The notes beneath the pieces were generated by a model. That model was given only the letters and a program-made list of their open reading frames with translations. It was not told the origin of the DNA and searched no databases. DNA of 49,572 nt from a virus, in IMG/VR virus record IMGVR_UViG_3300009285_002054, positions 1-49,572 of that record. The stretch is one strand, 5' to 3'. Shown in pieces: positions 1-49,572 of the stretch (position 1 is the stretch's first letter; each line of letters opens with the position of its first letter). Both the position numbers and the translations under genes were made by a program.

Positions 1-629
1 AATTTATTATTAATTTTTATTTCAGCTTCTTCAATAAGATTCTTTAGTTTAATAAGATCAATATTTTCTAATTCTTTAATTTCAGTATTAATACCATTTA
101 ATTCTAATTCAACATTTTCCAATTTTCCATTATTTACTCTAATTTTTGAACCAATATTTGATATAACTTTATCTATTTGATCAAGACCGTATGTTTCTCG
201 TATAATTAATGCTATTTGACCGGCAGATTCATACACAAGATAATATGGATTAGTTTGCCACTGTATATTAATTTCATCCATATTAATTAAAGAGGATACT
301 TCCTCCGGGACATTATTACCAAAGGCCGTTAAAACCATGTCTTCGGAATTTGAATCAGTATGAATTGTATATGAATTAGTTTTTCCTCTTGTTCTTGTTA
401 TTGAAGAATTTACTTCATCTGATAACTCCAACTTAACTGAGGCTTCTTCAGTACCAGTTCTTATAAACCCTTCACCAAGAGGTCTGTTTGACCTAACCCA
501 ATTTAAAGCTCGAAGTGAGGATGTTTTTCCAGAATCTCCTGTACCTATAATAACATTAAAACCTTTTGAAAAATCAAAAATAGATTCTTTATGAGATTGA
601 AAGTTTTTTATTATTAGTTTTTTAATCAC
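1..629 (-). CDS. SbcC/Rad50/SMC-type ATPase, N-terminal part (partial)
   Basis: The N-terminal 209 codons are present; the rest lies beyond the left edge. The start is GTG at 629, because an in-frame TAA lies just upstream and the preceding gene stops 3 bases away. The protein opens with a strand followed by a Walker A loop, GTGDSGKTS, around residues 24-32, then the RSNRPLGEGFIRTG region typical of the first lobe of ABC-type RecF/SbcC/SMC ATPases. After about residue 150 it becomes rich in K, E, I and N, as expected for the start of a coiled coil. In T4 the equivalent (gp46) works with nuclease gp47 to resect DNA ends in recombination-dependent replication. It is the last visible gene of the leftward operon. 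The family is clear; the exact subfamily is not. Confidence 0.75.
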   Translation of the reverse strand, partial: MIKKLIIKNFQSHKESIFDFSKGFNVIIGTGDSGKTSSLRALNWVRSNRPLGEGFIRTGTEEASVKLELSDEVNSSITRTRGKTNSYTIHTDSNSEDMVLTAFGNNVPEEVSSLINMDEINIQWQTNPYYLVYESAGQIALIIRETYGLDQIDKVISNIGSKIRVNNGKLENVELELNGINTEIKELENIDLIKLKNLIEEAEIKINNK

Positions 630-632
630 AAA

Positions 633-941
633 TTATGCCCAACCTTCAGAACTTTTTTCAACAATAAGTTCTTTAATTATTGAACAATCTTTAAGAAGAG
701 GTTCACCATCACTTCCAAATCCAATAACCTGTCCAGTTACCTGATACATTTTTCTATCTAAACAACCGGATAAAGTAACACATGAACCACCTTTCATGTT
801 TGGAAGTAAAATATTAATTTTACCATTTCTATCTACAGCTTCGTAGACGGAAACGCCCTGTTCCAACTCTCCAGTAAGAAAATTTTTTGATTTTCCATCT
901 GAAGGAGTTTCACCAAATCTAACAAAGATAAATTTAATCAT
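633..941 (-). CDS. Hypothetical protein, 102 aa
   Basis: Small soluble protein with no recognised family. It starts 8 bases inside the end of the HNH gene, with AAGGA about 11 bases upstream, and ends 3 bases before the SbcC-like gene. The mix of short strands and glycine turns (GGSCVTLSGC, VIGFGSDGEP) suggests a small beta-rich fold. Its position between recombination genes suggests a DNA-metabolism accessory role, which is inference only. Confidence 0.6.
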   Translation of the reverse strand: MIKFIFVRFGETPSDGKSKNFLTGELEQGVSVYEAVDRNGKINILLPNMKGGSCVTLSGCLDRKMYQVTGQVIGFGSDGEPLLKDCSIIKELIVEKSSEGWA

Positions 942-1380
942 TTAATTTTATTTCCTTTTCATATAGATCAGGACGCAATTCTTTTAAAGCTTTCATTACA
1001 ATATTAGTCTGTTCTTCCTCAGTAAGTTCATGGATATATTTGGCTTCTTTTGCCATATCGCATATTTTATCTAACCAAAGATCTCCACGTACTCCTACAA
1101 CTTTAATTCCAATAAATAATGGATTATTATGAATAGCTTTAGGCCCAAACTTATGATAAATGGGGGATAATAATATTCCATTAGCTATATTCCACCTACT
1201 AGTATAACATCTTCGGTCAATAATATGATGAGCATTAACTAATTTTATATCTCCTGAAATAAAACATCTTCTACCACCAGCTTCATATACCACCTTTCTC
1301 CAAGCAGCATCAAGTCTAGCTCGATATTTGATAACAAGATGATGTATACCTTTTGGAATTCGTTTCTTTTTTTTAGCCAT
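934..1380 (-). CDS. HNH-type endonuclease, 148 aa
   Basis: The start is taken at ATG 1380, which overlaps the recombinase stop as TAATG. A longer reading from 1428 would overlap the recombinase gene heavily. After a lysine-rich N-terminus, residues 39-44 (CFISGD) and AHHII at 50-54 form the first half of an HNH/beta-beta-alpha-metal nuclease motif. Asn67-Gly68, His76 and His84-Asn85 supply the rest. The second CxxC zinc pair of many HNH proteins is incomplete. Such small nucleases in phage recombination operons can act as junction resolvases or nicking enzymes. The family is moderately sure; the substrate is unknown. Confidence 0.6.
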   Translation of the reverse strand: MAKKKKRIPKGIHHLVIKYRARLDAAWRKVVYEAGGRRCFISGDIKLVNAHHIIDRRCYTSRWNIANGILLSPIYHKFGPKAIHNNPLFIGIKVVGVRGDLWLDKICDMAKEAKYIHELTEEEQTNIVMKALKELRPDLYEKEIKLND

Positions 1381-2471
1381 TACCACACACGTTTCTTCCT
1401 TTCTTCGGTATGATAAGCTTCTTTCCACATTCGTTCAACTTCTTCTTTTAATTTATCCTCAAGATTTTCGGATTCTATTTTTTTAATCCAATTTGACATT
1501 ATCTTCTTTTCACCCCAAAGTTCAATTTCTGCACCTTTTGTTTTTGCCTCTTTTTCTCCATTTTGAAATTCTGATATAAAATATAAAGAAGATGCAATAT
1601 TATCCAAACCATAATCAAAGAGCACTCTAAATCTTCCGGATCTCATTGGTGAAGCCACCTTATTCTTTGTTACTTCAAATTTACACCAGAATCCAACTAC
1701 TTTCTTTGATGTATTCTCTATACGACCATCACTCCTTAAATAAATTCTTACTGAACTATAAAATTCAAGTGCTCTTCCACCACTTACAACTTCTGCCCTT
1801 CCCATATTAAGATTGTCACGGGTTTGATCGATTACAAATAAAGATATATTATTATCAGCAATGGATCTTAAACATTTTCTAAACGCTGTAGATACAATCC
1901 TTGGTTTTGTAAGACCCATTGTTTTTTCCATTAAATCATCTTTCTTTTCTGCTTCTGATGGTAATGCCGTCCACGAATCAACTGCTACAATCCTTGATCC
2001 TGTTGTCTTTTCCTTAGCCTTATCTTCATTATCCTCCTCATCTGACTCCTTATCCTTTTTAATCTTCTTTTTCTTATAAAGTGATGGAAGATATTTATCA
2101 AAAAAGGTTTCGACTGTATCAGGAGCTTCGGTATCAATTAACCTAAAGTCCTTATTTGTTGCATCAAGTCCATACATCTTTGCAAAATTAGCATCAAATG
2201 TACGTTCTATATCAACAAAATCAGCTAACATTCCCTGTCTTAAGGCATATCCAAGAATAGTAGTGGCAAGAACAGTCTTACATGTACTAAATCCACCATA
2301 TACCTGAATAACACGGCCAACAGGAATTCCACCAGGAAGTTGATTAGCTATTGCTAAATCAAGTACGGTACAGCCGGTGGAGCACCAATGTTTAATCGCA
2401 GGAAGATCTTCAACATTACACTTCTTTACAGCTTCACCGGCAGCATCCAAATCCACTGTATCATCATTCAT
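1380..2471 (-). CDS. RecA/UvsX-like recombinase, 363 aa
   Basis: Strand-exchange ATPase of the RecA/UvsX superfamily, expected to form filaments on ssDNA for recombination-dependent replication and repair. The Walker A is GGFSTCKT at 59-66, Walker B is IVAVDSW at 161-167, a FVIDQ strand lies near 212-216, GGRALEFYSSVR (231-242) matches RecA GGxALKFYASVR, and KNKVASPM (269-276) matches the RecA KNKxAxP segment. The Walker A glycine before Lys is Cys64, as non-canonical as the corresponding position in T4 UvsX. A lysine/acid-rich insertion at about 131-158 precedes Walker B. Both ends overlap neighbouring genes as TAATG, suggesting translational coupling. Confidence 0.9.
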   Translation of the reverse strand: MNDDTVDLDAAGEAVKKCNVEDLPAIKHWCSTGCTVLDLAIANQLPGGIPVGRVIQVYGGFSTCKTVLATTILGYALRQGMLADFVDIERTFDANFAKMYGLDATNKDFRLIDTEAPDTVETFFDKYLPSLYKKKKIKKDKESDEEDNEDKAKEKTTGSRIVAVDSWTALPSEAEKKDDLMEKTMGLTKPRIVSTAFRKCLRSIADNNISLFVIDQTRDNLNMGRAEVVSGGRALEFYSSVRIYLRSDGRIENTSKKVVGFWCKFEVTKNKVASPMRSGRFRVLFDYGLDNIASSLYFISEFQNGEKEAKTKGAEIELWGEKKIMSNWIKKIESENLEDKLKEEVERMWKEAYHTEERKKRVW

Positions 2472-2824
2472 TACTTATTCTCCTGCTTTGCAATTTCTGT
2501 TAACCTATCTTTATCTTGTGGCCAGAAATAAACTTTCATATCTTCATTTTCAGCTATACTTTTTTCATTCGTAGCTCCAGTTGATTTTTCCCAATCAGGA
2601 ATCATTACAACTAGATCACATCTTTTCATTAACTCAATAACACCATTTAAAAAATTCTCATCTGGAATATCACCATCAAACAATCCTGAATTCTTATGTG
2701 GACAAACTACCACAAATCCCAATTTCCAAAGTTCCAAAGCCACAGCTTCAGCTTTATTAATATTTTCAACTATTCCACGAATAGTTTTAGCTCGATATGG
2801 TCCAGCAACATATGCTATCTTCAT
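2471..2824 (-). CDS. DUF4406 / nucleoside 2-deoxyribosyltransferase-like protein, 117 aa
   Basis: The N-terminal MKIAYVAGPYR and the later CPHKNSG, RCDLVVMIPDW and STGATNEKSIA segments are the hallmarks of the Rossmann-like DUF4406 family, related to nucleoside 2-deoxyribosyltransferases. The Glu of NEKSIA would correspond to the conserved acidic residue of that fold. Members in phages probably act on nucleotides or nucleotide-like ligands; the precise reaction is not established. It is coupled to the recombinase by a TAATG overlap at 2471. Confidence 0.75.
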   Translation of the reverse strand: MKIAYVAGPYRAKTIRGIVENINKAEAVALELWKLGFVVVCPHKNSGLFDGDIPDENFLNGVIELMKRCDLVVMIPDWEKSTGATNEKSIAENEDMKVYFWPQDKDRLTEIAKQENK

Positions 2825-2857
2825 AATTAATTTCCTTTAATATTGATTTTTCTTTTA

Positions 2858-3394
2858 TTAGGATTCATTATCATCCTTTTTACTATCATCATTACGTTCC
2901 AAGAATCTCTTTCTCTTTAATTCTATAATGTCCTGTTGAGTAACACCCTCCAGGGCTTCCTCTTCTTTCTTCATTGGTTGCTTTGAATAATACTCATGAA
3001 CATAAAGAGAAACTGCTTCACGAATTAAAGACTTTCGCTGTTCAACTGCTGCATAAACAACATCAATGGCATCAGATTGCTCATCAAGAACATTAAACTC
3101 TTTTAAAGCAGTTTGATATTCTGGTTCACAAATAATAGCAGCAGCAACAGTTGCTTCGGTAGGCTTGTCAAGGTTAAACTTTCCTGGGTTCCTCTTCATA
3201 TCAAGAAGCAATTTAGATTTAATTAACTCAAGCTTATCTTTTGCATCCTTTGCCTGCCTTTTAGCATCCACCTTAACACTACCAACTTCCTCAAGAAGAA
3301 TAGGCTGATTACAAGCTTCTATTTCAAGGTTAAATCTATCAATTCCAAGCTTACCACCAAATTCATTTAGTAAATCACGAAATCCTGCGTCCAT
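2858..3394 (-). CDS. Putative UvsY-like recombination mediator, 178 aa
   Basis: A mostly helical, highly charged protein with no catalytic motif. A lysine-rich helix (about 40-70), a KPTEATV segment (about 77-83), a long helix ending in QRKSLIREAVSLYVHEYYSKQP (shown here in part: SLIREAVSLYVHEYY), and an acidic tail fit the general pattern of phage UvsY-like mediators. These load the recombinase on SSB-coated DNA. UvsY itself is about 137 residues, so this one is longer. Its location next to the recombinase and upstream of SSB in the same operon supports the idea. The RBS TAGGAG precedes ATG 3394. The function is inferred. Confidence 0.5.
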   Translation of the reverse strand: MDAGFRDLLNEFGGKLGIDRFNLEIEACNQPILLEEVGSVKVDAKRQAKDAKDKLELIKSKLLLDMKRNPGKFNLDKPTEATVAAAIICEPEYQTALKEFNVLDEQSDAIDVVYAAVEQRKSLIREAVSLYVHEYYSKQPMKKEEEALEGVTQQDIIELKRKRFLERNDDSKKDDNES

Positions 3395-3417
3395 ATTTAA
3401 CTCCTACAATTAACTAA

Positions 3418-3564
3418 TTATTTCATTATATGTTCAATAGGAAGACGAATTTTAATTTTAGTCCATATTGGAATGAAAAAGATATACAATGTGGTTTTAA
3501 TTATTCCCCATACATCCTTATTAGGGTCAAATTGATTAGATTCAGTTAATAATCCAATAAACAT
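3418..3564 (-). CDS. Small hypothetical protein, 48 aa
   Basis: Short ORF with a strong RBS (AGGAGG, 4-5 bases before ATG 3564), which also overlaps the end of the upstream 45-aa ORF. A central hydrophobic stretch (TTLYIFFIPIW) could be a short membrane-associated helix, followed by a basic C-terminus. No family recognised. Confidence 0.5.
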   Translation of the reverse strand: MFIGLLTESNQFDPNKDVWGIIKTTLYIFFIPIWTKIKIRLPIEHIMK

Positions 3565-3565
3565 A

Positions 3566-3703
3566 TTAACCTCCTATAATTTCATCAATATCCTCACTTA
3601 ATGCTTCAATATCAATATTGTCGTCTTCACCATATTTGCCACTACAAATATTACTAAGTAAACAACTGAATTCTTCTTTTAATGTTTTCTGAATTCCATC
3701 CAT
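3566..3703 (-). CDS. Small acidic hypothetical protein, 45 aa
   Basis: Starts at ATG 3703 and ends TAA at 3566, one base before the next ATG. The C-terminal codons ATA GGA GGT provide the Shine-Dalgarno for the following ORF, indicating coupling. The sequence has two cysteines (SCLLSNICSG) and a very acidic C-terminal half. Its own RBS is weak. No family recognised. Confidence 0.45.
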   Translation of the reverse strand: MDGIQKTLKEEFSCLLSNICSGKYGEDDNIDIEALSEDIDEIIGG

Positions 3704-3719
3704 TTATATCCATTTCAAA

Positions 3720-3769
3720 AATTAAAATAAGAGGAATATCCTATTAACAAAACCAGTAGGATATCCTCT
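3720..3769 (-). terminator. Rho-independent-type terminator after ssb
   Basis: An imperfect inverted repeat (AGAGGATATCCTACT read on the minus strand, pairing with the copy at 3730-3745) forms a 14-15 bp stem. A T-rich run, TTATTTTAATTTTT, follows on the minus strand. It lies about 20 bases beyond the ssb stop. It may partly terminate transcription, setting high SSB expression relative to the downstream recombination genes. Confidence 0.6.
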
Positions 3770-3790
3770 CATGGACATAGAATCTATTAG

Positions 3791-4651
3791 TTACTCCTTA
3801 CTACGCTCTTTCTTAAGACGCTCAATACGCTCCTTAATAGTTTCCTTTACTTCCTTAGGCTTTTCTTTTTTAACTTCAGCTTTAGAATTTTCATTCTTAG
3901 GAGCATCATCCACTACTTCAGCAGGCTCTTCCGAAGATCCTAGACTTTCCTCTTCCGGTTCAATGTTATCATCCATACCAAATAGCTGCTTCTTTAATTC
4001 CTCTTCAGTTGGAACAAGAAGAACATCCTCAAAATCAGGAACACCATCAAGCCATTCATCCGGAATAACAGAAGATTTTGCCAACTTAAATCCTGAATAT
4101 TTAGTATTAGTTGCTTTCATTCCTTCTCTATTAAATTCAATATCGCATCCTTGCTGTTGATCGGAAACATCAATGGTTGCTTTAGTTCTACGATCACGAG
4201 AAAGTTTAATAGTTTCATCCTTAATCTGAGATGGAGAGTCAAACCAATGTAACCCAAGTGCTGCACTCTTATCGTTTGTAACATCATAAATAAAGAATAA
4301 ATATCGTAAAGAAGCTCTAAGCTCTTTAATTCTTGGATCATCCTGATTCTTTCTACGAAGACCTTCTACGTATTCACAAATAGGACATTTCTTACCAACA
4401 GTCTTAAGACAAAGATAAGTATTTCCATCAGGTCCAATATTACTATGCTTATGAGCCTCCAAACCATAAAAAGCACCTTTAATAGACTTTGGTGTTGGAA
4501 TAATACGAATAAAGTTATCACCTTCCTTAGACTTATACTTCTTAATCCCAAGACGCTCAAGAACGTCAGTATCAACCCACTCAAATCTCCTAGTCTTTCC
4601 ACGTTCACTAGACTTCTTAAATTCATTATCAAGAGCATTCATATCCGCCAT
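3791..4651 (-). CDS. ssDNA-binding protein, T4 gp32-like, 286 aa
   Basis: Coats ssDNA at the fork and in recombination. The start is ATG 4651 with GGAGGAA 6 bases upstream; a longer reading from TTG 4666 would include that RBS and is less likely. An N-terminal basic segment is followed by an OB-like core carrying a gp32-style zinc site: His67/His69, Cys81, Cys89 and Cys92 (KHSN..LCL..CPICEY). The C-terminal quarter is very acidic (EPEEESL, SSEEPAEVVDDAP) and then ends in a lysine/arginine-rich tail. The acidic tail is typical of gp32-like SSBs; the final basic segment is less usual. It is followed by a terminator. Confidence 0.85.
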   Translation of the reverse strand: MADMNALDNEFKKSSERGKTRRFEWVDTDVLERLGIKKYKSKEGDNFIRIIPTPKSIKGAFYGLEAHKHSNIGPDGNTYLCLKTVGKKCPICEYVEGLRRKNQDDPRIKELRASLRYLFFIYDVTNDKSAALGLHWFDSPSQIKDETIKLSRDRRTKATIDVSDQQQGCDIEFNREGMKATNTKYSGFKLAKSSVIPDEWLDGVPDFEDVLLVPTEEELKKQLFGMDDNIEPEEESLGSSEEPAEVVDDAPKNENSKAEVKKEKPKEVKETIKERIERLKKERSKE

Positions 4652-4669
4652 TACAGTTTCCTCCAATAA

Positions 4670-5644
4670 TTATAAACACGCTTTTGCAACCATCATACAT
4701 AGTTGCGATTTACCACCATAAAAGGTATTAACTGAAAATATTTCCATTAAATTTTTAATATCTCTACAATCATCAATCTTATTTTTAGCAGCAAATGACG
4801 ACATTTTTCCAGCTAAAATTGTCATTAAATATTTTCTTATCTTCTCTGAATCTTCATTTACTTTATCAAATGTCTCAATTATTTTACTAAAGCTTTTAAT
4901 TCTTAACTCCGGTCCTTGAATTAAAAGTTTACATAAATCTTGAATTGTATTTTCATTATCAGTAGACATTGATAAAATTTCAATTGCTTCTTCAATGGTA
5001 AGATCAATTACTTTTTCAAGTAATACTAGTGCTGTTCTTGGGGATCCATCGGAAACAGAAGCAATACCTGCCATTAAATCTTGTGGTGTTGTTTGAACCC
5101 CACCAATAATACCAGTTGGTAAAACAATTGAATGTGTGATACATACATGATCAAGAAGTGTTTCCAATTGTTTTATCCCGATTTTACATACTTCATATTC
5201 AGTACAACGATTTCTAATAGTAGGAATTAAGGATTTAGGCTCAGTAGTACAGAATATAAAATAATAATCCTCTTTAATATCTTCAAGAACCTTTAATAAT
5301 GCTTCTTGTGCAGACGAAGTTAATTCATGACATTCATCAAAAATAAAACATTTTGGGTCTGTTTCAAATGTTAAATCCTGCATTAAACCGCTAATTTCTC
5401 TTGTTGTTTCAATTCCACGAGTATTAGCGGCATTTAATTCAAATACATTCTTTCCTTCACATCCAAGTTGATCAGCAAGAATTCTAGCCAATGTAGTTTT
5501 CCCACATCCAGTTGGTCCAGAAAATAAGAAAACGTGTGGTCTATCCTTAGATTTTCTACATAAAACTTTCTTTAATGCTGATACTGTAGTTTTATTACCA
5601 ACCACATTATCAAAAATTGTTGGTCTAGCTTCTTGATATAACAT
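4670..5644 (-). CDS. Clamp loader AAA+ ATPase (T4 gp44 / DnaX-like), 324 aa
   Basis: Loads the sliding clamp onto primed DNA. It has a Walker A GPTGCGKTT at 43-51, Walker B FIFDECHE (Asp103, Glu104), sensor 1 FIFCTTEP at 129-136, and the SRC-like arginine-finger segment RNRC at 144-147. The start MLYQEARPTIFDNVVG matches the usual N-terminus of DnaX/RFC-type subunits. C-terminal helices follow; no separate small subunit gene is evident next door. Its neighbours (SSB, polymerase, clamp) fit a replisome cluster. Confidence 0.9.
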   Translation of the reverse strand: MLYQEARPTIFDNVVGNKTTVSALKKVLCRKSKDRPHVFLFSGPTGCGKTTLARILADQLGCEGKNVFELNAANTRGIETTREISGLMQDLTFETDPKCFIFDECHELTSSAQEALLKVLEDIKEDYYFIFCTTEPKSLIPTIRNRCTEYEVCKIGIKQLETLLDHVCITHSIVLPTGIIGGVQTTPQDLMAGIASVSDGSPRTALVLLEKVIDLTIEEAIEILSMSTDNENTIQDLCKLLIQGPELRIKSFSKIIETFDKVNEDSEKIRKYLMTILAGKMSSFAAKNKIDDCRDIKNLMEIFSVNTFYGGKSQLCMMVAKACL

Positions 5645-5646
5645 CT

Positions 5647-5997
5647 TTATTCCTCATTATTTTCATCTTTCCAGAATTCTTCACTAACTTCATCATTTTT
5701 TTCAACTTCTTCAATAACTTCTAATTGCTCTTCAATTGAAGGTGCTTTAGCTTCTGGAACTTCAATAGGTTTAACATCCTCAATATGCTTTACAACCCCA
5801 TTCTTCTTAGCATTAACCTTCCTCTTAGCCATACATACAGTAATGTTGGCATACTTCTTAGCAGTACCACCGTCACGACCATCCTCCATATACCTCTTAA
5901 CTACAGCGGCCTTTACCGCTTGAATCTCAACACCTTCACTAATAAGCTTTTTTGCCAAATTGAAAACACCCTTTGTAACTCTCTTTTCGTCTGCCAT
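5647..5997 (-). CDS. Hypothetical protein, 116 aa
   Basis: Starts at ATG 5997 with an excellent RBS (GGAGG). The N-terminal half is basic and helical (AKKLISEG, VVKRYMEDGRDGGTAKKYANIT), reminiscent of a small helix-turn-helix-like DNA-binding unit. The C-terminal third is proline- and glutamate-rich and very acidic. It ends 2 bases before the clamp loader start. No known family assigned. Confidence 0.65.
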   Translation of the reverse strand: MADEKRVTKGVFNLAKKLISEGVEIQAVKAAVVKRYMEDGRDGGTAKKYANITVCMAKRKVNAKKNGVVKHIEDVKPIEVPEAKAPSIEEQLEVIEEVEKNDEVSEEFWKDENNEE

Positions 5998-6017
5998 AAT
6001 AACCTCCGATTATAATA

Positions 6018-6389
6018 TTAACCAATTGATATTTTACCATCCTTTTCAATACTGATTTTAAATGGATAAATTTGTTGTAGACTTTCAACTTTGTATAAAA
6101 CAGGACGAGTTTCTCCATCCAAAAGAACCATTGTCCAAAATCCATCATCATTAACTTCAATACATGTATGCGGTTCAAGTCTATATCCAACTCTTCCTTC
6201 ATCATCTCCATCAATAATTTTTATTCTACTCTCCTTTCTATCTGTTTTACTTGATAGATTAATAAATTGCAAATCATCAATTCCTTTTATGGCTTCATTA
6301 AATAAAGAATCAATTACTTTATTTCCATGTTTAGATCTAAATTGTCTTTTTATAAAAAATATAACTTTTTCGTAATACTTTTTAAACAT
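6018..6389 (-). CDS. Hypothetical protein, 123 aa
   Basis: The start is ATG 6389, preceded by TAGGAGAATTA; a longer in-frame reading from 6428 runs back into the polymerase gene without its own RBS. The N-terminal part is basic and helical (MFKKYYEKVIFFIKRQFRSKHG), followed by a beta-rich domain containing GYRLEPHTCIEV and WTMVLLDGE. No recognised family. Confidence 0.6.
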   Translation of the reverse strand: MFKKYYEKVIFFIKRQFRSKHGNKVIDSLFNEAIKGIDDLQFINLSSKTDRKESRIKIIDGDDEGRVGYRLEPHTCIEVNDDGFWTMVLLDGETRPVLYKVESLQQIYPFKISIEKDGKISIG

Positions 6390-6397
6390 TAATTCTC

Positions 6398-9300
6398 CTA
6401 TAATTTTAACGGTTCTAATGAATACCAATCTTTACCAATTTCCCATTCAATATTAGATTTAACACCTTCCTGCCATTTAAATCTATTAGATTTAAAAATT
6501 TCATCTGAAAAACTAACTAATTCTTCAACTTCATCAGGAACAGCATCAAATGTAGCACTATCATGAATTTCAATACAAAGTCTCGACTTTAATTTACGTT
6601 TAATAATTTCTTCATCAATTTTACTTAATGCATCAAGAAACAAATGAAAACTAGAATTATGTACAATATATCCATCACACATAAACTTTTGCTCTGGACA
6701 ATTAATAACATCATACATTTCCTCTGTATCATTAAAAACATTAATAGATTTTACGGTTTCTGTATTATATCCTTTCAAATTTTTATATGTTAGTTGTGTT
6801 GATACTTTATCCTGTTTATCTTTATTAATGAATCCAATTTTCTCAAGGAAGGTATAATTATGTCTTCTTCTTATCCATAATTTAGTTAATTTATCATACC
6901 TATGAAGTCTTGTTTGTATACCAAAAAGGATAAATGCCTGTTGTAAATCCTCTGGAACAGTTGAATTTGAATATTTTTTACCAAATGTTATATTTATATT
7001 TGATTTCCCATCTCTTTTATCAACTGATACTCCACCATCACCATCAGTATATCCACTTAGAAATCCTCTTAACAAATCAGAAGAACTAAATATATAATCA
7101 TCAATTCTATCACGAAGACACAATAGTCTAATCTGTTCGGTAAGAGTTTTACTATGTATCGTTAAATTAAACATTGGTTTTCTGTTTTCTTTATCCCTAT
7201 TAACATGTTTAATAATATATTTCCAGCCACATTTATCAAATATTCTAGTTATAATTGGAAGAATAGATTCTTCATGTTCAGCCACAAACCATGTTAATTT
7301 GGGTTTGGTTTCTGGAACATGTCCATCGGAAGCTAATCTACCAAGAATTAATCCACGATCAAACTTACTGTTTATTTGTTCCAGTGAATATAAATGTTTT
7401 GCCCTTCTATGGGTAATACTAGAAACAACTTTAATATTAGGTAATTTTTTATTGGAATCCCACAAATTACACGAATTAGATATAAGAATTCTTTCAACCT
7501 TTACAAATTCAGAAGCTTTCTTCCATTTAGTATTTCCATTAATTGCATTAATTGTCATAAATTTATGATCCGGTGATGTAATAATACTTTGACCGTTCAT
7601 TAATGTTATAATTTGCCTCTGTTTTAATCCACTTGAAACTACATCAACCAACACAAAATTATCTCCATTCCAAACATGTCTTTTTCCAACACAGTCTTTT
7701 ATTGATTTATAACCATCTTCCTTAGTTAATATTTTACAATTACCATTTAAACAGCCTTGAATAGGATTATTATACAAATCATAAACACTAAGAATTCCAG
7801 GACGTTTAAATCCGGTTAATCCACGGAAGTATCCATGTTCATTATAAAATTTAACTATATTTTTTTGCCATTTATAAATATCAATATATTCGGCAAAAAA
7901 TTCATCCTGTGTTTTTTCTATGTGTTTTTTAGTTATTCCATCATTAATAAAAGATTCATATTTAGCTATTGCATTTGGTTTTGAGCCGTAAATTGAAGCA
8001 AACACAAAACCATTTTTACCACCATATCTTTGATCTTTTGTTACTTCATCTACTGATATTTGATATAATCTAGCTGTCCATCTTTTATGCGGATCAATTC
8101 CTTCATTTAATTGTCTAATTAATTCTTTATCCCTGGAAGACATGGCATTAATACTAAGTTCCAAACCACTATAATCACCTTCTAGAAATACATTTCCTGG
8201 ACTTGATTCAACAATCCTCCTAAATGTCATCATCTCCTTATCATGTTTAAATACAGCCTGAATTGGAGGATTATCAGCAGAAGATCTATATGTTGGAACT
8301 ACATTTAAATTATAATTAGAATGAATTTTCCCATCAGGAAATCTGCATTTTTCATATAAATCTAATTTTGTAATAATTCCAGATGATCCTGCTATTTTTC
8401 TATATCTAAATACTTTATCAATAAATTCTTTTGCATCTTTATTTTTAATATGTCCATAAGATTCTTGAAGAGATTCAGCACTAGTTGAATTTTTTCCTCC
8501 ACCGGTTTTTATAAAACATGGAACTTTACACTTATCAAATAAAATTGATCCTATTTGTGCTGTTGCATTAATATTAAATATCTTTCCGGAATCAATTTCA
8601 TATTCTTTTACTATTTTTAATTCTGATAATTCTTTAATTATTCTTTCAGCTTCTTCTTTATATTTGATTTTAAGGGAATTCAATTCATTTATATTAATAC
8701 AAACACCAGTTTGCTTCATTCTTGCAAGAACAACAGCATTTTTATTCCAAAATTTTGAAAAATCTAATAATTTTTGATCTTCCTTTAAAATTTCCAATTG
8801 ATTATAATATTGTGCTAAGGTATATCTTGAATCATAACAAGCATATTCAGAATATTCATTTATATTAAGTTTTCCCATTTTAGACTTATCACCAATATCA
8901 TATTCATGGCCATAAGCCCTATAGACTTGAAATTTAAGTCCAGTAGTCCCCATACTACAATTGATGACATGCTCAGTAATCATTGTATCATGAATAAAAT
9001 TAACTATCTCTACACCAAATACCCCATGTGTCCAACACCATTCCATATTTAAATTTTGAATAACCTTTGGTGCAGAACTTGTTATAAAATCCGTAAATGC
9101 CTTTTTAACTTCTTCAAGCCTATTACCATATGGACTTTTTTGTGTTATTGGATCAATATAATCAATTGGAATACATGTTCCAAAATTAATATCATTTGAT
9201 AATTGTGCAGTTAATATTCTTGAATCTTTATCATATGGATTTAAATTCTGTGTTTCATAATCAAGTGCAACAGGTTTAATAGATTTAGACATTTCATTAA

Positions 9301-10039
9301 TAAATGTAATAGCTTCATCAGCATTAAGTATTAATTTATTTCCGGATTTATCAAATGATTTTGGAAGTGGTGAACCATAAACTGACAAAACTCTAGCTAA
9401 ATCATTGGAAAATACATTAGTATGATCTACACCATTTCCCTCATTATTATGAAGTATATGAGAAGGATGAAATAAACATCCAACCCAACAATTGTATTCA
9501 TGACTAGGAAATACTAAACCATGAGCTAATGATGCTGAAGGTGAAGGTATGGATTTAGGTTTAAGTATGGCTTGAATTGCCTGTGTTCCAAAACACAATA
9601 TGAATTCGGGATTAACTTCCTCAATATCTTTAAGAAGGTTTGATCTGCAGCACATTATTTCTTTTGGGGATGGATCTCTATCATGATGGGTTACTGGATC
9701 TTTCCCAGGGTAGCAGCGGAGCACATTGGTGCGAACACAATCATTATCAAGATCTATTCCAAAGATATCTAATTGATGACGTGCAAAATATCCGGATCCA
9801 CCAACAAACGGAATTCCTCTTTCATCCTCTGTTTTTCCGGGGCATTGACCTATGACTAATATTCTTTTGCGTCCTCTTCCAAATCGCTTCATTTTTGGAC
9901 TTCTACATTTGTTACATAGCCCACAGGTATCACAGTCGTATATCACTGCCTTTTTGGGTGATTGGGTAGATTTCTTCTTTACTATTTCATCAGCAGCAAA
10001 GAAAAAAGCTTTCTGTTGAAATTGTTCAAGTTCACTCAT
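6398..10039 (-). CDS. UDG-PolA fusion DNA polymerase with intein, 1213 aa precursor
   Basis: Replicative family A polymerase. Residues 1-215 are a family-4-like uracil-DNA glycosylase domain: cysteines 36, 39, 42 and 45 (with C109 and C130/131 as further Fe-S candidates), motif GQCPGKTEDERGIPFVG (64-80) and HPS (191-193). The 3'-5' exonuclease follows, with Exo I LDYET near 258 and Exo III YACYD near 401. The polymerase shows motif A DYSGLELS near 621, motif B RYGGKNGFVFASIYG near 671, and motif C IHDS near 1158. An intein (residues 763-1128) interrupts the conserved PIQG|SSFH segment. The mature protein would be about 847 residues. UDG-PolA fusions are known in SPO1-type phages. ATG 10039 is used. 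Confidence 0.92.
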   Translation of the reverse strand: MSELEQFQQKAFFFAADEIVKKKSTQSPKKAVIYDCDTCGLCNKCRSPKMKRFGRGRKRILVIGQCPGKTEDERGIPFVGGSGYFARHQLDIFGIDLDNDCVRTNVLRCYPGKDPVTHHDRDPSPKEIMCCRSNLLKDIEEVNPEFILCFGTQAIQAILKPKSIPSPSASLAHGLVFPSHEYNCWVGCLFHPSHILHNNEGNGVDHTNVFSNDLARVLSVYGSPLPKSFDKSGNKLILNADEAITFINEMSKSIKPVALDYETQNLNPYDKDSRILTAQLSNDINFGTCIPIDYIDPITQKSPYGNRLEEVKKAFTDFITSSAPKVIQNLNMEWCWTHGVFGVEIVNFIHDTMITEHVINCSMGTTGLKFQVYRAYGHEYDIGDKSKMGKLNINEYSEYACYDSRYTLAQYYNQLEILKEDQKLLDFSKFWNKNAVVLARMKQTGVCININELNSLKIKYKEEAERIIKELSELKIVKEYEIDSGKIFNINATAQIGSILFDKCKVPCFIKTGGGKNSTSAESLQESYGHIKNKDAKEFIDKVFRYRKIAGSSGIITKLDLYEKCRFPDGKIHSNYNLNVVPTYRSSADNPPIQAVFKHDKEMMTFRRIVESSPGNVFLEGDYSGLELSINAMSSRDKELIRQLNEGIDPHKRWTARLYQISVDEVTKDQRYGGKNGFVFASIYGSKPNAIAKYESFINDGITKKHIEKTQDEFFAEYIDIYKWQKNIVKFYNEHGYFRGLTGFKRPGILSVYDLYNNPIQGCLNGNCKILTKEDGYKSIKDCVGKRHVWNGDNFVLVDVVSSGLKQRQIITLMNGQSIITSPDHKFMTINAINGNTKWKKASEFVKVERILISNSCNLWDSNKKLPNIKVVSSITHRRAKHLYSLEQINSKFDRGLILGRLASDGHVPETKPKLTWFVAEHEESILPIITRIFDKCGWKYIIKHVNRDKENRKPMFNLTIHSKTLTEQIRLLCLRDRIDDYIFSSSDLLRGFLSGYTDGDGGVSVDKRDGKSNINITFGKKYSNSTVPEDLQQAFILFGIQTRLHRYDKLTKLWIRRRHNYTFLEKIGFINKDKQDKVSTQLTYKNLKGYNTETVKSINVFNDTEEMYDVINCPEQKFMCDGYIVHNSSFHLFLDALSKIDEEIIKRKLKSRLCIEIHDSATFDAVPDEVEELVSFSDEIFKSNRFKWQEGVKSNIEWEIGKDWYSLEPLKL
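6656..7753 (-). other. In-frame intein with LAGLIDADG homing endonuclease, 366 aa
   Basis: The insert starts with Cys (CLNGNCKILT, block A) after PIQG and ends ...YIVHN before Ser (+1 nucleophile), the expected splice junctions. Block B is SPDHKFM. Two LAGLIDADG-type motifs are visible: LILGRLASDGHV and LRGFLSGYTDGDGG, each with the acidic residue in place. The frame is open throughout, so splicing is likely functional. Removing residues 763-1128 rejoins PIQG-SSFHLF, which aligns with PolA QG(T/S)A. The insertion lies between polymerase motifs B and C, a typical essential-site location. Confidence 0.88.
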
Positions 10040-10183
10040 TTATTTTCCACGAATTGTAGATCCATCACGCTTTGAAAACATCTCCAATTTTTATTATATT
10101 AAAATATTTATCACATTCCATTTTCATAAACTGTTAATGTATTATTTCAGTAATTTGTCCGTTTTGTTCTTGCATTATATCCC
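10040..10183 (-). other. Gap between clamp and polymerase genes
   Basis: 144 bases with only tiny minus-strand ORFs: 13 codons with the RBS-like AGGGGATATA from about 10175, 20 codons starting ATGAAAATGGAA, and 13 codons ending TAA directly before the polymerase ATG. None is long enough to claim. The stretch is very AT-rich, with no clear hairpin. Confidence 0.4.
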
Positions 10184-11266
10184 CTAATTTATTTTACTAA
10201 TAAGTATTAAACACTCTAAATAACCATTAGCTATCTTTATCAATCCATCCTTGGTATAAATTTGGATTCCATTTCCAACTAAATTCAAATTCAAATATGA
10301 AGCATCTAAAGCGAAGAAGAATTCTTCTCCAGTATTTTCTATACTAACATTTTCATCTATTACACATTCATTTGAAAAAATAGTTTTTAAAGTCATATTG
10401 CCTTTATTAATATTAAAAATGGTTCCTTTAATTTTACCTAGTCCGCTTGTATTTTCAGCATTAGAGGCATCATTTATAGATTTATGACGATTTATTATAT
10501 CAGAAAGATTTTCACATTTAATTATAAAACTTGGTCCATCATTATTGAAATATTTACTTAAATCCTGAATATTCTTATTAATTAATACAGAAGTAAACGT
10601 CATTCCGGATTTTGTCTTTAACTGAATAATACTTCTATCATCATTAGTATAAATTTCTTCAACATCAACTTTATATTTCCATAGTATATCAACAAACTTT
10701 ACTGGAATTGAAAATCCAATTTTCTTATCTTTTGTAATTTCTGAATTTAACTTATGTCTCATTATCCTAAACGTATCGGATGAATAACAATAACCGCCAA
10801 CAGGATCTACTATTACACCACAAATAGATGAAGATGCTCCAACGAATTTATTTTTGATTATTCCAGAACATTCTTTAACAGCAACAATGAACTCGTAATT
10901 ATTGCCATGATAAATATCAACATCACAGGTTAAATCAGCAGTGGACTTATCCCTTTCATCAACAATTAAGAATGTAGCACTTATATCACCAGCTTTAACC
11001 TTTACTTTATCTCTTATAATATCAATATCAATTTCTTCAATATTAACGGAATTAATAAAACTTGCAAATTTATCAAGTTTTATAGCCGCTTTAATGTCCG
11101 TATCTAATTTACATTCAACTTTCAAGCTACCATTATTTGTGTATACAATATTCTTATTAAATATTACACACTGGGACAAAACACCCGACACAATTGGTCT
11201 TGCACTCTTTGTTGAATACTCAATAGCTTCCAAACATCGTATTAATTTTTCTCTATTTACTTTCAT
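10184..11266 (-). CDS. Putative sliding clamp (beta/DnaN-like), 360 aa
   Basis: Probable DNA polymerase processivity clamp. The length (360) is close to bacterial DnaN (about 366). The start MKVNREKLIRCLEAIEYSTK resembles the DnaN first helix, SSDTFRIMRHKL resembles the conserved (A/S)TDGxRL segment, and the C-terminal strand ending LECLILISKI resembles the terminal DnaN strand. No catalytic motif is present. It sits between primase and polymerase genes in the same operon, where a clamp is expected, and the clamp loader is nearby. Similarity is pattern-level only. Confidence 0.6.
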   Translation of the reverse strand: MKVNREKLIRCLEAIEYSTKSARPIVSGVLSQCVIFNKNIVYTNNGSLKVECKLDTDIKAAIKLDKFASFINSVNIEEIDIDIIRDKVKVKAGDISATFLIVDERDKSTADLTCDVDIYHGNNYEFIVAVKECSGIIKNKFVGASSSICGVIVDPVGGYCYSSDTFRIMRHKLNSEITKDKKIGFSIPVKFVDILWKYKVDVEEIYTNDDRSIIQLKTKSGMTFTSVLINKNIQDLSKYFNNDGPSFIIKCENLSDIINRHKSINDASNAENTSGLGKIKGTIFNINKGNMTLKTIFSNECVIDENVSIENTGEEFFFALDASYLNLNLVGNGIQIYTKDGLIKIANGYLECLILISKIN

Positions 11267-11275
11267 ATTTTAACC

Positions 11276-11485
11276 TTAAACAATGGATTGAATTTCATTA
11301 CCTTTTTGAACTTTAACTTTTATAACCCTTGATATTTCTTCTGAAGCAACAACAGCCTCATTTAAATCTGGATAAACTAGCAACAAAAGTCCATTTTTAC
11401 CTAAACCCTTATATATTCCCCATTCGCCTGTACTTTCAATTTTCCTTACAAACAGGAAATCAACTCCCAATGGTTTAGTTGCCAT
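11276..11485 (-). CDS. Hypothetical protein, 69 aa
   Basis: Small basic protein starting MATKPLGVDFLFVRKIE with a GEWGIYKGLGKNGLLLLVYPD core; likely a compact beta-rich fold. The RBS is AATGAGGAT before ATG 11485. It ends 9 bases before the clamp gene. No family recognised. Confidence 0.55.
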   Translation of the reverse strand: MATKPLGVDFLFVRKIESTGEWGIYKGLGKNGLLLLVYPDLNEAVVASEEISRVIKVKVQKGNEIQSIV

Positions 11486-11529
11486 AATTAATCCTCATTT
11501 TCATTGCTTTTTAGCATATAATTACGTAA

Positions 11530-11655
11530 TTAATCTTTAGTGGATTTTCTAACACGCCTAATTAATTGTGATATAATTTTAGATTTTACTTCAAATGGTT
11601 GACCTTCCATATTTGTAACAATATCCCTTGAACGTTGAATATCAGTTCTTTTCAT
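11530..11655 (-). CDS. Small basic hypothetical protein, 41 aa
   Basis: Starts at ATG 11655, 14 bases inside the primase 3' end in another frame, with AGAGGA 7 bases upstream. It is arginine/lysine-rich (MKRTDIQRSRDIVTN ... LIRRVRKSTKD). The good RBS and the overlap arrangement, common in this operon, support a real gene. No family recognised. Confidence 0.5.
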   Translation of the reverse strand: MKRTDIQRSRDIVTNMEGQPFEVKSKIISQLIRRVRKSTKD

Positions 11656-12568
11656 ATAGTATCCTCTTTAATTCATTAGATTCCATTTCATCCGGATCTG
11701 CATCAGGAGGAAGTTTTATAACATCAACAGTTTCAATAAACGGTCTAAAATATTCAGCTTCCCGCTTTGCAAACCAATAAGCATCACTATCCCAACAAAA
11801 TACAATACGTTTAAGATTTTTATTTAATATTAACTGTTTTTGATCATCCGTTATACTTGTCCCAAAAGAACATACCGCGTTATCTCCGGCACGCCAAGCA
11901 TCAAGAACACCTTCTGTAACTATCATTACATCTTCTATTCCATCATAATTATACAAAAGACTTTTAGTATTTTCTGTTCCGTTTTTATATTTTAAATTCG
12001 CTTTTCCGGTTAAGTCAGCACCCTGGAAGGACACAAATTCACCATTTAAATATATTGGAATAATTAAACGATGCATCCACGGTCCCGCCCCACATACTCC
12101 ACAGTTTCTTGATGTAACAAATCTTCTTGAATATTTTCTACGTAAAAGGTACTTATCAAGAAGAGGATAATCCATTTCTTCGTCAATTAATTCAAAACAT
12201 CTAGGAAGAGAAATTTTACTTATTATTCTTGTTTCTTCTACATCAAATGTATGAAATTTTTTATAAATAAGCTCTTGTGGAGAATCCTTGAATGATACAT
12301 CATCAACAATCATACTTTCAGCTTCGGATCTAGAAATGCCTAAAAGAACTGTTAAAAGATAAGCGAAATGACCTTTAGTGTGACAAAGCCAACAGGAGAA
12401 TAGCATGTTAGATGTATTAATACCACAATGATTACTATGATCATTACACATTGGACATTTAATACCTATAAAACCAATACTAACATTTTTACCCCTTTCC
12501 CAATATGGTATATCGTGTTCAGTTAAAATTTTTATTATTAAATCTTTATATTGATAATTTATTTCCAT
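11642..12568 (-). CDS. DnaG-type primase, 308 aa
   Basis: Synthesises RNA primers at the fork. The N-terminal zinc ribbon is CPMC (Cys38, Cys41) with CWLC (Cys59, Cys62), separated by HSNHCGI as in DnaG/gp61-type primases. The Toprim core shows VTEGVLDAW (Glu219-Gly220) and FCWDSDAYW (Asp260, Asp262), the metal-binding acidic residues. It is shorter than bacterial DnaG and lacks an obvious C-terminal helicase-binding domain, as in many phages. It follows the SF2 helicase gene and a small coiled-coil gene. Confidence 0.9.
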   Translation of the reverse strand: MEINYQYKDLIIKILTEHDIPYWERGKNVSIGFIGIKCPMCNDHSNHCGINTSNMLFSCWLCHTKGHFAYLLTVLLGISRSEAESMIVDDVSFKDSPQELIYKKFHTFDVEETRIISKISLPRCFELIDEEMDYPLLDKYLLRRKYSRRFVTSRNCGVCGAGPWMHRLIIPIYLNGEFVSFQGADLTGKANLKYKNGTENTKSLLYNYDGIEDVMIVTEGVLDAWRAGDNAVCSFGTSITDDQKQLILNKNLKRIVFCWDSDAYWFAKREAEYFRPFIETVDVIKLPPDADPDEMESNELKRILYEKN

Positions 12569-12880
12569 TTATTCAATTCCTAATCTATCAATTGCATTTT
12601 TATATGATTCAGCTACTTCTTTCAATCTTTTATTTTCTGTTTCAAGTTCCTTTACTTTTATCTGTAATTTCTTAACCCTTGAAGGCCAAATTTGAAGATT
12701 TTCATTCCAACCAAGAATCTCTTTGAATTTATTTCCAATGTGAGCAGCTTGATCACAATGAATAATTGTGTCACCATATGTAGCAACGTGTTGTTGTTTA
12801 GTATCTATTCCAAACACAACACAATGGGTTAATCCTAATTTCTGTGCTAATTCTTTAATTTCTTTTATAGGTATTCTCAT
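12569..12880 (-). CDS. Hypothetical protein with C-terminal coiled coil, 103 aa
   Basis: Residues 1-60 (IKELAQKLGLTHCVVFGIDTK, given here in part as KELAQKLGLTHCVVFG, then THVATYGDT-like strand and QAAHIGNKFKEILGW) form a compact alpha/beta unit seen in many phage proteins of unknown role. Residues 65-98 are a heptad-patterned coiled coil (VKELETENKRLKEVAESY). The start overlaps the helicase stop (ATGA) and the stop abuts the primase start. It may bridge proteins in the replisome; this is speculation. Confidence 0.65.
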   Translation of the reverse strand: MRIPIKEIKELAQKLGLTHCVVFGIDTKQQHVATYGDTIIHCDQAAHIGNKFKEILGWNENLQIWPSRVKKLQIKVKELETENKRLKEVAESYKNAIDRLGIE

Positions 12881-14346
12881 ATTTCACCACCGTGTTCTCT
12901 TAGGAAATCTTCTACATCTTTTACAAATGATTGACGCTTCTCTTTATTACTTAAAACTTTAAAATCTATTGATCCGTTCATAACAAAATAATAAGTTAAT
13001 GTTTCCATGTCTTGACCACTTCTATTTATTCTACCAGTACACTGTTCCCTTACTCTTGGACTAGAAATTGGGGACATCATAATTGCTACTTTAGCAATAG
13101 TTCCGTCCCAACATTCAGAGCATGTACTTATCTGACCAATTAATACTTTACACTTTTCATCTTTTTGGAACTTTTCTATATTTTTATTATTATCTGGTTC
13201 TCCACCCCTGACCAAAACATGTTGTATCTTATTTTTATTTAATGCTTCAGTTATTATATTTCCTTCTTCCGTATATCTAAAAAATACGATAACTTTGCAA
13301 CTTAAATCTTTAAGTTTATCAATAAGTGCTTCAATTTTTGGGTTATTTTTTAACCTATGAGCATATCTTTGATTATTAATAGTGTAATAAAAGAAGCCAC
13401 AGGATATTTGTCTTAGAACTTCACCTTTAGCTTTTATAGAACTAAGTTTAATTTTTACATTACCATCCTGTATTTCAATAGATCCATTTTTAATTATTGA
13501 AGATTGAATTATATTAAATTCATCTTCCGGATCAACTACCCAAACAATTTCATCATTTTTGGGAAGATCAAAACATTCTTTTCTATCAAAGTATATAACA
13601 ACATCTGAAATTCTGTTTAAAATTTCCTCCTTAGCTCCTGTTTTAAGCTCCCATTCATAACCATGTTTATAAAAATACTTTTCTCTATAAAAGAAGAAAT
13701 TACCACCCAAACTTCTTCCAAGATCAATTACTTTCATTATATTAAATAATTCAAGCATTGACCGATCAATCGGAGTTCCTGTTACACCAATAACATAATG
13801 TACACGTTTTGATAATTCGAAGCATATATTTGATTGAATTGAATTATAATCATTTACTCTATGAACTTCATCAATAACTAGACAATCAAAACTTCTAAAT
13901 ATATCCAACTTTGAAAAATTTAACTTCCATGCTCTACGTTTTGATTTTGAATTTATTAGCCCAAAATCACAAAAAATAGATTTCAAACCTTCATAATTAC
14001 AAACATAGATATTATGTTTTTCTTTTAAAAGTTTCAGCCTCTCTTCAGGTGTTCCAGTTAAAAATACAACGGATAAACCTTTGAATTTATAAATATCCAG
14101 TTTCCAAGGACCAAAGGCACGTGGTGGACAAACCACAAGAACTTTTTTATGTTTTTGTATTTGATTCCAAAGAAGAACAGATATTGTTTTTCCAGTACCA
14201 ACACCGTGAGCCATCAATATTCTTCGTTTGTCCGCTGCGAAAGCTAGGGAGACCAACTGATGCCATCGTGGATTTATTGGAAACTTGATTCCATTAAAGA
14301 CATATTCTAATTCTTTTTTACTTAAATTTTTATAAAAATTAGACAT
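12877..14346 (-). CDS. SF2 DNA helicase, SNF2/DEAD-like, 489 aa
   Basis: ATP-driven DNA translocase/helicase. It has motif I GVGTGKT at 48-54, motif Ia VVCPPRA, motif II DEVH at 159-162, motif III GVTGTP at 187-192, and a helicase C domain with VIVFFRYTEEG and motif VI EQCTGRINRSGQ near 435, the arginine pattern of SNF2-like enzymes. Phage proteins of this type (such as T4 UvsW in a broad sense) remodel forks and recombination intermediates. It overlaps the replicative helicase gene by TAATG and the 103-aa gene by ATGA. Confidence 0.88.
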   Translation of the reverse strand: MSNFYKNLSKKELEYVFNGIKFPINPRWHQLVSLAFAADKRRILMAHGVGTGKTISVLLWNQIQKHKKVLVVCPPRAFGPWKLDIYKFKGLSVVFLTGTPEERLKLLKEKHNIYVCNYEGLKSIFCDFGLINSKSKRRAWKLNFSKLDIFRSFDCLVIDEVHRVNDYNSIQSNICFELSKRVHYVIGVTGTPIDRSMLELFNIMKVIDLGRSLGGNFFFYREKYFYKHGYEWELKTGAKEEILNRISDVVIYFDRKECFDLPKNDEIVWVVDPEDEFNIIQSSIIKNGSIEIQDGNVKIKLSSIKAKGEVLRQISCGFFYYTINNQRYAHRLKNNPKIEALIDKLKDLSCKVIVFFRYTEEGNIITEALNKNKIQHVLVRGGEPDNNKNIEKFQKDEKCKVLIGQISTCSECWDGTIAKVAIMMSPISSPRVREQCTGRINRSGQDMETLTYYFVMNGSIDFKVLSNKEKRQSFVKDVEDFLREHGGEI

Positions 14347-15755
14347 TAACCTTCATCTTCACCATCTTCATTATCTCCTTTTTCAACTTTAAGATTCCAT
14401 GTGCTTAATACTGGTTGTCCAATATCCAAACACTGCCAAAATGTACAACCATATTTTTGTGGACCATGTCTATTAGCAAGTACATAAGCATTACGGAAAT
14501 CTCGTTTAGCTTGTCTTTTGGTTTGTGTTATAGCAAGCATCATATCAACTGTATCAATTTTTCTAATATCTTCAGCCGTATCTCCTTCATCAGGAATTTT
14601 CTTATTATATCCACCCCTATTTGTTTGGCTTGCATTTATCCATAAGATATGGCGTTCATCAGCAATACGCTTACAATCAATAAATATTTGATGAATTTCA
14701 TCATTTCTATGATCACCACTACCAATTTTCATTTTTTCAGGATAATCATTAATTATAACATCAGGAATATAACCTTCATAACTTTCTGAAGCATCTAAGT
14801 AACGCTCTAACTCTCCCATAGTAGCTGTTCCCATTGGATATTTCTTAATTCTAAGCTTTCCTCCAAATTTACCAATTTTCTTTCTTGCTTCTAATGTTTT
14901 TTCTTTATTAAAAACACAGTCAATAGCAACATGCTCTTCATCTATTTGAACACCATTTTCATCAAATGTCCTTATGATAGTTGATTTCATGTCTGGATAT
15001 TGAGTCATTGCACCAAACATTTTATCAAATCTTTGCTCTAAATCTTCTGCTGAAACTTCATGTGTAAAATATAAAACGTTGTGTCCATTATAAAGAGCTT
15101 CTCTTGCCAAATGTTGAAGAGTCCAAGTCTTACATCCTTTACCAAATCCAAGAACTCCCAATAGATCCGTTCTACAACATCCACGTTGATATCTATTATC
15201 TATAATATCAAATCCAAAGTGCATCAAAAATTTTCGTTTTCCATCTTCACCTTCAACATCATAATAAGACGGAGTTTCAAGACTAAAATAATCAATACCT
15301 TCATTTACACTATTAATACCGGATCTAAGAGCTTTTTGCATTAGCTCTTTAGCCTTGGTAAAATCTCCCTTTGATGCTAAATCTGCAAATTTAACGGCGG
15401 CTTGTTCAAATTCTCTTGCTTGAACAAAATTATTAACTCTACTTATTACATATTCTTTATTTGGAATTGTAATAGTTTGAAGTCGTTCCAAATATTTAAT
15501 ATACCGATCTTGTTCCTGTTCAGATTTACTATTTAGAATACGTTCTACTTCATCATGGAAATGATCATTAGGTGCTACTGCAAATTGATCAAAATAGGAA
15601 TAACAAATTTTGATTAAATCTTCTGTAACTGATGAAGAAAAATACTTTGGGGAGATGGACTTACGACATATACTTAAAAACTTTTGATCCGTTATACACA
15701 GAAGCAAAAAAGCATCTTGCACGCGTTGACTGACCACAAAGTCATTTTCGACCAT
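14346..15755 (-). CDS. Replicative DNA helicase, DnaB-like, 469 aa
   Basis: Fork helicase of the RecA-fold hexameric (SF4) type. Residues 1-150 form a helical N-terminal domain. Walker A is GFGKGCKT (203-210), with Cys instead of Gly before Lys. FTHEVSAE (about 230-237) matches the DnaB SLEMS region, Walker B is DVIINDY (332-338), and WINASQTNRGG is the motif-3-like ASQ segment. RHGPQKYGCTFW near the end matches the arginine-finger region. Length is close to bacterial DnaB. The acidic C-terminus (DNEDGEDEG) is unusual. ATG 15755 is preceded by AAGAGGACAT inside the PEP-CTERM gene, which it overlaps by 14 bases. Confidence 0.85.
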   Translation of the reverse strand: MVENDFVVSQRVQDAFLLLCITDQKFLSICRKSISPKYFSSSVTEDLIKICYSYFDQFAVAPNDHFHDEVERILNSKSEQEQDRYIKYLERLQTITIPNKEYVISRVNNFVQAREFEQAAVKFADLASKGDFTKAKELMQKALRSGINSVNEGIDYFSLETPSYYDVEGEDGKRKFLMHFGFDIIDNRYQRGCCRTDLLGVLGFGKGCKTWTLQHLAREALYNGHNVLYFTHEVSAEDLEQRFDKMFGAMTQYPDMKSTIIRTFDENGVQIDEEHVAIDCVFNKEKTLEARKKIGKFGGKLRIKKYPMGTATMGELERYLDASESYEGYIPDVIINDYPEKMKIGSGDHRNDEIHQIFIDCKRIADERHILWINASQTNRGGYNKKIPDEGDTAEDIRKIDTVDMMLAITQTKRQAKRDFRNAYVLANRHGPQKYGCTFWQCLDIGQPVLSTWNLKVEKGDNEDGEDEG

Positions 15756-16425
15756 ATGTCCTCTTAACTAAACAAAACATAAATCCAATACAAAGAATTA
15801 ATATTGTGGCTGGTTCAGGTACATTAACCGCAATATAATCTTGGAAGTTTCCTGAGGAAAGGGCCATGATTTTGGAATTACGAAAGGGATATTCATCACC
15901 TTCCAATCCACTAAGCCACTCATTTGCTAATTTATAATTAATACCCTTACAAGCAAACCCAGACTTTTCATAAGAACCAACCTTAGAAACATTATACAAA
16001 GAAGGATCTTTATTATAATCTTCGTAAATTAATTCCCATACCGCACACTGAAAAGCTGCAGCTTCCTCACTTTCTTTAATATTCCATTTTGGATTATAAA
16101 ACTTTTGATATAATTCTTCAACATACCAACTCTTAAGAAGTCCCATTGGATCACCAGGAGTTGGAACTTTTGATAGCTTAACTACATCATATTTTTGTGG
16201 AGAATAAGAGACCCATTGACCCAAATCAACACAAGTTCCGGTAACCTTCTTTTCATCAACTATAAGATTATAAACTCCAGCATAAGCACTTTCCCAATTA
16301 TGACCACCACTATAAATTTGAACAATCTTTCCAGTATTAATACTATCAAATTGAACAATGGCAGTATTAGCCGATGCTAACTGACCAACAAATACAAAAA
16401 TTAAAATTGAAGTCCAAATCTTCAT
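15742..16425 (-). CDS. Exported PEP-CTERM protein with thioester-like domain, 227 aa
   Basis: Probable cell-surface protein made for the host sorting machinery. Residues 1-19 are a signal peptide (MKIWTSILIFVFVGQLASA). The C-terminus has VPEPA (202-206), a hydrophobic helix (207-220) and a basic tail KRTYGRK, the layout of a PEP-CTERM signal recognised by exosortase in some Gram-negative and PVC bacteria. Between them, TCVDLGQW (Cys65) and AAAFQCAVWELIYE (Gln126) resemble the Cys and Gln motifs of thioester-forming surface domains. It is embedded in the replication operon. The sorting signal is clear; the thioester is inference. It could modify the infected cell surface. Confidence 0.8.
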   Translation of the reverse strand: MKIWTSILIFVFVGQLASANTAIVQFDSINTGKIVQIYSGGHNWESAYAGVYNLIVDEKKVTGTCVDLGQWVSYSPQKYDVVKLSKVPTPGDPMGLLKSWYVEELYQKFYNPKWNIKESEEAAAFQCAVWELIYEDYNKDPSLYNVSKVGSYEKSGFACKGINYKLANEWLSGLEGDEYPFRNSKIMALSSGNFQDYIAVNVPEPATILILCIGFMFCLVKRTYGRK

Positions 16426-16433
16426 TTGTTCTC

Positions 16434-16724
16434 CTATTCAAGAATAAAATTAGGACCGTTTTGAACGTATCTAGCAGATAAAAGAGCAGCTTTCATACGA
16501 TCTCTTCCAACGGAATTCATAGTAACAAGCTGAACCTTCTTTGGAAGTCTTGCTTCCTTCAATGCCCACATTATAAGATCATATCCAGTTGTCTCCGATC
16601 CTAGATCATGATCCATCATAACACAATTCCAATGATGGTTACCAAGTAACATCATTCCAGCTTCAGCGGTTCTGGCAATTACATCAACGTTGAAGCTACG
16701 CTCGTCATCAATTAAAAGCCACAT
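16434..16724 (-). CDS. Receiver-like protein, cyclic-phosphate-processing (cREC) type, 96 aa
   Basis: Compact single-domain protein starting MWLLIDDERS with the acidic pair Asp6-Asp7 and an internal MDHDLGSETTGYDL (Asp38, His39, Asp40), then a VTMNSVGRDRM segment. This pattern (LDDER ... DHDLG ... tGYD ... sxNpvGrxxM) matches the receiver-fold family proposed to process cyclic phosphates, found in many phages. It lacks the usual response-regulator Asp/Lys layout. A link with the RNA ligase at 27838 is possible. Family moderately sure; reaction not established. Confidence 0.6.
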   Translation of the reverse strand: MWLLIDDERSFNVDVIARTAEAGMMLLGNHHWNCVMMDHDLGSETTGYDLIMWALKEARLPKKVQLVTMNSVGRDRMKAALLSARYVQNGPNFILE

Positions 16725-16733
16725 AATCTACCT

Positions 16734-16916
16734 CTATCCAACAGGAGGATAATCCGGCCTGTTATCTTCGTTGATCTTTCTTACTATATCAGGATACTGC
16801 TTGAGAAGCTGTTCAATTGCCCTTTCCCTCTCTGTTGTATTACCAATGAGTTCATCAGGAAGGTAAGTTCCAGAACAAAACACATTAGCCAACAACTGAT
16901 GAAATCTTGCATTCAT
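16734..16916 (-). CDS. Hypothetical protein, 60 aa
   Basis: Small protein starting MNARFHQLLANVFCSGTYLP with a helical ERERAIEQLLKQYPDIVRKI core and a proline-rich end. GAAAGGTAAATT precedes ATG 16916. No family recognised. Confidence 0.5.
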   Translation of the reverse strand: MNARFHQLLANVFCSGTYLPDELIGNTTERERAIEQLLKQYPDIVRKINEDNRPDYPPVG

Positions 16917-16940
16917 AATTTACCTTTCTTGATTAAAAAG

Positions 16941-16966
16941 GGAAAAATAGGACTTATCAGGTCCTA
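16941..16966 (-). terminator. Rho-independent-type terminator after DUF932 gene
   Basis: On the minus strand, TAGGAC and GTCCTA form a short stem around CTGATAA, followed directly by a T-rich run (TTTTTCCCTTTTT). It lies about 40 bases downstream of the DUF932 stop and may limit transcription into the rest of the operon. Confidence 0.55.
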
Positions 16967-17005
16967 CTCTCCCATCCAAAAGTACCAGACAGTGTTCACG
17001 TTTAA

Positions 17006-17986
17006 TTATACAGTTACAACATTCGATAGAAGGTCATAAGCCTTCTGCTTAAAACGAGCGGATGATCCATTTGTAATGGACTGAAGGCGTGCTTCTTCCT
17101 TAGATCGGTTATTATTCTCGATGAATTGCTTACGGTGATCAGCATATTCGGTAGCTGCATTAAATGCTGCCCATGCAGTACCGGCAACAGCAGCATTACC
17201 CTTACCAGTCGTAAATAGACCAACTAGCGTTTCCCTCTTGAGGAGAATAGGCTTGGACTTGAAATCTTCTCGGAAGGGGAAAAGCTGCTCGGACAGCTTC
17301 ATCATCTGATTCTTGGTGAACTTGGTCTGGAGGAATTGGTTGTACTGCTTCTCCATGGCTTCATAGTAATGACTTGCAAGCCCAAGGACCTGTCTTGCCT
17401 GTTCAACCTTGTCAGCAAAGTTGATAGTATGTCGAATATTGATGGAATCGGTTAACGTCTTACCAAGAGCAACATTCAGCGTGTTGGCACAGACGACACG
17501 AACAGGAGTCCATTTGATGTTCAAAGACTTAGTACCATCATGGGAAGTTGAAAGAAGAACGTACTGTTCGATCTTGTCGTCACCTACCTTGGAGTCCTTG
17601 GGAAGCTTCAGAGTAATAAAAACAATCTTTCCTCCGAAAAGACTTCCAGCAGTATGGAAGACGGCCTGGCCTGAACCAATCAAGGTGTCCAGGAAGTTGA
17701 AACAGTCAGCATTGTTAATGATTGTATAGTCTGATCCAACAGTACCAAGATACTTCTTATCGGACTTACGAACGACAGCGAACTTGTCGTCAATGATCTG
17801 ACTGACAACCGGAATTCCATCAACCAACTTATCGCTGACGACGCCAATTTTCTCCTTGTAGCACTCCCAATCCAAACCGGCAAATCGGATAGCCGCTTCC
17901 GATGTAACCTCCTTTTCAACACCAACACCAAGACCATGCCAAGGAACTGAACCAGCATACATTAATGTTTCTACTTGATGTGCCAT
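17006..17986 (-). CDS. DUF932 phage/plasmid protein, 326 aa
   Basis: The start MAHQVETLMYAGSVPWHGLG and segments KYLGTVGSDYTIINN, VVCANTLNVAL and GKGNAAVAGTAWAAFNAATEYADH (seen as VAGTAWAAFNAATEYADH) are characteristic of DUF932, a protein common in phages and plasmids. Its biochemical role is unresolved. The coding sequence is visibly richer in G and C and in codons such as CTC, GTC and AAG than its AT-rich neighbours, which suggests either high expression or recent acquisition. The first gene behind is a terminator. Confidence 0.85.
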   Translation of the reverse strand: MAHQVETLMYAGSVPWHGLGVGVEKEVTSEAAIRFAGLDWECYKEKIGVVSDKLVDGIPVVSQIIDDKFAVVRKSDKKYLGTVGSDYTIINNADCFNFLDTLIGSGQAVFHTAGSLFGGKIVFITLKLPKDSKVGDDKIEQYVLLSTSHDGTKSLNIKWTPVRVVCANTLNVALGKTLTDSINIRHTINFADKVEQARQVLGLASHYYEAMEKQYNQFLQTKFTKNQMMKLSEQLFPFREDFKSKPILLKRETLVGLFTTGKGNAAVAGTAWAAFNAATEYADHRKQFIENNNRSKEEARLQSITNGSSARFKQKAYDLLSNVVTV

Positions 17987-18002
17987 TGTCTAAATCCTCC
18001 AA

Positions 18003-18161
18003 TTAAAGTGAAAGAAACAGTTTCGTGAGAATGGGATGATTCTGCTCCCAATCATAGGTCTTTGAACAGTCATAGAGTCCAGGAATTGGACGACCAAGAC
18101 AAGAACTACGACAACAACTACAGGAATGACTTTTCAAAAACCACTTCTTCAAACGATTCAT
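18003..18161 (-). CDS. Small cysteine-rich protein, 52 aa
   Basis: Starts at ATG 18161 with AAGGGG 6 bases upstream. It is strongly basic at the N-terminus (MNRLKKWFLKS) and then has a dense cysteine cluster (SCSCCRSSC), which could bind a metal. No family recognised. Confidence 0.5.
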   Translation of the reverse strand: MNRLKKWFLKSHSCSCCRSSCLGRPIPGLYDCSKTYDWEQNHPILTKLFLSL

Positions 18162-18173
18162 CTGAACCCCTTC

Positions 18174-18368
18174 CTACTTGGTGTTTTGAATGGTAATGAT
18201 TCTGATTCCAAAGATCCGAACAACACGACAAAACTTAGTTTCATCAAATGGTTCACGGAAATCAGCTCCAACAAGTTCAATTTGAATACTAATTGGAGTT
18301 GTGATCTTTCCAAAATCAAAAATGTCCACTAAAATGAACTTGATCTGTTCGAACTTATTCTTAAACAT
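18174..18368 (-). CDS. Hypothetical protein, 64 aa
   Basis: Starts at ATG 18368 with GAAAGGATAAAG, the same leader used by the gene at 18815. Alternating hydrophobic residues (ILVDIFDFG, VVRIFGIRIITIQ) suggest a small beta-rich protein. A repeat box lies just upstream. No family recognised. Confidence 0.5.
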   Translation of the reverse strand: MFKNKFEQIKFILVDIFDFGKITTPISIQIELVGADFREPFDETKFCRVVRIFGIRIITIQNTK

Positions 18369-18387
18369 CTTTATCCTTTCAATTAAT

Positions 18388-18424
18388 TTTCATGACCGTG
18401 AGAATAAAATTTAAAGTCCGATAA
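18388..18424 (-). repeat. Interspersed repeat, short copy
   Basis: Read on the minus strand: TTATCGGACTTT, about 8 bases of spacer, then TTCTCACGGTCATGAAA. The same two-box unit recurs at 18970-19006, 19020-19056, 20266-20300 and 32868-32908. It covers the stop of the 134-aa gene and the leader of the next one. Confidence 0.75.
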
Positions 18425-18815
18425 CCTTTGAAATTATTTCATCAAGTTCCAAATGTCGTTGATAATCAGCATCATTAATTTCTTCTTCAACAATATCAAT
18501 GATGCTGATAACATATTTGATCACTGACTCTTCTGGAAATCTGATGAAATTTGAAGCACATCTTGCCGACCAAGCCTCAGATGATGCTGGTCTTCGTCTT
18601 GAAGCAAATCCACACAAACACGCTTCATCCGCAATCATTGTTGCCAATTCAACTGACCTGTCTTTGTTGGAAATCCAATTGTTTGCCCAATCAGCAAAAG
18701 AATGATCAACAGAACTTTTGTTAATTTCTAATGCTACAAGAATTCCGATTGATACTTGTTTCTTTTTTGACATTTCAGCAATTTCACTTTTTTGGTTTTT
18801 AAACGTCTTCTTCAT
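18411..18815 (-). CDS. Hypothetical protein, 134 aa, first gene of leftward operon
   Basis: First gene after the strong leftward promoter. ATG 18815 is preceded by TTGAAAGGATAAAACG. The N-terminus is basic (MKKTFKNQKSE, MSKKKQ), and the core contains ADWANNWISNKDRS and a helical acidic C-terminus. The last codons (VIGL and stop) are formed by the repeat box TTATCGGACTTTAA, so the interspersed element supplies the gene end. As the first early gene it could be a host-takeover or regulatory protein; no domain supports a specific role. Confidence 0.55.
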   Translation of the reverse strand: MKKTFKNQKSEIAEMSKKKQVSIGILVALEINKSSVDHSFADWANNWISNKDRSVELATMIADEACLCGFASRRRPASSEAWSARCASNFIRFPEESVIKYVISIIDIVEEEINDADYQRHLELDEIISKVIGL

Positions 18816-18854
18816 CGTTTTATCCTTTCAATTGAGGATCATTCCTCTAAATAA

Positions 18855-18883
18855 AGTATAACACATGAGAAGTATTTTGTCAA
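18855..18883 (-). promoter_or_regulatory. Strong sigma70-type leftward promoter
   Basis: On the minus strand: TTGACA (18883-18878), a 17-base spacer, then TATACT (18860-18855). It lies about 40 bases upstream of the first gene of the leftward operon and is nearly identical, with its flanks, to the rightward promoter at 20389-20417. The -35 is perfect consensus, so host sigma factor use early in infection is likely. Confidence 0.85.
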
Positions 18884-19056
18884 GTCCAGATTTTACAAAA
18901 GAAGCTTTCCTGATATATTTTGAATATGTAGTTTGTAACGTTTGTAGTTGTTATAATATTATATTTAACTTTCATGACCGTGAGAATAATATTGAAAGTC
19001 CGATAATATTTAATATTGTTCTCACAGCCTTGAGACGTATATCTAAAGTCCGATAA
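18884..19056 (-). repeat. Long copy of interspersed repeat upstream of leftward promoter
   Basis: Read on the minus strand this holds two TTATCGGACTTT boxes (19056-19045 and 19006-18995), each followed by a palindrome of the TTCTCA/TGAGAA type, then a stretch similar to ACTACAAACGTT..ACTACATAT and TTTTGTAAAAT leading into the promoter. The same order occurs at 20266-20394 on the plus strand. The palindromes look like operator sites for a dimeric regulator; that is inference. Confidence 0.75.
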
Positions 19057-19109
19057 TGTTTAAAATTGATATATCAAATGTATAATAACCCTATCTGGAG
19101 GTTTTAGAC

Positions 19110-19748
19110 ATGCAATTATCTGAAGAGGATATTCAAGTTATATTTGATTTTTGGAATGAATATAAAGGAAAAGGTAATTGGAAAAGTCATCTTAAGCTTT
19201 CTGATGATATGCTTCTTGCTATAGTTAATTCTCTTAAGAAGTATAATGTTGAAGAAATATGTTCAGCTATTGATAATTATGCAACAATTTTATTAAATGA
19301 TGAATATTGGTGGACACATGCATGGTCATTAACGACTTTTCTTACGGTAAAAGCTGGAACTTATAAGGATGCTCCACTTAAATGGTTAAGATTTCATCCT
19401 GACAACTTTATAATTGATAACTATAAAACTTCCAAAGGAGCACCTGAGGATGTAAGAGAGGTAGAACCTGAGTTTGTTGATGATATAATTAGGAGATTTG
19501 GACGACTTATTGGAAATAAAGAATACGTTCCTGATAGAATGGGAAGAATCCATTTTGCTAGTTGTGCCAATAAATTAAGAAAATATACAAGTAAATATGG
19601 GAAAAAAGAAGTTGTTCAAACATTTTTTGATTTTTTGGAATCGGAATTTATTGATAAACAAAAAATTATTTATCCGGCTAATTTAAATAATAAAACCACA
19701 GTTGACGTTATGTTTCCACAATACTTAAAGGATATTGGAGTAATTTAA
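19110..19748 (+). CDS. Hypothetical protein, possible replication initiator-like, 212 aa
   Basis: Starts at ATG 19110 with GGAGG 9 bases upstream. The first half (IFDFWNEYKG, LKKYNVEEICSAIDNYATIL, YWWTHAWSLTTFL) resembles the C-terminal domain of phage replication-initiation or helicase-loading proteins, in which 'yW.h.W.L..FL' is recurrent. The second half (EPEFVDDIIRRFGRLIG) is helical. It lies between two inverted copies of the repeat/promoter element and is on the strand opposite to the replication operon. The similarity is weak. Confidence 0.6.
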   Translation: MQLSEEDIQVIFDFWNEYKGKGNWKSHLKLSDDMLLAIVNSLKKYNVEEICSAIDNYATILLNDEYWWTHAWSLTTFLTVKAGTYKDAPLKWLRFHPDNFIIDNYKTSKGAPEDVREVEPEFVDDIIRRFGRLIGNKEYVPDRMGRIHFASCANKLRKYTSKYGKKEVVQTFFDFLESEFIDKQKIIYPANLNNKTTVDVMFPQYLKDIGVI

Positions 19749-20222
19749 ATGAAGTTTGTGTTTGGAAAAGCACATAAACTAGTTGAAGCTTCCTGGTATC
19801 TTTTAATTGATGATACTTCAAGAGAGCTAGCTGGAATATTAATACAAAGCTCCTTTGAAAGAATAATATCAGATCCATATATTAAAGCTGAAAGTGCCTC
19901 AACATATTGTGGTATTATGATGATTGCAAGTTCAAAGGTACAAATATCACTGGATCTTGGAGAACGAGATGGTTGGTATATAAATATAAATGGTGGATGT
20001 TGCCAGAATTTGTTCTCAATAGAAAAAGAAATTGAACTTGATCATTTTCCTGAGAAGGAAGATAGGATCAAGGTTTCAAAATGGCCTAATGGTAAACATT
20101 GGTATGCAACAGTAGACTTTGAATCCGTAACTGATGAATTAGGACGCAACAAATGGAATACACAAGGAGAAGCTTTTAAAGAGGCTGAGAAGTTTTTTAA
20201 GAATAAATCGGTTAAAAAATAG
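19749..20222 (+). CDS. Hypothetical protein, 157 aa
   Basis: Begins directly after the TAA of the previous gene, so the two form a cassette. The protein is alpha/beta with a GERDGWYININGGCC segment, a WPNGKHWYATVDFES segment and a basic C-terminus. No family recognised. It ends 44 bases before the next repeat copy. Confidence 0.6.
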   Translation: MKFVFGKAHKLVEASWYLLIDDTSRELAGILIQSSFERIISDPYIKAESASTYCGIMMIASSKVQISLDLGERDGWYININGGCCQNLFSIEKEIELDHFPEKEDRIKVSKWPNGKHWYATVDFESVTDELGRNKWNTQGEAFKEAEKFFKNKSVKK

Positions 20223-20265
20223 AGTTTCATTAATTTTTCTTGATTGTATGAACACTACTTTAAGA

Positions 20266-20388
20266 TTATCGGACTTTAAATATACGTCTCAAGGTCGTGG
20301 GAACAATATTAAACATTAAAGATGTTACAAACGTTAAGAACTACATATCTTGAATATTAAAGAAATCACTTCTTTGTAAAATTTGGAC
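20266..20388 (+). repeat. Long copy of interspersed repeat upstream of rightward promoter
   Basis: TTATCGGACTTT at 20266-20277, the palindrome-like GTCTCAAGGTCGTGGGAAC, then ACAAACGTTAAGAACTACAT, a TTGAATATTAAAGAAATCACT stretch (given in part) and TTTGTAAAAT, leading into the promoter. It is an inverted partner of the copy at 18884-19056, and most of it recurs at 32868-32982. Confidence 0.75.
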
Positions 20389-20417
20389 TTGACAAAATAC
20401 TTTTTATATGTTATACT
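20389..20417 (+). promoter_or_regulatory. Strong sigma70-type rightward promoter
   Basis: TTGACA (20389-20394), a 17-base spacer, TATACT (20412-20417). The bases around it, including GGAC before and TTATTTAGAGG after, match the leftward promoter. No protein gene starts for about 800 bases downstream on this strand, so its immediate product is an RNA. Confidence 0.85.
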
Positions 20418-20423
20418 TTATTT

Positions 20424-21060
20424 AGAGGAGTTTGTGATTCATACAAGAACGAGCCATTTTTAAAAATGGGATCTTGATTCTGAATCAAAAGGATTGATGA
20501 TATTTGACTTAACAGTGTTGATGGATGCCACTCCTCAACTGTTAAGTTTAAGCGTCACCTGCTTAGTGGCGAGTTCGACGATGCAAACGCCTGAATTAGG
20601 TAGCTCAATTGGTAGAGCAATTCTAGTGGAAAGTATGTGAGTTCGAATTTCACCCTAATTCTTTTAAGTTCTTTGACAATGATATATGATAGTAGCAAGG
20701 AAGCTTTTGAAGGCGTTATGATAAACAAACCTTTTGTCGCTGTCCTTAGGACTAAAAAAGGTAGTATCTGATTAAAATGATGTAAGGTAAATTCCAGAAA
20801 TCTTCGGAGGATCTCAGGATTGGGTCTGGAATTATCGGTTCGATAATTGGCCTCTCCAATTATTAAGCGAGTCATTAACCCTAACCCCATATAATTCTTT
20901 ATTAGGGAAGAATTATCAGGTACAAGTTAATACTTCATTATATATCTAAATATTAAAAATTTAAAACCTTAATAAGAAATTTATCAGATTATTATTTCTT
21001 ATGGGGTAAAAATACCTTTTATTAAAAAATTAAATAATTATATAATTAAAAGGTCAAAGT
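20424..21060 (+). ncRNA. Candidate large structured phage RNA, about 640 nt
   Basis: No convincing plus-strand ORF is present, but many hairpins are: 20454-20469 (16-base palindrome), 20507-20515 with 20539-20547 (9 bp plus 4 bp), 20729-20735 with 20756-20762 enclosing the palindrome 20742-20752, 20790-20798 with 20825-20833 (9 bp), 20830-20848 (8 bp), 20843-20850 with 20856-20863 (8 bp), 20891-20899 with 20908-20916 (9 bp) and 20972-20980 with 20994-21002 (9 bp). A tRNA-like fold sits at 20594-20661. A strong promoter lies directly upstream. Size, structure and tRNA association recall giant phage RNAs such as GOLLD and ROOL, but I cannot show homology. The ends are estimates. Confidence 0.55.
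20594..20661 (+). tRNA. tRNA-like fold with truncated anticodon arm (tRNA remnant or mimic)
   Basis: The acceptor stem AATTAGG/CCTAATT is perfect (7 bp). TA is followed by a D arm GCTC-AATTGGTA-GAGC (4 bp), and a T arm GTGAG-TTCGAAT-TTCAC (5 bp with one G-U) has the canonical loop. Only 18 bases separate D and T arms where a normal tRNA needs about 22-23, and no 5-bp anticodon stem with U33 can be drawn. It therefore cannot be assigned an anticodon. It could be a decayed tRNA or a deliberate tRNA-like module within the surrounding RNA. Confidence 0.6.
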
Positions 21061-21101
21061 TTAATATTAAATGAAAATTTAAGAAAATGTGGGAAGTAAA
21101 A

Positions 21102-21110
21102 TGGTATAAT
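21102..21110 (+). promoter_or_regulatory. Possible extended -10 promoter element
   Basis: TGGTATAAT fits an extended -10 (TGn-TATAAT), about 115 bases before the next gene. No good -35 is visible at the usual distance. A second TATAAT lies at 21152-21157, also without a -35. Weak evidence. Confidence 0.3.
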
Positions 21111-21227
21111 TATCATTGGTATGTTAATAAGTTAATATTATCCACAGAGGATATAATAAAAATTTATCATATGATAAGGACTTTTATTTGTCAATTAACG
21201 CTATTAATTAAGTGAAAGGTTGTAGTA

Positions 21228-21491
21228 ATGTGTGGTCCAAAGTCAGTTAATAATCAAAATCCGGAAGATGTTGTTAATTACTCAGATGAAGCTTTCAAAG
21301 AAGCCGACGCAATAGTAAAAAGGGTCTTTGATGTTGATCTGGTAGCAAAGCATAATCGAAGGGTCAAAAGCCCTTTCAAGACAAGAAAAATACGTTTTGA
21401 TGTAAAGGGTGAAGATATTGATAAGACAAATCGTTTAAAGAACAGACGTAAAAGTAGGTGTAATAAAGCTAATAAACATAAGGATGATTAA
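21228..21491 (+). CDS. Hypothetical basic protein, 87 aa
   Basis: Starts at ATG 21228 with GAAAGG about 10 bases upstream, as the first protein gene of the rightward operon. It has an acidic N-terminal half and a very basic C-terminal half (TNRLKNRRKSRCNKANKHK), possibly for nucleic-acid binding. The residues MCGPKSVN, though not a known motif, recall small phage virion/ejection components; no function assigned. Confidence 0.5.
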   Translation: MCGPKSVNNQNPEDVVNYSDEAFKEADAIVKRVFDVDLVAKHNRRVKSPFKTRKIRFDVKGEDIDKTNRLKNRRKSRCNKANKHKDD

Positions 21492-21665
21492 ATGAAAAAG
21501 AAGCAATCGTGGATTGTAACAGTTAGATGTATAATAATTAAAGAAATTGAAACTGATAATTGTACTGCAGAAGAAGCTCGTAAAAATCCTTTTGATCATT
21601 CAGTAAATGAAACTGAATTGGAACAACAAGATTGGTATGTTGATAATATAGAACCTAATAATTAA
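21492..21665 (+). CDS. Hypothetical protein, 57 aa
   Basis: Begins immediately after the TAA of the 87-aa gene. The pattern KKQSWIVTVRCIIIKEIE...CTAEEARKNPFDHS...WYVDNIEPN resembles small phage proteins with a strand-strand-helix-strand layout ('V..V...EA...P...'). Function unknown. Confidence 0.55.
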   Translation: MKKKQSWIVTVRCIIIKEIETDNCTAEEARKNPFDHSVNETELEQQDWYVDNIEPNN

Positions 21666-21744
21666 AGGGAAATTAAATCATTTTTTGTTGTTTAATAGTA
21701 GATTATCAATTCAAATTTGGAAGAATTGGTTTTGACATCCATCA

Positions 21745-21816
21745 ATGTTTAATTATCACGGATGTGTTTATAAGTGGTATTTTCTTGGTTTTATAAAAAT
21801 AGGAGTTAAAAAGTAA
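21745..21816 (+). CDS. Possible micro-ORF, 23 aa
   Basis: Reads MFNYHGCVYKWYFLGFIKIG plus VKK and ends in TAATG, overlapping the next ATG. There is no clear RBS. The aromatic content and coupling suggest it might be expressed, but it could be chance. Confidence 0.3.
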   Translation: MFNYHGCVYKWYFLGFIKIGVKK

Positions 21817-22103
21817 TGCTTAATCTTAAAGAAGTCTTTAATAAATTTGATAATGAATATACTAAGTTTGATAGGGTTGAAAATCCACTAAATCATCGTC
21901 CAGATTTATGTGCATTTCTTCTTCTTGATCAGCTTGTTCGGGGGAAAATAAATATTGTTTCTAATGCAGAACATTATGGAATTTATCTTTCAATAGATTG
22001 TATTAATTTAGCAGAGGTTGCATCTGAAGAAGATATTTTAACTCTTATTCGTTGTGGAGTTATATATAATTGGGAAAATGAATCTCTTCGTATGTTTGTT
22101 TAA
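21816..22103 (+). CDS. Hypothetical protein, 95 aa
   Basis: Starts ATG 21816 after AGGAGTTAAAAAGTA. Contains RPDLCAFLLLDQLVRG, SNAEHYGIYLSID and ATEEDIL-like (ASEEDILTLIRCGV) segments, a combination seen in phage proteins of unknown function. Soluble, alpha/beta. Confidence 0.6.
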   Translation: MLNLKEVFNKFDNEYTKFDRVENPLNHRPDLCAFLLLDQLVRGKINIVSNAEHYGIYLSIDCINLAEVASEEDILTLIRCGVIYNWENESLRMFV

Positions 22104-22172
22104 TTATTTAATTTACAATTAATTATGTTTAAATTTTTTTAATTAATGTTTATAATGAGAGGTTCTGAACAC

Positions 22173-22559
22173 ATGTTATCTGAAGAGCAATCAAGCCTAT
22201 TAAACCGCCTAATTATAGCAGAAAAATACTTTGGTAAGGTGTATTCAGTCCATGTTGATGCAGCTAAACAGCTTTATGAAGAAGGGGATTATGATTCTTG
22301 TAAAGAAGTTCTGGACGTGTTTCCTACTCAGGAACAGCTTCTTGATGAATTAATACATAAGCTTGAAGGGAAGTCCATTTATAAAACTATTATTGAAGTT
22401 CAACATGGTGGATGTACCAATAAGTTCACTAAGATCAAGATGATTTCATCTTTAATTACCCATGTTTGTATTGAATGTGAACATCCTAAATCTGACCTGC
22501 GATATTCTTATCTTCTCCCTTGGTTGTATAATCAGTTGTCTAAAGAATTATATAATTAA
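22173..22559 (+). CDS. Hypothetical protein, 128 aa
   Basis: The start is chosen at ATG 22173 because GAGAGG lies 10 bases upstream; in-frame ATGs at 22146 and 22155 are alternatives, lacking an RBS. The N-terminal two thirds are helical (LLNRLIIAEKYFGKVYSVHVD in part, AAKQLYEEGDYDSCKEVLD), recalling a single TPR-like helical pair. A cysteine pair (CIECEH) lies near the end. No family recognised. Confidence 0.55.
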   Translation: MLSEEQSSLLNRLIIAEKYFGKVYSVHVDAAKQLYEEGDYDSCKEVLDVFPTQEQLLDELIHKLEGKSIYKTIIEVQHGGCTNKFTKIKMISSLITHVCIECEHPKSDLRYSYLLPWLYNQLSKELYN

Positions 22560-22579
22560 ATACATGGAGTGAAGAATAA

Positions 22580-22756
22580 ATGGCAAAGGCAACAAGAACT
22601 GATTTGGATTATATGGTTACTTTAACATTATCTGGAAAAGAGGCAGAAGCTTTGCTTAAGATGTGTGGTAACATTGTTGATAGTCATAGTGGTCCTGGAG
22701 AACACATATCTAATATTTTTTATGCTCTTAAGATTGTTATTTGTCCATTGTTCTAA
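22580..22756 (+). CDS. Hypothetical protein, 58 aa
   Basis: ATG 22580 follows GGAGTGAAG. The segment DLDYMVTLTLSGKEAEALLKM is one strand plus one helix, as in other small phage proteins; the rest is short and ends KIVICPLF. Function unknown. Confidence 0.55.
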   Translation: MAKATRTDLDYMVTLTLSGKEAEALLKMCGNIVDSHSGPGEHISNIFYALKIVICPLF

Positions 22757-22789
22757 TATGGAACAACTTATCCAATTAATGGAGTTTAA

Positions 22790-22891
22790 ATGTATCTATT
22801 AGATGAAGTTGAAACTGACACAGATCATTATTTATATGGAAAGCATATTGATATTAAGCCTAGTAGGTACATATTTATTAAAAACAATTAA
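22790..22891 (+). CDS. Small hypothetical protein, 33 aa
   Basis: ATG 22790 with GGAG 6 bases upstream. Acidic N-terminus (LLDEVETDTD), then KHIDIKPSRYIFIKNN. The RBS and tight spacing support expression; function unknown. Confidence 0.4.
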   Translation: MYLLDEVETDTDHYLYGKHIDIKPSRYIFIKNN

Positions 22892-22911
22892 CTTTAGATG
22901 GAGAGTTAAAA

Positions 22912-23706
22912 ATGAATAATGAAAATTATGAGTATAAATGTAATGATTGTAAGGATAAAACCAAGACTTATACCTATCAAGATGTTTATCCTCCTGTGAA
23001 GATTTTTCGTAAGATTGATGACGGAGAAGTTAAATTTTCAGCACCAGGTCATTGGGGTTTGGTATATGAAGATCAATTTAATATTTTTGTGGTTGATATT
23101 TTAGATGGTGGAACTATTATGGATGATATTTTAAATTATATAATTATTACGGATGATAGAGGACAGTTTGATAATACTAAAGGTAAATTTAGATTTGATA
23201 AGAAATATTGTTACTCTATCAGATTACCTCATAGTGGTAAAGTGGCCAAGGAAAGCCAAGGAAAGGCCCAAGATGATACTGATTGTAGTAAGTTTACTTA
23301 TTTGGATGGATTAGGATCTTATTATGCAAATACCTTTTATGGTTCACAAATAGTTAATCCATATCCACTATTTTCCGTGAAATGGAAGATTTGGAAGAAT
23401 AGTTATATTAAAGCCCATGATAAGATAAGGGGTAAAAATGTACAATTTAAAATAGTAAATGATGGAAAATATGATACTATTAAAGTTGAAGAAAAGTCTT
23501 TGGCTTGGATTATTGGTCATTTGATTAGGTATGCTCATGTTGGACTTAAATATAATCCGTTTTATGAGAGGACACAGGAATATAAAGATTTTATGGCAGG
23601 ACTTAATACTAAGTATTGCAGACGAATGGGTGCAGATTATTTAAATTTACCAATTAAAATTGATGATGAGGATTATGAAGTAATAGTTAGGAGAAAAAAT
23701 GTCTAA
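22912..23706 (+). CDS. Hypothetical protein, 264 aa
   Basis: ATG 22912 is preceded by GGAGAG. An N-terminal CNDCKD cysteine pair is followed by an alpha/beta protein with APGHWGLVYED, GGTIMDDILNYIIITDDRG and KEEKSLAW-like helices. The GHWGLVYE...VDILDG pattern is faintly reminiscent of NlpC/P60-like folds, but no Cys-His pair is positioned for catalysis. The next gene overlaps by 8 bases. Unassigned. Confidence 0.6.
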   Translation: MNNENYEYKCNDCKDKTKTYTYQDVYPPVKIFRKIDDGEVKFSAPGHWGLVYEDQFNIFVVDILDGGTIMDDILNYIIITDDRGQFDNTKGKFRFDKKYCYSIRLPHSGKVAKESQGKAQDDTDCSKFTYLDGLGSYYANTFYGSQIVNPYPLFSVKWKIWKNSYIKAHDKIRGKNVQFKIVNDGKYDTIKVEEKSLAWIIGHLIRYAHVGLKYNPFYERTQEYKDFMAGLNTKYCRRMGADYLNLPIKIDDEDYEVIVRRKNV

Positions 23707-24298
23707 GTTAAAGACAAATTTTGATTTTAATGAATTTGAAATTGGTGATTGGGTTGTAGTTACATCTTTAATGGAAATGGATTATGTTGGAAATATTCGT
23801 GTTCCAACGAAGATTGAATTAACTGAATCTATTGTTGGTCAAATTGTTGGTGTAAAAAAGTTTTTCATGGGAACATATAAAGGATCATATAAAGGATCAA
23901 ATTATTATGATTCTGATGATCCTCCGTATCTCTCTGTTAAGAAAGGTGATTTGATTTATGCTTGGGAGGTAAAAACTGGACTTCTTAACAGACCGGTTTA
24001 CGCTTGGAATGGTTGTATAAATGGAGAGTCAAAGAAATTTACCAATGTTGATGAGTTAATGAAGGATCTTTATAGGAAGCTTCCTATTATTAATGTTAAC
24101 TTTACAGATAAAGACAGGAAGAATCTTAGTTGTACAATGAAGTATGAGATGAAGAATTGGCCGCGAGATGAAAAAGGTAGATGGAAGAAATATGTAAGTT
24201 TTAAAGGTGTAAAAATTCCTGTTGCTAATAAACTTCCTAGTGTTGGGGAGAATTCGGTTAAAGGACTTAATATGAGTTTGTTTCCGATTAAGAAATAG
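23699..24298 (+). CDS. Hypothetical protein, 199 aa
   Basis: Starts inside the previous gene end (GGAGAAAAA ATG). The N-terminal IGDWVVVTS, IVGQIVGVKKFFMGTYKGSY and DLIYAWEV strands suggest a small barrel-like domain; KGSYKGSN is a local repeat. The C-terminal third is basic. No family recognised. Confidence 0.6.
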   Translation: MSKLKTNFDFNEFEIGDWVVVTSLMEMDYVGNIRVPTKIELTESIVGQIVGVKKFFMGTYKGSYKGSNYYDSDDPPYLSVKKGDLIYAWEVKTGLLNRPVYAWNGCINGESKKFTNVDELMKDLYRKLPIINVNFTDKDRKNLSCTMKYEMKNWPRDEKGRWKKYVSFKGVKIPVANKLPSVGENSVKGLNMSLFPIKK

Positions 24299-24308
24299 GA
24301 GAAATTAA

Positions 24309-24524
24309 ATGTTTACTGCTTATTTAATTGGTTCAATGCTTGCCGCCGGAATGGGAAGCTGTTATATTTGTAAGCGGATTGATGAAAATTATAGTATTAA
24401 AACTGATGGAATAAGGCTGAAATTTGTTCTTATTATTATGGCTGGTACTTTATCGGCATTATTTAGTTGGTTTACTGTTGGTGTTATTATAGTTGATGAA
24501 TTTAATAAAAGTAGAAGGTCTTAA
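24309..24524 (+). CDS. Small membrane protein, 71 aa
   Basis: Two predicted transmembrane helices: residues 3-21 (TAYLIGSMLAAGMGSCYI) and about 39-62 (FVLIIMAGTLSALFSWFTVG onward), with a short charged loop and a basic tail KSRR. It could be a holin-like or other inner-membrane phage protein, but it is not next to lysis genes. AGGAGAAATTA precedes the ATG. Confidence 0.55.
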   Translation: MFTAYLIGSMLAAGMGSCYICKRIDENYSIKTDGIRLKFVLIIMAGTLSALFSWFTVGVIIVDEFNKSRRS

Positions 24525-24560
24525 ATGATTGTTTATGTTATATTTAAGCGGAGGTCTTAA

Positions 24561-24866
24561 ATGGCAAAATATATTGAAATAGAAGAGGTTCATACTGATT
24601 GTATTTATGAGGGAGAACTTTTTGGAGAGTTTAAAACTCGTAGGCGTTGGCTTGATCCTGAAATGGTTAAGACTTTCTTTATAGATACAATGATTACTAA
24701 TATAATTGATAAGGATGATCCTGATTATGAAGAAGGAAAAACTGGTAATAAGGAAAAGGAAGTTTTAAGGGAGTTGGTAATTATTGAGCTACATGATAAT
24801 AATCACATTTTTCTTGATATAACTAATGTTGATTGGTTTATTGAAGCTTTGGCTTTAGGAGATTAA
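24561..24866 (+). CDS. Hypothetical protein, 101 aa
   Basis: GGAGG lies 5 bases before ATG 24561. The short ORF between 24525 and 24560 appears to be a duplicated leader (AAGGTCTTAA and GGAGGTCTTAA recur), not a gene. The protein is acidic, with GELFGEFKTRRRW and FIDTMITNIIDK segments. Unknown. Confidence 0.55.
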   Translation: MAKYIEIEEVHTDCIYEGELFGEFKTRRRWLDPEMVKTFFIDTMITNIIDKDDPDYEEGKTGNKEKEVLRELVIIELHDNNHIFLDITNVDWFIEALALGD

Positions 24867-24869
24867 ATT

Positions 24870-25283
24870 ATGACACGAACTATTGATATTGAAGAAACTC
24901 TTATTTCACAAAATGGACAGGGAATTTCTATTGGTCATATGATAACTACAATTGTTGTTGATAAGGTTACTTCATTAAGGCCAGTTCAGCTTCCAAGTAG
25001 TGTCAGATGTAACGATGGAACACCTGCCTTGATTCAGGGAACGGCTATTAGTATTGGTGGTGATCAAATTTTAGTTGCTAAGACAATTAATGATGTTAAA
25101 GGATTGCTTGGGTTTAATGAATTTAATGCTGAATTTGAAAATAAAGTTGAATCTACTACAGAAACGGAATATCCTAAGAAGGCTGTTAATGTTGATGGGG
25201 AAGTAGTTGATAAGGATGGTCCTGATGATGATCGTGCTGAACCTAAGATTATTCAATTCCCTGGTAAGGAGGAGATTAAATAA
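24870..25283 (+). CDS. Hypothetical protein, 137 aa
   Basis: Residues 1-85 form a beta-rich domain (SIGHMITTIVVDKVT, ALIQGTAISIGGDQILVAK); the rest is a hydrophilic, acidic linker and a PKIIQFPGKEE tail. The stop overlaps the next ATG (TAATG). Function unknown. Confidence 0.55.
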   Translation: MTRTIDIEETLISQNGQGISIGHMITTIVVDKVTSLRPVQLPSSVRCNDGTPALIQGTAISIGGDQILVAKTINDVKGLLGFNEFNAEFENKVESTTETEYPKKAVNVDGEVVDKDGPDDDRAEPKIIQFPGKEEIK

Positions 25284-25402
25284 TGAGTCATTCATGTGAT
25301 GAAGAAAATGAAAAGGTTGATAAGTTCTTTGGTTGGTTCTTTATTATAGTTTTTGTATTTGTTGCTGTTGTGCTTATCTATAAGGCTTATGAATATGTCT
25401 GA
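25283..25402 (+). CDS. Small membrane protein, 39 aa
   Basis: ATG 25283 with GGAGGAG upstream. An acidic cytoplasmic-type start (SHSCDEENEKVDK) is followed by one transmembrane helix (FFGWFFIIVFVFVAVVLIY) and KAYEYV. Single-pass; function unknown. Confidence 0.5.
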   Translation: MSHSCDEENEKVDKFFGWFFIIVFVFVAVVLIYKAYEYV

Positions 25403-25940
25403 CCTTAATATAAAGTTTAAAGAATATGCTGAATTTGTTCGTTCTCTTCAACAGCAAAGGGAAGATCGTACTAGGTATGATTTAAATTCTGACGATCTTT
25501 CAGAGGATTTGGATTTTCTAATGTTTCACGGAATCATGGGTGTTATTACCGAATCCGGTGAGTTGATGGATTTAGTTAAAAAGCATCTTATTTACGGTCG
25601 TAAGTTTGATAAGAAGAAAGTTGCCGATGAAGCAGGAGACTGTTTGTTTTATTTAATGATGATTATAGATCAGTGTGGTTTAACTATTGGTGATATAATT
25701 GATTTAAATGTGGCTAAGTTAAAGGCTCGTTATCCTGATGGATTTACAAAGGATAAGGCCAATAATAGGGATCTTGAAGCTGAAGAAAAAGCACAACATC
25801 GTTTCCTTGGTAAGGGCACTGATACACTTCCAGAAAATGTAGTCAATTGTAATCATTCTGATTCCAAGGTTATTTATAGAGATGGTAAAGATATAATATA
25901 TAAATGTAATTCATGTACTGCATGTTGGAGTATTAAATAA
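25395..25940 (+). CDS. MazG-like nucleotide pyrophosphohydrolase, 181 aa
   Basis: Hydrolyses nucleoside triphosphates or alarmone-type nucleotides to monophosphates; phage MazG proteins have been linked to host-cell nucleotide control. The metal-binding pattern is ESGEL (Glu53, Glu56) followed by DEAGD (Glu79, Asp82), i.e. ExxE...ExxD, with flanking helices and LKARYPDGF typical of the family. The C-terminal 45 residues add a Cys/His-rich segment (NCNHSDS ... CNSCTACW), a possible zinc ribbon. The start is taken at ATG 25395, overlapping the previous stop; 25389 is an alternative. Confidence 0.82.
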   Translation: MSDLNIKFKEYAEFVRSLQQQREDRTRYDLNSDDLSEDLDFLMFHGIMGVITESGELMDLVKKHLIYGRKFDKKKVADEAGDCLFYLMMIIDQCGLTIGDIIDLNVAKLKARYPDGFTKDKANNRDLEAEEKAQHRFLGKGTDTLPENVVNCNHSDSKVIYRDGKDIIYKCNSCTACWSIK

Positions 25941-25964
25941 GTTCTTTAATTGTATAATTAAATT

Positions 25965-26138
25965 ATGAATAATTGGATATTGATTAATAATTTGGTGATT
26001 CTTCAAGCTTCTCTTGAGCATATTGCTAATGATGCATGTTCTGGACAGCGTGTAAGGATGAATGATATTAAACTTGAAACTGATAAAGCTTTGGATATTG
26101 TAATGGATCTTTTGTTAAAGGTACAGAGTGAAGAATAA
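25965..26138 (+). CDS. Hypothetical helical protein, 57 aa
   Basis: Reads MNNWILINNLVILQASLEHI and continues with an amphipathic helix region to KVQSEE. There is no strong RBS; the next gene starts inside its end. Function unknown. Confidence 0.4.
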   Translation: MNNWILINNLVILQASLEHIANDACSGQRVRMNDIKLETDKALDIVMDLLLKVQSEE

Positions 26139-26280
26139 GCCAGAATATAATATTGAACCGCTTAAATTTCAGGATCTTCATTCAGAGATTACTGGGTATA
26201 TCAAGTGGTATAATGCTACTTTACTTAAACAGGCACAAGAATTCTTCAAGATGTTAATGGAAAATGAATATGAAAAATAA
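26128..26280 (+). CDS. Hypothetical protein, 50 aa, GTG start
   Basis: GTG 26128 with AAAGGTACA upstream; the reading overlaps the previous gene by 11 bases. The sequence is helical (DLHSEITGYIKWYNATLLKQ, then AQEFFKMLMENEYEK). It overlaps the secreted dockerin-like gene by 17 bases. Function unknown. Confidence 0.4.
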   Translation: MKNKPEYNIEPLKFQDLHSEITGYIKWYNATLLKQAQEFFKMLMENEYEK

Positions 26281-26734
26281 ATCCTTATATTGTTGTATGG
26301 TTGTTGGTATTATAGTTACTATTTTGATGAATTTACCAAATATATTTTGTGTACAATCCAATCCTCCTACCACAGATTCAAATCTTGTTGGTGTGTGGGA
26401 TGTAAATGATTTAAATCATGATGGAAAGGTTGATATTAAGGATTTTGAAATTTTGGCTGATAATTGGATTTGTGAAGAGCAACAAATTGAAGATGTTAAT
26501 GATTTATTAGATACAAGTGAACATGAACCAAATACTATAAAGGAACTTTTACCCGGTAGAGAATTTGATAATGATAGTCAAGTTAATATAAAGGAACTTT
26601 TACCCGGTAGAGAATTTGATAATGATAGTCAAGTTAATATAAAGACTATTAACTATGACGGACGTAAATATATTTTATTTTATTATTCACAAAATAGTGA
26701 ACGACAAGGTTTGGCCGTTATGCTTTTGCCATAG
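26264..26734 (+). CDS. Secreted protein with dockerin/EF-hand module, 156 aa
   Basis: Residues 1-31 form a signal-peptide-like region (basic start, then GIIVTILMNLPNIFCV). Residues about 46-70, VNDLNHDGKVDIKDFEILADNW, contain a calcium-binding EF-hand/dockerin loop (D-N-D-K-D-D ligands). The LAxxW ending is typical of exported Planctomycetota proteins. A 51-bp unit (26537-26587 and 26588-26638) is perfectly duplicated, giving two KELLPGREFDNDSQVN copies and suggesting a recent expansion. ATG 26264 or 26270 may be the start. The role is unknown, possibly extracellular or envelope-associated. Confidence 0.75.
   Translation: MNMKNKSLYCCMVVGIIVTILMNLPNIFCVQSNPPTTDSNLVGVWDVNDLNHDGKVDIKDFEILADNWICEEQQIEDVNDLLDTSEHEPNTIKELLPGREFDNDSQVNIKELLPGREFDNDSQVNIKTINYDGRKYILFYYSQNSERQGLAVMLLP
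26537..26638 (+). repeat. Perfect 51-bp tandem duplication
   Basis: Two identical 51-base units, in frame, encode IKELLPGREFDNDSQVN twice. The third potential unit diverges after the first 5-6 bases. Exact identity indicates a recent event, or selection for repeat number. Confidence 0.95.
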
Positions 26735-26745
26735 GACGTATTTTA

Positions 26746-26877
26746 ATGAAAAATAAATTAATAAAACTTATAAATTATAATTTTGGCTCGGTATTAGTAA
26801 TAATTATTGCCTTTTGTATAATAATTTTGTGTTTAATTGGATTAGCTTATTATCTTGATTTTATTGGAGTTAATTAA
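26746..26877 (+). CDS. Small membrane protein, 43 aa
   Basis: One transmembrane helix (VLVIIIAFCIIILCLIGLAY) after a short basic N-terminus (MKNKLIKLINYN). The stop overlaps the next ATG (TAATG). It may be coupled with the secreted protein upstream, which suggests an envelope role, but this is inference. Confidence 0.5.
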   Translation: MKNKLIKLINYNFGSVLVIIIAFCIIILCLIGLAYYLDFIGVN

Positions 26878-27074
26878 TGTTAAATCTTCCCGATGTTACG
26901 GCTTTTGATGAAGGTGGTAATAAGTTTGTTAAACACGTTGAGGTAAGGCGTGTCATAAATTTTGGTTGGCCTTGTGAATATAATGTTGATCATCTTAATG
27001 GTCATGGATTGTGTATTGATGCTGGTGGTAGAAATCATTTAGGATTGGGTCAGTTTGTTGATATAAAGGCTTAA
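26877..27074 (+). CDS. Hypothetical protein, 65 aa
   Basis: GGAG precedes ATG 26877 by 5 bases. The sequence has INFGWPCEYNVDHLNGHGL and DAGGRNHLGLGQFV, with no known motif. Soluble. Confidence 0.5.
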   Translation: MLNLPDVTAFDEGGNKFVKHVEVRRVINFGWPCEYNVDHLNGHGLCIDAGGRNHLGLGQFVDIKA

Positions 27075-27076
27075 TT

Positions 27077-27268
27077 ATGAATAATATCAGCTTTCGAAAA
27101 GAGTTGCAACAATTAATAAATAAGAATTCAATGGAAAATGGAAGTAATACACCGGATTTCATTCTTGCTAAATATCTAGTTATGTGCTTGAATGCTTTTG
27201 ATACTGCAGTTAATCATAGAAATGCTTGGTATACTCCTAATTCCAAACCAGCAGACGTGTTAGAATAA
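27077..27268 (+). CDS. Hypothetical protein, 63 aa
   Basis: The pattern FRKELQQLINKNSMENGSNT, PDFILAKYL, CLNAFDTAVN and AWY is common to small phage proteins of unknown role, a helical hairpin type. It begins 2 bases after the preceding gene. Confidence 0.6.
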   Translation: MNNISFRKELQQLINKNSMENGSNTPDFILAKYLVMCLNAFDTAVNHRNAWYTPNSKPADVLE

Positions 27269-27414
27269 AGAAAGATTGGGAAAAGGCTGGAAGAGAAGGA
27301 ATTGTAATTGGTAATTTAATTCATACTACTGATGAAATGTCTTGGACTCCAGTTTTGTGGGATGATGAAGAAGATCCTGACTGGTGGAAATCCATTTCTT
27401 TGGAGGAAATATGA
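27265..27414 (+). pseudogene. Open frame without a normal start codon, 49 codons
   Basis: The frame beginning ATA AAG AAA GAT TGG (27265) runs to TGA 27414 and reads KKDWEKAGREGIVIGN, then MSWTPVLWDDEEDPDWWKSI, which looks like a typical small phage protein. It overlaps both neighbours in coupling style. The only ATG is internal (27334), without an RBS. Either ATA serves as a rare start, or the gene lost its start. Confidence 0.35.
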
Positions 27415-27686
27415 AAACTAAGATGATTCATTATATTGAGACTAAATTGTTGAATGATCTTCCTCAGTTTAAGTATTTTATTTTGGCCGAAGATTATGAT
27501 AAGGATAATGCACGAGTTTATACGATTTTTTCTACTGTAGTTGAAGGTGGGAAAGTTATTGAATATCATGTAGTTTATATTGGTGGTGGAACTCGTGATG
27601 ATGATTCTTGTGGAATTAAGGAAATATTGTCCGGTGATACTAAAGTTCATGTGGTATCAATTAAAGGAATAACTTTCGCTGTATAA
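27411..27686 (+). CDS. Hypothetical protein, 91 aa
   Basis: ATG 27411 has a strong GGAGGAAAT RBS; a longer reading from 27384 lacks one. Beta-rich (YFILAEDYDKDNARVYTIFS, VIEYHVVYIGGG). No family recognised. Confidence 0.6.
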   Translation: MKTKMIHYIETKLLNDLPQFKYFILAEDYDKDNARVYTIFSTVVEGGKVIEYHVVYIGGGTRDDDSCGIKEILSGDTKVHVVSIKGITFAV

Positions 27687-27703
27687 TTATATTAGGAGAA
27701 ATT

Positions 27704-27838
27704 ATGTGGTTTAACTTAATTTTTTCAATAATTAATGGTTTGTTTGTAATTGATAATCCAACACGTTGGTTAAATGCTATGGCTTGTGGTTTTTGTTTTT
27801 CTGTATTTATTGGTTGTTTGATAAATAGGAGTAAGTGA
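27704..27838 (+). CDS. Small membrane protein, 44 aa
   Basis: ATG 27704 with AGGAGAAATT. Hydrophobic at both ends (FNLIFSIINGLFVI; ACGFCFSVFIGCLI). Two short membrane segments or one hairpin; function unknown. It overlaps the start of the RNA ligase gene. Confidence 0.5.
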   Translation: MWFNLIFSIINGLFVIDNPTRWLNAMACGFCFSVFIGCLINRSK

Positions 27839-29082
27839 TGTTTACTAAATCAGAAACTAATAATGCCATAGTTGTTAAACTTCAAAATGTTCGTAAACAT
27901 CCAAATGCGGATCGACTTCAGTTAGCAACTGTTTTAGGAACACAAGTTATTGTTGGGTTGGACATGAAGGAAGGAGATTTAGTAATTTATTTTGATTCTA
28001 ATCTATGTTTAAGTCCTGATTATATTAAATACAATAATCTGTCTTCATGTTCGGGTTTAAATCTTGATCCTAAAGCTAAAGGTTATTTTCCTAAGTCTGG
28101 GAAGGTTCGTACTGTAAAGTTGCGTGAATCAATATCCAATGGATTTGTAGCTCCAATTGAATCGGTTTTTAATATTCCGGATGCCCCTGCTGATGGAATG
28201 GGTGTTATTGATTTTGTTGAAGGTTTGGAATTTATACATGTAAACCAGGTTGAAATTTGTTCCAAGTATATTATTCCTCATAATATGCCAGGAGCACCCG
28301 GACTAAGAAATAAAAAGAAAAAGAAGAAAGTTCGTTTCATTATTGAAAATTTCTGGCAACATTTGGATACTAAACAGGTAATGCGTAACCTTTATCGGTT
28401 CGGTGATAAACAACGTGTGGTTTATATTGAAGAAAAGATTCATGGAACTTCAGGTCGTACTGGTTATGTTCTTGTTAAGAACAATCGACCATTTTGGAAG
28501 TTTTGGATTCCAAAGGAGGAATGGAAGATTGTAAGTGGTACTCGTCGTGTTGATAGTATTACTGGACATGCTAATGTTATTCGTCATGAGGTTGAAGATC
28601 GGGTTGCAGATCATCTTCGTATGGGTGAACAGATTTATTATGAAATTTTTGGTTATGATGGTCAAAGCCAAATTCAAAAGGGCTTTGATTATGGCTGTCG
28701 TATTGGTGAATATAAAGTGTTGCTTTATCGAGTAACTATTACAACTCTAGACGGTAAGTGCTACGATCTTGATCGTGAACAGGTTTATGCTCGTGCTCGT
28801 GAGTTAGGAATGGTTGTTCCCACACATGAACGAAATTTTTCCGATGCTGCTGGTATTCGAGAAATTTGTAAGAGTATGACGTTTATAAATTTTGTTCAGA
28901 TTTCACAAGAAGGAAGTTTTCGGTCTAGTTTAGATTATGATACTCTTTTTGAAGGATTTGTTTTTTGGTTTCAGAATGATGAAGGGCATTGGATAGCTTT
29001 AAAACATAAATCGGAAGAATTTTTAGAATTTACGTCCAAGCAAATGGATGAAGAAGTTGGTGATCCGGAGGATAATAATTAA
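27838..29082 (+). CDS. RNA ligase with N-terminal OB-like domain, 414 aa
   Basis: Joins RNA ends through covalent nucleotidyl transfer. Motif I is EEKIHGTS with the adenylated Lys200. Motif III is YYEIFGY, motif IV FEGFVFW and motif V ALKHKS. The N-terminal 140 residues (AIVVKLQNVRKHPNADRLQL) resemble the OB-like domain seen in DRB0094-type RNA ligases. Phage RNA ligases repair tRNAs or other RNAs cut by host defence nucleases. No kinase/phosphatase gene is visible in this window; the cREC-type protein at 16434 is a possible partner. ATG 27838 follows AGGAGTAAGTG; an in-frame GTG lies 3 bases earlier. Confidence 0.85.
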   Translation: MFTKSETNNAIVVKLQNVRKHPNADRLQLATVLGTQVIVGLDMKEGDLVIYFDSNLCLSPDYIKYNNLSSCSGLNLDPKAKGYFPKSGKVRTVKLRESISNGFVAPIESVFNIPDAPADGMGVIDFVEGLEFIHVNQVEICSKYIIPHNMPGAPGLRNKKKKKKVRFIIENFWQHLDTKQVMRNLYRFGDKQRVVYIEEKIHGTSGRTGYVLVKNNRPFWKFWIPKEEWKIVSGTRRVDSITGHANVIRHEVEDRVADHLRMGEQIYYEIFGYDGQSQIQKGFDYGCRIGEYKVLLYRVTITTLDGKCYDLDREQVYARARELGMVVPTHERNFSDAAGIREICKSMTFINFVQISQEGSFRSSLDYDTLFEGFVFWFQNDEGHWIALKHKSEEFLEFTSKQMDEEVGDPEDNN

Positions 29083-29208
29083 ATGGAATTTAATGAAGAT
29101 GATATTATTTGTGATGAAAGATGTTTAACTTGTAAGTATAATATTATTAATGCATGATTGGACATGGAAAAAGTTTGTGTTAGAGAGGATAAACCTTATA
29201 TTTCTTAG
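29083..29208 (+). pseudogene. Cysteine-rich small gene with in-frame TGA
   Basis: ATG 29083 begins MEFNEDDIICDERCLTCKYN and meets TGA at 29155-29157. The same frame then continues LDMEKVCVREDKPYIS to TAG 29208. A complete CxxxCxxC...C module would result only if the TGA were bypassed. It is probably a broken gene, though a 24-aa product is possible. Confidence 0.35.
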
Positions 29209-29216
29209 GAGTAATA

Positions 29217-29420
29217 ATGTGTAGTGGACATAATGGTTATAAAGAACCAAATAATTTAAAATTAAGTAATTCCGTTACTGATCTTACTAAAGCTATTGAT
29301 ACGCTTGAGGAAAGTATTTTAAATCTTCAAACTTTTATAAAATATCAACAGTTTGATCTTGAAGCTACCAGGCGTGAGCGTGATCATTTTAAGAAGATGT
29401 TTGAGGAAAAGAATGGATAA
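29217..29420 (+). CDS. Hypothetical coiled-coil protein, 67 aa
   Basis: TTAGGAG precedes ATG 29217. Residues 20-60 form a helix with heptad character (SNSVTDLTKAIDTLEESILN in part, then TRRERDHFKKMFEEK). Unknown role. Confidence 0.55.
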   Translation: MCSGHNGYKEPNNLKLSNSVTDLTKAIDTLEESILNLQTFIKYQQFDLEATRRERDHFKKMFEEKNG

Positions 29421-30030
29421 TAATGAACTAATTAAATCCGGACTTAAATCATTTGATAATGAAGATGATTTTCGTCATTTGGTCGGTCAGTTTATAAATA
29501 CTAATCCATGGTTTCATTCTCCGGAATACATTTATAAATGGTTTGGATTTATGCAAGCTGTTGATTATATTAAATGTTCTAAATGTGGTAAGAAATTAGA
29601 GTCAATAACTGATAATGAAGGATGTACAGTTTCATCTCCAATTCAGGATTCTTTTGAATCTGTGGCTTTTGAATTAAGAAAAAAATTTGAACGTTATCAA
29701 TGGGAAATAGCTTGTAGTGAACTATATCTTTATTTAAAGAAAAATGATCAAATTTCTGGAGATTGTCAAAGTTTAAGTCATTGGATGATGAGTTATGTTT
29801 TTGATCCTAAGATTTGGATACTTATTTCATGTTTAATATTAAATGAAGAACAATATTTGAAAGATATTGTAGCCAATAAAGCTCCTGATCCGGTACATCA
29901 ATTTGAAGGTAAGTGGTGGTTTTGGGACGAAGTTTGGTGTGATAGACTTGGTCCGTATGATACAAAAGAAGAAGCTGATTTAGCTATAAGTTCTTATATT
30001 AGTCAACTTATTGGAGAATATGATGAATAG
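29413..30030 (+). CDS. Hypothetical protein, 205 aa
   Basis: ATG 29413 with GAGGAAAAG, overlapping the previous gene end by 8 bases; a longer TTG reading is rejected. A CSKCGKK pair (about residues 57-60) suggests half of a zinc site. The end contains GKWWFWDEVWCDRLGPYDTKEEA, an aromatic motif common in phage proteins of unknown role. Function not assigned. Confidence 0.6.
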   Translation: MDNNELIKSGLKSFDNEDDFRHLVGQFINTNPWFHSPEYIYKWFGFMQAVDYIKCSKCGKKLESITDNEGCTVSSPIQDSFESVAFELRKKFERYQWEIACSELYLYLKKNDQISGDCQSLSHWMMSYVFDPKIWILISCLILNEEQYLKDIVANKAPDPVHQFEGKWWFWDEVWCDRLGPYDTKEEADLAISSYISQLIGEYDE

Positions 30031-30622
30031 AGAAGAGTGGTTAAATAAAGCCGTAGTTGAATTATCAAATTTATTTAATCGTAAGGGACTTGAATTACCT
30101 ACCAATATTTCGGTGTCTTGTGGTTGGCCTAGTAAGGCAATTGCAAAAAGTGTTGGTGAGTGTTGGTCAAATGATCAGTCTGATGGTGGTGTGTTTGAAG
30201 TTTTTATTAGTCCTCGTTTATGTATTGTTGCTAGTTCAATGGGTGTTCTTTCTACTTTAGTGCATGAATTACTTCATATTTCAATTGGAATAGAACATAG
30301 TCATAAAAAGCCGTTTCAGAAAGCAATGAAAATAATTGGGTTGGAAGGAAAGGCTACCTCAACTGAGGCCGGTCCTGACCTTTTAACAGAATTGGAAGCA
30401 ATAGCTAAAACTTTAGGTGAGTATCCACATAAATCACTTAATCTGAAGGGAAAGCCAGTTAATAAACCCATTAAGAAAACACTTAAGGCTTGTTGTCCTG
30501 AATGTGATTATGTAATTCAGGTAAAACGTACATTATTTGAAGAAAAAGGTGCTCCGATTTGTCCAGTGCATGGAAAGAAATTTGAAGAGGAAAAGATAGA
30601 AGGAACAGAGGATGTTAAGTAA
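30023..30622 (+). CDS. SprT-like zinc metallopeptidase-like protein, 199 aa
   Basis: Contains VHELLHISIG, i.e. HExxH at 81-85 (His81, Glu82, His85), with further histidines at 92-94 as candidate third ligand, the SprT/WSS1 layout. A C-terminal zinc ribbon (CCPECDYVIQ ... CPVHGK) is typical of SprT-like proteins. Such enzymes may cut DNA-protein crosslinks or unfolded proteins; activity here is unproven. ATG 30023 is favoured (GGAG 6 bases upstream); ATG 30020 is possible. Confidence 0.78.
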   Translation: MNREEWLNKAVVELSNLFNRKGLELPTNISVSCGWPSKAIAKSVGECWSNDQSDGGVFEVFISPRLCIVASSMGVLSTLVHELLHISIGIEHSHKKPFQKAMKIIGLEGKATSTEAGPDLLTELEAIAKTLGEYPHKSLNLKGKPVNKPIKKTLKACCPECDYVIQVKRTLFEEKGAPICPVHGKKFEEEKIEGTEDVK

Positions 30623-30637
30623 TAAGGAAAACTTATA

Positions 30638-30781
30638 ATGTATGAAATTATTGAAACTAATTTACGAACAATTATTACTTTATGCTTACTTTCATTTGTG
30701 GCTGGTATTTGGTCATATTATCAATACACTATTTTGTGTAAATCCCTTGAGAAATTCGGGGAGAAAGATAAAAATGAGTGA
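30638..30781 (+). CDS. Small membrane protein, 47 aa
   Basis: AAGGAAAAC precedes ATG 30638. One transmembrane helix (TIITLCLLSFVAGIW) with a charged C-terminal tail; it overlaps the next gene. Unknown. Confidence 0.5.
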   Translation: MYEIIETNLRTIITLCLLSFVAGIWSYYQYTILCKSLEKFGEKDKNE

Positions 30782-30938
30782 ATATAAAGTTTTATGTGGT
30801 GTTGAAAAGGAGGATTTGGTTGATTCAATTTCTAATGCTATGGATAAGGCTATTAGAGAAAATGGTCTTTCTTCATATACTGAAATTCAAGAAATTATTG
30901 AACAAGTTTTAACTGTTCATGAGGAAAAGAATGAATAA
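30774..30938 (+). CDS. Hypothetical protein, 54 aa
   Basis: GGGGAGAAAG upstream of ATG 30774. Helical and acidic, with SISNAMDKAIRENG and EIIEQVLTVHEEKNE. Function unknown. Confidence 0.5.
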   Translation: MSEYKVLCGVEKEDLVDSISNAMDKAIRENGLSSYTEIQEIIEQVLTVHEEKNE

Positions 30939-31116
30939 AGATTCAACTTCAAACGCTGTTCCTAATCCTGGATCTCCTGAGGCCATAGTTTTAAGGTGTA
31001 AATGCCCAGTTATGGATAATAATTATGGACAAGGAATTCCAACTAAAGATGGTATAGTGTTTTGGTACTCTGGGGATTGTCCAATTCATTGTGGTCCTTT
31101 TAAGGACTTATTGTAA
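30931..31116 (+). CDS. Small Cys/Pro-rich phage protein, 61 aa
   Basis: GAGGAAAAGA precedes ATG 30931. NAVPNPGSPEAI, CKCPVMDNNYGQG and FWYSGDCPIHCG form a pattern that recurs in many unrelated phages and may bind zinc. Function unknown. Confidence 0.6.
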   Translation: MNKDSTSNAVPNPGSPEAIVLRCKCPVMDNNYGQGIPTKDGIVFWYSGDCPIHCGPFKDLL

Positions 31117-31298
31117 TGGAAAAAGATAAGATAGAGTTTACGGAATTAAATGAAGCTGAAGCAAATGATGTTAATTTGTTTTGGAATATAAGTATTGGTC
31201 ATGATTCCATTACTGAAAAAGCTATAGAATCACAGAAAAGATTTATAAAGACTTTTGGAAATTTATCTGATTTTACCGAGGAACGAATTGGTGGTTGA
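31116..31298 (+). CDS. Hypothetical protein, 60 aa
   Basis: Starts at the last base of the preceding stop. Acidic, helical; EFTELNEAEANDVNLFWNIS is the longest clear feature. Overlaps the following GTG-start gene. Confidence 0.45.
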   Translation: MEKDKIEFTELNEAEANDVNLFWNISIGHDSITEKAIESQKRFIKTFGNLSDFTEERIGG

Positions 31299-31509
31299 AA
31301 ATAAACAGTTTATTAATACAATGAAAATTGAGTTTATTGATAATATGTATTGGTTAACAATATGTTGTCCGGATGGAAAGGTTGCCTGTTTAAATATTGG
31401 AACTTCAAAACTTGATACTGTTACCAATTGTTTAAAACAAGTCATTAAAAATGGTTTATATATGGCTTCCAAAGACGTTTTTGAATTAATAAATTCTGGA
31501 GTAAATTAA
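31291..31509 (+). CDS. Hypothetical protein, 72 aa, GTG start
   Basis: GTG 31291 is favoured because GAGGAAC lies just upstream; ATG 31321 is an alternative. Beta-rich (MYWLTICCPDGKVACLNIG) followed by a helix. The stop overlaps the next ATG (TAATG). Confidence 0.45.
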   Translation: MVENKQFINTMKIEFIDNMYWLTICCPDGKVACLNIGTSKLDTVTNCLKQVIKNGLYMASKDVFELINSGVN

Positions 31510-32075
31510 TGAATAAATATACTTGTTTTCTGGACATGGACGGTGTATTAGTTGATTTTGTTGGTGGAGTATGTAAGGCTTTTGGAGTGAAATCATACTC
31601 ATATCTGAATTATCCTTTTACAAAAAATTACTGGAATTTCCATAAAGAAATATCCGGTGCTACAGGAAGTGATTATCATGAGGCAATAATTAAGAAGGAG
31701 TTTTGGGCCAATTTAGGTTGGATGCACGATGGAAATAGTATTTATGAATTAATTATTCAAAAGTTTGGTTTAGATAATGTCTTTTTGTTGACTGGAACTG
31801 ATGTTGATCCGGTTGACCAAGTTATTGCCGGAAAGATGAAATGGATTGAGGATGGTCCAACTGAATTAATAGATCATGTTATATTTGCTAAATGTCCAAA
31901 AGGATGTATTGCTAGTCCGGATAAAATTTTAATAGATGATAAAGAGAAGAATGTTGTTGATTGGAATATAAACGATGGTAAAGGATTTCTTATCCCAAGA
32001 CATTGGAATGTCGGATATGAAAATGCCAATAGATCTTTAGATGTGGTTAAAGAATTTTTAGATAGTATTAAATAA
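31509..32075 (+). CDS. HAD-like 5'-nucleotidase (deoxyribonucleotidase type), 188 aa
   Basis: FLDMDGVLVDF gives the HAD motif I (Asp9, Asp11), VFLLTGTD motif II (Thr after two hydrophobic residues), Lys in FAKCPKG motif III, and ILIDDKEKN motif IV (Asp-Asp). Size and the DMDGVLVDF form are typical of the 5'(3')-deoxyribonucleotidase group, which dephosphorylates nucleotides in phage nucleotide metabolism. The substrate is inferred. It is coupled to the previous gene by TAATG. Confidence 0.82.
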   Translation: MNKYTCFLDMDGVLVDFVGGVCKAFGVKSYSYLNYPFTKNYWNFHKEISGATGSDYHEAIIKKEFWANLGWMHDGNSIYELIIQKFGLDNVFLLTGTDVDPVDQVIAGKMKWIEDGPTELIDHVIFAKCPKGCIASPDKILIDDKEKNVVDWNINDGKGFLIPRHWNVGYENANRSLDVVKEFLDSIK

Positions 32076-32132
32076 GTTTCGTGTTTGTATAATAAAAATA
32101 TTAAGGTCAGTTTAACTTTTGGAGGATTTAAT

Positions 32133-32585
32133 ATGATAATTATGGTTTTTGTGTTAACAATTTTTGTCGGGGTTTTGCTTGCTGTTGTTTCTTATCTTAA
32201 TGATAAAATTGAGATACTTAAGATTGATATGAGAATGTATGATGATGATCTAACGGATATTCTTACAGTTTATAGTGATATTAAGCGTATTGATGGTTGT
32301 ATTAATGAATTATATAAAAGGCTTGGTTCTATTAGACGTGAATTAGCTGATCACAAAGTTAATCATGTTTATAGTACGTTAACTACAAGTACTGTTGATA
32401 CATCCAATAATATTATGAAGGTTACTGGTGCTGCGGAAACATTTATTAACGAATTAAATGCAAATATTAATAAGAAAGGTGAAAAATTTAAACTTTCTAA
32501 GAAGTATACAAAGGTTCGTAAGAATAAGTCAAAGAAAGTTAAGAAGGATTTTATGCGTAAGGATAGTAATAATGAAGTTGATTAG
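32133..32585 (+). CDS. Membrane-anchored coiled-coil protein, 150 aa
   Basis: ATG 32133 has GGAGG 8 bases upstream, so the longer reading from 32085 is rejected. One N-terminal transmembrane helix (IIMVFVLTIFVGVLLAVVSY) is followed by long charged helices (LNDKIEILKIDMRMYDDDL onward) and a lysine-rich C-terminus. Resembles membrane-anchored phage proteins such as spanin-like or host-takeover factors; not assigned. Confidence 0.55.
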   Translation: MIIMVFVLTIFVGVLLAVVSYLNDKIEILKIDMRMYDDDLTDILTVYSDIKRIDGCINELYKRLGSIRRELADHKVNHVYSTLTTSTVDTSNNIMKVTGAAETFINELNANINKKGEKFKLSKKYTKVRKNKSKKVKKDFMRKDSNNEVD

Positions 32586-32865
32586 ATTGATAATTATGTG
32601 GCATAAATTTTTAGGACTTAAGTCATGTAAGAAGTGTGGACGAGTCTTAATTGATGATTCGTGGTATGGTGGAATTTGTCAGATTGGTATTACTTATCCT
32701 AAAGTTTTTGGTCTTTGGATTATTCGTTGGTTTTGGAAGAGGATTAATTGTAAGCGTGGAATGCATCTATGGGATGAAGTAGAAGATGATTTAAATCATT
32801 TTCTTTATTGTGATGCTTGTGGAAAAGAATTATTTATTGATGATTCCGGAAAGTTTAAATTTTAA
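32572..32865 (+). CDS. Zinc-ribbon-like protein, 97 aa
   Basis: Starts at ATG 32572 inside the previous gene end (AAGGA upstream). Contains CKKCGRVL and CDACGKEL, two CxxC knuckles about 50 residues apart with basic, aromatic residues between (RWFWKRINCKRGMHLW). The last codons form part of a 21-base direct repeat. Possibly nucleic-acid binding; no specific family. Confidence 0.55.
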   Translation: MKLIRLIIMWHKFLGLKSCKKCGRVLIDDSWYGGICQIGITYPKVFGLWIIRWFWKRINCKRGMHLWDEVEDDLNHFLYCDACGKELFIDDSGKFKF

Positions 32866-33068
32866 TATTATCGGACTTTCGATTTTATTTTCATGACCGT
32901 GAGAATTAATTAAAATATTATAACCACTACAAACGTTAAGAACTACATATCTTGAATATTAAAGAAATCACTTTTTTGTAAAATATAGTGGTAAAGTAAA
33001 TGGTTCTCCTGCTACAGGAATTGATGAATTTTTAATAAGTTAATAAAAAGTTTAAATTTTAATATTAT
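32851..33068 (+). repeat. Repeat element flanked by 21-bp direct repeats
   Basis: The 21 bases 32851-32871 recur exactly at 33048-33068. Between them lies a copy of the interspersed unit (TTATCGGACTTT, TTTTCATGACCGTGAGAATT, ACAAACGTTAAGAACTACAT, TTTTTTGTAAAAT) that lacks the TTGACA/TATACT promoter of the other long copies. The first repeat covers the end of the 97-aa gene. Looks like insertion or recombination of the element. Confidence 0.75.
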
Positions 33069-33084
33069 TAAGTGATGGATAAAA

Positions 33085-33894
33085 ATGATTACACTTACAA
33101 AAGATGATTTTAAAATTTTAATTTATCCTGATGGACAGCCCCATGTTAGTGTAAAGCCCAAAGTTTTTGTTACATCCGTTCGTTTGGTTATGTCAATTAG
33201 GAATCCAAATGAACTATTTATTATGTCTGCTATGGTTAATGCTTTACGACATGATGGAGTAGAAAAGATTGAATTATGCGTTCCTTATTTGATGGGTGCA
33301 AGATCTGATAGGCTTCAGATTCCTGGACATAGTGTTGATCTTGAGGTTGTGGCTGAAGTTATAAATAGTTGTGGATTTATTCGTGTTGTGGTTTTTGATG
33401 TTCATAGTGATGCAGCAAGTAAGATGATTGGTAGGCTTCATAATATTGAAAATAAATATTTGGTTGAAAAATATCATAGACCAGGAGCAATTGTTATCTG
33501 TCCTGATTCTGGTGCTTATAAGAAGCTTCCGATTGTGTGTAGCTGGAATAGCAGTTTTGTTGAATATGTAACATGTACAAAGCAGCGGGATATTGAAACA
33601 GGGAGAATAACTCTTGTTGTTGATGACCCAAAGCGGTGTGAAGGTCGTATTTGTGTTATAGTTGATGATATATGTGATGGTGGTGGAACATTTCTTGCTA
33701 TTGCTGATCAGATTAAACCTTCTCATCTTACATTGATTGTTTCCCATGGAATCTTCTCAAAGGGATTTAGTGTGTTTAGTGGAAAGATAGATGAAATCAT
33801 AACCAGTAATAGTTATTCATACTGGTCGAATGGTTTTGGTGGAAATCCGCTTGTTTATACATATTCTTTGAAGGAGGATTGGTATGAGGATTAA
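33085..33894 (+). CDS. PRPP-synthetase-like enzyme (possible ADPR-PP synthetase), 269 aa
   Basis: Phosphoribosyltransferase-fold kinase with the PRPP-binding loop VDDICDGGGT at 193-202 and the flanking segments MVNALRHDGVEKIELCVPYL in part, DVHSD and PDSGAYKK typical of ribose-phosphate pyrophosphokinases. It overlaps the NAMPT-like gene by 11 bases. In phages this gene pair defines NAD+ restoration pathways; in NARP1 the PRPP-synthetase homologue makes ADPR-pyrophosphate and the NAMPT homologue adds nicotinamide. It is shorter than bacterial Prs (about 310-320). Fold sure; substrate not. Confidence 0.8.
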   Translation: MITLTKDDFKILIYPDGQPHVSVKPKVFVTSVRLVMSIRNPNELFIMSAMVNALRHDGVEKIELCVPYLMGARSDRLQIPGHSVDLEVVAEVINSCGFIRVVVFDVHSDAASKMIGRLHNIENKYLVEKYHRPGAIVICPDSGAYKKLPIVCSWNSSFVEYVTCTKQRDIETGRITLVVDDPKRCEGRICVIVDDICDGGGTFLAIADQIKPSHLTLIVSHGIFSKGFSVFSGKIDEIITSNSYSYWSNGFGGNPLVYTYSLKEDWYED

Positions 33895-35344
33895 TCCGTT
33901 GTTGCTTGCAGACTTTTATAAGGTTGGTCATGTGTTCCAATATCCAAAAGGTACAACCAAGGTTTATTCAAATTTTACTCCGAGAAGATCCCGTATGGAA
34001 GGAGTCAATAAGGTTGTTTTCTTTGGACTTCAATATTTCCTTAAGGAGTATCTGCAACGGATCTTTTCGGAGAATTTCTTCTGCCTGAGTGAAGAGTTGG
34101 CCGTTAAGTCATATAGTCGCATTGTTAAGAACTCACTTGGTGTAGATCTTCCTACGTATGATCATATACGACAACTTTATAGGTGTGGATATCTTCCACT
34201 TAGTATCAAAGCTCTTCCTGAGGGAACATTGGTTCCTATTGGTGTTCCCTGTTTAACTGTTACTAATACGAAACCTGAGTTTTATTGGCTTCCTAATTTC
34301 ATTGAGACAATGCTATCGTCTTGTTTATGGCAGGCTTGCACATCAGCCACAATTGCACATCAATATAAGAAGCTTCTTGATGGTCATGCTGAATTGACTG
34401 GTATTCCTAAAGAATTTGTTCAATGGCAGGGTCACGATTTCAGCTTCCGTGGAATGGGATCTCCTGAGAGTGCATTGTTATCAGGTATGGGTCACCTTCT
34501 GTCGTTCTCTGGTACTGATACAATTCCGGCCATTGTTGCACTTGAGGAATACTATTGTGCAGATGTTACAAAGGAATTGGTTGGTGGTAGTGTTCCGGCT
34601 ACGGAGCATAGCGTAATGTCCTGTGGTGGAGATTTCAATGAATTGGAAACCTATAGAAGGTTGATAACCGAGGTTTATCCGAATGGGATAGTTTCAATAG
34701 TTTCCGATACGTGGAATTTGTGGAAGGTTTGCACTGATTACATGCGTACATTAAAGAATGAAGTTCTTAATAGGAATGGAAAGGTTGTAATTCGTCCGGA
34801 TAGTGGTAATCCAGTTGATATTTTGTGTGGTGATTCCGGATCGTCCAATCCTAATATTAATGCTGGTGTTGTTCAGTTGTTATGGGACGTGTTTGGTGGT
34901 ACATACACCAGATCTGGATTCAGACTTCTTGATTCTCATATTGGAGTAATTTATGGTGACGCAATTACTCTAGATCGTGCTGATAAGATCTGTAAAGGTC
35001 TTGAAGAGAAGGGATTTGCCTCTCAGTGTGTATTAGGTATTGGTAGTTATACCTATCAGTATAACACAAGAGACACGTTTGGATTTGCTATGAAGGCAAC
35101 CTATGCTGAAGTCAATGGTGAATCTAAGACACTGTTTAAGGATCCTGTGACTGATAGTGGTGAAAAGAAGTCAGCTAGAGGATTGCTTTGTGTCAAGCGT
35201 GATGATTGTGGACGATTGGTTTTGATTGATAATGTTACTCCAGAATTGGAGAAGACAGGAGAATTGGTTGAAGTGTTTAATGATGGTGTAATTACAAATG
35301 AAACCAGTTTGTTCGAGATTAGGAATATATTGAAAGGCTCTTAA
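33884..35344 (+). CDS. nadV: Nicotinamide phosphoribosyltransferase-like (NadV/Namat), 486 aa
   Basis: Nicotinate/nicotinamide phosphoribosyltransferase family. Hallmarks: NPLLLADFYKVGHVFQYPKG, HDFSFRGM, SGTDTIPAI, SDTWNLWKV, RPDSGNPVDI (the phosphate-binding loop) and GDAITLDRA. Length fits NadV. Nicotinamide is converted to NMN (with PRPP) or, in the NARP1 route, joined to ADPR-PP to give NAD+. The start overlaps the PRPP-synthetase-like gene, so both are co-translated. The likely function is replacing NAD+ removed by host defence systems or supporting nucleotide metabolism. G+C is somewhat higher than in the neighbours. Confidence 0.88.
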   Translation: MRINPLLLADFYKVGHVFQYPKGTTKVYSNFTPRRSRMEGVNKVVFFGLQYFLKEYLQRIFSENFFCLSEELAVKSYSRIVKNSLGVDLPTYDHIRQLYRCGYLPLSIKALPEGTLVPIGVPCLTVTNTKPEFYWLPNFIETMLSSCLWQACTSATIAHQYKKLLDGHAELTGIPKEFVQWQGHDFSFRGMGSPESALLSGMGHLLSFSGTDTIPAIVALEEYYCADVTKELVGGSVPATEHSVMSCGGDFNELETYRRLITEVYPNGIVSIVSDTWNLWKVCTDYMRTLKNEVLNRNGKVVIRPDSGNPVDILCGDSGSSNPNINAGVVQLLWDVFGGTYTRSGFRLLDSHIGVIYGDAITLDRADKICKGLEEKGFASQCVLGIGSYTYQYNTRDTFGFAMKATYAEVNGESKTLFKDPVTDSGEKKSARGLLCVKRDDCGRLVLIDNVTPELEKTGELVEVFNDGVITNETSLFEIRNILKGS

Positions 35345-35722
35345 ATGAAGCTTAAAGATCCAAAGATTACAATTTTGTTTAATGATGATGGAATGTCAAT
35401 TGAAGTTTATGATAATAAATCTTCTGTTACTTTCCTTAAAGCAAAATTAAATACAAAACAAACATGTCAAGTTTTATCCAGGCTTGGACACACAGATTGT
35501 GAGGCTGAAGTTTTTCATCTTGATATTATTGGAAAGAAGATGGAACATAAGCCGTTTGAATTTATAGTTCCTGAATATTGTAGTAAAGATAAAGCTGCTA
35601 AAATAGTTGTTAAAGTTTGTCCGGAAGGATGGTTTCCTGATATTAATTTTAGTTGTCAAGGATCGTTTTTCATAAGAAATGATCTTTTCTATGCTAGAAC
35701 TACAATTAAGAGATGGGTATGA
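35345..35722 (+). CDS. Hypothetical protein, 125 aa
   Basis: Starts right after the nadV stop. Beta-rich (ITILFNDDGMSIEVYDNKSS, FEFIVPEY, KIVVKVCPEGWFPDI). Four cysteines but no clear motif. The stop overlaps the next ATG. Confidence 0.55.
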   Translation: MKLKDPKITILFNDDGMSIEVYDNKSSVTFLKAKLNTKQTCQVLSRLGHTDCEAEVFHLDIIGKKMEHKPFEFIVPEYCSKDKAAKIVVKVCPEGWFPDINFSCQGSFFIRNDLFYARTTIKRWV

Positions 35723-35892
35723 CGGAAGAGTGTAAGAAGAATTGCAGGAATTGTGCCTTATGGTTTCCTGATAATGTTCTTGTTCAGGTAGCTATGTGTC
35801 GTGTTAATAGACAATGGAAGTATTTTAATGATATTTGTGAAGAACATCAAAATAAAGACCTGCATCCTGAAATGGATAATATTGTTGGATAA
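35719..35892 (+). CDS. Cysteine-rich protein, 57 aa
   Basis: Starts inside the previous gene (GGTATGA). CKKNCRNCALWF and MCRVN...DICEEH suggest a small zinc-binding fold. Function unknown. Confidence 0.5.
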   Translation: MTEECKKNCRNCALWFPDNVLVQVAMCRVNRQWKYFNDICEEHQNKDLHPEMDNIVG

Positions 35893-35909
35893 TATGAAAG
35901 GTTGATTGT

Positions 35910-36092
35910 ATGATTAATTTTGTTGTAGTATCAACAATTGTTTTTGCTATTGCTTTTATTTCTTATATTATTTGTTTTGGAAAATTATTGATTTCCCCAT
36001 GGAATAAAATTCACCCAGCATACAGAATTGCAGCTTTGATTGATCTTGGTTTGGCTGTTTGGGGAACGTTTGTTATATTTGGTTGTAAGTAA
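35910..36092 (+). CDS. Small membrane protein, 60 aa
   Basis: Two hydrophobic helices: INFVVVSTIVFAIAFISYII and ALIDLGLAVWGTFVIFG, linked by a short positively charged loop. The ATG is preceded by GAAAGGTTGATTGT. It ends directly before the tRNA-Arg gene. Confidence 0.5.
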   Translation: MINFVVVSTIVFAIAFISYIICFGKLLISPWNKIHPAYRIAALIDLGLAVWGTFVIFGCK

Positions 36093-36166
36093 GCTGATGT
36101 AGCTCAGTTGGATAGAGTAACGGATTTCTAATCCGTGTGTCGAGGGTTTGAGTCCCTTCATCGGCG
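36093..36166 (+). tRNA. tRNA-Arg (anticodon TCT)
   Basis: Acceptor GCTGATG/CATCGGC (one G-U), D arm GCTC-AGTTGGATA-GAGT, anticodon arm ACGGA-TTTCTAA-TCCGT with U33 and anticodon TCT, variable region GTGTC, T arm GAGGG-TTTGAGT-CCCTT. Reads AGA codons, frequent in this AT-rich genome. No CCA is encoded. Confidence 0.93.
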
Positions 36167-36184
36167 TATTTTGGAGAAAAATAA

Positions 36185-36397
36185 ATGGTTAGAGCTACTG
36201 ATGGTTGTGGAAAAACGGATGATCCAAGGCCGGTGAATCGGCGTAAATATGAGGAAAATCATGTAAGGATATTTGGTATTAAATGCCCAAAAGGTTGGCA
36301 TTGTGAAGGTTGTTTTTTTAAAAATGATGGAAAATGTAAAAGTGGTAAAATTTATTATTTAAATTTATATAATGAAATTTTAAAAATAATGGAGTAA
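36185..36397 (+). CDS. Small cysteine-rich protein, 70 aa
   Basis: ATG 36185 is preceded by GGAGAAAAATAA. ATDGCGKTDDPRPVNRRKY and then CPKGWHCEGCFFKNDGKC give four to five cysteines in a zinc-binding-like arrangement. It starts 18 bases after the tRNA. Unknown. Confidence 0.55.
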   Translation: MVRATDGCGKTDDPRPVNRRKYEENHVRIFGIKCPKGWHCEGCFFKNDGKCKSGKIYYLNLYNEILKIME

Positions 36398-36399
36398 TT

Positions 36400-36531
36400 A
36401 TGATTCGTTTAATTAAGATTTTGATTGTTACCGGTGTATTATTTTGTGGTGGTTGCATTTGTAGTTATTCCAGTGATAATATGGATTTAGGTTTTAATGG
36501 ATCGAATTTTTCTTTCAATTGGAATTCATAA
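36400..36531 (+). CDS. Small putative lipoprotein, 43 aa
   Basis: GGAGTAATT precedes ATG 36400. Hydrophobic N-terminus (IRLIKILIVTGVLFCGGC) with a Cys at 18-19 that could be a lipobox-like site, then a Ser/Asn-rich tail (FNGSNFSFNWNS). May be an envelope protein; lysis-related function is not supported. Confidence 0.45.
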   Translation: MIRLIKILIVTGVLFCGGCICSYSSDNMDLGFNGSNFSFNWNS

Positions 36532-36563
36532 GGAATTAGTATGTGATATTTAAGGATGTATCC

Positions 36564-36773
36564 ATGGAGCTTGAAGATATTAAACGAAAAGCTTCTAGTT
36601 TAGGGATTAATCCTGATGGTTTAAGTTTGACTGAATTGGTAAGATTCATACAGATTAAAGAAAATAATAATCCATGCTTTGGCAGACATTTAGTTAATGC
36701 CGGTTGTGAAAATTGCTGTTTCAAGAAGAATTGTTTCGGAATTATACCATTTATAACATTTAATGTTGTTTGA
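36564..36773 (+). CDS. SAP-like small protein, 69 aa
   Basis: The ATG 36564 start has AAGGATG upstream; GTG 36543 with AAGGAATTAG is an alternative, giving 76 aa. The first part (ELEDIKRKASSLGINPDGLS, LTELVRFIQIKE) matches the helix-extended-helix SAP/Rho-N-like DNA-binding fold, followed by a Cys cluster (CFG...GCENCCFKKNCF). Common in phages; probably nucleic-acid binding. Confidence 0.6.
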   Translation: MELEDIKRKASSLGINPDGLSLTELVRFIQIKENNNPCFGRHLVNAGCENCCFKKNCFGIIPFITFNVV

Positions 36774-36779
36774 TTTTCT

Positions 36780-36818
36780 CCCAACTGGATCAATCGAAAG
36801 ATCTCCAAGTTGGGTTTT
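36780..36818 (+). terminator. Rho-independent-type terminator
   Basis: CCCAACT (36780-36786) pairs with AGTTGGG (36808-36814), extended inside by GGATC/GATCTCC-like pairs, and is followed by TTTT. It lies 7 bases after the 69-aa gene and directly before tRNA-Pro, so it may reduce read-through into the tRNA/late region. Confidence 0.65.
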
Positions 36819-36821
36819 GAA

Positions 36822-36895
36822 CTAGGTATAGGAAAGTTTGGTACTCCGCGTGGTTTGGGACCACGAGATCGAAGGTTCAAATCCTTCTACCTAGA
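36822..36895 (+). tRNA. tRNA-Pro (anticodon TGG)
   Basis: Acceptor CTAGGTA/TACCTAG (perfect 7 bp), D arm with GGA/TCC pairing, anticodon arm CGTGG-TTTGGGA-CCACG with U33 and anticodon TGG, T arm GAAGG-TTCAAAT-CCTTC. Reads CCA. Confidence 0.9.
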
Positions 36896-36897
36896 TT

Positions 36898-37221
36898 ATG
36901 ATTAGAGCAAGGAAGTTTAAGCTAAAGAAGAAAATGCCTTCAGAATTATGGCATCCTTTTGTACGAGCAATCCGGTTTGATGGGAGTCAGAAAAGTAGTG
37001 ATCAAATTAATTATTTAATTAGTGTTGAAAGTTGTACAATAAATGTTGATGATAAAGGTCCATGGTTTTTAATTACTACTTGGATAATTGATAAGACAGG
37101 TAATGTAAAAGAAGAAATTAGAGTTGATGTTGGAAATTGGGTTTTGGTTTCTGCTAATAATAAGAAAGCATCGCCAGAGGTTTGGTTCGATGATTTATTC
37201 CAAAAAGCGTATAGAAAATAA
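36898..37221 (+). CDS. Hypothetical protein, 107 aa
   Basis: ATG 36898 is 3 bases after the tRNA and lacks an RBS; ATG 36934 (AAAGAAGAAA upstream) is an alternative that drops a basic N-terminus. The body is beta-rich (GPWFLITTWIIDKTG, EEIRVDVGNWVLVSANN). It ends immediately before the next tRNA. Function unknown. Confidence 0.5.
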   Translation: MIRARKFKLKKKMPSELWHPFVRAIRFDGSQKSSDQINYLISVESCTINVDDKGPWFLITTWIIDKTGNVKEEIRVDVGNWVLVSANNKKASPEVWFDDLFQKAYRK

Positions 37222-37296
37222 GCTCCTGTCTTCTAATGGTCCAAGGATTCAGCCCCTTCAAGGCTGAGATAGCGGGTTCGAATCCCCTCAGGAGTA
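37222..37296 (+). tRNA. tRNA-Glu (anticodon TTC), with irregularities
   Basis: Acceptor GCTCCTG/CAGGAGT (one G-U), D arm with weak pairing, anticodon stem CAGCC/GGCTG (5 bp) with loop CCTTCAA. This puts C, not U, at position 33 before anticodon TTC, and the T stem GCGGG/CCCCT has a C-C mismatch. Likely tRNA-Glu reading GAA; the mismatches may mean reduced function. The next gene's Shine-Dalgarno (AGGAG) lies in its acceptor stem. Confidence 0.7.
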
Positions 37297-37298
37297 GT

Positions 37299-37439
37299 AT
37301 GGAAAAATTAAAATATATAATAGTTTATCAATATGATGATATAGCTGCATTTAAATATGCCGGTGATAGGGATGCGTATTTAGAATATTTGCGTGAAAAT
37401 CATTCCGATTGTGAATTTTCTACCTTGGAAAGGGATTAA
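37299..37439 (+). CDS. Hypothetical protein, 46 aa
   Basis: ATG 37299 follows the tRNA-Glu gene by 2 bases; the 3' acceptor sequence AGGAG of the tRNA can act as its RBS. Reads MEKLKYIIVYQYDDIAAFKY, then GDRDAYLEYLRENHSD. Acidic helical C-terminus. Unknown. Confidence 0.5.
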   Translation: MEKLKYIIVYQYDDIAAFKYAGDRDAYLEYLRENHSDCEFSTLERD

Positions 37440-37565
37440 ATGAAGACAAAGACTATGTATTTCAAAGTTGACAAACGTACAATTGGAATTAAGTTTCATA
37501 AATTTGGTGATAGTTATTATTATCCTTGCAAAATGAGTATGCCTAAGATAATTAGGTTTAAATAG
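37440..37565 (+). CDS. Small basic protein, 41 aa
   Basis: Begins directly after the TAA of the previous gene. MKTKTMYFKVDKRTIGIKFH and a basic C-terminal segment. No RBS of its own beyond coupling. A further micro-ORF, 17 codons at 37566-37619, overlaps the next gene. Confidence 0.45.
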   Translation: MKTKTMYFKVDKRTIGIKFHKFGDSYYYPCKMSMPKIIRFK

Positions 37566-37615
37566 ATGACCGCATTAGTTTTCCTGAGGATCTGCAGATT
37601 TTTAGGATTTGATTT

Positions 37616-37993
37616 ATGACGGATGTTTGTCAATCAACACAGACTGTAGTTAAAGTTGGAATGTTTGTCAGGAGTTTCAGAAGTGAACCGATTATTGGTT
37701 TAACATTAGATAGCTTTAATTATAGATTTTTAATAAAACCCAATTCTGTTGTTAGTTTATCGGGTCATTCCTTTGTTGATCTTTCCGGTGCTCCGGGTTT
37801 TTACAATATAATATTAAATGAAGATGATACTCAATATACTGGCCACGCTATACTTGTTTTCCATGATAGAAGTTTATTATCTTCAGTTATTGAAGAATTG
37901 AATATAATAACTCCAGAAGCTTGGCAAGTAAAATATGGTCCTCCTTCTCCACCATTTCAATGTAATTTTTCTTCAAGTCCAATAGTTGTATAA
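37616..37993 (+). CDS. Putative virion-associated protein, 125 aa
   Basis: A beta-rich protein with VGMFVRSFRSEPIIGLTLDS, YRFLIKPNSVVSLSG, FVDLSGAPGFYNIILNEDDT and YTGHAILVFHD, resembling the Ig-like or attachment-type domains seen in phage structural proteins. The first gene of the virion block. ATG 37616 overlaps a micro-ORF stop. Function inferred from position. Confidence 0.55.
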   Translation: MTDVCQSTQTVVKVGMFVRSFRSEPIIGLTLDSFNYRFLIKPNSVVSLSGHSFVDLSGAPGFYNIILNEDDTQYTGHAILVFHDRSLLSSVIEELNIITPEAWQVKYGPPSPPFQCNFSSSPIVV

Positions 37994-38081
37994 CTCTTAC
38001 AATACTAAATTCTCTCTGTATTAATTTTTCTATATATAGAAGAATCATATTCATATACAGATAATATAAGGAGAAGATTTT
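37994..38081 (+). promoter_or_regulatory. Intergenic region before virion genes, nested inverted repeats
   Basis: TCTGTAT (38015-38021 region) and ATACAGA form an outer 7-bp pairing around the inner palindrome TTCTATATATAGAA, with AAGGAGAAG (RBS) before ATG 38082. It may regulate late expression, but no consensus promoter could be recognised. Confidence 0.35.
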
Positions 38082-38612
38082 ATGGCTAATGAAAAGAATT
38101 TTAAACTTGGTGCTGCTATTGCGATTAGGTATCAGGCTCCTAATGCTGTTACCGGATTAGCTCCTGTGGCGGAAATTTTTGATGAAACTGGTGCTAAGGA
38201 TTTAGTTAATTTTCCAGATGTTGTATTAACTGAAATTGGGGCTACTGGTCGTTATGTTGGATCATATGTACCAGACGCAGATGGAGAATGGTTAATTCAG
38301 ATTAATGATGGTACTGGTAAAGGTAAAGTTATTATTGCACATTCTTGTGGATCGTGGAATATTCATGAGATTGGTCAAGCAATGGCGAAGGATTCTACTG
38401 TAGCTAAAGATGCTACTGTTGCCAAGGATTCTACTGTAGCTAAAGATGCCACCGTAGCAAAGGATTCTACTGTAGCTAAAGATGCTACTGTTGCTAAAGC
38501 TGCTGATCTTGCTAATTTAGATGGTGATGTTGTTGCAGTAAAGGCTGTTGTTGATAGTATTCAGTCCGATATTGATAGTTTGGAAGTTTCCAGTCCTCCA
38601 ATGGTAGTATAA
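38082..38612 (+). CDS. Virion-associated repeat protein, 176 aa
   Basis: AAGGAG precedes ATG 38082. Residues 1-100 form a beta-rich domain (FKLGAAIAIRYQAPNAVTGL, GRYVGSYVPDADGEWLIQI) similar to the domain at 39382. Residues 102-137 contain three exact 12-residue units (AKDSTVAKDATV), then ANLDGDVVAVKAVVDSIQSD, a coiled-coil-like end. Possibly a fibre or decoration module. Function inferred. Confidence 0.65.
   Translation: MANEKNFKLGAAIAIRYQAPNAVTGLAPVAEIFDETGAKDLVNFPDVVLTEIGATGRYVGSYVPDADGEWLIQINDGTGKGKVIIAHSCGSWNIHEIGQAMAKDSTVAKDATVAKDSTVAKDATVAKDSTVAKDATVAKAADLANLDGDVVAVKAVVDSIQSDIDSLEVSSPPMVV
38385..38492 (+). repeat. Three 36-bp tandem units in virion gene
   Basis: Each unit encodes AKDSTVAKDATV. 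DNA units differ mainly at third codon positions, so the repeat is older than the 51-bp one at 26537. It may form a heptad-like stalk. Confidence 0.9.
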
Positions 38613-38633
38613 ATTGGTTTGCTAAATGTTTAA

Positions 38634-38939
38634 ATGGTTGATATATTTAAACCTGGAGTTAATAAAGTATTCTATAAATCTAAAGGATTTAATGGTGGGA
38701 TACTAGTAACTGTTGAGATGGTATTCCCCAATTTGGTGGATAGAATAGGGTTATATTTAGATGAATTTGAAGAAGGTGTTTATTTTTTAGAATATAACTT
38801 TGAATTTTTGGGTAAGTATGTTGGAGTATTTTATGAAAATGGAAAGAAAGCTCAAGTTTCTTCATTTTTAGTTGTTGATTCAACATTCCTTGGTGATTCA
38901 GGATATAATAATTCATCTGGTGTGTTTATAAGTAGATAA
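38634..38939 (+). CDS. Hypothetical beta-rich virion-region protein, 101 aa
   Basis: ATG 38634 preceded by weak RBS. Sequence MVDIFKPGVNKVFYKSKGFN, GGILVTVEMVFPNLVDRIG, EEGVYFLEYNFEFLGKYVGV: alternating hydrophobic strands. It lies between two related structural genes; function unknown. Confidence 0.5.
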   Translation: MVDIFKPGVNKVFYKSKGFNGGILVTVEMVFPNLVDRIGLYLDEFEEGVYFLEYNFEFLGKYVGVFYENGKKAQVSSFLVVDSTFLGDSGYNNSSGVFISR

Positions 38940-38940
38940 A

Positions 38941-39186
38941 ATGGAAATTAAAGATATAAATAATCAAATTGATGTAAATAAAATTTTTCTTATATTGAAG
39001 GAAATAGTATCTTTAATAGATAAAAATTTTGAATTAAAGGATAAATTAGTTTCATTTAATAATGTTGAAGATGTTTTGATTTGGATCAGAATTTGTATTA
39101 AATACTCAAAGTTTGAAAATGAAGCACAAAGACGAGAAATTAAGTATTTATTAAATATTATAGAAAGATTAAGTAATGGCAAATGA
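38941..39186 (+). CDS. Hypothetical helical protein, 81 aa
   Basis: Starts after a 1-base gap. Mostly helical and charged (LILKEIVSLIDKNFELKDKL, REIKYLLNIIERL). The next gene overlaps by 11 bases. Unknown. Confidence 0.5.
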   Translation: MEIKDINNQIDVNKIFLILKEIVSLIDKNFELKDKLVSFNNVEDVLIWIRICIKYSKFENEAQRREIKYLLNIIERLSNGK

Positions 39187-39370
39187 AGTATTTCCAGCTT
39201 CAGATCATGATCTTTTAATTAGGTTGGATACTAAGTTGGATGCTATTGATAAAAAATTAGATGGTCATATCCAAGAGCATGTTACACTAAAAAGTAATAT
39301 AGTTAAAGCGTTTATTACATCAATATTTTCGTTAGTGTGTTCAGGTTTAGTATACATTCTTAAGAAGTAG
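39176..39370 (+). CDS. Holin/XhlA-like small membrane protein, 64 aa
   Basis: An amphipathic N-terminal helix (LLIRLDTKLDAIDKKLDGHI) is followed by one transmembrane helix (AFITSIFSLVCSGLVYIL) and KK. This helix-plus-C-terminal-TM arrangement is typical of XhlA-like holin accessory proteins. Its position within virion genes, with no endolysin nearby, leaves it open. Confidence 0.55.
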   Translation: MANEVFPASDHDLLIRLDTKLDAIDKKLDGHIQEHVTLKSNIVKAFITSIFSLVCSGLVYILKK

Positions 39371-39381
39371 GGGGTTATATT

Positions 39382-39798
39382 ATGGCACAGAAAAATTTTA
39401 AAATTAATGAAGCAATTCAAATTAGGTATGTGGCTGCAAATGCCCAAACCGGGTTAACTGGTGTGGTTGGGGATGTCTACAATCCCTCAGATGCTCTGGT
39501 TTCTAGCGTCCCTCTGCTTGAGGAAGAGTCAGGACTGTATGTTGGCACTTTTACTCCTGATGCCGATGGTGAGTGGCGAGTTCGGTCGCATAAGGCTGAT
39601 GGAACTGGTGTTTCTTATGAGCCGTATAGTGTTGGTGCGTGGAATGTTGATGCTATTGGTGCTAAAGCAAATGAAGCTAATGCTAGAATCATTGCTTTGG
39701 ATTTTAAGGTTGATGCTTTGCAGGGTGCAGTTAATGCTATTGGTGCTAAATGTGATGCAATCCTAGCTGCTGTTGGTGGTGAACCAGAAGGTTTCTAA
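39382..39798 (+). CDS. Virion-associated protein, paralogue of the 38082 gene, 138 aa
   Basis: MAQKNFKINEAIQIRYVAAN..., ...GLYVGTFTPDADGEWRVRSH matches the domain of the 176-aa protein almost motif for motif (NFK, IRY, AxTGL, YVGxxxPDADGEW, GxWN). It lacks the tandem repeats and ends in an alanine-rich helix (DALQGAVNAIGAKCDAILA). Likely a related decoration/fibre-base module. Confidence 0.65.
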   Translation: MAQKNFKINEAIQIRYVAANAQTGLTGVVGDVYNPSDALVSSVPLLEEESGLYVGTFTPDADGEWRVRSHKADGTGVSYEPYSVGAWNVDAIGAKANEANARIIALDFKVDALQGAVNAIGAKCDAILAAVGGEPEGF

Positions 39799-39816
39799 TA
39801 ATTTAGTAATATTTAA

Positions 39817-39840
39817 TGGACATGAGTAATATCATGTCCA
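39817..39840 (+). promoter_or_regulatory. Intergenic hairpin
   Basis: TGGACATG/CATGTCCA form a perfect 8-bp stem with loop AGTAATAT, between the 138-aa gene and the beta-propeller gene. No T-run follows directly, so it is not a clear terminator; it may protect mRNA ends or regulate the next gene. Confidence 0.5.
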
Positions 39841-39871
39841 ATGTTATTATAATTTAATATTGGGTGTTTTA

Positions 39872-41014
39872 ATGGGACGTGCTTGGACACAAAGAGAATT
39901 CACGACTAAGCAATGGAGATCAATTGGGATGGATTCTGATGGATCTGCGTTTATTGCAGGCATAGCTGGCGGACGTTTATGGACATCGCATGATTACGGA
40001 CAAACTGGAACTGAAAGACAACCAGGTGGAGCAGTTGATCTGGGGTGGACAAGGGTATGTTGTGATTCTGATGGAAGTTTTTTTGTGGCCTGTGTGGGTG
40101 ATGGTCGATTATACTCTTGTGCAGATTCAGGAGTTACATGGGTAGAAGAGATTCCTGCCGGAGATGCCGATAAAAATTGGCAGGCACTTGGAATAGATGA
40201 AGACGGGTCAGTTGTAATAGCAGGCATATATGGTGGAAGATTGTGGTTATCAACAGATTCATGTGTAAATTGGGGTGAAGTGCAACCTGCCGGGGCTAGT
40301 AATATTACGTGGAATTGTGCTTGTTGCGATTCTGATGGATCAGTTATTGTAGTCGGAGCTAATCCGGGAACGAGGGGCGGACATTTTTGTATATCGGTAA
40401 ATTCAGGAGTCAATTGGGCAGTTAAAGACGCAAATAATACAGGAGGGGGAGGCAATTGGAGAGATGTTAAATGTAGTGCAGATGGTTCCGTTATTATAGC
40501 ATGTGAAAGTGGATATAGAGTTTGGCTTTCCACAAATACAGGTAGCACTTGGACAGAAATACGTCCAACAGGTGTTAATGAAAACAAAGCTTGGGATGGT
40601 GTTTCATGCAGTGCCGACGGCCAAATATTGTGTGCTATACATGATTCTCGTGCATATATTAGTGAAAGTCAGGGAGCGGCGGGAACGTGGGTTGAGTTAC
40701 AACCTAGGGGCGATGTTGGAGCCGATTGGACAGCAATAGATATGTCTGATGATGGTGCAAGAGTACTTCTTGCTGATTATCCTGGAAAGCTTTACACATC
40801 ATACATGGCTGACTTTCCTGCAACTGGAGATGTCAGGGATGGTGTGATTTACGGTGAAACTGGATCTGCTCAGACCGGAACACTTGAGCTTCCTACAGAA
40901 GCCCAGGTTGAGAATGGAGTCGGTTTTGGAGAACTTGGTACTGAATTTACTGGTTCGTTAGTGTCTGGTGGTGGTGGTGCAGTACTTGGTTCCCCAATTG
41001 TTAGAGGAGTTTAG
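39872..41014 (+). CDS. BNR/beta-propeller-like virion protein, 380 aa
   Basis: Seven or so repeats of about 45 residues, each with D.DGS..IAGI.GGRLW.S.D.G..W (e.g. SADGSVIIACESGYRVWLST), the BNR/Asp-box sialidase-type propeller pattern, typical of receptor- or glycan-binding fibre proteins. The last 70 residues contain GDVRDGVIYGETGSAQTGTL and GVGFGELGTEFTGSL, a duplicated motif common in phage structural proteins. G+C is raised compared with neighbours. The ATG at 39872 is used; a TTG lies 12 bases upstream. Confidence 0.7.
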   Translation: MGRAWTQREFTTKQWRSIGMDSDGSAFIAGIAGGRLWTSHDYGQTGTERQPGGAVDLGWTRVCCDSDGSFFVACVGDGRLYSCADSGVTWVEEIPAGDADKNWQALGIDEDGSVVIAGIYGGRLWLSTDSCVNWGEVQPAGASNITWNCACCDSDGSVIVVGANPGTRGGHFCISVNSGVNWAVKDANNTGGGGNWRDVKCSADGSVIIACESGYRVWLSTNTGSTWTEIRPTGVNENKAWDGVSCSADGQILCAIHDSRAYISESQGAAGTWVELQPRGDVGADWTAIDMSDDGARVLLADYPGKLYTSYMADFPATGDVRDGVIYGETGSAQTGTLELPTEAQVENGVGFGELGTEFTGSLVSGGGGAVLGSPIVRGV

Positions 41015-41015
41015 A

Positions 41016-42059
41016 ATGCAATTTTATAGACCTGGTGATTCATACTATGGGGAGTTTACTACAGCAAGATTTGACACTGGTGCTGCTGCTAATGCTACCG
41101 GTGATCCTATAGCAACTGCAACTAAGAATGGAGTTGATGATGATGCTTTTGTTTTAACTGTTGTTAATATTGATACAGGTAGATATAAGATTACTGGAAC
41201 TGTTCCTGCTGGATATGTAGCTGGTGATAGAATACAGGTATCAGTTTCTGCAACGGTAAATGCAGTTGCCGGAAAAGGTGTTGTTGATGCCTTCCAAGTA
41301 GCATCTGCAGCGTCAGGGATACCAATTTTGCACACTGATAGTAAGGTTTTGCTCGGTGGCACTACACATACAGCAGCAGTAATTCCAACTGTTACTGATG
41401 TTTCTACTAAGACAGGATATACATTAATCGGTGATTACGATGCTGCTAAAACTGCTGCACAAGCTGGAACGGCACTTAGTAATATCGTGTGGACAAATGC
41501 AAGAGCAGCACTTATTGATTGGTTAAATATTAGTGGACTTGTTGCGTCAAAGGCGGATATTGAGTCTATTACTCAGTCTATGCGGGTTAGAATCATTCTT
41601 CCATCTCCAATGACTAGAATGCAAGCTTCAAGTATTGCGTATAGAATTTGGGTTTATGCTTATAATGAACTACATCAAGCTGAAGATCTTGATGCTAATC
41701 CTGTTATTACCGTTGAGAATAATTCTGGTGTGGATCGTAGTGTTAACCTAAGTGTTGTTACTAAACCGGTTGGAACTATCGGTCAATATTATGCAGATTA
41801 TACTGTAGCTGTAGCACATGGTCTTGAAGGATTAGTTTTTAAAGTTGAAGCTATTGAAGGTGCGGTTACTACTAATTATGCAGCAAGTACAATTGTGGTT
41901 GAAGAAGGAGCAGGATCCGAACTTGAAGAAAATGTAACTGATATTAAAACCGTTACTGATGCTATTGATGCTAAACTTCCAACTTCTCCATATCTTGCTG
42001 GGTCTGATGATCCTGAAGGTACTACTGGATCAGTTGGTGGAATATTTATTGGTGGTTAA
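41016..42059 (+). CDS. Virion structural protein, 347 aa
   Basis: AGAGGAGTTTAG directly precedes ATG 41016. Residues 1-90 form a beta domain (SYYGEFTTARFDTGAAANAT, FVLTVVNIDTGRYKITGTVP) of a type seen in phage fibre/appendage proteins; residues 170-290 form a second beta-rich domain, and the C-terminus is alanine/acid-rich (ELEENVTDIKTVTDAIDAK). No specific homologue recognised. Confidence 0.6.
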   Translation: MQFYRPGDSYYGEFTTARFDTGAAANATGDPIATATKNGVDDDAFVLTVVNIDTGRYKITGTVPAGYVAGDRIQVSVSATVNAVAGKGVVDAFQVASAASGIPILHTDSKVLLGGTTHTAAVIPTVTDVSTKTGYTLIGDYDAAKTAAQAGTALSNIVWTNARAALIDWLNISGLVASKADIESITQSMRVRIILPSPMTRMQASSIAYRIWVYAYNELHQAEDLDANPVITVENNSGVDRSVNLSVVTKPVGTIGQYYADYTVAVAHGLEGLVFKVEAIEGAVTTNYAASTIVVEEGAGSELEENVTDIKTVTDAIDAKLPTSPYLAGSDDPEGTTGSVGGIFIGG

Positions 42060-42074
42060 TTATTAGAGGATAAT

Positions 42075-42398
42075 ATGACTGCAATTGATAGAATATTGTT
42101 TGATTCCGGTGGTCACACTAGTAAGGTATATTATGTAAGACATATAGAGGCTGATACTGATGAAATATTTAATTCTGTTACTGGCGTATTGTCTTTAACT
42201 ACTACATGGGATGATAGTGTAACTGAATTAACAGAAAATGATGAAACTGGACAATATCCAATTCCCATTCCGGATTTACTTCCTGCAGGTCATTTATATG
42301 TTGTTGCTGTATATGAAAGGCTTGGATCAAATCCTTCAAATGCAGATAATGTTTTACAAACATATAATGTTCAACGTGGTAGTATTTTTGGTTTTTAA
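42075..42398 (+). CDS. Hypothetical virion protein, 107 aa
   Basis: AGAGGATAAT precedes ATG 42075. Similar beta-rich style to the preceding proteins (VYYVRHIEADTDEIF, GQYPIPIPDLLPAGHLYVVA). Probably a small appendage or fibre-linked protein; inferred only. Confidence 0.55.
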   Translation: MTAIDRILFDSGGHTSKVYYVRHIEADTDEIFNSVTGVLSLTTTWDDSVTELTENDETGQYPIPIPDLLPAGHLYVVAVYERLGSNPSNADNVLQTYNVQRGSIFGF

Positions 42399-42424
42399 TT
42401 TGATTTATATAAGGAGTGATGGTT

Positions 42425-44710
42425 ATGAGTCGTGATCTTTTTAGTTATTTGGTTGATCGGAAGAAGAAACTTGTTGAGTCTACTACTATGAGTTCTATTG
42501 GTAATGGAACTTGGCGTAATCTTGGTTGGACTGTTGGTCCTAGTGGTCATCCTCTTCTTGATAACATGTTCTTAAAGGATATTAAGCAGAACCGTATTCT
42601 TCCTTTGAAGGAAGCTAATGAATCCAGTATTACTGCTATAAATGGAAAGTATATTAAACTTTCCGATTTGGTTGAGTCTAAAGATTATGAACTTGTGGAT
42701 GAAGATAAGAAAACTATACATATTAATAAGAATAAAAAAGTTGAAATAAGTGAAAAGAAGGAAGAAACTAATGAGGCTGAAAAGAGATGGAATAGAAAAA
42801 CATCCATAATTCCATATAATAAAATGGCTATGAAAATGTTTAAGAAGAAATTTATGGATCTTAATGATAAACAAGAAGAAGAGGTAATGAGGGCTGTGAG
42901 AAAAGAAAATGCAGAGGAATTGGAAAAGAGTTTTCCATCCGATACTAATGAATCTGTAGATGAAGCTAAGAAGGATCCTAAGGCTGGTGTTAGAAATCGT
43001 GGTAAGTGTGTATTTCCTTCCGACAGCCCAAAAGTAAAGGATGATAAGGACCATTTTCCTATTGGTGATATAGGTCATGCTCGTAATGCCCTTTCTAGAT
43101 CTGCTCAATACAGTTCTGCTCCGTCTTGGTATAAAGGTTCTTTGTCTTCTTTAAAGAATGCTGTTAAAAAGGCTGTTAAGAAGGCTTTTCCAAAAATTGA
43201 AGTTACAGAGTCAACATGGCTTAAGGAAAATAAGATTAGTTTTGAGTTAGAACTTGAAGAGGGTATAGCTCCTGATTTCAATAAGGATGTTGTTATTTCT
43301 AAGGGAAAGGATTCTAAAACATGGAAATTTAATGATTTAATGAAATATTTTGCTGCTGCTGATTATAAGAAATTTCCAGAATTAATCCCAGACTTAATGA
43401 AACATAAAGAGGATAAAGTTGATGAAAATACCGTTACTATAAAGTATAAAGGTAATAAAGCATACTGGTCTCCAGACAATCTTACACAACATATATTTGG
43501 TTTTAATTATGAAGAAGTTCCGGAAATTGTTAATACTTTAGTTGGAATTGAAGATAAAGATGAACTTGAAGAGGGTATAGCTCCTGATTTCAATAAGGAT
43601 GGTGAGGAAGCTCAAAGGAAGAAGTTGGTTGAAGAGGATGATGAAGAACTTAAATTAGATGATGAAGATGAGGAAGATCCTGCTGAAGAAGGTGGAGATG
43701 AAGAAGTTGGTGGTGACGCAGATGGCGAAATGTCTGCAGATGTTCCTGCTGGAGATAAGGATGTTGCTGCCTATCCTGGTATGGGTTCAGATTTAGATGG
43801 TGGAGAGGAAGAAGCTGAAGGTGAGGCTAAAGAAGAAGTTCCACAAATAACTAAGAAGATGTTATTCGGTGTAAATAATGATGGTGATATTAGTTATTCA
43901 ATTGAACCTGTTTTCAAGGGGGAAAATGTTTTAGAGGATGTTGTAATTAAAGATCAAGAGGATAAACAAGTTTGGTCTGCTAAAGAATCTGATGATCTAG
44001 ACATAACTAATTCTACTCAAGTAATTCTTCGTGCCATTCGAGATTTGGATGTTATGATTGAGAAGGATTTGTTTATGACTTATCTTTATGAACCTCTTGT
44101 TCATGAGGCCGAGGAAACTCCAGAAGAGGAAGCTGCTGAGGAAAAGGATGAAGAAGGAGAAGAGACAAAAGAGTCTGTGGCTGCTGCTTATAAAGAGGCA
44201 AAGGAAGCTATTGCTGAATTTAATGCTGCTAAAGCTGAAAAGGTTGATGAAAAAGTTAGTAAATCTGTAAGGGCTAAAGAGAAGAAGAAGGATAAATTAA
44301 AGAAAAAGGCTCAGAAGGATATTGATAAATACAATAAGGCTAAGGATAAATATAAGGCTGCTAAAGCCAAGGAGGATGAGAAAGAAGCAGCTAAGGCTGA
44401 AAAGAAAGCTGCTAAAAAAGCACCAAAAGAGGATGAGGCCCTTAAACCCAAACAGGAAGAAAATGCTTCTGAGTCAATAGAAGTTGAACACAAAGGAAAT
44501 AAATTTGTTGTGTCAGTTAAGGAAAATGGACCAGCAAATATGAAAATGATTTGTATTAATGGTATTGAATTTGGTTTTTCAAATGAATTTATTACTGATG
44601 TTTGTGGTGTAAAGGAAGCCAAATTTGATATGAATAATTTAAAAGTGTTTACAAAAAAGGTTCTTAATTTGATGGATAGTGATGAATATAAGAAATTAAT
44701 TAAAGGTTAA
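42425..44710 (+). CDS. Large charged head-associated protein with DUF6582-like domain, 761 aa
   Basis: Start ATG 42425 (AAGGAG 8 bases upstream; ATG 42419 too close). Residues about 185-255 (RNRGKCVFPSDSPKVKDDKD, HFPIGDIGHARNALSRSAQY, SLSSLKNAVKKAVKKAFP) match the DUF6582 fold. Two related domains of about 40 residues follow, each bounded by an ELEEGIAPDFNKD motif. The middle is extremely acidic, and the C-terminal third is a lysine/alanine coiled coil. It precedes protease and capsid genes, so a core/scaffold or maturation-processed role is likely. EEG-type motifs may be protease cleavage sites. Confidence 0.6.
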   Translation: MSRDLFSYLVDRKKKLVESTTMSSIGNGTWRNLGWTVGPSGHPLLDNMFLKDIKQNRILPLKEANESSITAINGKYIKLSDLVESKDYELVDEDKKTIHINKNKKVEISEKKEETNEAEKRWNRKTSIIPYNKMAMKMFKKKFMDLNDKQEEEVMRAVRKENAEELEKSFPSDTNESVDEAKKDPKAGVRNRGKCVFPSDSPKVKDDKDHFPIGDIGHARNALSRSAQYSSAPSWYKGSLSSLKNAVKKAVKKAFPKIEVTESTWLKENKISFELELEEGIAPDFNKDVVISKGKDSKTWKFNDLMKYFAAADYKKFPELIPDLMKHKEDKVDENTVTIKYKGNKAYWSPDNLTQHIFGFNYEEVPEIVNTLVGIEDKDELEEGIAPDFNKDGEEAQRKKLVEEDDEELKLDDEDEEDPAEEGGDEEVGGDADGEMSADVPAGDKDVAAYPGMGSDLDGGEEEAEGEAKEEVPQITKKMLFGVNNDGDISYSIEPVFKGENVLEDVVIKDQEDKQVWSAKESDDLDITNSTQVILRAIRDLDVMIEKDLFMTYLYEPLVHEAEETPEEEAAEEKDEEGEETKESVAAAYKEAKEAIAEFNAAKAEKVDEKVSKSVRAKEKKKDKLKKKAQKDIDKYNKAKDKYKAAKAKEDEKEAAKAEKKAAKKAPKEDEALKPKQEENASESIEVEHKGNKFVVSVKENGPANMKMICINGIEFGFSNEFITDVCGVKEAKFDMNNLKVFTKKVLNLMDSDEYKKLIKG
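43250..43601 (+). repeat. 40-bp direct repeat within the head-associated gene
   Basis: 43250-43289 and 43562-43601 are identical over 40 bases, 312 bases (104 codons) apart and in frame, both encoding ELEEGIAPDFNKD. The segments between show internal resemblance (TWKFNDLMKYF and YWSPDNLTQHIF). Confidence 0.9.
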
Positions 44711-44770
44711 AGTTGAAAAGTAATGAACACAATTGAAACTGGTTGAGTAGCATTTTACTTATGGTGAAAT

Positions 44771-45892
44771 ATGAAGTTTGATGATATTTTAAAAAGAACA
44801 TTAAATAAGGTAAATGAATCGTATGATATTAGAACAGGAATTGGTTCTGATGTTAGAAATGTTGATTATGGTAAATATGTTGTTATTTTCAGTGATGGGG
44901 ATCAAATAGAAGTTGAAGCAGATAGTAAGTTTGATGCAAAAAATAAAGCTTTAAAGCAAAATCCAGGAAAAACACCTACTAATGTCAAGAAAGTTGAAGA
45001 GGGTAAACTTTCAGATTTTAATAAAGATGATGAAAAAACTCAAGAAAAGAAGCTTCTTGAAGATGAAAGTGAATATAAAATAGTTTACATTGATTCTCAA
45101 GGGAATCAAAAGGAAAAGGTTTATGATGATTTAAATTCTGCACAACATGGATTTAATAGAATGGCTGAATTAAAGACTCCCGCCAAATTATATAAAGGTG
45201 ATGAATTATTAAAGAGTTGTGAATATAATGCACCAACAGATAGATGTGTAGTTGTTGATGAGGCTAAAACAAATATGTACAAATATGAAATTGTGGTTAC
45301 CTTTGATCTTAGTTGTGGGAAAAAATATACTTGGGATCAAATGAATAAAATTGTTAAAAAAACCATTAATTCTATTTCGTCATTTGTTGATTGTCCAACA
45401 ATTACTGATTATAATATGATGTGTATTGAACCTGGTGATAAAGATAAAGTTGTTGATGAAGCTACTCTTGATAGAAAATACGAAAGGATGATAAAGCGAG
45501 TAATTAAAGGTTGGATGGATAATTATGGAGAAGAGAAATTAATAAATAATGTTGAAGCTCTTGATATGTTATCAAATATAATGAGTGATGGGGGTTGGGG
45601 ACATAAGATCAAAGATGAATTTTTTAATGGTCCTGATGAGTTTAGAGAAGAACTTGAAAATAGATTGCTTGCAAAATTGAGAGAGGAAAATCTTCTTGAA
45701 AATCCTGAGATGGTAACAAGAAAAGATGTGGAAGAAGCAATAGGTGATCCTGGTGAAATATTAGCTATTAAAAAGCAATTGGATGGAATGTTTGTTCTTC
45801 TTGATTATTATGGTCATAGATTTTGTGCATATAAAACTCCTGAAGAAGCTGAATTATGGGCTAAAGAAAATGGCTATAAAACTTCTAGATAA
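44771..45892 (+). CDS. Head-region hypothetical protein, 373 aa
   Basis: Contains KVEEGKLSDFNKDDEKTQEKKLLED (given in part: EEGKLSDFNKDDEKTQ), clearly related to EEGIAPDFNKDGEEAQRKKL of the preceding protein, so the two share a module. Further parts include small Gly/Asp motifs (DIRTGIGSDVRNVDYG), a beta-rich SEYKIVYIDSQGNQKEKVY and a helical C-terminal domain (EFREELENRLLAKLREENLL). No RBS is obvious; ATG 44771 follows GGTGAAAT. Confidence 0.55.
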   Translation: MKFDDILKRTLNKVNESYDIRTGIGSDVRNVDYGKYVVIFSDGDQIEVEADSKFDAKNKALKQNPGKTPTNVKKVEEGKLSDFNKDDEKTQEKKLLEDESEYKIVYIDSQGNQKEKVYDDLNSAQHGFNRMAELKTPAKLYKGDELLKSCEYNAPTDRCVVVDEAKTNMYKYEIVVTFDLSCGKKYTWDQMNKIVKKTINSISSFVDCPTITDYNMMCIEPGDKDKVVDEATLDRKYERMIKRVIKGWMDNYGEEKLINNVEALDMLSNIMSDGGWGHKIKDEFFNGPDEFREELENRLLAKLREENLLENPEMVTRKDVEEAIGDPGEILAIKKQLDGMFVLLDYYGHRFCAYKTPEEAELWAKENGYKTSR

Positions 45893-45978
45893 TTTTAAAT
45901 AGGACTAAACACAATAATTATACATTTTTTTCTTTAGTAGAGGATTATAGATAATTAAATATATGATAGGTTTAAATT

Positions 45979-47580
45979 ATGAAAAAATCCAAAATACCGA
46001 TTATTGAATCTAATATAGAAAAACCAAATTTAATTGAGTCAGAAACTTTACCTCCTGGTGTATTGTGTCGTTGTGTTTTCCCGATTTGCAATGTTGATAA
46101 ATTAAATGCAAATAAGCGTAGATATAGTAAAAAGGTCTGGGAATGTGTGCTTTCCAAACCAGAAATTAAAGAGAAGCTTGAGAAGCGTAGTTTGTTTGGC
46201 CAGGGTGAGCATCCTGCCGGTACTCAGTCGGATCTTCAGTTAACTTCTCATGTTGTTACTGAATTTAAAATTGATGATAGTGATGGTCGTGTTTATCAGA
46301 AATTTGATGTTTTAAATACTCCTGCTGGTCGTGTTATTAATGAACTTCTTCGTGCTGGTTGTGGTGTTGGGGTTTCAACTCGTGCTGAAGGAGAATTAAA
46401 GGAAGCTGAAGAGGATGGACAGAAGATTTATGATGTTATTCCAGAAAGTTATGATTATATAACTACGGATTTCACGTCCAATCCTTCTACTGCTAATATG
46501 GCTGCTAAAAGCATTGAAATGCTTCGTGGAAAAATTCAGACTGAAGCCAATAATGAAGCATTAAATGCTAATGAAAAGAAATTTGTTACTGCTATTTTGG
46601 AATCCATAACTACTAATATTGAAACAGATGATGCTTCAATTTCTGTTGCGGATAATGGAAGTGTTTCTGTTACTAAAAAGAATGTCGTTCAAAATGCCGG
46701 TTCGGTTCAGGCTATTGCTCCTGTTAATCCTCCTTCTGTTCCGGAAGTTCCTTCTACTGAAGAGGAAGTTGTTGAACCGGAAATTAAAGATGAAGAATTA
46801 GGAGAGGCAAAAGTAAATGAGGCAACTGATATCAATAAATTAAAAGAGCTTAAGAAGTATTGGGAAAATGCTAAATTAAAAGGTGTTGTTGATAAAACCC
46901 ATGAAAAAGGAATTAATGACACAATTGATTTATTAGATAAAGAGATAAATAAAGCTGAAACTAAAGAATCAGTTTCTAATTTACATAAGGAAATTGTTGA
47001 ATTAAAAGTTAAAGAAGCTTCTACTCGTGCAGAACGTGATGTTGTTATTGAGGAATCACGGTTGGTTGTTGCATCTAATAGGGCATTAAAGGTTGAAGTT
47101 AATACTTATAGGAAGCTTGTTGGTGGTGGTAAGTCTATTGTTGAAGGTTTAAATTTAAAATTAAAAGCTCTCACTGACATGCTCAAAGGAGAGATTAATA
47201 AACATAAGAAGCTTTTGGAAGTTAAAGATAAGAGCATTACCGAACTTAATGAATCAAAGTCAACTGATATTAAGAGTGCTGAAGAGTTGGCTTATCATAA
47301 GTTTTTGAAAGAATATGTTGATAGGAAAGTTAAAGATTCCGGTTTGAAATTGAATAATTCTTCTCTAGCACTTCTAGAGGAATGTGATTCAATTGCAGAC
47401 GTTGATGAATCTTTTGATAGGATTGTTGATGCTATGCGTGTCCGTGCACTTCACGGCAATGGAGCTAAGACGATCGAAGTAATTGAGGAAACAAAATCAG
47501 TTAGTGAAAATGAACGGAAAGAAGAAAATAGAAAGACCTATATTAAAGAGAGTGTTAAGTCTTTAGTAAAAGGTTTTTAA
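45979..47580 (+). CDS. Prohead protease fused to scaffold-like region, 533 aa
   Basis: Capsid maturation protease of the gp21-like herpesvirus-type serine fold. N-terminal catalytic domain: RRYSKKVWE (about 47-55), GQGEHP with His78, GVGVSTRA with Ser133, and DFTSNPS with Asp164, the His-Ser-Asp triad. From about residue 190 the protein is a long helical, acid/lysine-rich region (coiled coil) typical of a scaffold, so protease and scaffold are fused. It directly precedes the capsid gene. ATG 45979 follows weak RBS AGGTTTAAATT. Confidence 0.78.
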   Translation: MKKSKIPIIESNIEKPNLIESETLPPGVLCRCVFPICNVDKLNANKRRYSKKVWECVLSKPEIKEKLEKRSLFGQGEHPAGTQSDLQLTSHVVTEFKIDDSDGRVYQKFDVLNTPAGRVINELLRAGCGVGVSTRAEGELKEAEEDGQKIYDVIPESYDYITTDFTSNPSTANMAAKSIEMLRGKIQTEANNEALNANEKKFVTAILESITTNIETDDASISVADNGSVSVTKKNVVQNAGSVQAIAPVNPPSVPEVPSTEEEVVEPEIKDEELGEAKVNEATDINKLKELKKYWENAKLKGVVDKTHEKGINDTIDLLDKEINKAETKESVSNLHKEIVELKVKEASTRAERDVVIEESRLVVASNRALKVEVNTYRKLVGGGKSIVEGLNLKLKALTDMLKGEINKHKKLLEVKDKSITELNESKSTDIKSAEELAYHKFLKEYVDRKVKDSGLKLNNSSLALLEECDSIADVDESFDRIVDAMRVRALHGNGAKTIEVIEETKSVSENERKEENRKTYIKESVKSLVKGF

Positions 47581-47596
47581 GTTAAGGAGAAATGTC

Positions 47597-49075
47597 ATGA
47601 CTTATCAGGAAATGGTTGCAAAGCGGATGCAGGCAATATTTGAGCATACTGATCAAATGGTTGCTGCTTGGAGTGATTTTATTGAGGCTGTAAATGAAGG
47701 TTTAAAGGAGAAGGAAAATAGAGAGCTTAATGAATTTGAGAAGCGTAATATTGCCATTTGTATGGAGAACGCTCTTATCCAGGGTGGGATGAGAAATAGA
47801 GCTAGATTGTTTGAGGAAACTACTGAGGATAACATCAGTTTCTTAGGAATTCAGCTTCCCGTGATTGCGGCGTTGCTTCCTTCGTTAGCCTTAAATGATG
47901 TTGCTTTGATTCAGGCTATAGATCGGCGTATTGCTGCTGTGTTCTATTTTGATGTTAAGGCCGGAACTACAAAGGGTTCAGTTACCGCTGGTGATTCTTT
48001 AATCCATTCCAAGACTGGTCATAATACTACAGAAGGTGGTCGTAGATACGCTATGGCTATTTCTGCTGGTGAGACTATTGCTACTGGTGATGGTACTGTT
48101 ACTGCAACTCTTGCGTATGCCCCTGGTATCATCCTTATGGATCAGATCGTGATCAAGGATTCTAATGGTAATACTATTGGTACATCAACTTCTTCTGGTG
48201 CTGTTACTGGAACTGGTATTACTGGAACTGGTACTATTAGTGCTGATGGTACTTATACCATTACGTTTACTGGTTTAGGATCTGCAGATGCTCTGATTAC
48301 TTATTACTATCAGTATGACCTTCCTGAGGATACTTATGGTAATAAGGATGGTGTACCTGAGGTTGATTTCTCAGTTTCACAGTCCACTGTTACTGCTGTT
48401 GACTTTCCAGTAAGGTCCAAATACAGTATCGGTGCTGCTTTGGATTTGATGAAGGCTCATGGTATGAATCTTGAGAACGAAGTTACCAAATATCTTGGTA
48501 ACGAGGTTAAGTTCACCATTGATCAGGTTGGTCTTGATATGATTGATGAAGCTGCCGCAGGTACTGGTGCTGCTACTGCTATTACCAATTGGAATGCTAA
48601 GATTCAGTCCGGTCAAGAGTGGGTTTGGAAGAAACGAGAGTTTCTTGATAGGATGTATGAAGGTAATACCAACATTATCAAGAAGACGTTACGTGCAAAC
48701 GCTACGTTTATTATTGCTGGTCTTAACGTTGCTCGTGTCATTCAGCAGCTTGAGGGTAACTTCAAACCAACCGGTGATATGACCAAGAAACCTGTTTCCG
48801 GACCTGTTAAGATTGGTACTCTTGATGGTAGGGACGTGATCCTTAATCCGTTTAAGAATGATGATTCCTATACTATGGGTTATCGTGGTGATAATTACTT
48901 GATGGCAGGATTTGTTGCTTGTCCGTACATTCCTTTGTTTACTACGCCTACTCTGGTGACTTCTGATCTTATGGCTCAGAAGGGCTTCTATAGTTCGTGT
49001 GGTTTCAAGGTTGTTAATGCCGGTATGTTCTGTACTGGAACGATTACTAATATCGGTACGATTGTTGGATCATAA
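47597..49075 (+). CDS. Major capsid protein, T4 gp23-like, 492 aa
   Basis: AAGGAGAAATGTC precedes ATG 47597. N-terminal helical segment up to about residue 75 ending LFEETTED, a probable maturation-cleavage site; then the capsid fold with NISFLGIQLPVIAALLPSLA, RIAAVFYFDVKAGTTKGSV, NLENEVTKYLGNEVKFTIDQ, FIIAGLNVARVIQQLEGN and FYSSCGFKVVNAGMF. A beta insertion (about 130-240) rich in Gly/Thr repeats may form a surface domain. Its position after the protease and its codon use (many common codons) fit the most abundant virion protein. Confidence 0.8.
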   Translation: MTYQEMVAKRMQAIFEHTDQMVAAWSDFIEAVNEGLKEKENRELNEFEKRNIAICMENALIQGGMRNRARLFEETTEDNISFLGIQLPVIAALLPSLALNDVALIQAIDRRIAAVFYFDVKAGTTKGSVTAGDSLIHSKTGHNTTEGGRRYAMAISAGETIATGDGTVTATLAYAPGIILMDQIVIKDSNGNTIGTSTSSGAVTGTGITGTGTISADGTYTITFTGLGSADALITYYYQYDLPEDTYGNKDGVPEVDFSVSQSTVTAVDFPVRSKYSIGAALDLMKAHGMNLENEVTKYLGNEVKFTIDQVGLDMIDEAAAGTGAATAITNWNAKIQSGQEWVWKKREFLDRMYEGNTNIIKKTLRANATFIIAGLNVARVIQQLEGNFKPTGDMTKKPVSGPVKIGTLDGRDVILNPFKNDDSYTMGYRGDNYLMAGFVACPYIPLFTTPTLVTSDLMAQKGFYSSCGFKVVNAGMFCTGTITNIGTIVGS

Positions 49076-49101
49076 ATAATTTGAGTTGTAAAATGTCCTT
49101 T

Positions 49102-49171
49102 AAGGGGACCTAGTGGTTAGGATGACCTGTTGGAAGGGATTCTCCAAAACTAGGTCCCCTTAATTTTATTT
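49102..49171 (+). terminator. Strong hairpin/terminator after the capsid gene
   Basis: AAGGGGACCTAGT (49102-49114) pairs perfectly with ACTAGGTCCCCTT (49149-49161), a 13-bp stem with a 34-base loop, followed by AATTTTATTT. It could act as a terminator for the capsid transcript or as a stabilising 3' structure. Confidence 0.7.
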
Positions 49172-49179
49172 GGAATTAA

Positions 49180-49572
49180 ATGTCTATTTCTTCTTCACAA
49201 TTTGATTCTTTATTTAAACCTATTTCACAAGAAGAAATTCTTCAAAGAAGACTTTCTAATTGTGTTAGAAATTCTGATGGTACTTATTCTTCTGATGGTG
49301 ATGTTGATTTAACTAAATTACCGGTTAAATTTAAATATGTAAAAGGTAGTTTTTATTGTTATAATAATCAGTTAACTTCTTTAGAAGGTTCTCCACAAGA
49401 AGTTGGCGATAGTTTTTATTGTTCTCATAATCAGTTAACTTCTTTAGAAGGAGCACCACAAGAAGTTGGTGGTGATTTTGACTGTTCTAATAATAAGTTA
49501 ACTTCTTTAGAAGGAGCACCACAAAAAGTTGGTGGTTATTTTGTTTGTTCTAATAATAAGTTAACTTCTTTA
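49180..49572 (+). CDS. Leucine-rich-repeat protein, N-terminal part (partial)
   Basis: Starts ATG 49180 (TTGGA upstream) and runs out of the window. After about 55 residues the sequence becomes 21-residue repeats of the type SLEGAPQEVGGDFDCSNNKL (three complete and a fourth partial), each with a cysteine after an F.C pattern and a conserved NxLTSL. These LRR-like units are known in some phage proteins and may bind host surface structures. Repeat DNA is similar but not identical. Confidence 0.7.
   Translation, partial: MSISSSQFDSLFKPISQEEILQRRLSNCVRNSDGTYSSDGDVDLTKLPVKFKYVKGSFYCYNNQLTSLEGSPQEVGDSFYCSHNQLTSLEGAPQEVGGDFDCSNNKLTSLEGAPQKVGGYFVCSNNKLTSL

Follow-up and report, generated by a model that had tools for sequence, protein, structure and literature searches.

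A candidate lineage-specific structured RNA locus enclosing a tRNA-like element in an AT-rich tailed phage

Described large RNAs and how the locus compares

GOLLD (RF02032) and ROOL (RF03087) are large phage RNAs for which we know of no established function. A tRNA is sometimes contained within a linker of GOLLD, and ROOL, a phage RNA of similar length, is often encoded near tRNA genes (PMC12286853). The locus described here lies in a viral DNA record of 49,572 bp (33% GC), all of which was analyzed and is referred to as the window. Like GOLLD, a phage and prophage RNA, the locus would specify a large multi-domain RNA with a tRNA element inside and, like ROOL, a phage RNA of comparable length. 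Unlike GOLLD, whose 416-position model (including the conserved 3′ region) is unmatched in the window and its relatives, the locus has a tRNA element without a normal anticodon arm and lies outside any tRNA island. The 574-position ROOL model is also unmatched, and the three ordinary tRNA genes of the window (ARAGORN) are 15 kb away. When the locus was compared with Rfam using cmscan, only the tRNA model matched; GOLLD, ROOL, tmRNA and all other families were absent. (A separate search with the ROOL model matched no control genome, and cmscan is the firmer test.) A first-pass annotation of this DNA had proposed a large, ornate phage RNA of the GOLLD or ROOL type, or an unrelated one, and had recommended this Infernal comparison. 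What stands of that proposal is a promoter-linked, non-coding, hairpin-rich region with a tRNA-like element, and the family assignment does not.

In tmRNA (RF00023), the 5′ and 3′ ends form a tRNA-like domain, and the molecule also carries a tag ORF and pseudoknots. The locus likewise combines a tRNA-like part with other structured domains, but here that part is contiguous, has a D stem and lacks CCA. The tmRNA model matched in the window only at 37274, on an ordinary tRNA's T arm, and these matches were rejected. Replication is primed by transcription in the ColE1 RNA II system and at T4 and T7 origins. In common with these, the locus would have a strong promoter, a structured transcript of several hundred nucleotides, an AT-rich stretch behind it and a possible antisense promoter. 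It differs in that a replication start is not evidenced and in its embedded tRNA-like element, a feature that, to our knowledge, has not been described in ColE1 RNA II-type or T4/T7 origins.

Coding-free gap, promoter and hairpins

The locus is carried by an AT-rich tailed phage whose major capsid protein is of the gp23 type; its other products include an S77 prohead protease, a DNA polymerase, a processivity factor and helicases. To assess coding, ORFs of at least 25 aa were scored by a codon model that had been trained on the window itself. The resulting map has genes running leftward across 1–18.8 kb and rightward across 19.1–49.5 kb. Positions 20223–21227 (1,005 nt) are the largest non-coding stretch of the phage, the second largest being 499 nt. 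ORFs of at least 25 aa within it scored between −33 and +0.4, in agreement with the earlier reading that no convincing sense ORF is present. An antisense ORF of 111 aa (20555–20890) was discarded as a gene (codon score −33, no tblastn matches). Downstream, rightward genes on the same strand form an operon starting at 21228. No intrinsic terminator was found after the structured part, between 20945 and 21228; note that terminator-like sites in the 20-kb stretch tested are no more frequent than expected by chance. Elsewhere in the window, tandem repeats with 18-nt and 63-nt units lie within ORFs (38367–38533 and 49282–49572).

Transcription from the promoter at 20389 (Table 1) would start at about 20424–20426 and may occur early. 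A promoter score of 11/12 is not significant alone (four sites in the window versus 4.15 in shuffles). The case for the promoter rests instead on a duplicated 50-nt block, copied on the opposite strand at 18843–18892 with 92% identity, and on three similar promoters in relative G020. The latter, near 11174, 12704 and 14060 (−), are immediately upstream of genes, have GTTATACTTTA..TA in common and are similar in their −10 and initially transcribed sequences. The first-pass call of a strong sigma70-type promoter was retained. Two promoters of the type TATTATAATTTATATAGAAAGG were read by eye in relative G007, near 71600 and 72700 (+). Two convergent promoter-like sites inside the gap, as observed here, occur in 0.25% of shuffles.

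Upstream of the promoter is a repeat with further copies at 18890–19013 (−) and 32861–32984 (+) and partial copies at 18383–18438 and 19004–19063; the repeats are 124–171 nt long and 75–80% alike. The TTATCGGACTTT motif occurs exactly five times in the window, four of these at 18.4–20.3 kb, where 0.29 would be expected even allowing one mismatch. Such an element could be an operator or iteron. Delimited as TTATCGGACTTT plus the dyad TCTCAyGGTCrTGAGAA, the element has five copies (18383–18438, 18965–19020, 19004–19063, 20259–20382 and 32861–32984), two of which form a 171-nt inverted repeat flanking both ORFs of 19110–20222.

Hairpins were counted in 20425–21060 and in 300 dinucleotide shuffles of the same region. 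Ten perfect Watson–Crick stems of at least 7 bp are present, versus 2.6 (sd 1.6) in shuffles, none of which reached ten; seven are at least 8 bp (0.74 expected) and four at least 9 bp (0.2 expected). The many hairpins noted earlier are confirmed, but perfect stems reach 10 bp at most, and the 13 bp originally given requires mismatches. Three of the ten stems are in the AT-rich tail. Fold energies relative to shuffles gave z = −3.25 (plus strand) and −4.05 (minus strand) for the whole region and −2.66 and −4.26, respectively, for the 520-nt core; 31 other 521-nt windows averaged −0.26 (sd 1.1). Most of the excess stability comes from 20425–20593 and 20790–20920. The structured part ends near 20920–20945, beyond which the sequence to 21227 is AT-rich and folds ordinarily (z = −0.9). 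The minus-strand signal equals or exceeds that of the plus strand, and folding with DNA parameters yields z = −4.2; the stems are thus genuine palindromes, which on their own are no sign of an RNA. It is the promoter and the tRNA-like element that indicate the plus strand.

Table 1. Coordinates of features in the window and of aberrant tRNA-like elements in related phages.
Feature	Position	Strand	Basis or remark
Second promoter copy	18854–18883	−	~40 nt upstream of leftward ORF 18411–18815
Upstream regulatory repeat, TTATCGGACTTT motif and dyad TCTCAAGGTCGTGGGA	20259–20388	+	Repeat comparison
Sigma70-type promoter, TTGACA-17-TATACT, extended −10 (TG)	20389–20417	+	Consensus match, repeat
5′ domain	20425–20593	+	Fold z −3.2 (plus), −4.8 (minus); pair probabilities 0.55–1.0
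5′ domain stems	20435–20441/20481–20487; 20454–20459/20464–20469; 20507–20516/20538–20547	+	Stem search, pair probabilities
tRNA-like element	20594–20661	+	Rfam tRNA model, 43.3 bits, E 1.2e-7
Hairpin, 7 bp, ACCTTTT/AAAAGGT	20729–20762	+	Stem search, pair probabilities
3′ domain	20790–20920	+	Stem search, pair probabilities
3′ domain stems	20790–20798/20825–20833 (9 bp); 20843–20850/20856–20863 (8 bp); 20891–20899/20908–20916 (9 bp)	+	
3′ domain alternative stem	20830–20837/20841–20848	+	
AT-rich tail	20921–21110		Base composition
DnaA box TTATCCACA, perfect consensus	21138–21146	+	Sole one in window; 0.88 expected by chance
Convergent promoter-like site, TTGACA-17-TATGAT	21166–21194	−	Antisense direction; no independent support
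Aberrant tRNA-like element, G005	9012–9089 (L023)		
Aberrant tRNA-like element, G007	72364–72447 plus flanks (L034 1477–1589)		
Aberrant tRNA-like element, G009	5158–5273 (L022)		
Aberrant tRNA-like element, G010	16408–16525 (L024)		

The tRNA-like element and searches of related phages

The match to the tRNA model confirms the embedded tRNA-like fold that had been pointed out initially. Its acceptor (7 bp), D (4 bp) and T (5 bp) stems are all fully paired, and its T loop (TTCGAAT) conforms to the consensus. The anticodon arm is stunted, this region being ~5 nt short; the 5-bp stem and 7-nt loop of a functional tRNA are not present, there is no CCA, and ARAGORN did not call the element as a tRNA. 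In BLAST searches mostly the D-arm half was aligned, to phage tRNAs of several kinds, and a parent tRNA is therefore not identifiable. Exact and gapped pattern searches of IMG/VR for the tRNA-like sequence gave no matches. A relaxed pattern recovered elements with a truncated anticodon arm in five unrelated phages; these were rejected as relatives of the locus because only the tRNA-like part is common to them and the window.

Relatives were gathered by profile scans with the helicases and the OB-fold protein, yielding about 40 phage records (mostly fragments) whose replication proteins are mostly 25–50% identical to those of the window. No homologue of the locus was found by blastn among relatives fetched whole, nor in the roughly 40 records using single-sequence covariance models (R2 from the 5′ domain, R1 from the 3′ domain), so that the search of related phage genomes suggested by the first-pass annotation did not extend the locus beyond the window. 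Given the low power of models built from one sequence and the distance of these relatives, this indicates lineage specificity at that distance rather than a lack of function. Searches through the 212-aa neighbor protein and among genome contigs recovered no relatives. A blastn match to Corynebacterium phage Darwin was rejected because it covers only the AT-rich stretch, intergenic there. Long gaps of G014, G023, G009 and G010, when read, contained few long stems and no similar anatomy.

ARAGORN classified 65 of 70 tRNA-model matches in the window and relatives as ordinary. Of the five exceptions, the window, G005, G007, G009 and G010 have one apiece. In every case the acceptor and T arms are retained, and the middle is shortened, enlarged or rearranged. 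Scores against the tRNA model are 43 bits (window), 44 (G005), 52 (G009) and 35 (G010); the G007 element scores 16 bits, and 30 with the tRNA-Sec model, both below cut-offs. The D arm, judged by eye, is Ser-type in G007 and Leu-type in G010, and because these resemble different isoacceptors the elements are considered parallel rather than orthologous. By helicase (about 50% identity), the closest relatives are G005, G007, G010 and G006, a near-twin of G007. No aberrant element was found in the tRNA-rich relatives G001 (27 tRNAs) and G003 (21 tRNAs). That each such phage carries one aberrant element is a lead based on small numbers.

Interpretation and competing explanations

Our preferred, still tentative, reading is that a non-coding RNA gene specific to this lineage spans 20425 to ~20945 and includes a tRNA mimic for processing or stability. 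That a stable, selected RNA is made here, large, structured and outside the known families, is plausible but not proven. Transcription would proceed from the phage's own repeated promoter, probably early, and the transcript would fold as two independent domains flanking the tRNA-like element. With its stunted anticodon arm this element would be unable to decode and would most likely work as a tRNA mimic. It could be recognized by host RNase P on the 5′ side and by a 3′ tRNA endonuclease, by which the flanking domains would be freed or trimmed; these domains might in turn act in trans, with host or phage factors as targets. This reading draws on the size and codon scores of the gap (negative or near zero inside), a 4-fold excess of perfect stems, plus-strand fold z of −2.7 to −3.3, a directional tRNA-like element, a promoter duplicated in the window and resembled before G020 genes, and the single aberrant elements of four relatives, which suggest retention rather than random decay. 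Against it, the lack of a homologue by blastn or covariance models means that there is no covariation, the folding-energy signal is not specific to the plus strand, and no intrinsic terminator follows the structured part.

The chief rival is a serious one, though we judge it rather unlikely: a transcription-activated origin, in which the 20389 promoter would yield a structured pre-primer transcript and an R-loop at 20921–21110 would prime replication; an antisense regulator might be transcribed from 21194, and the upstream repeats would be initiator or repressor sites. The hallmarks of an origin (skew minimum, AT-rich region, iterated sites) are partly present, but their positions do not coincide. 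GC skew changes sign between the gene blocks, with its cumulative minimum at 18864, overlapped by the second promoter copy and 1.5 kb upstream of the 20389 promoter; however, skew tracks transcription direction and flips at the gene divergence, 1.5–2 kb from the AT-rich stretch. The lowest-GC 130 nt of the window (20921–21050, 13% GC) directly follow the structured part. The perfect DnaA box at 21138 fits an origin, but one is expected by chance. Repeated elements with a dyad fit as well, although one copy is 12 kb away in a context that is not origin-like. The convergent promoter-like sites, and hairpins equally strong with DNA parameters and on the minus strand, also agree with an origin, of which a tRNA-like element is no feature. 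Were the origin reading correct, the locus would be a candidate transcription-driven origin outside the model phages. It is also unlikely that the element is a tRNA pseudogene with a partly lost anticodon arm in an unselected, palindrome-rich spacer whose hairpins have no function as RNA. The missing CCA and normal anticodon arm, conservation found nowhere and the three ordinary tRNA genes would suit decay; selective keeping of three fully paired arms would not be expected, and the hairpin excess, a promoter 200 nt upstream and relatives with 21–27 tRNAs that have no such remnants also speak against it. Quite unlikely is a 5′ leader of about 800 nt for the operon at 21228, acting in cis by attenuation or tRNA-like processing. 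The absence of a terminator before the same-strand genes and the mutually exclusive hairpins 20830–20848 and 20843–20863 would allow for this, but promoters of this type elsewhere (window 18854, G020) lie ~30–50 nt before a start codon, which would make such a leader exceptional, and 190 nt of very AT-rich sequence separate structure and gene. A divergent or unrecognized member of GOLLD or ROOL would fit the size, phage origin and inner tRNA-like element, as sometimes found in GOLLD linkers (PMC12286853), but searches with the E limit relaxed to 5 or 10 still gave no match, and this already disfavored reading is very improbable.

If real, the RNA gene would be a new variant of large structured phage RNA. 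A further large phage RNA, unrelated to the others, would point to repeated emergence of such RNAs, and a central tRNA mimic would offer a concrete, testable processing hypothesis. It is doubtful, but conceivable from the five aberrant elements, that the locus represents a new class among the large phage RNAs, built around a tRNA mimic without a working anticodon arm, and that it is part of a wider habit of this clade (window, G005, G007, G009 and G010), each genome having one single-copy tRNA-like RNA with its anticodon domain replaced for a use outside translation.

Other RNAs were seen in these and other phages. In G010, two more degenerate cloverleaf-like intergenic structures lie behind the aberrant element (by eye). 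Related phage L012 contains a Type-P5 twister ribozyme (18110–18163, +), and phage contig L054 a tmRNA gene (10578–10995, +). In unrelated contigs L053 (~3750–3950, −), L052 (~100–280, −) and L055 (~4480–4640, +), a 13–15 bp closing stem encloses a tRNA-like element whose anticodon arm is tiny, together with a second T-arm hairpin (fold z of −5.2 and −3.3 for this set); in L053, a tmRNA-like 5′ end seems, by eye, to come next.
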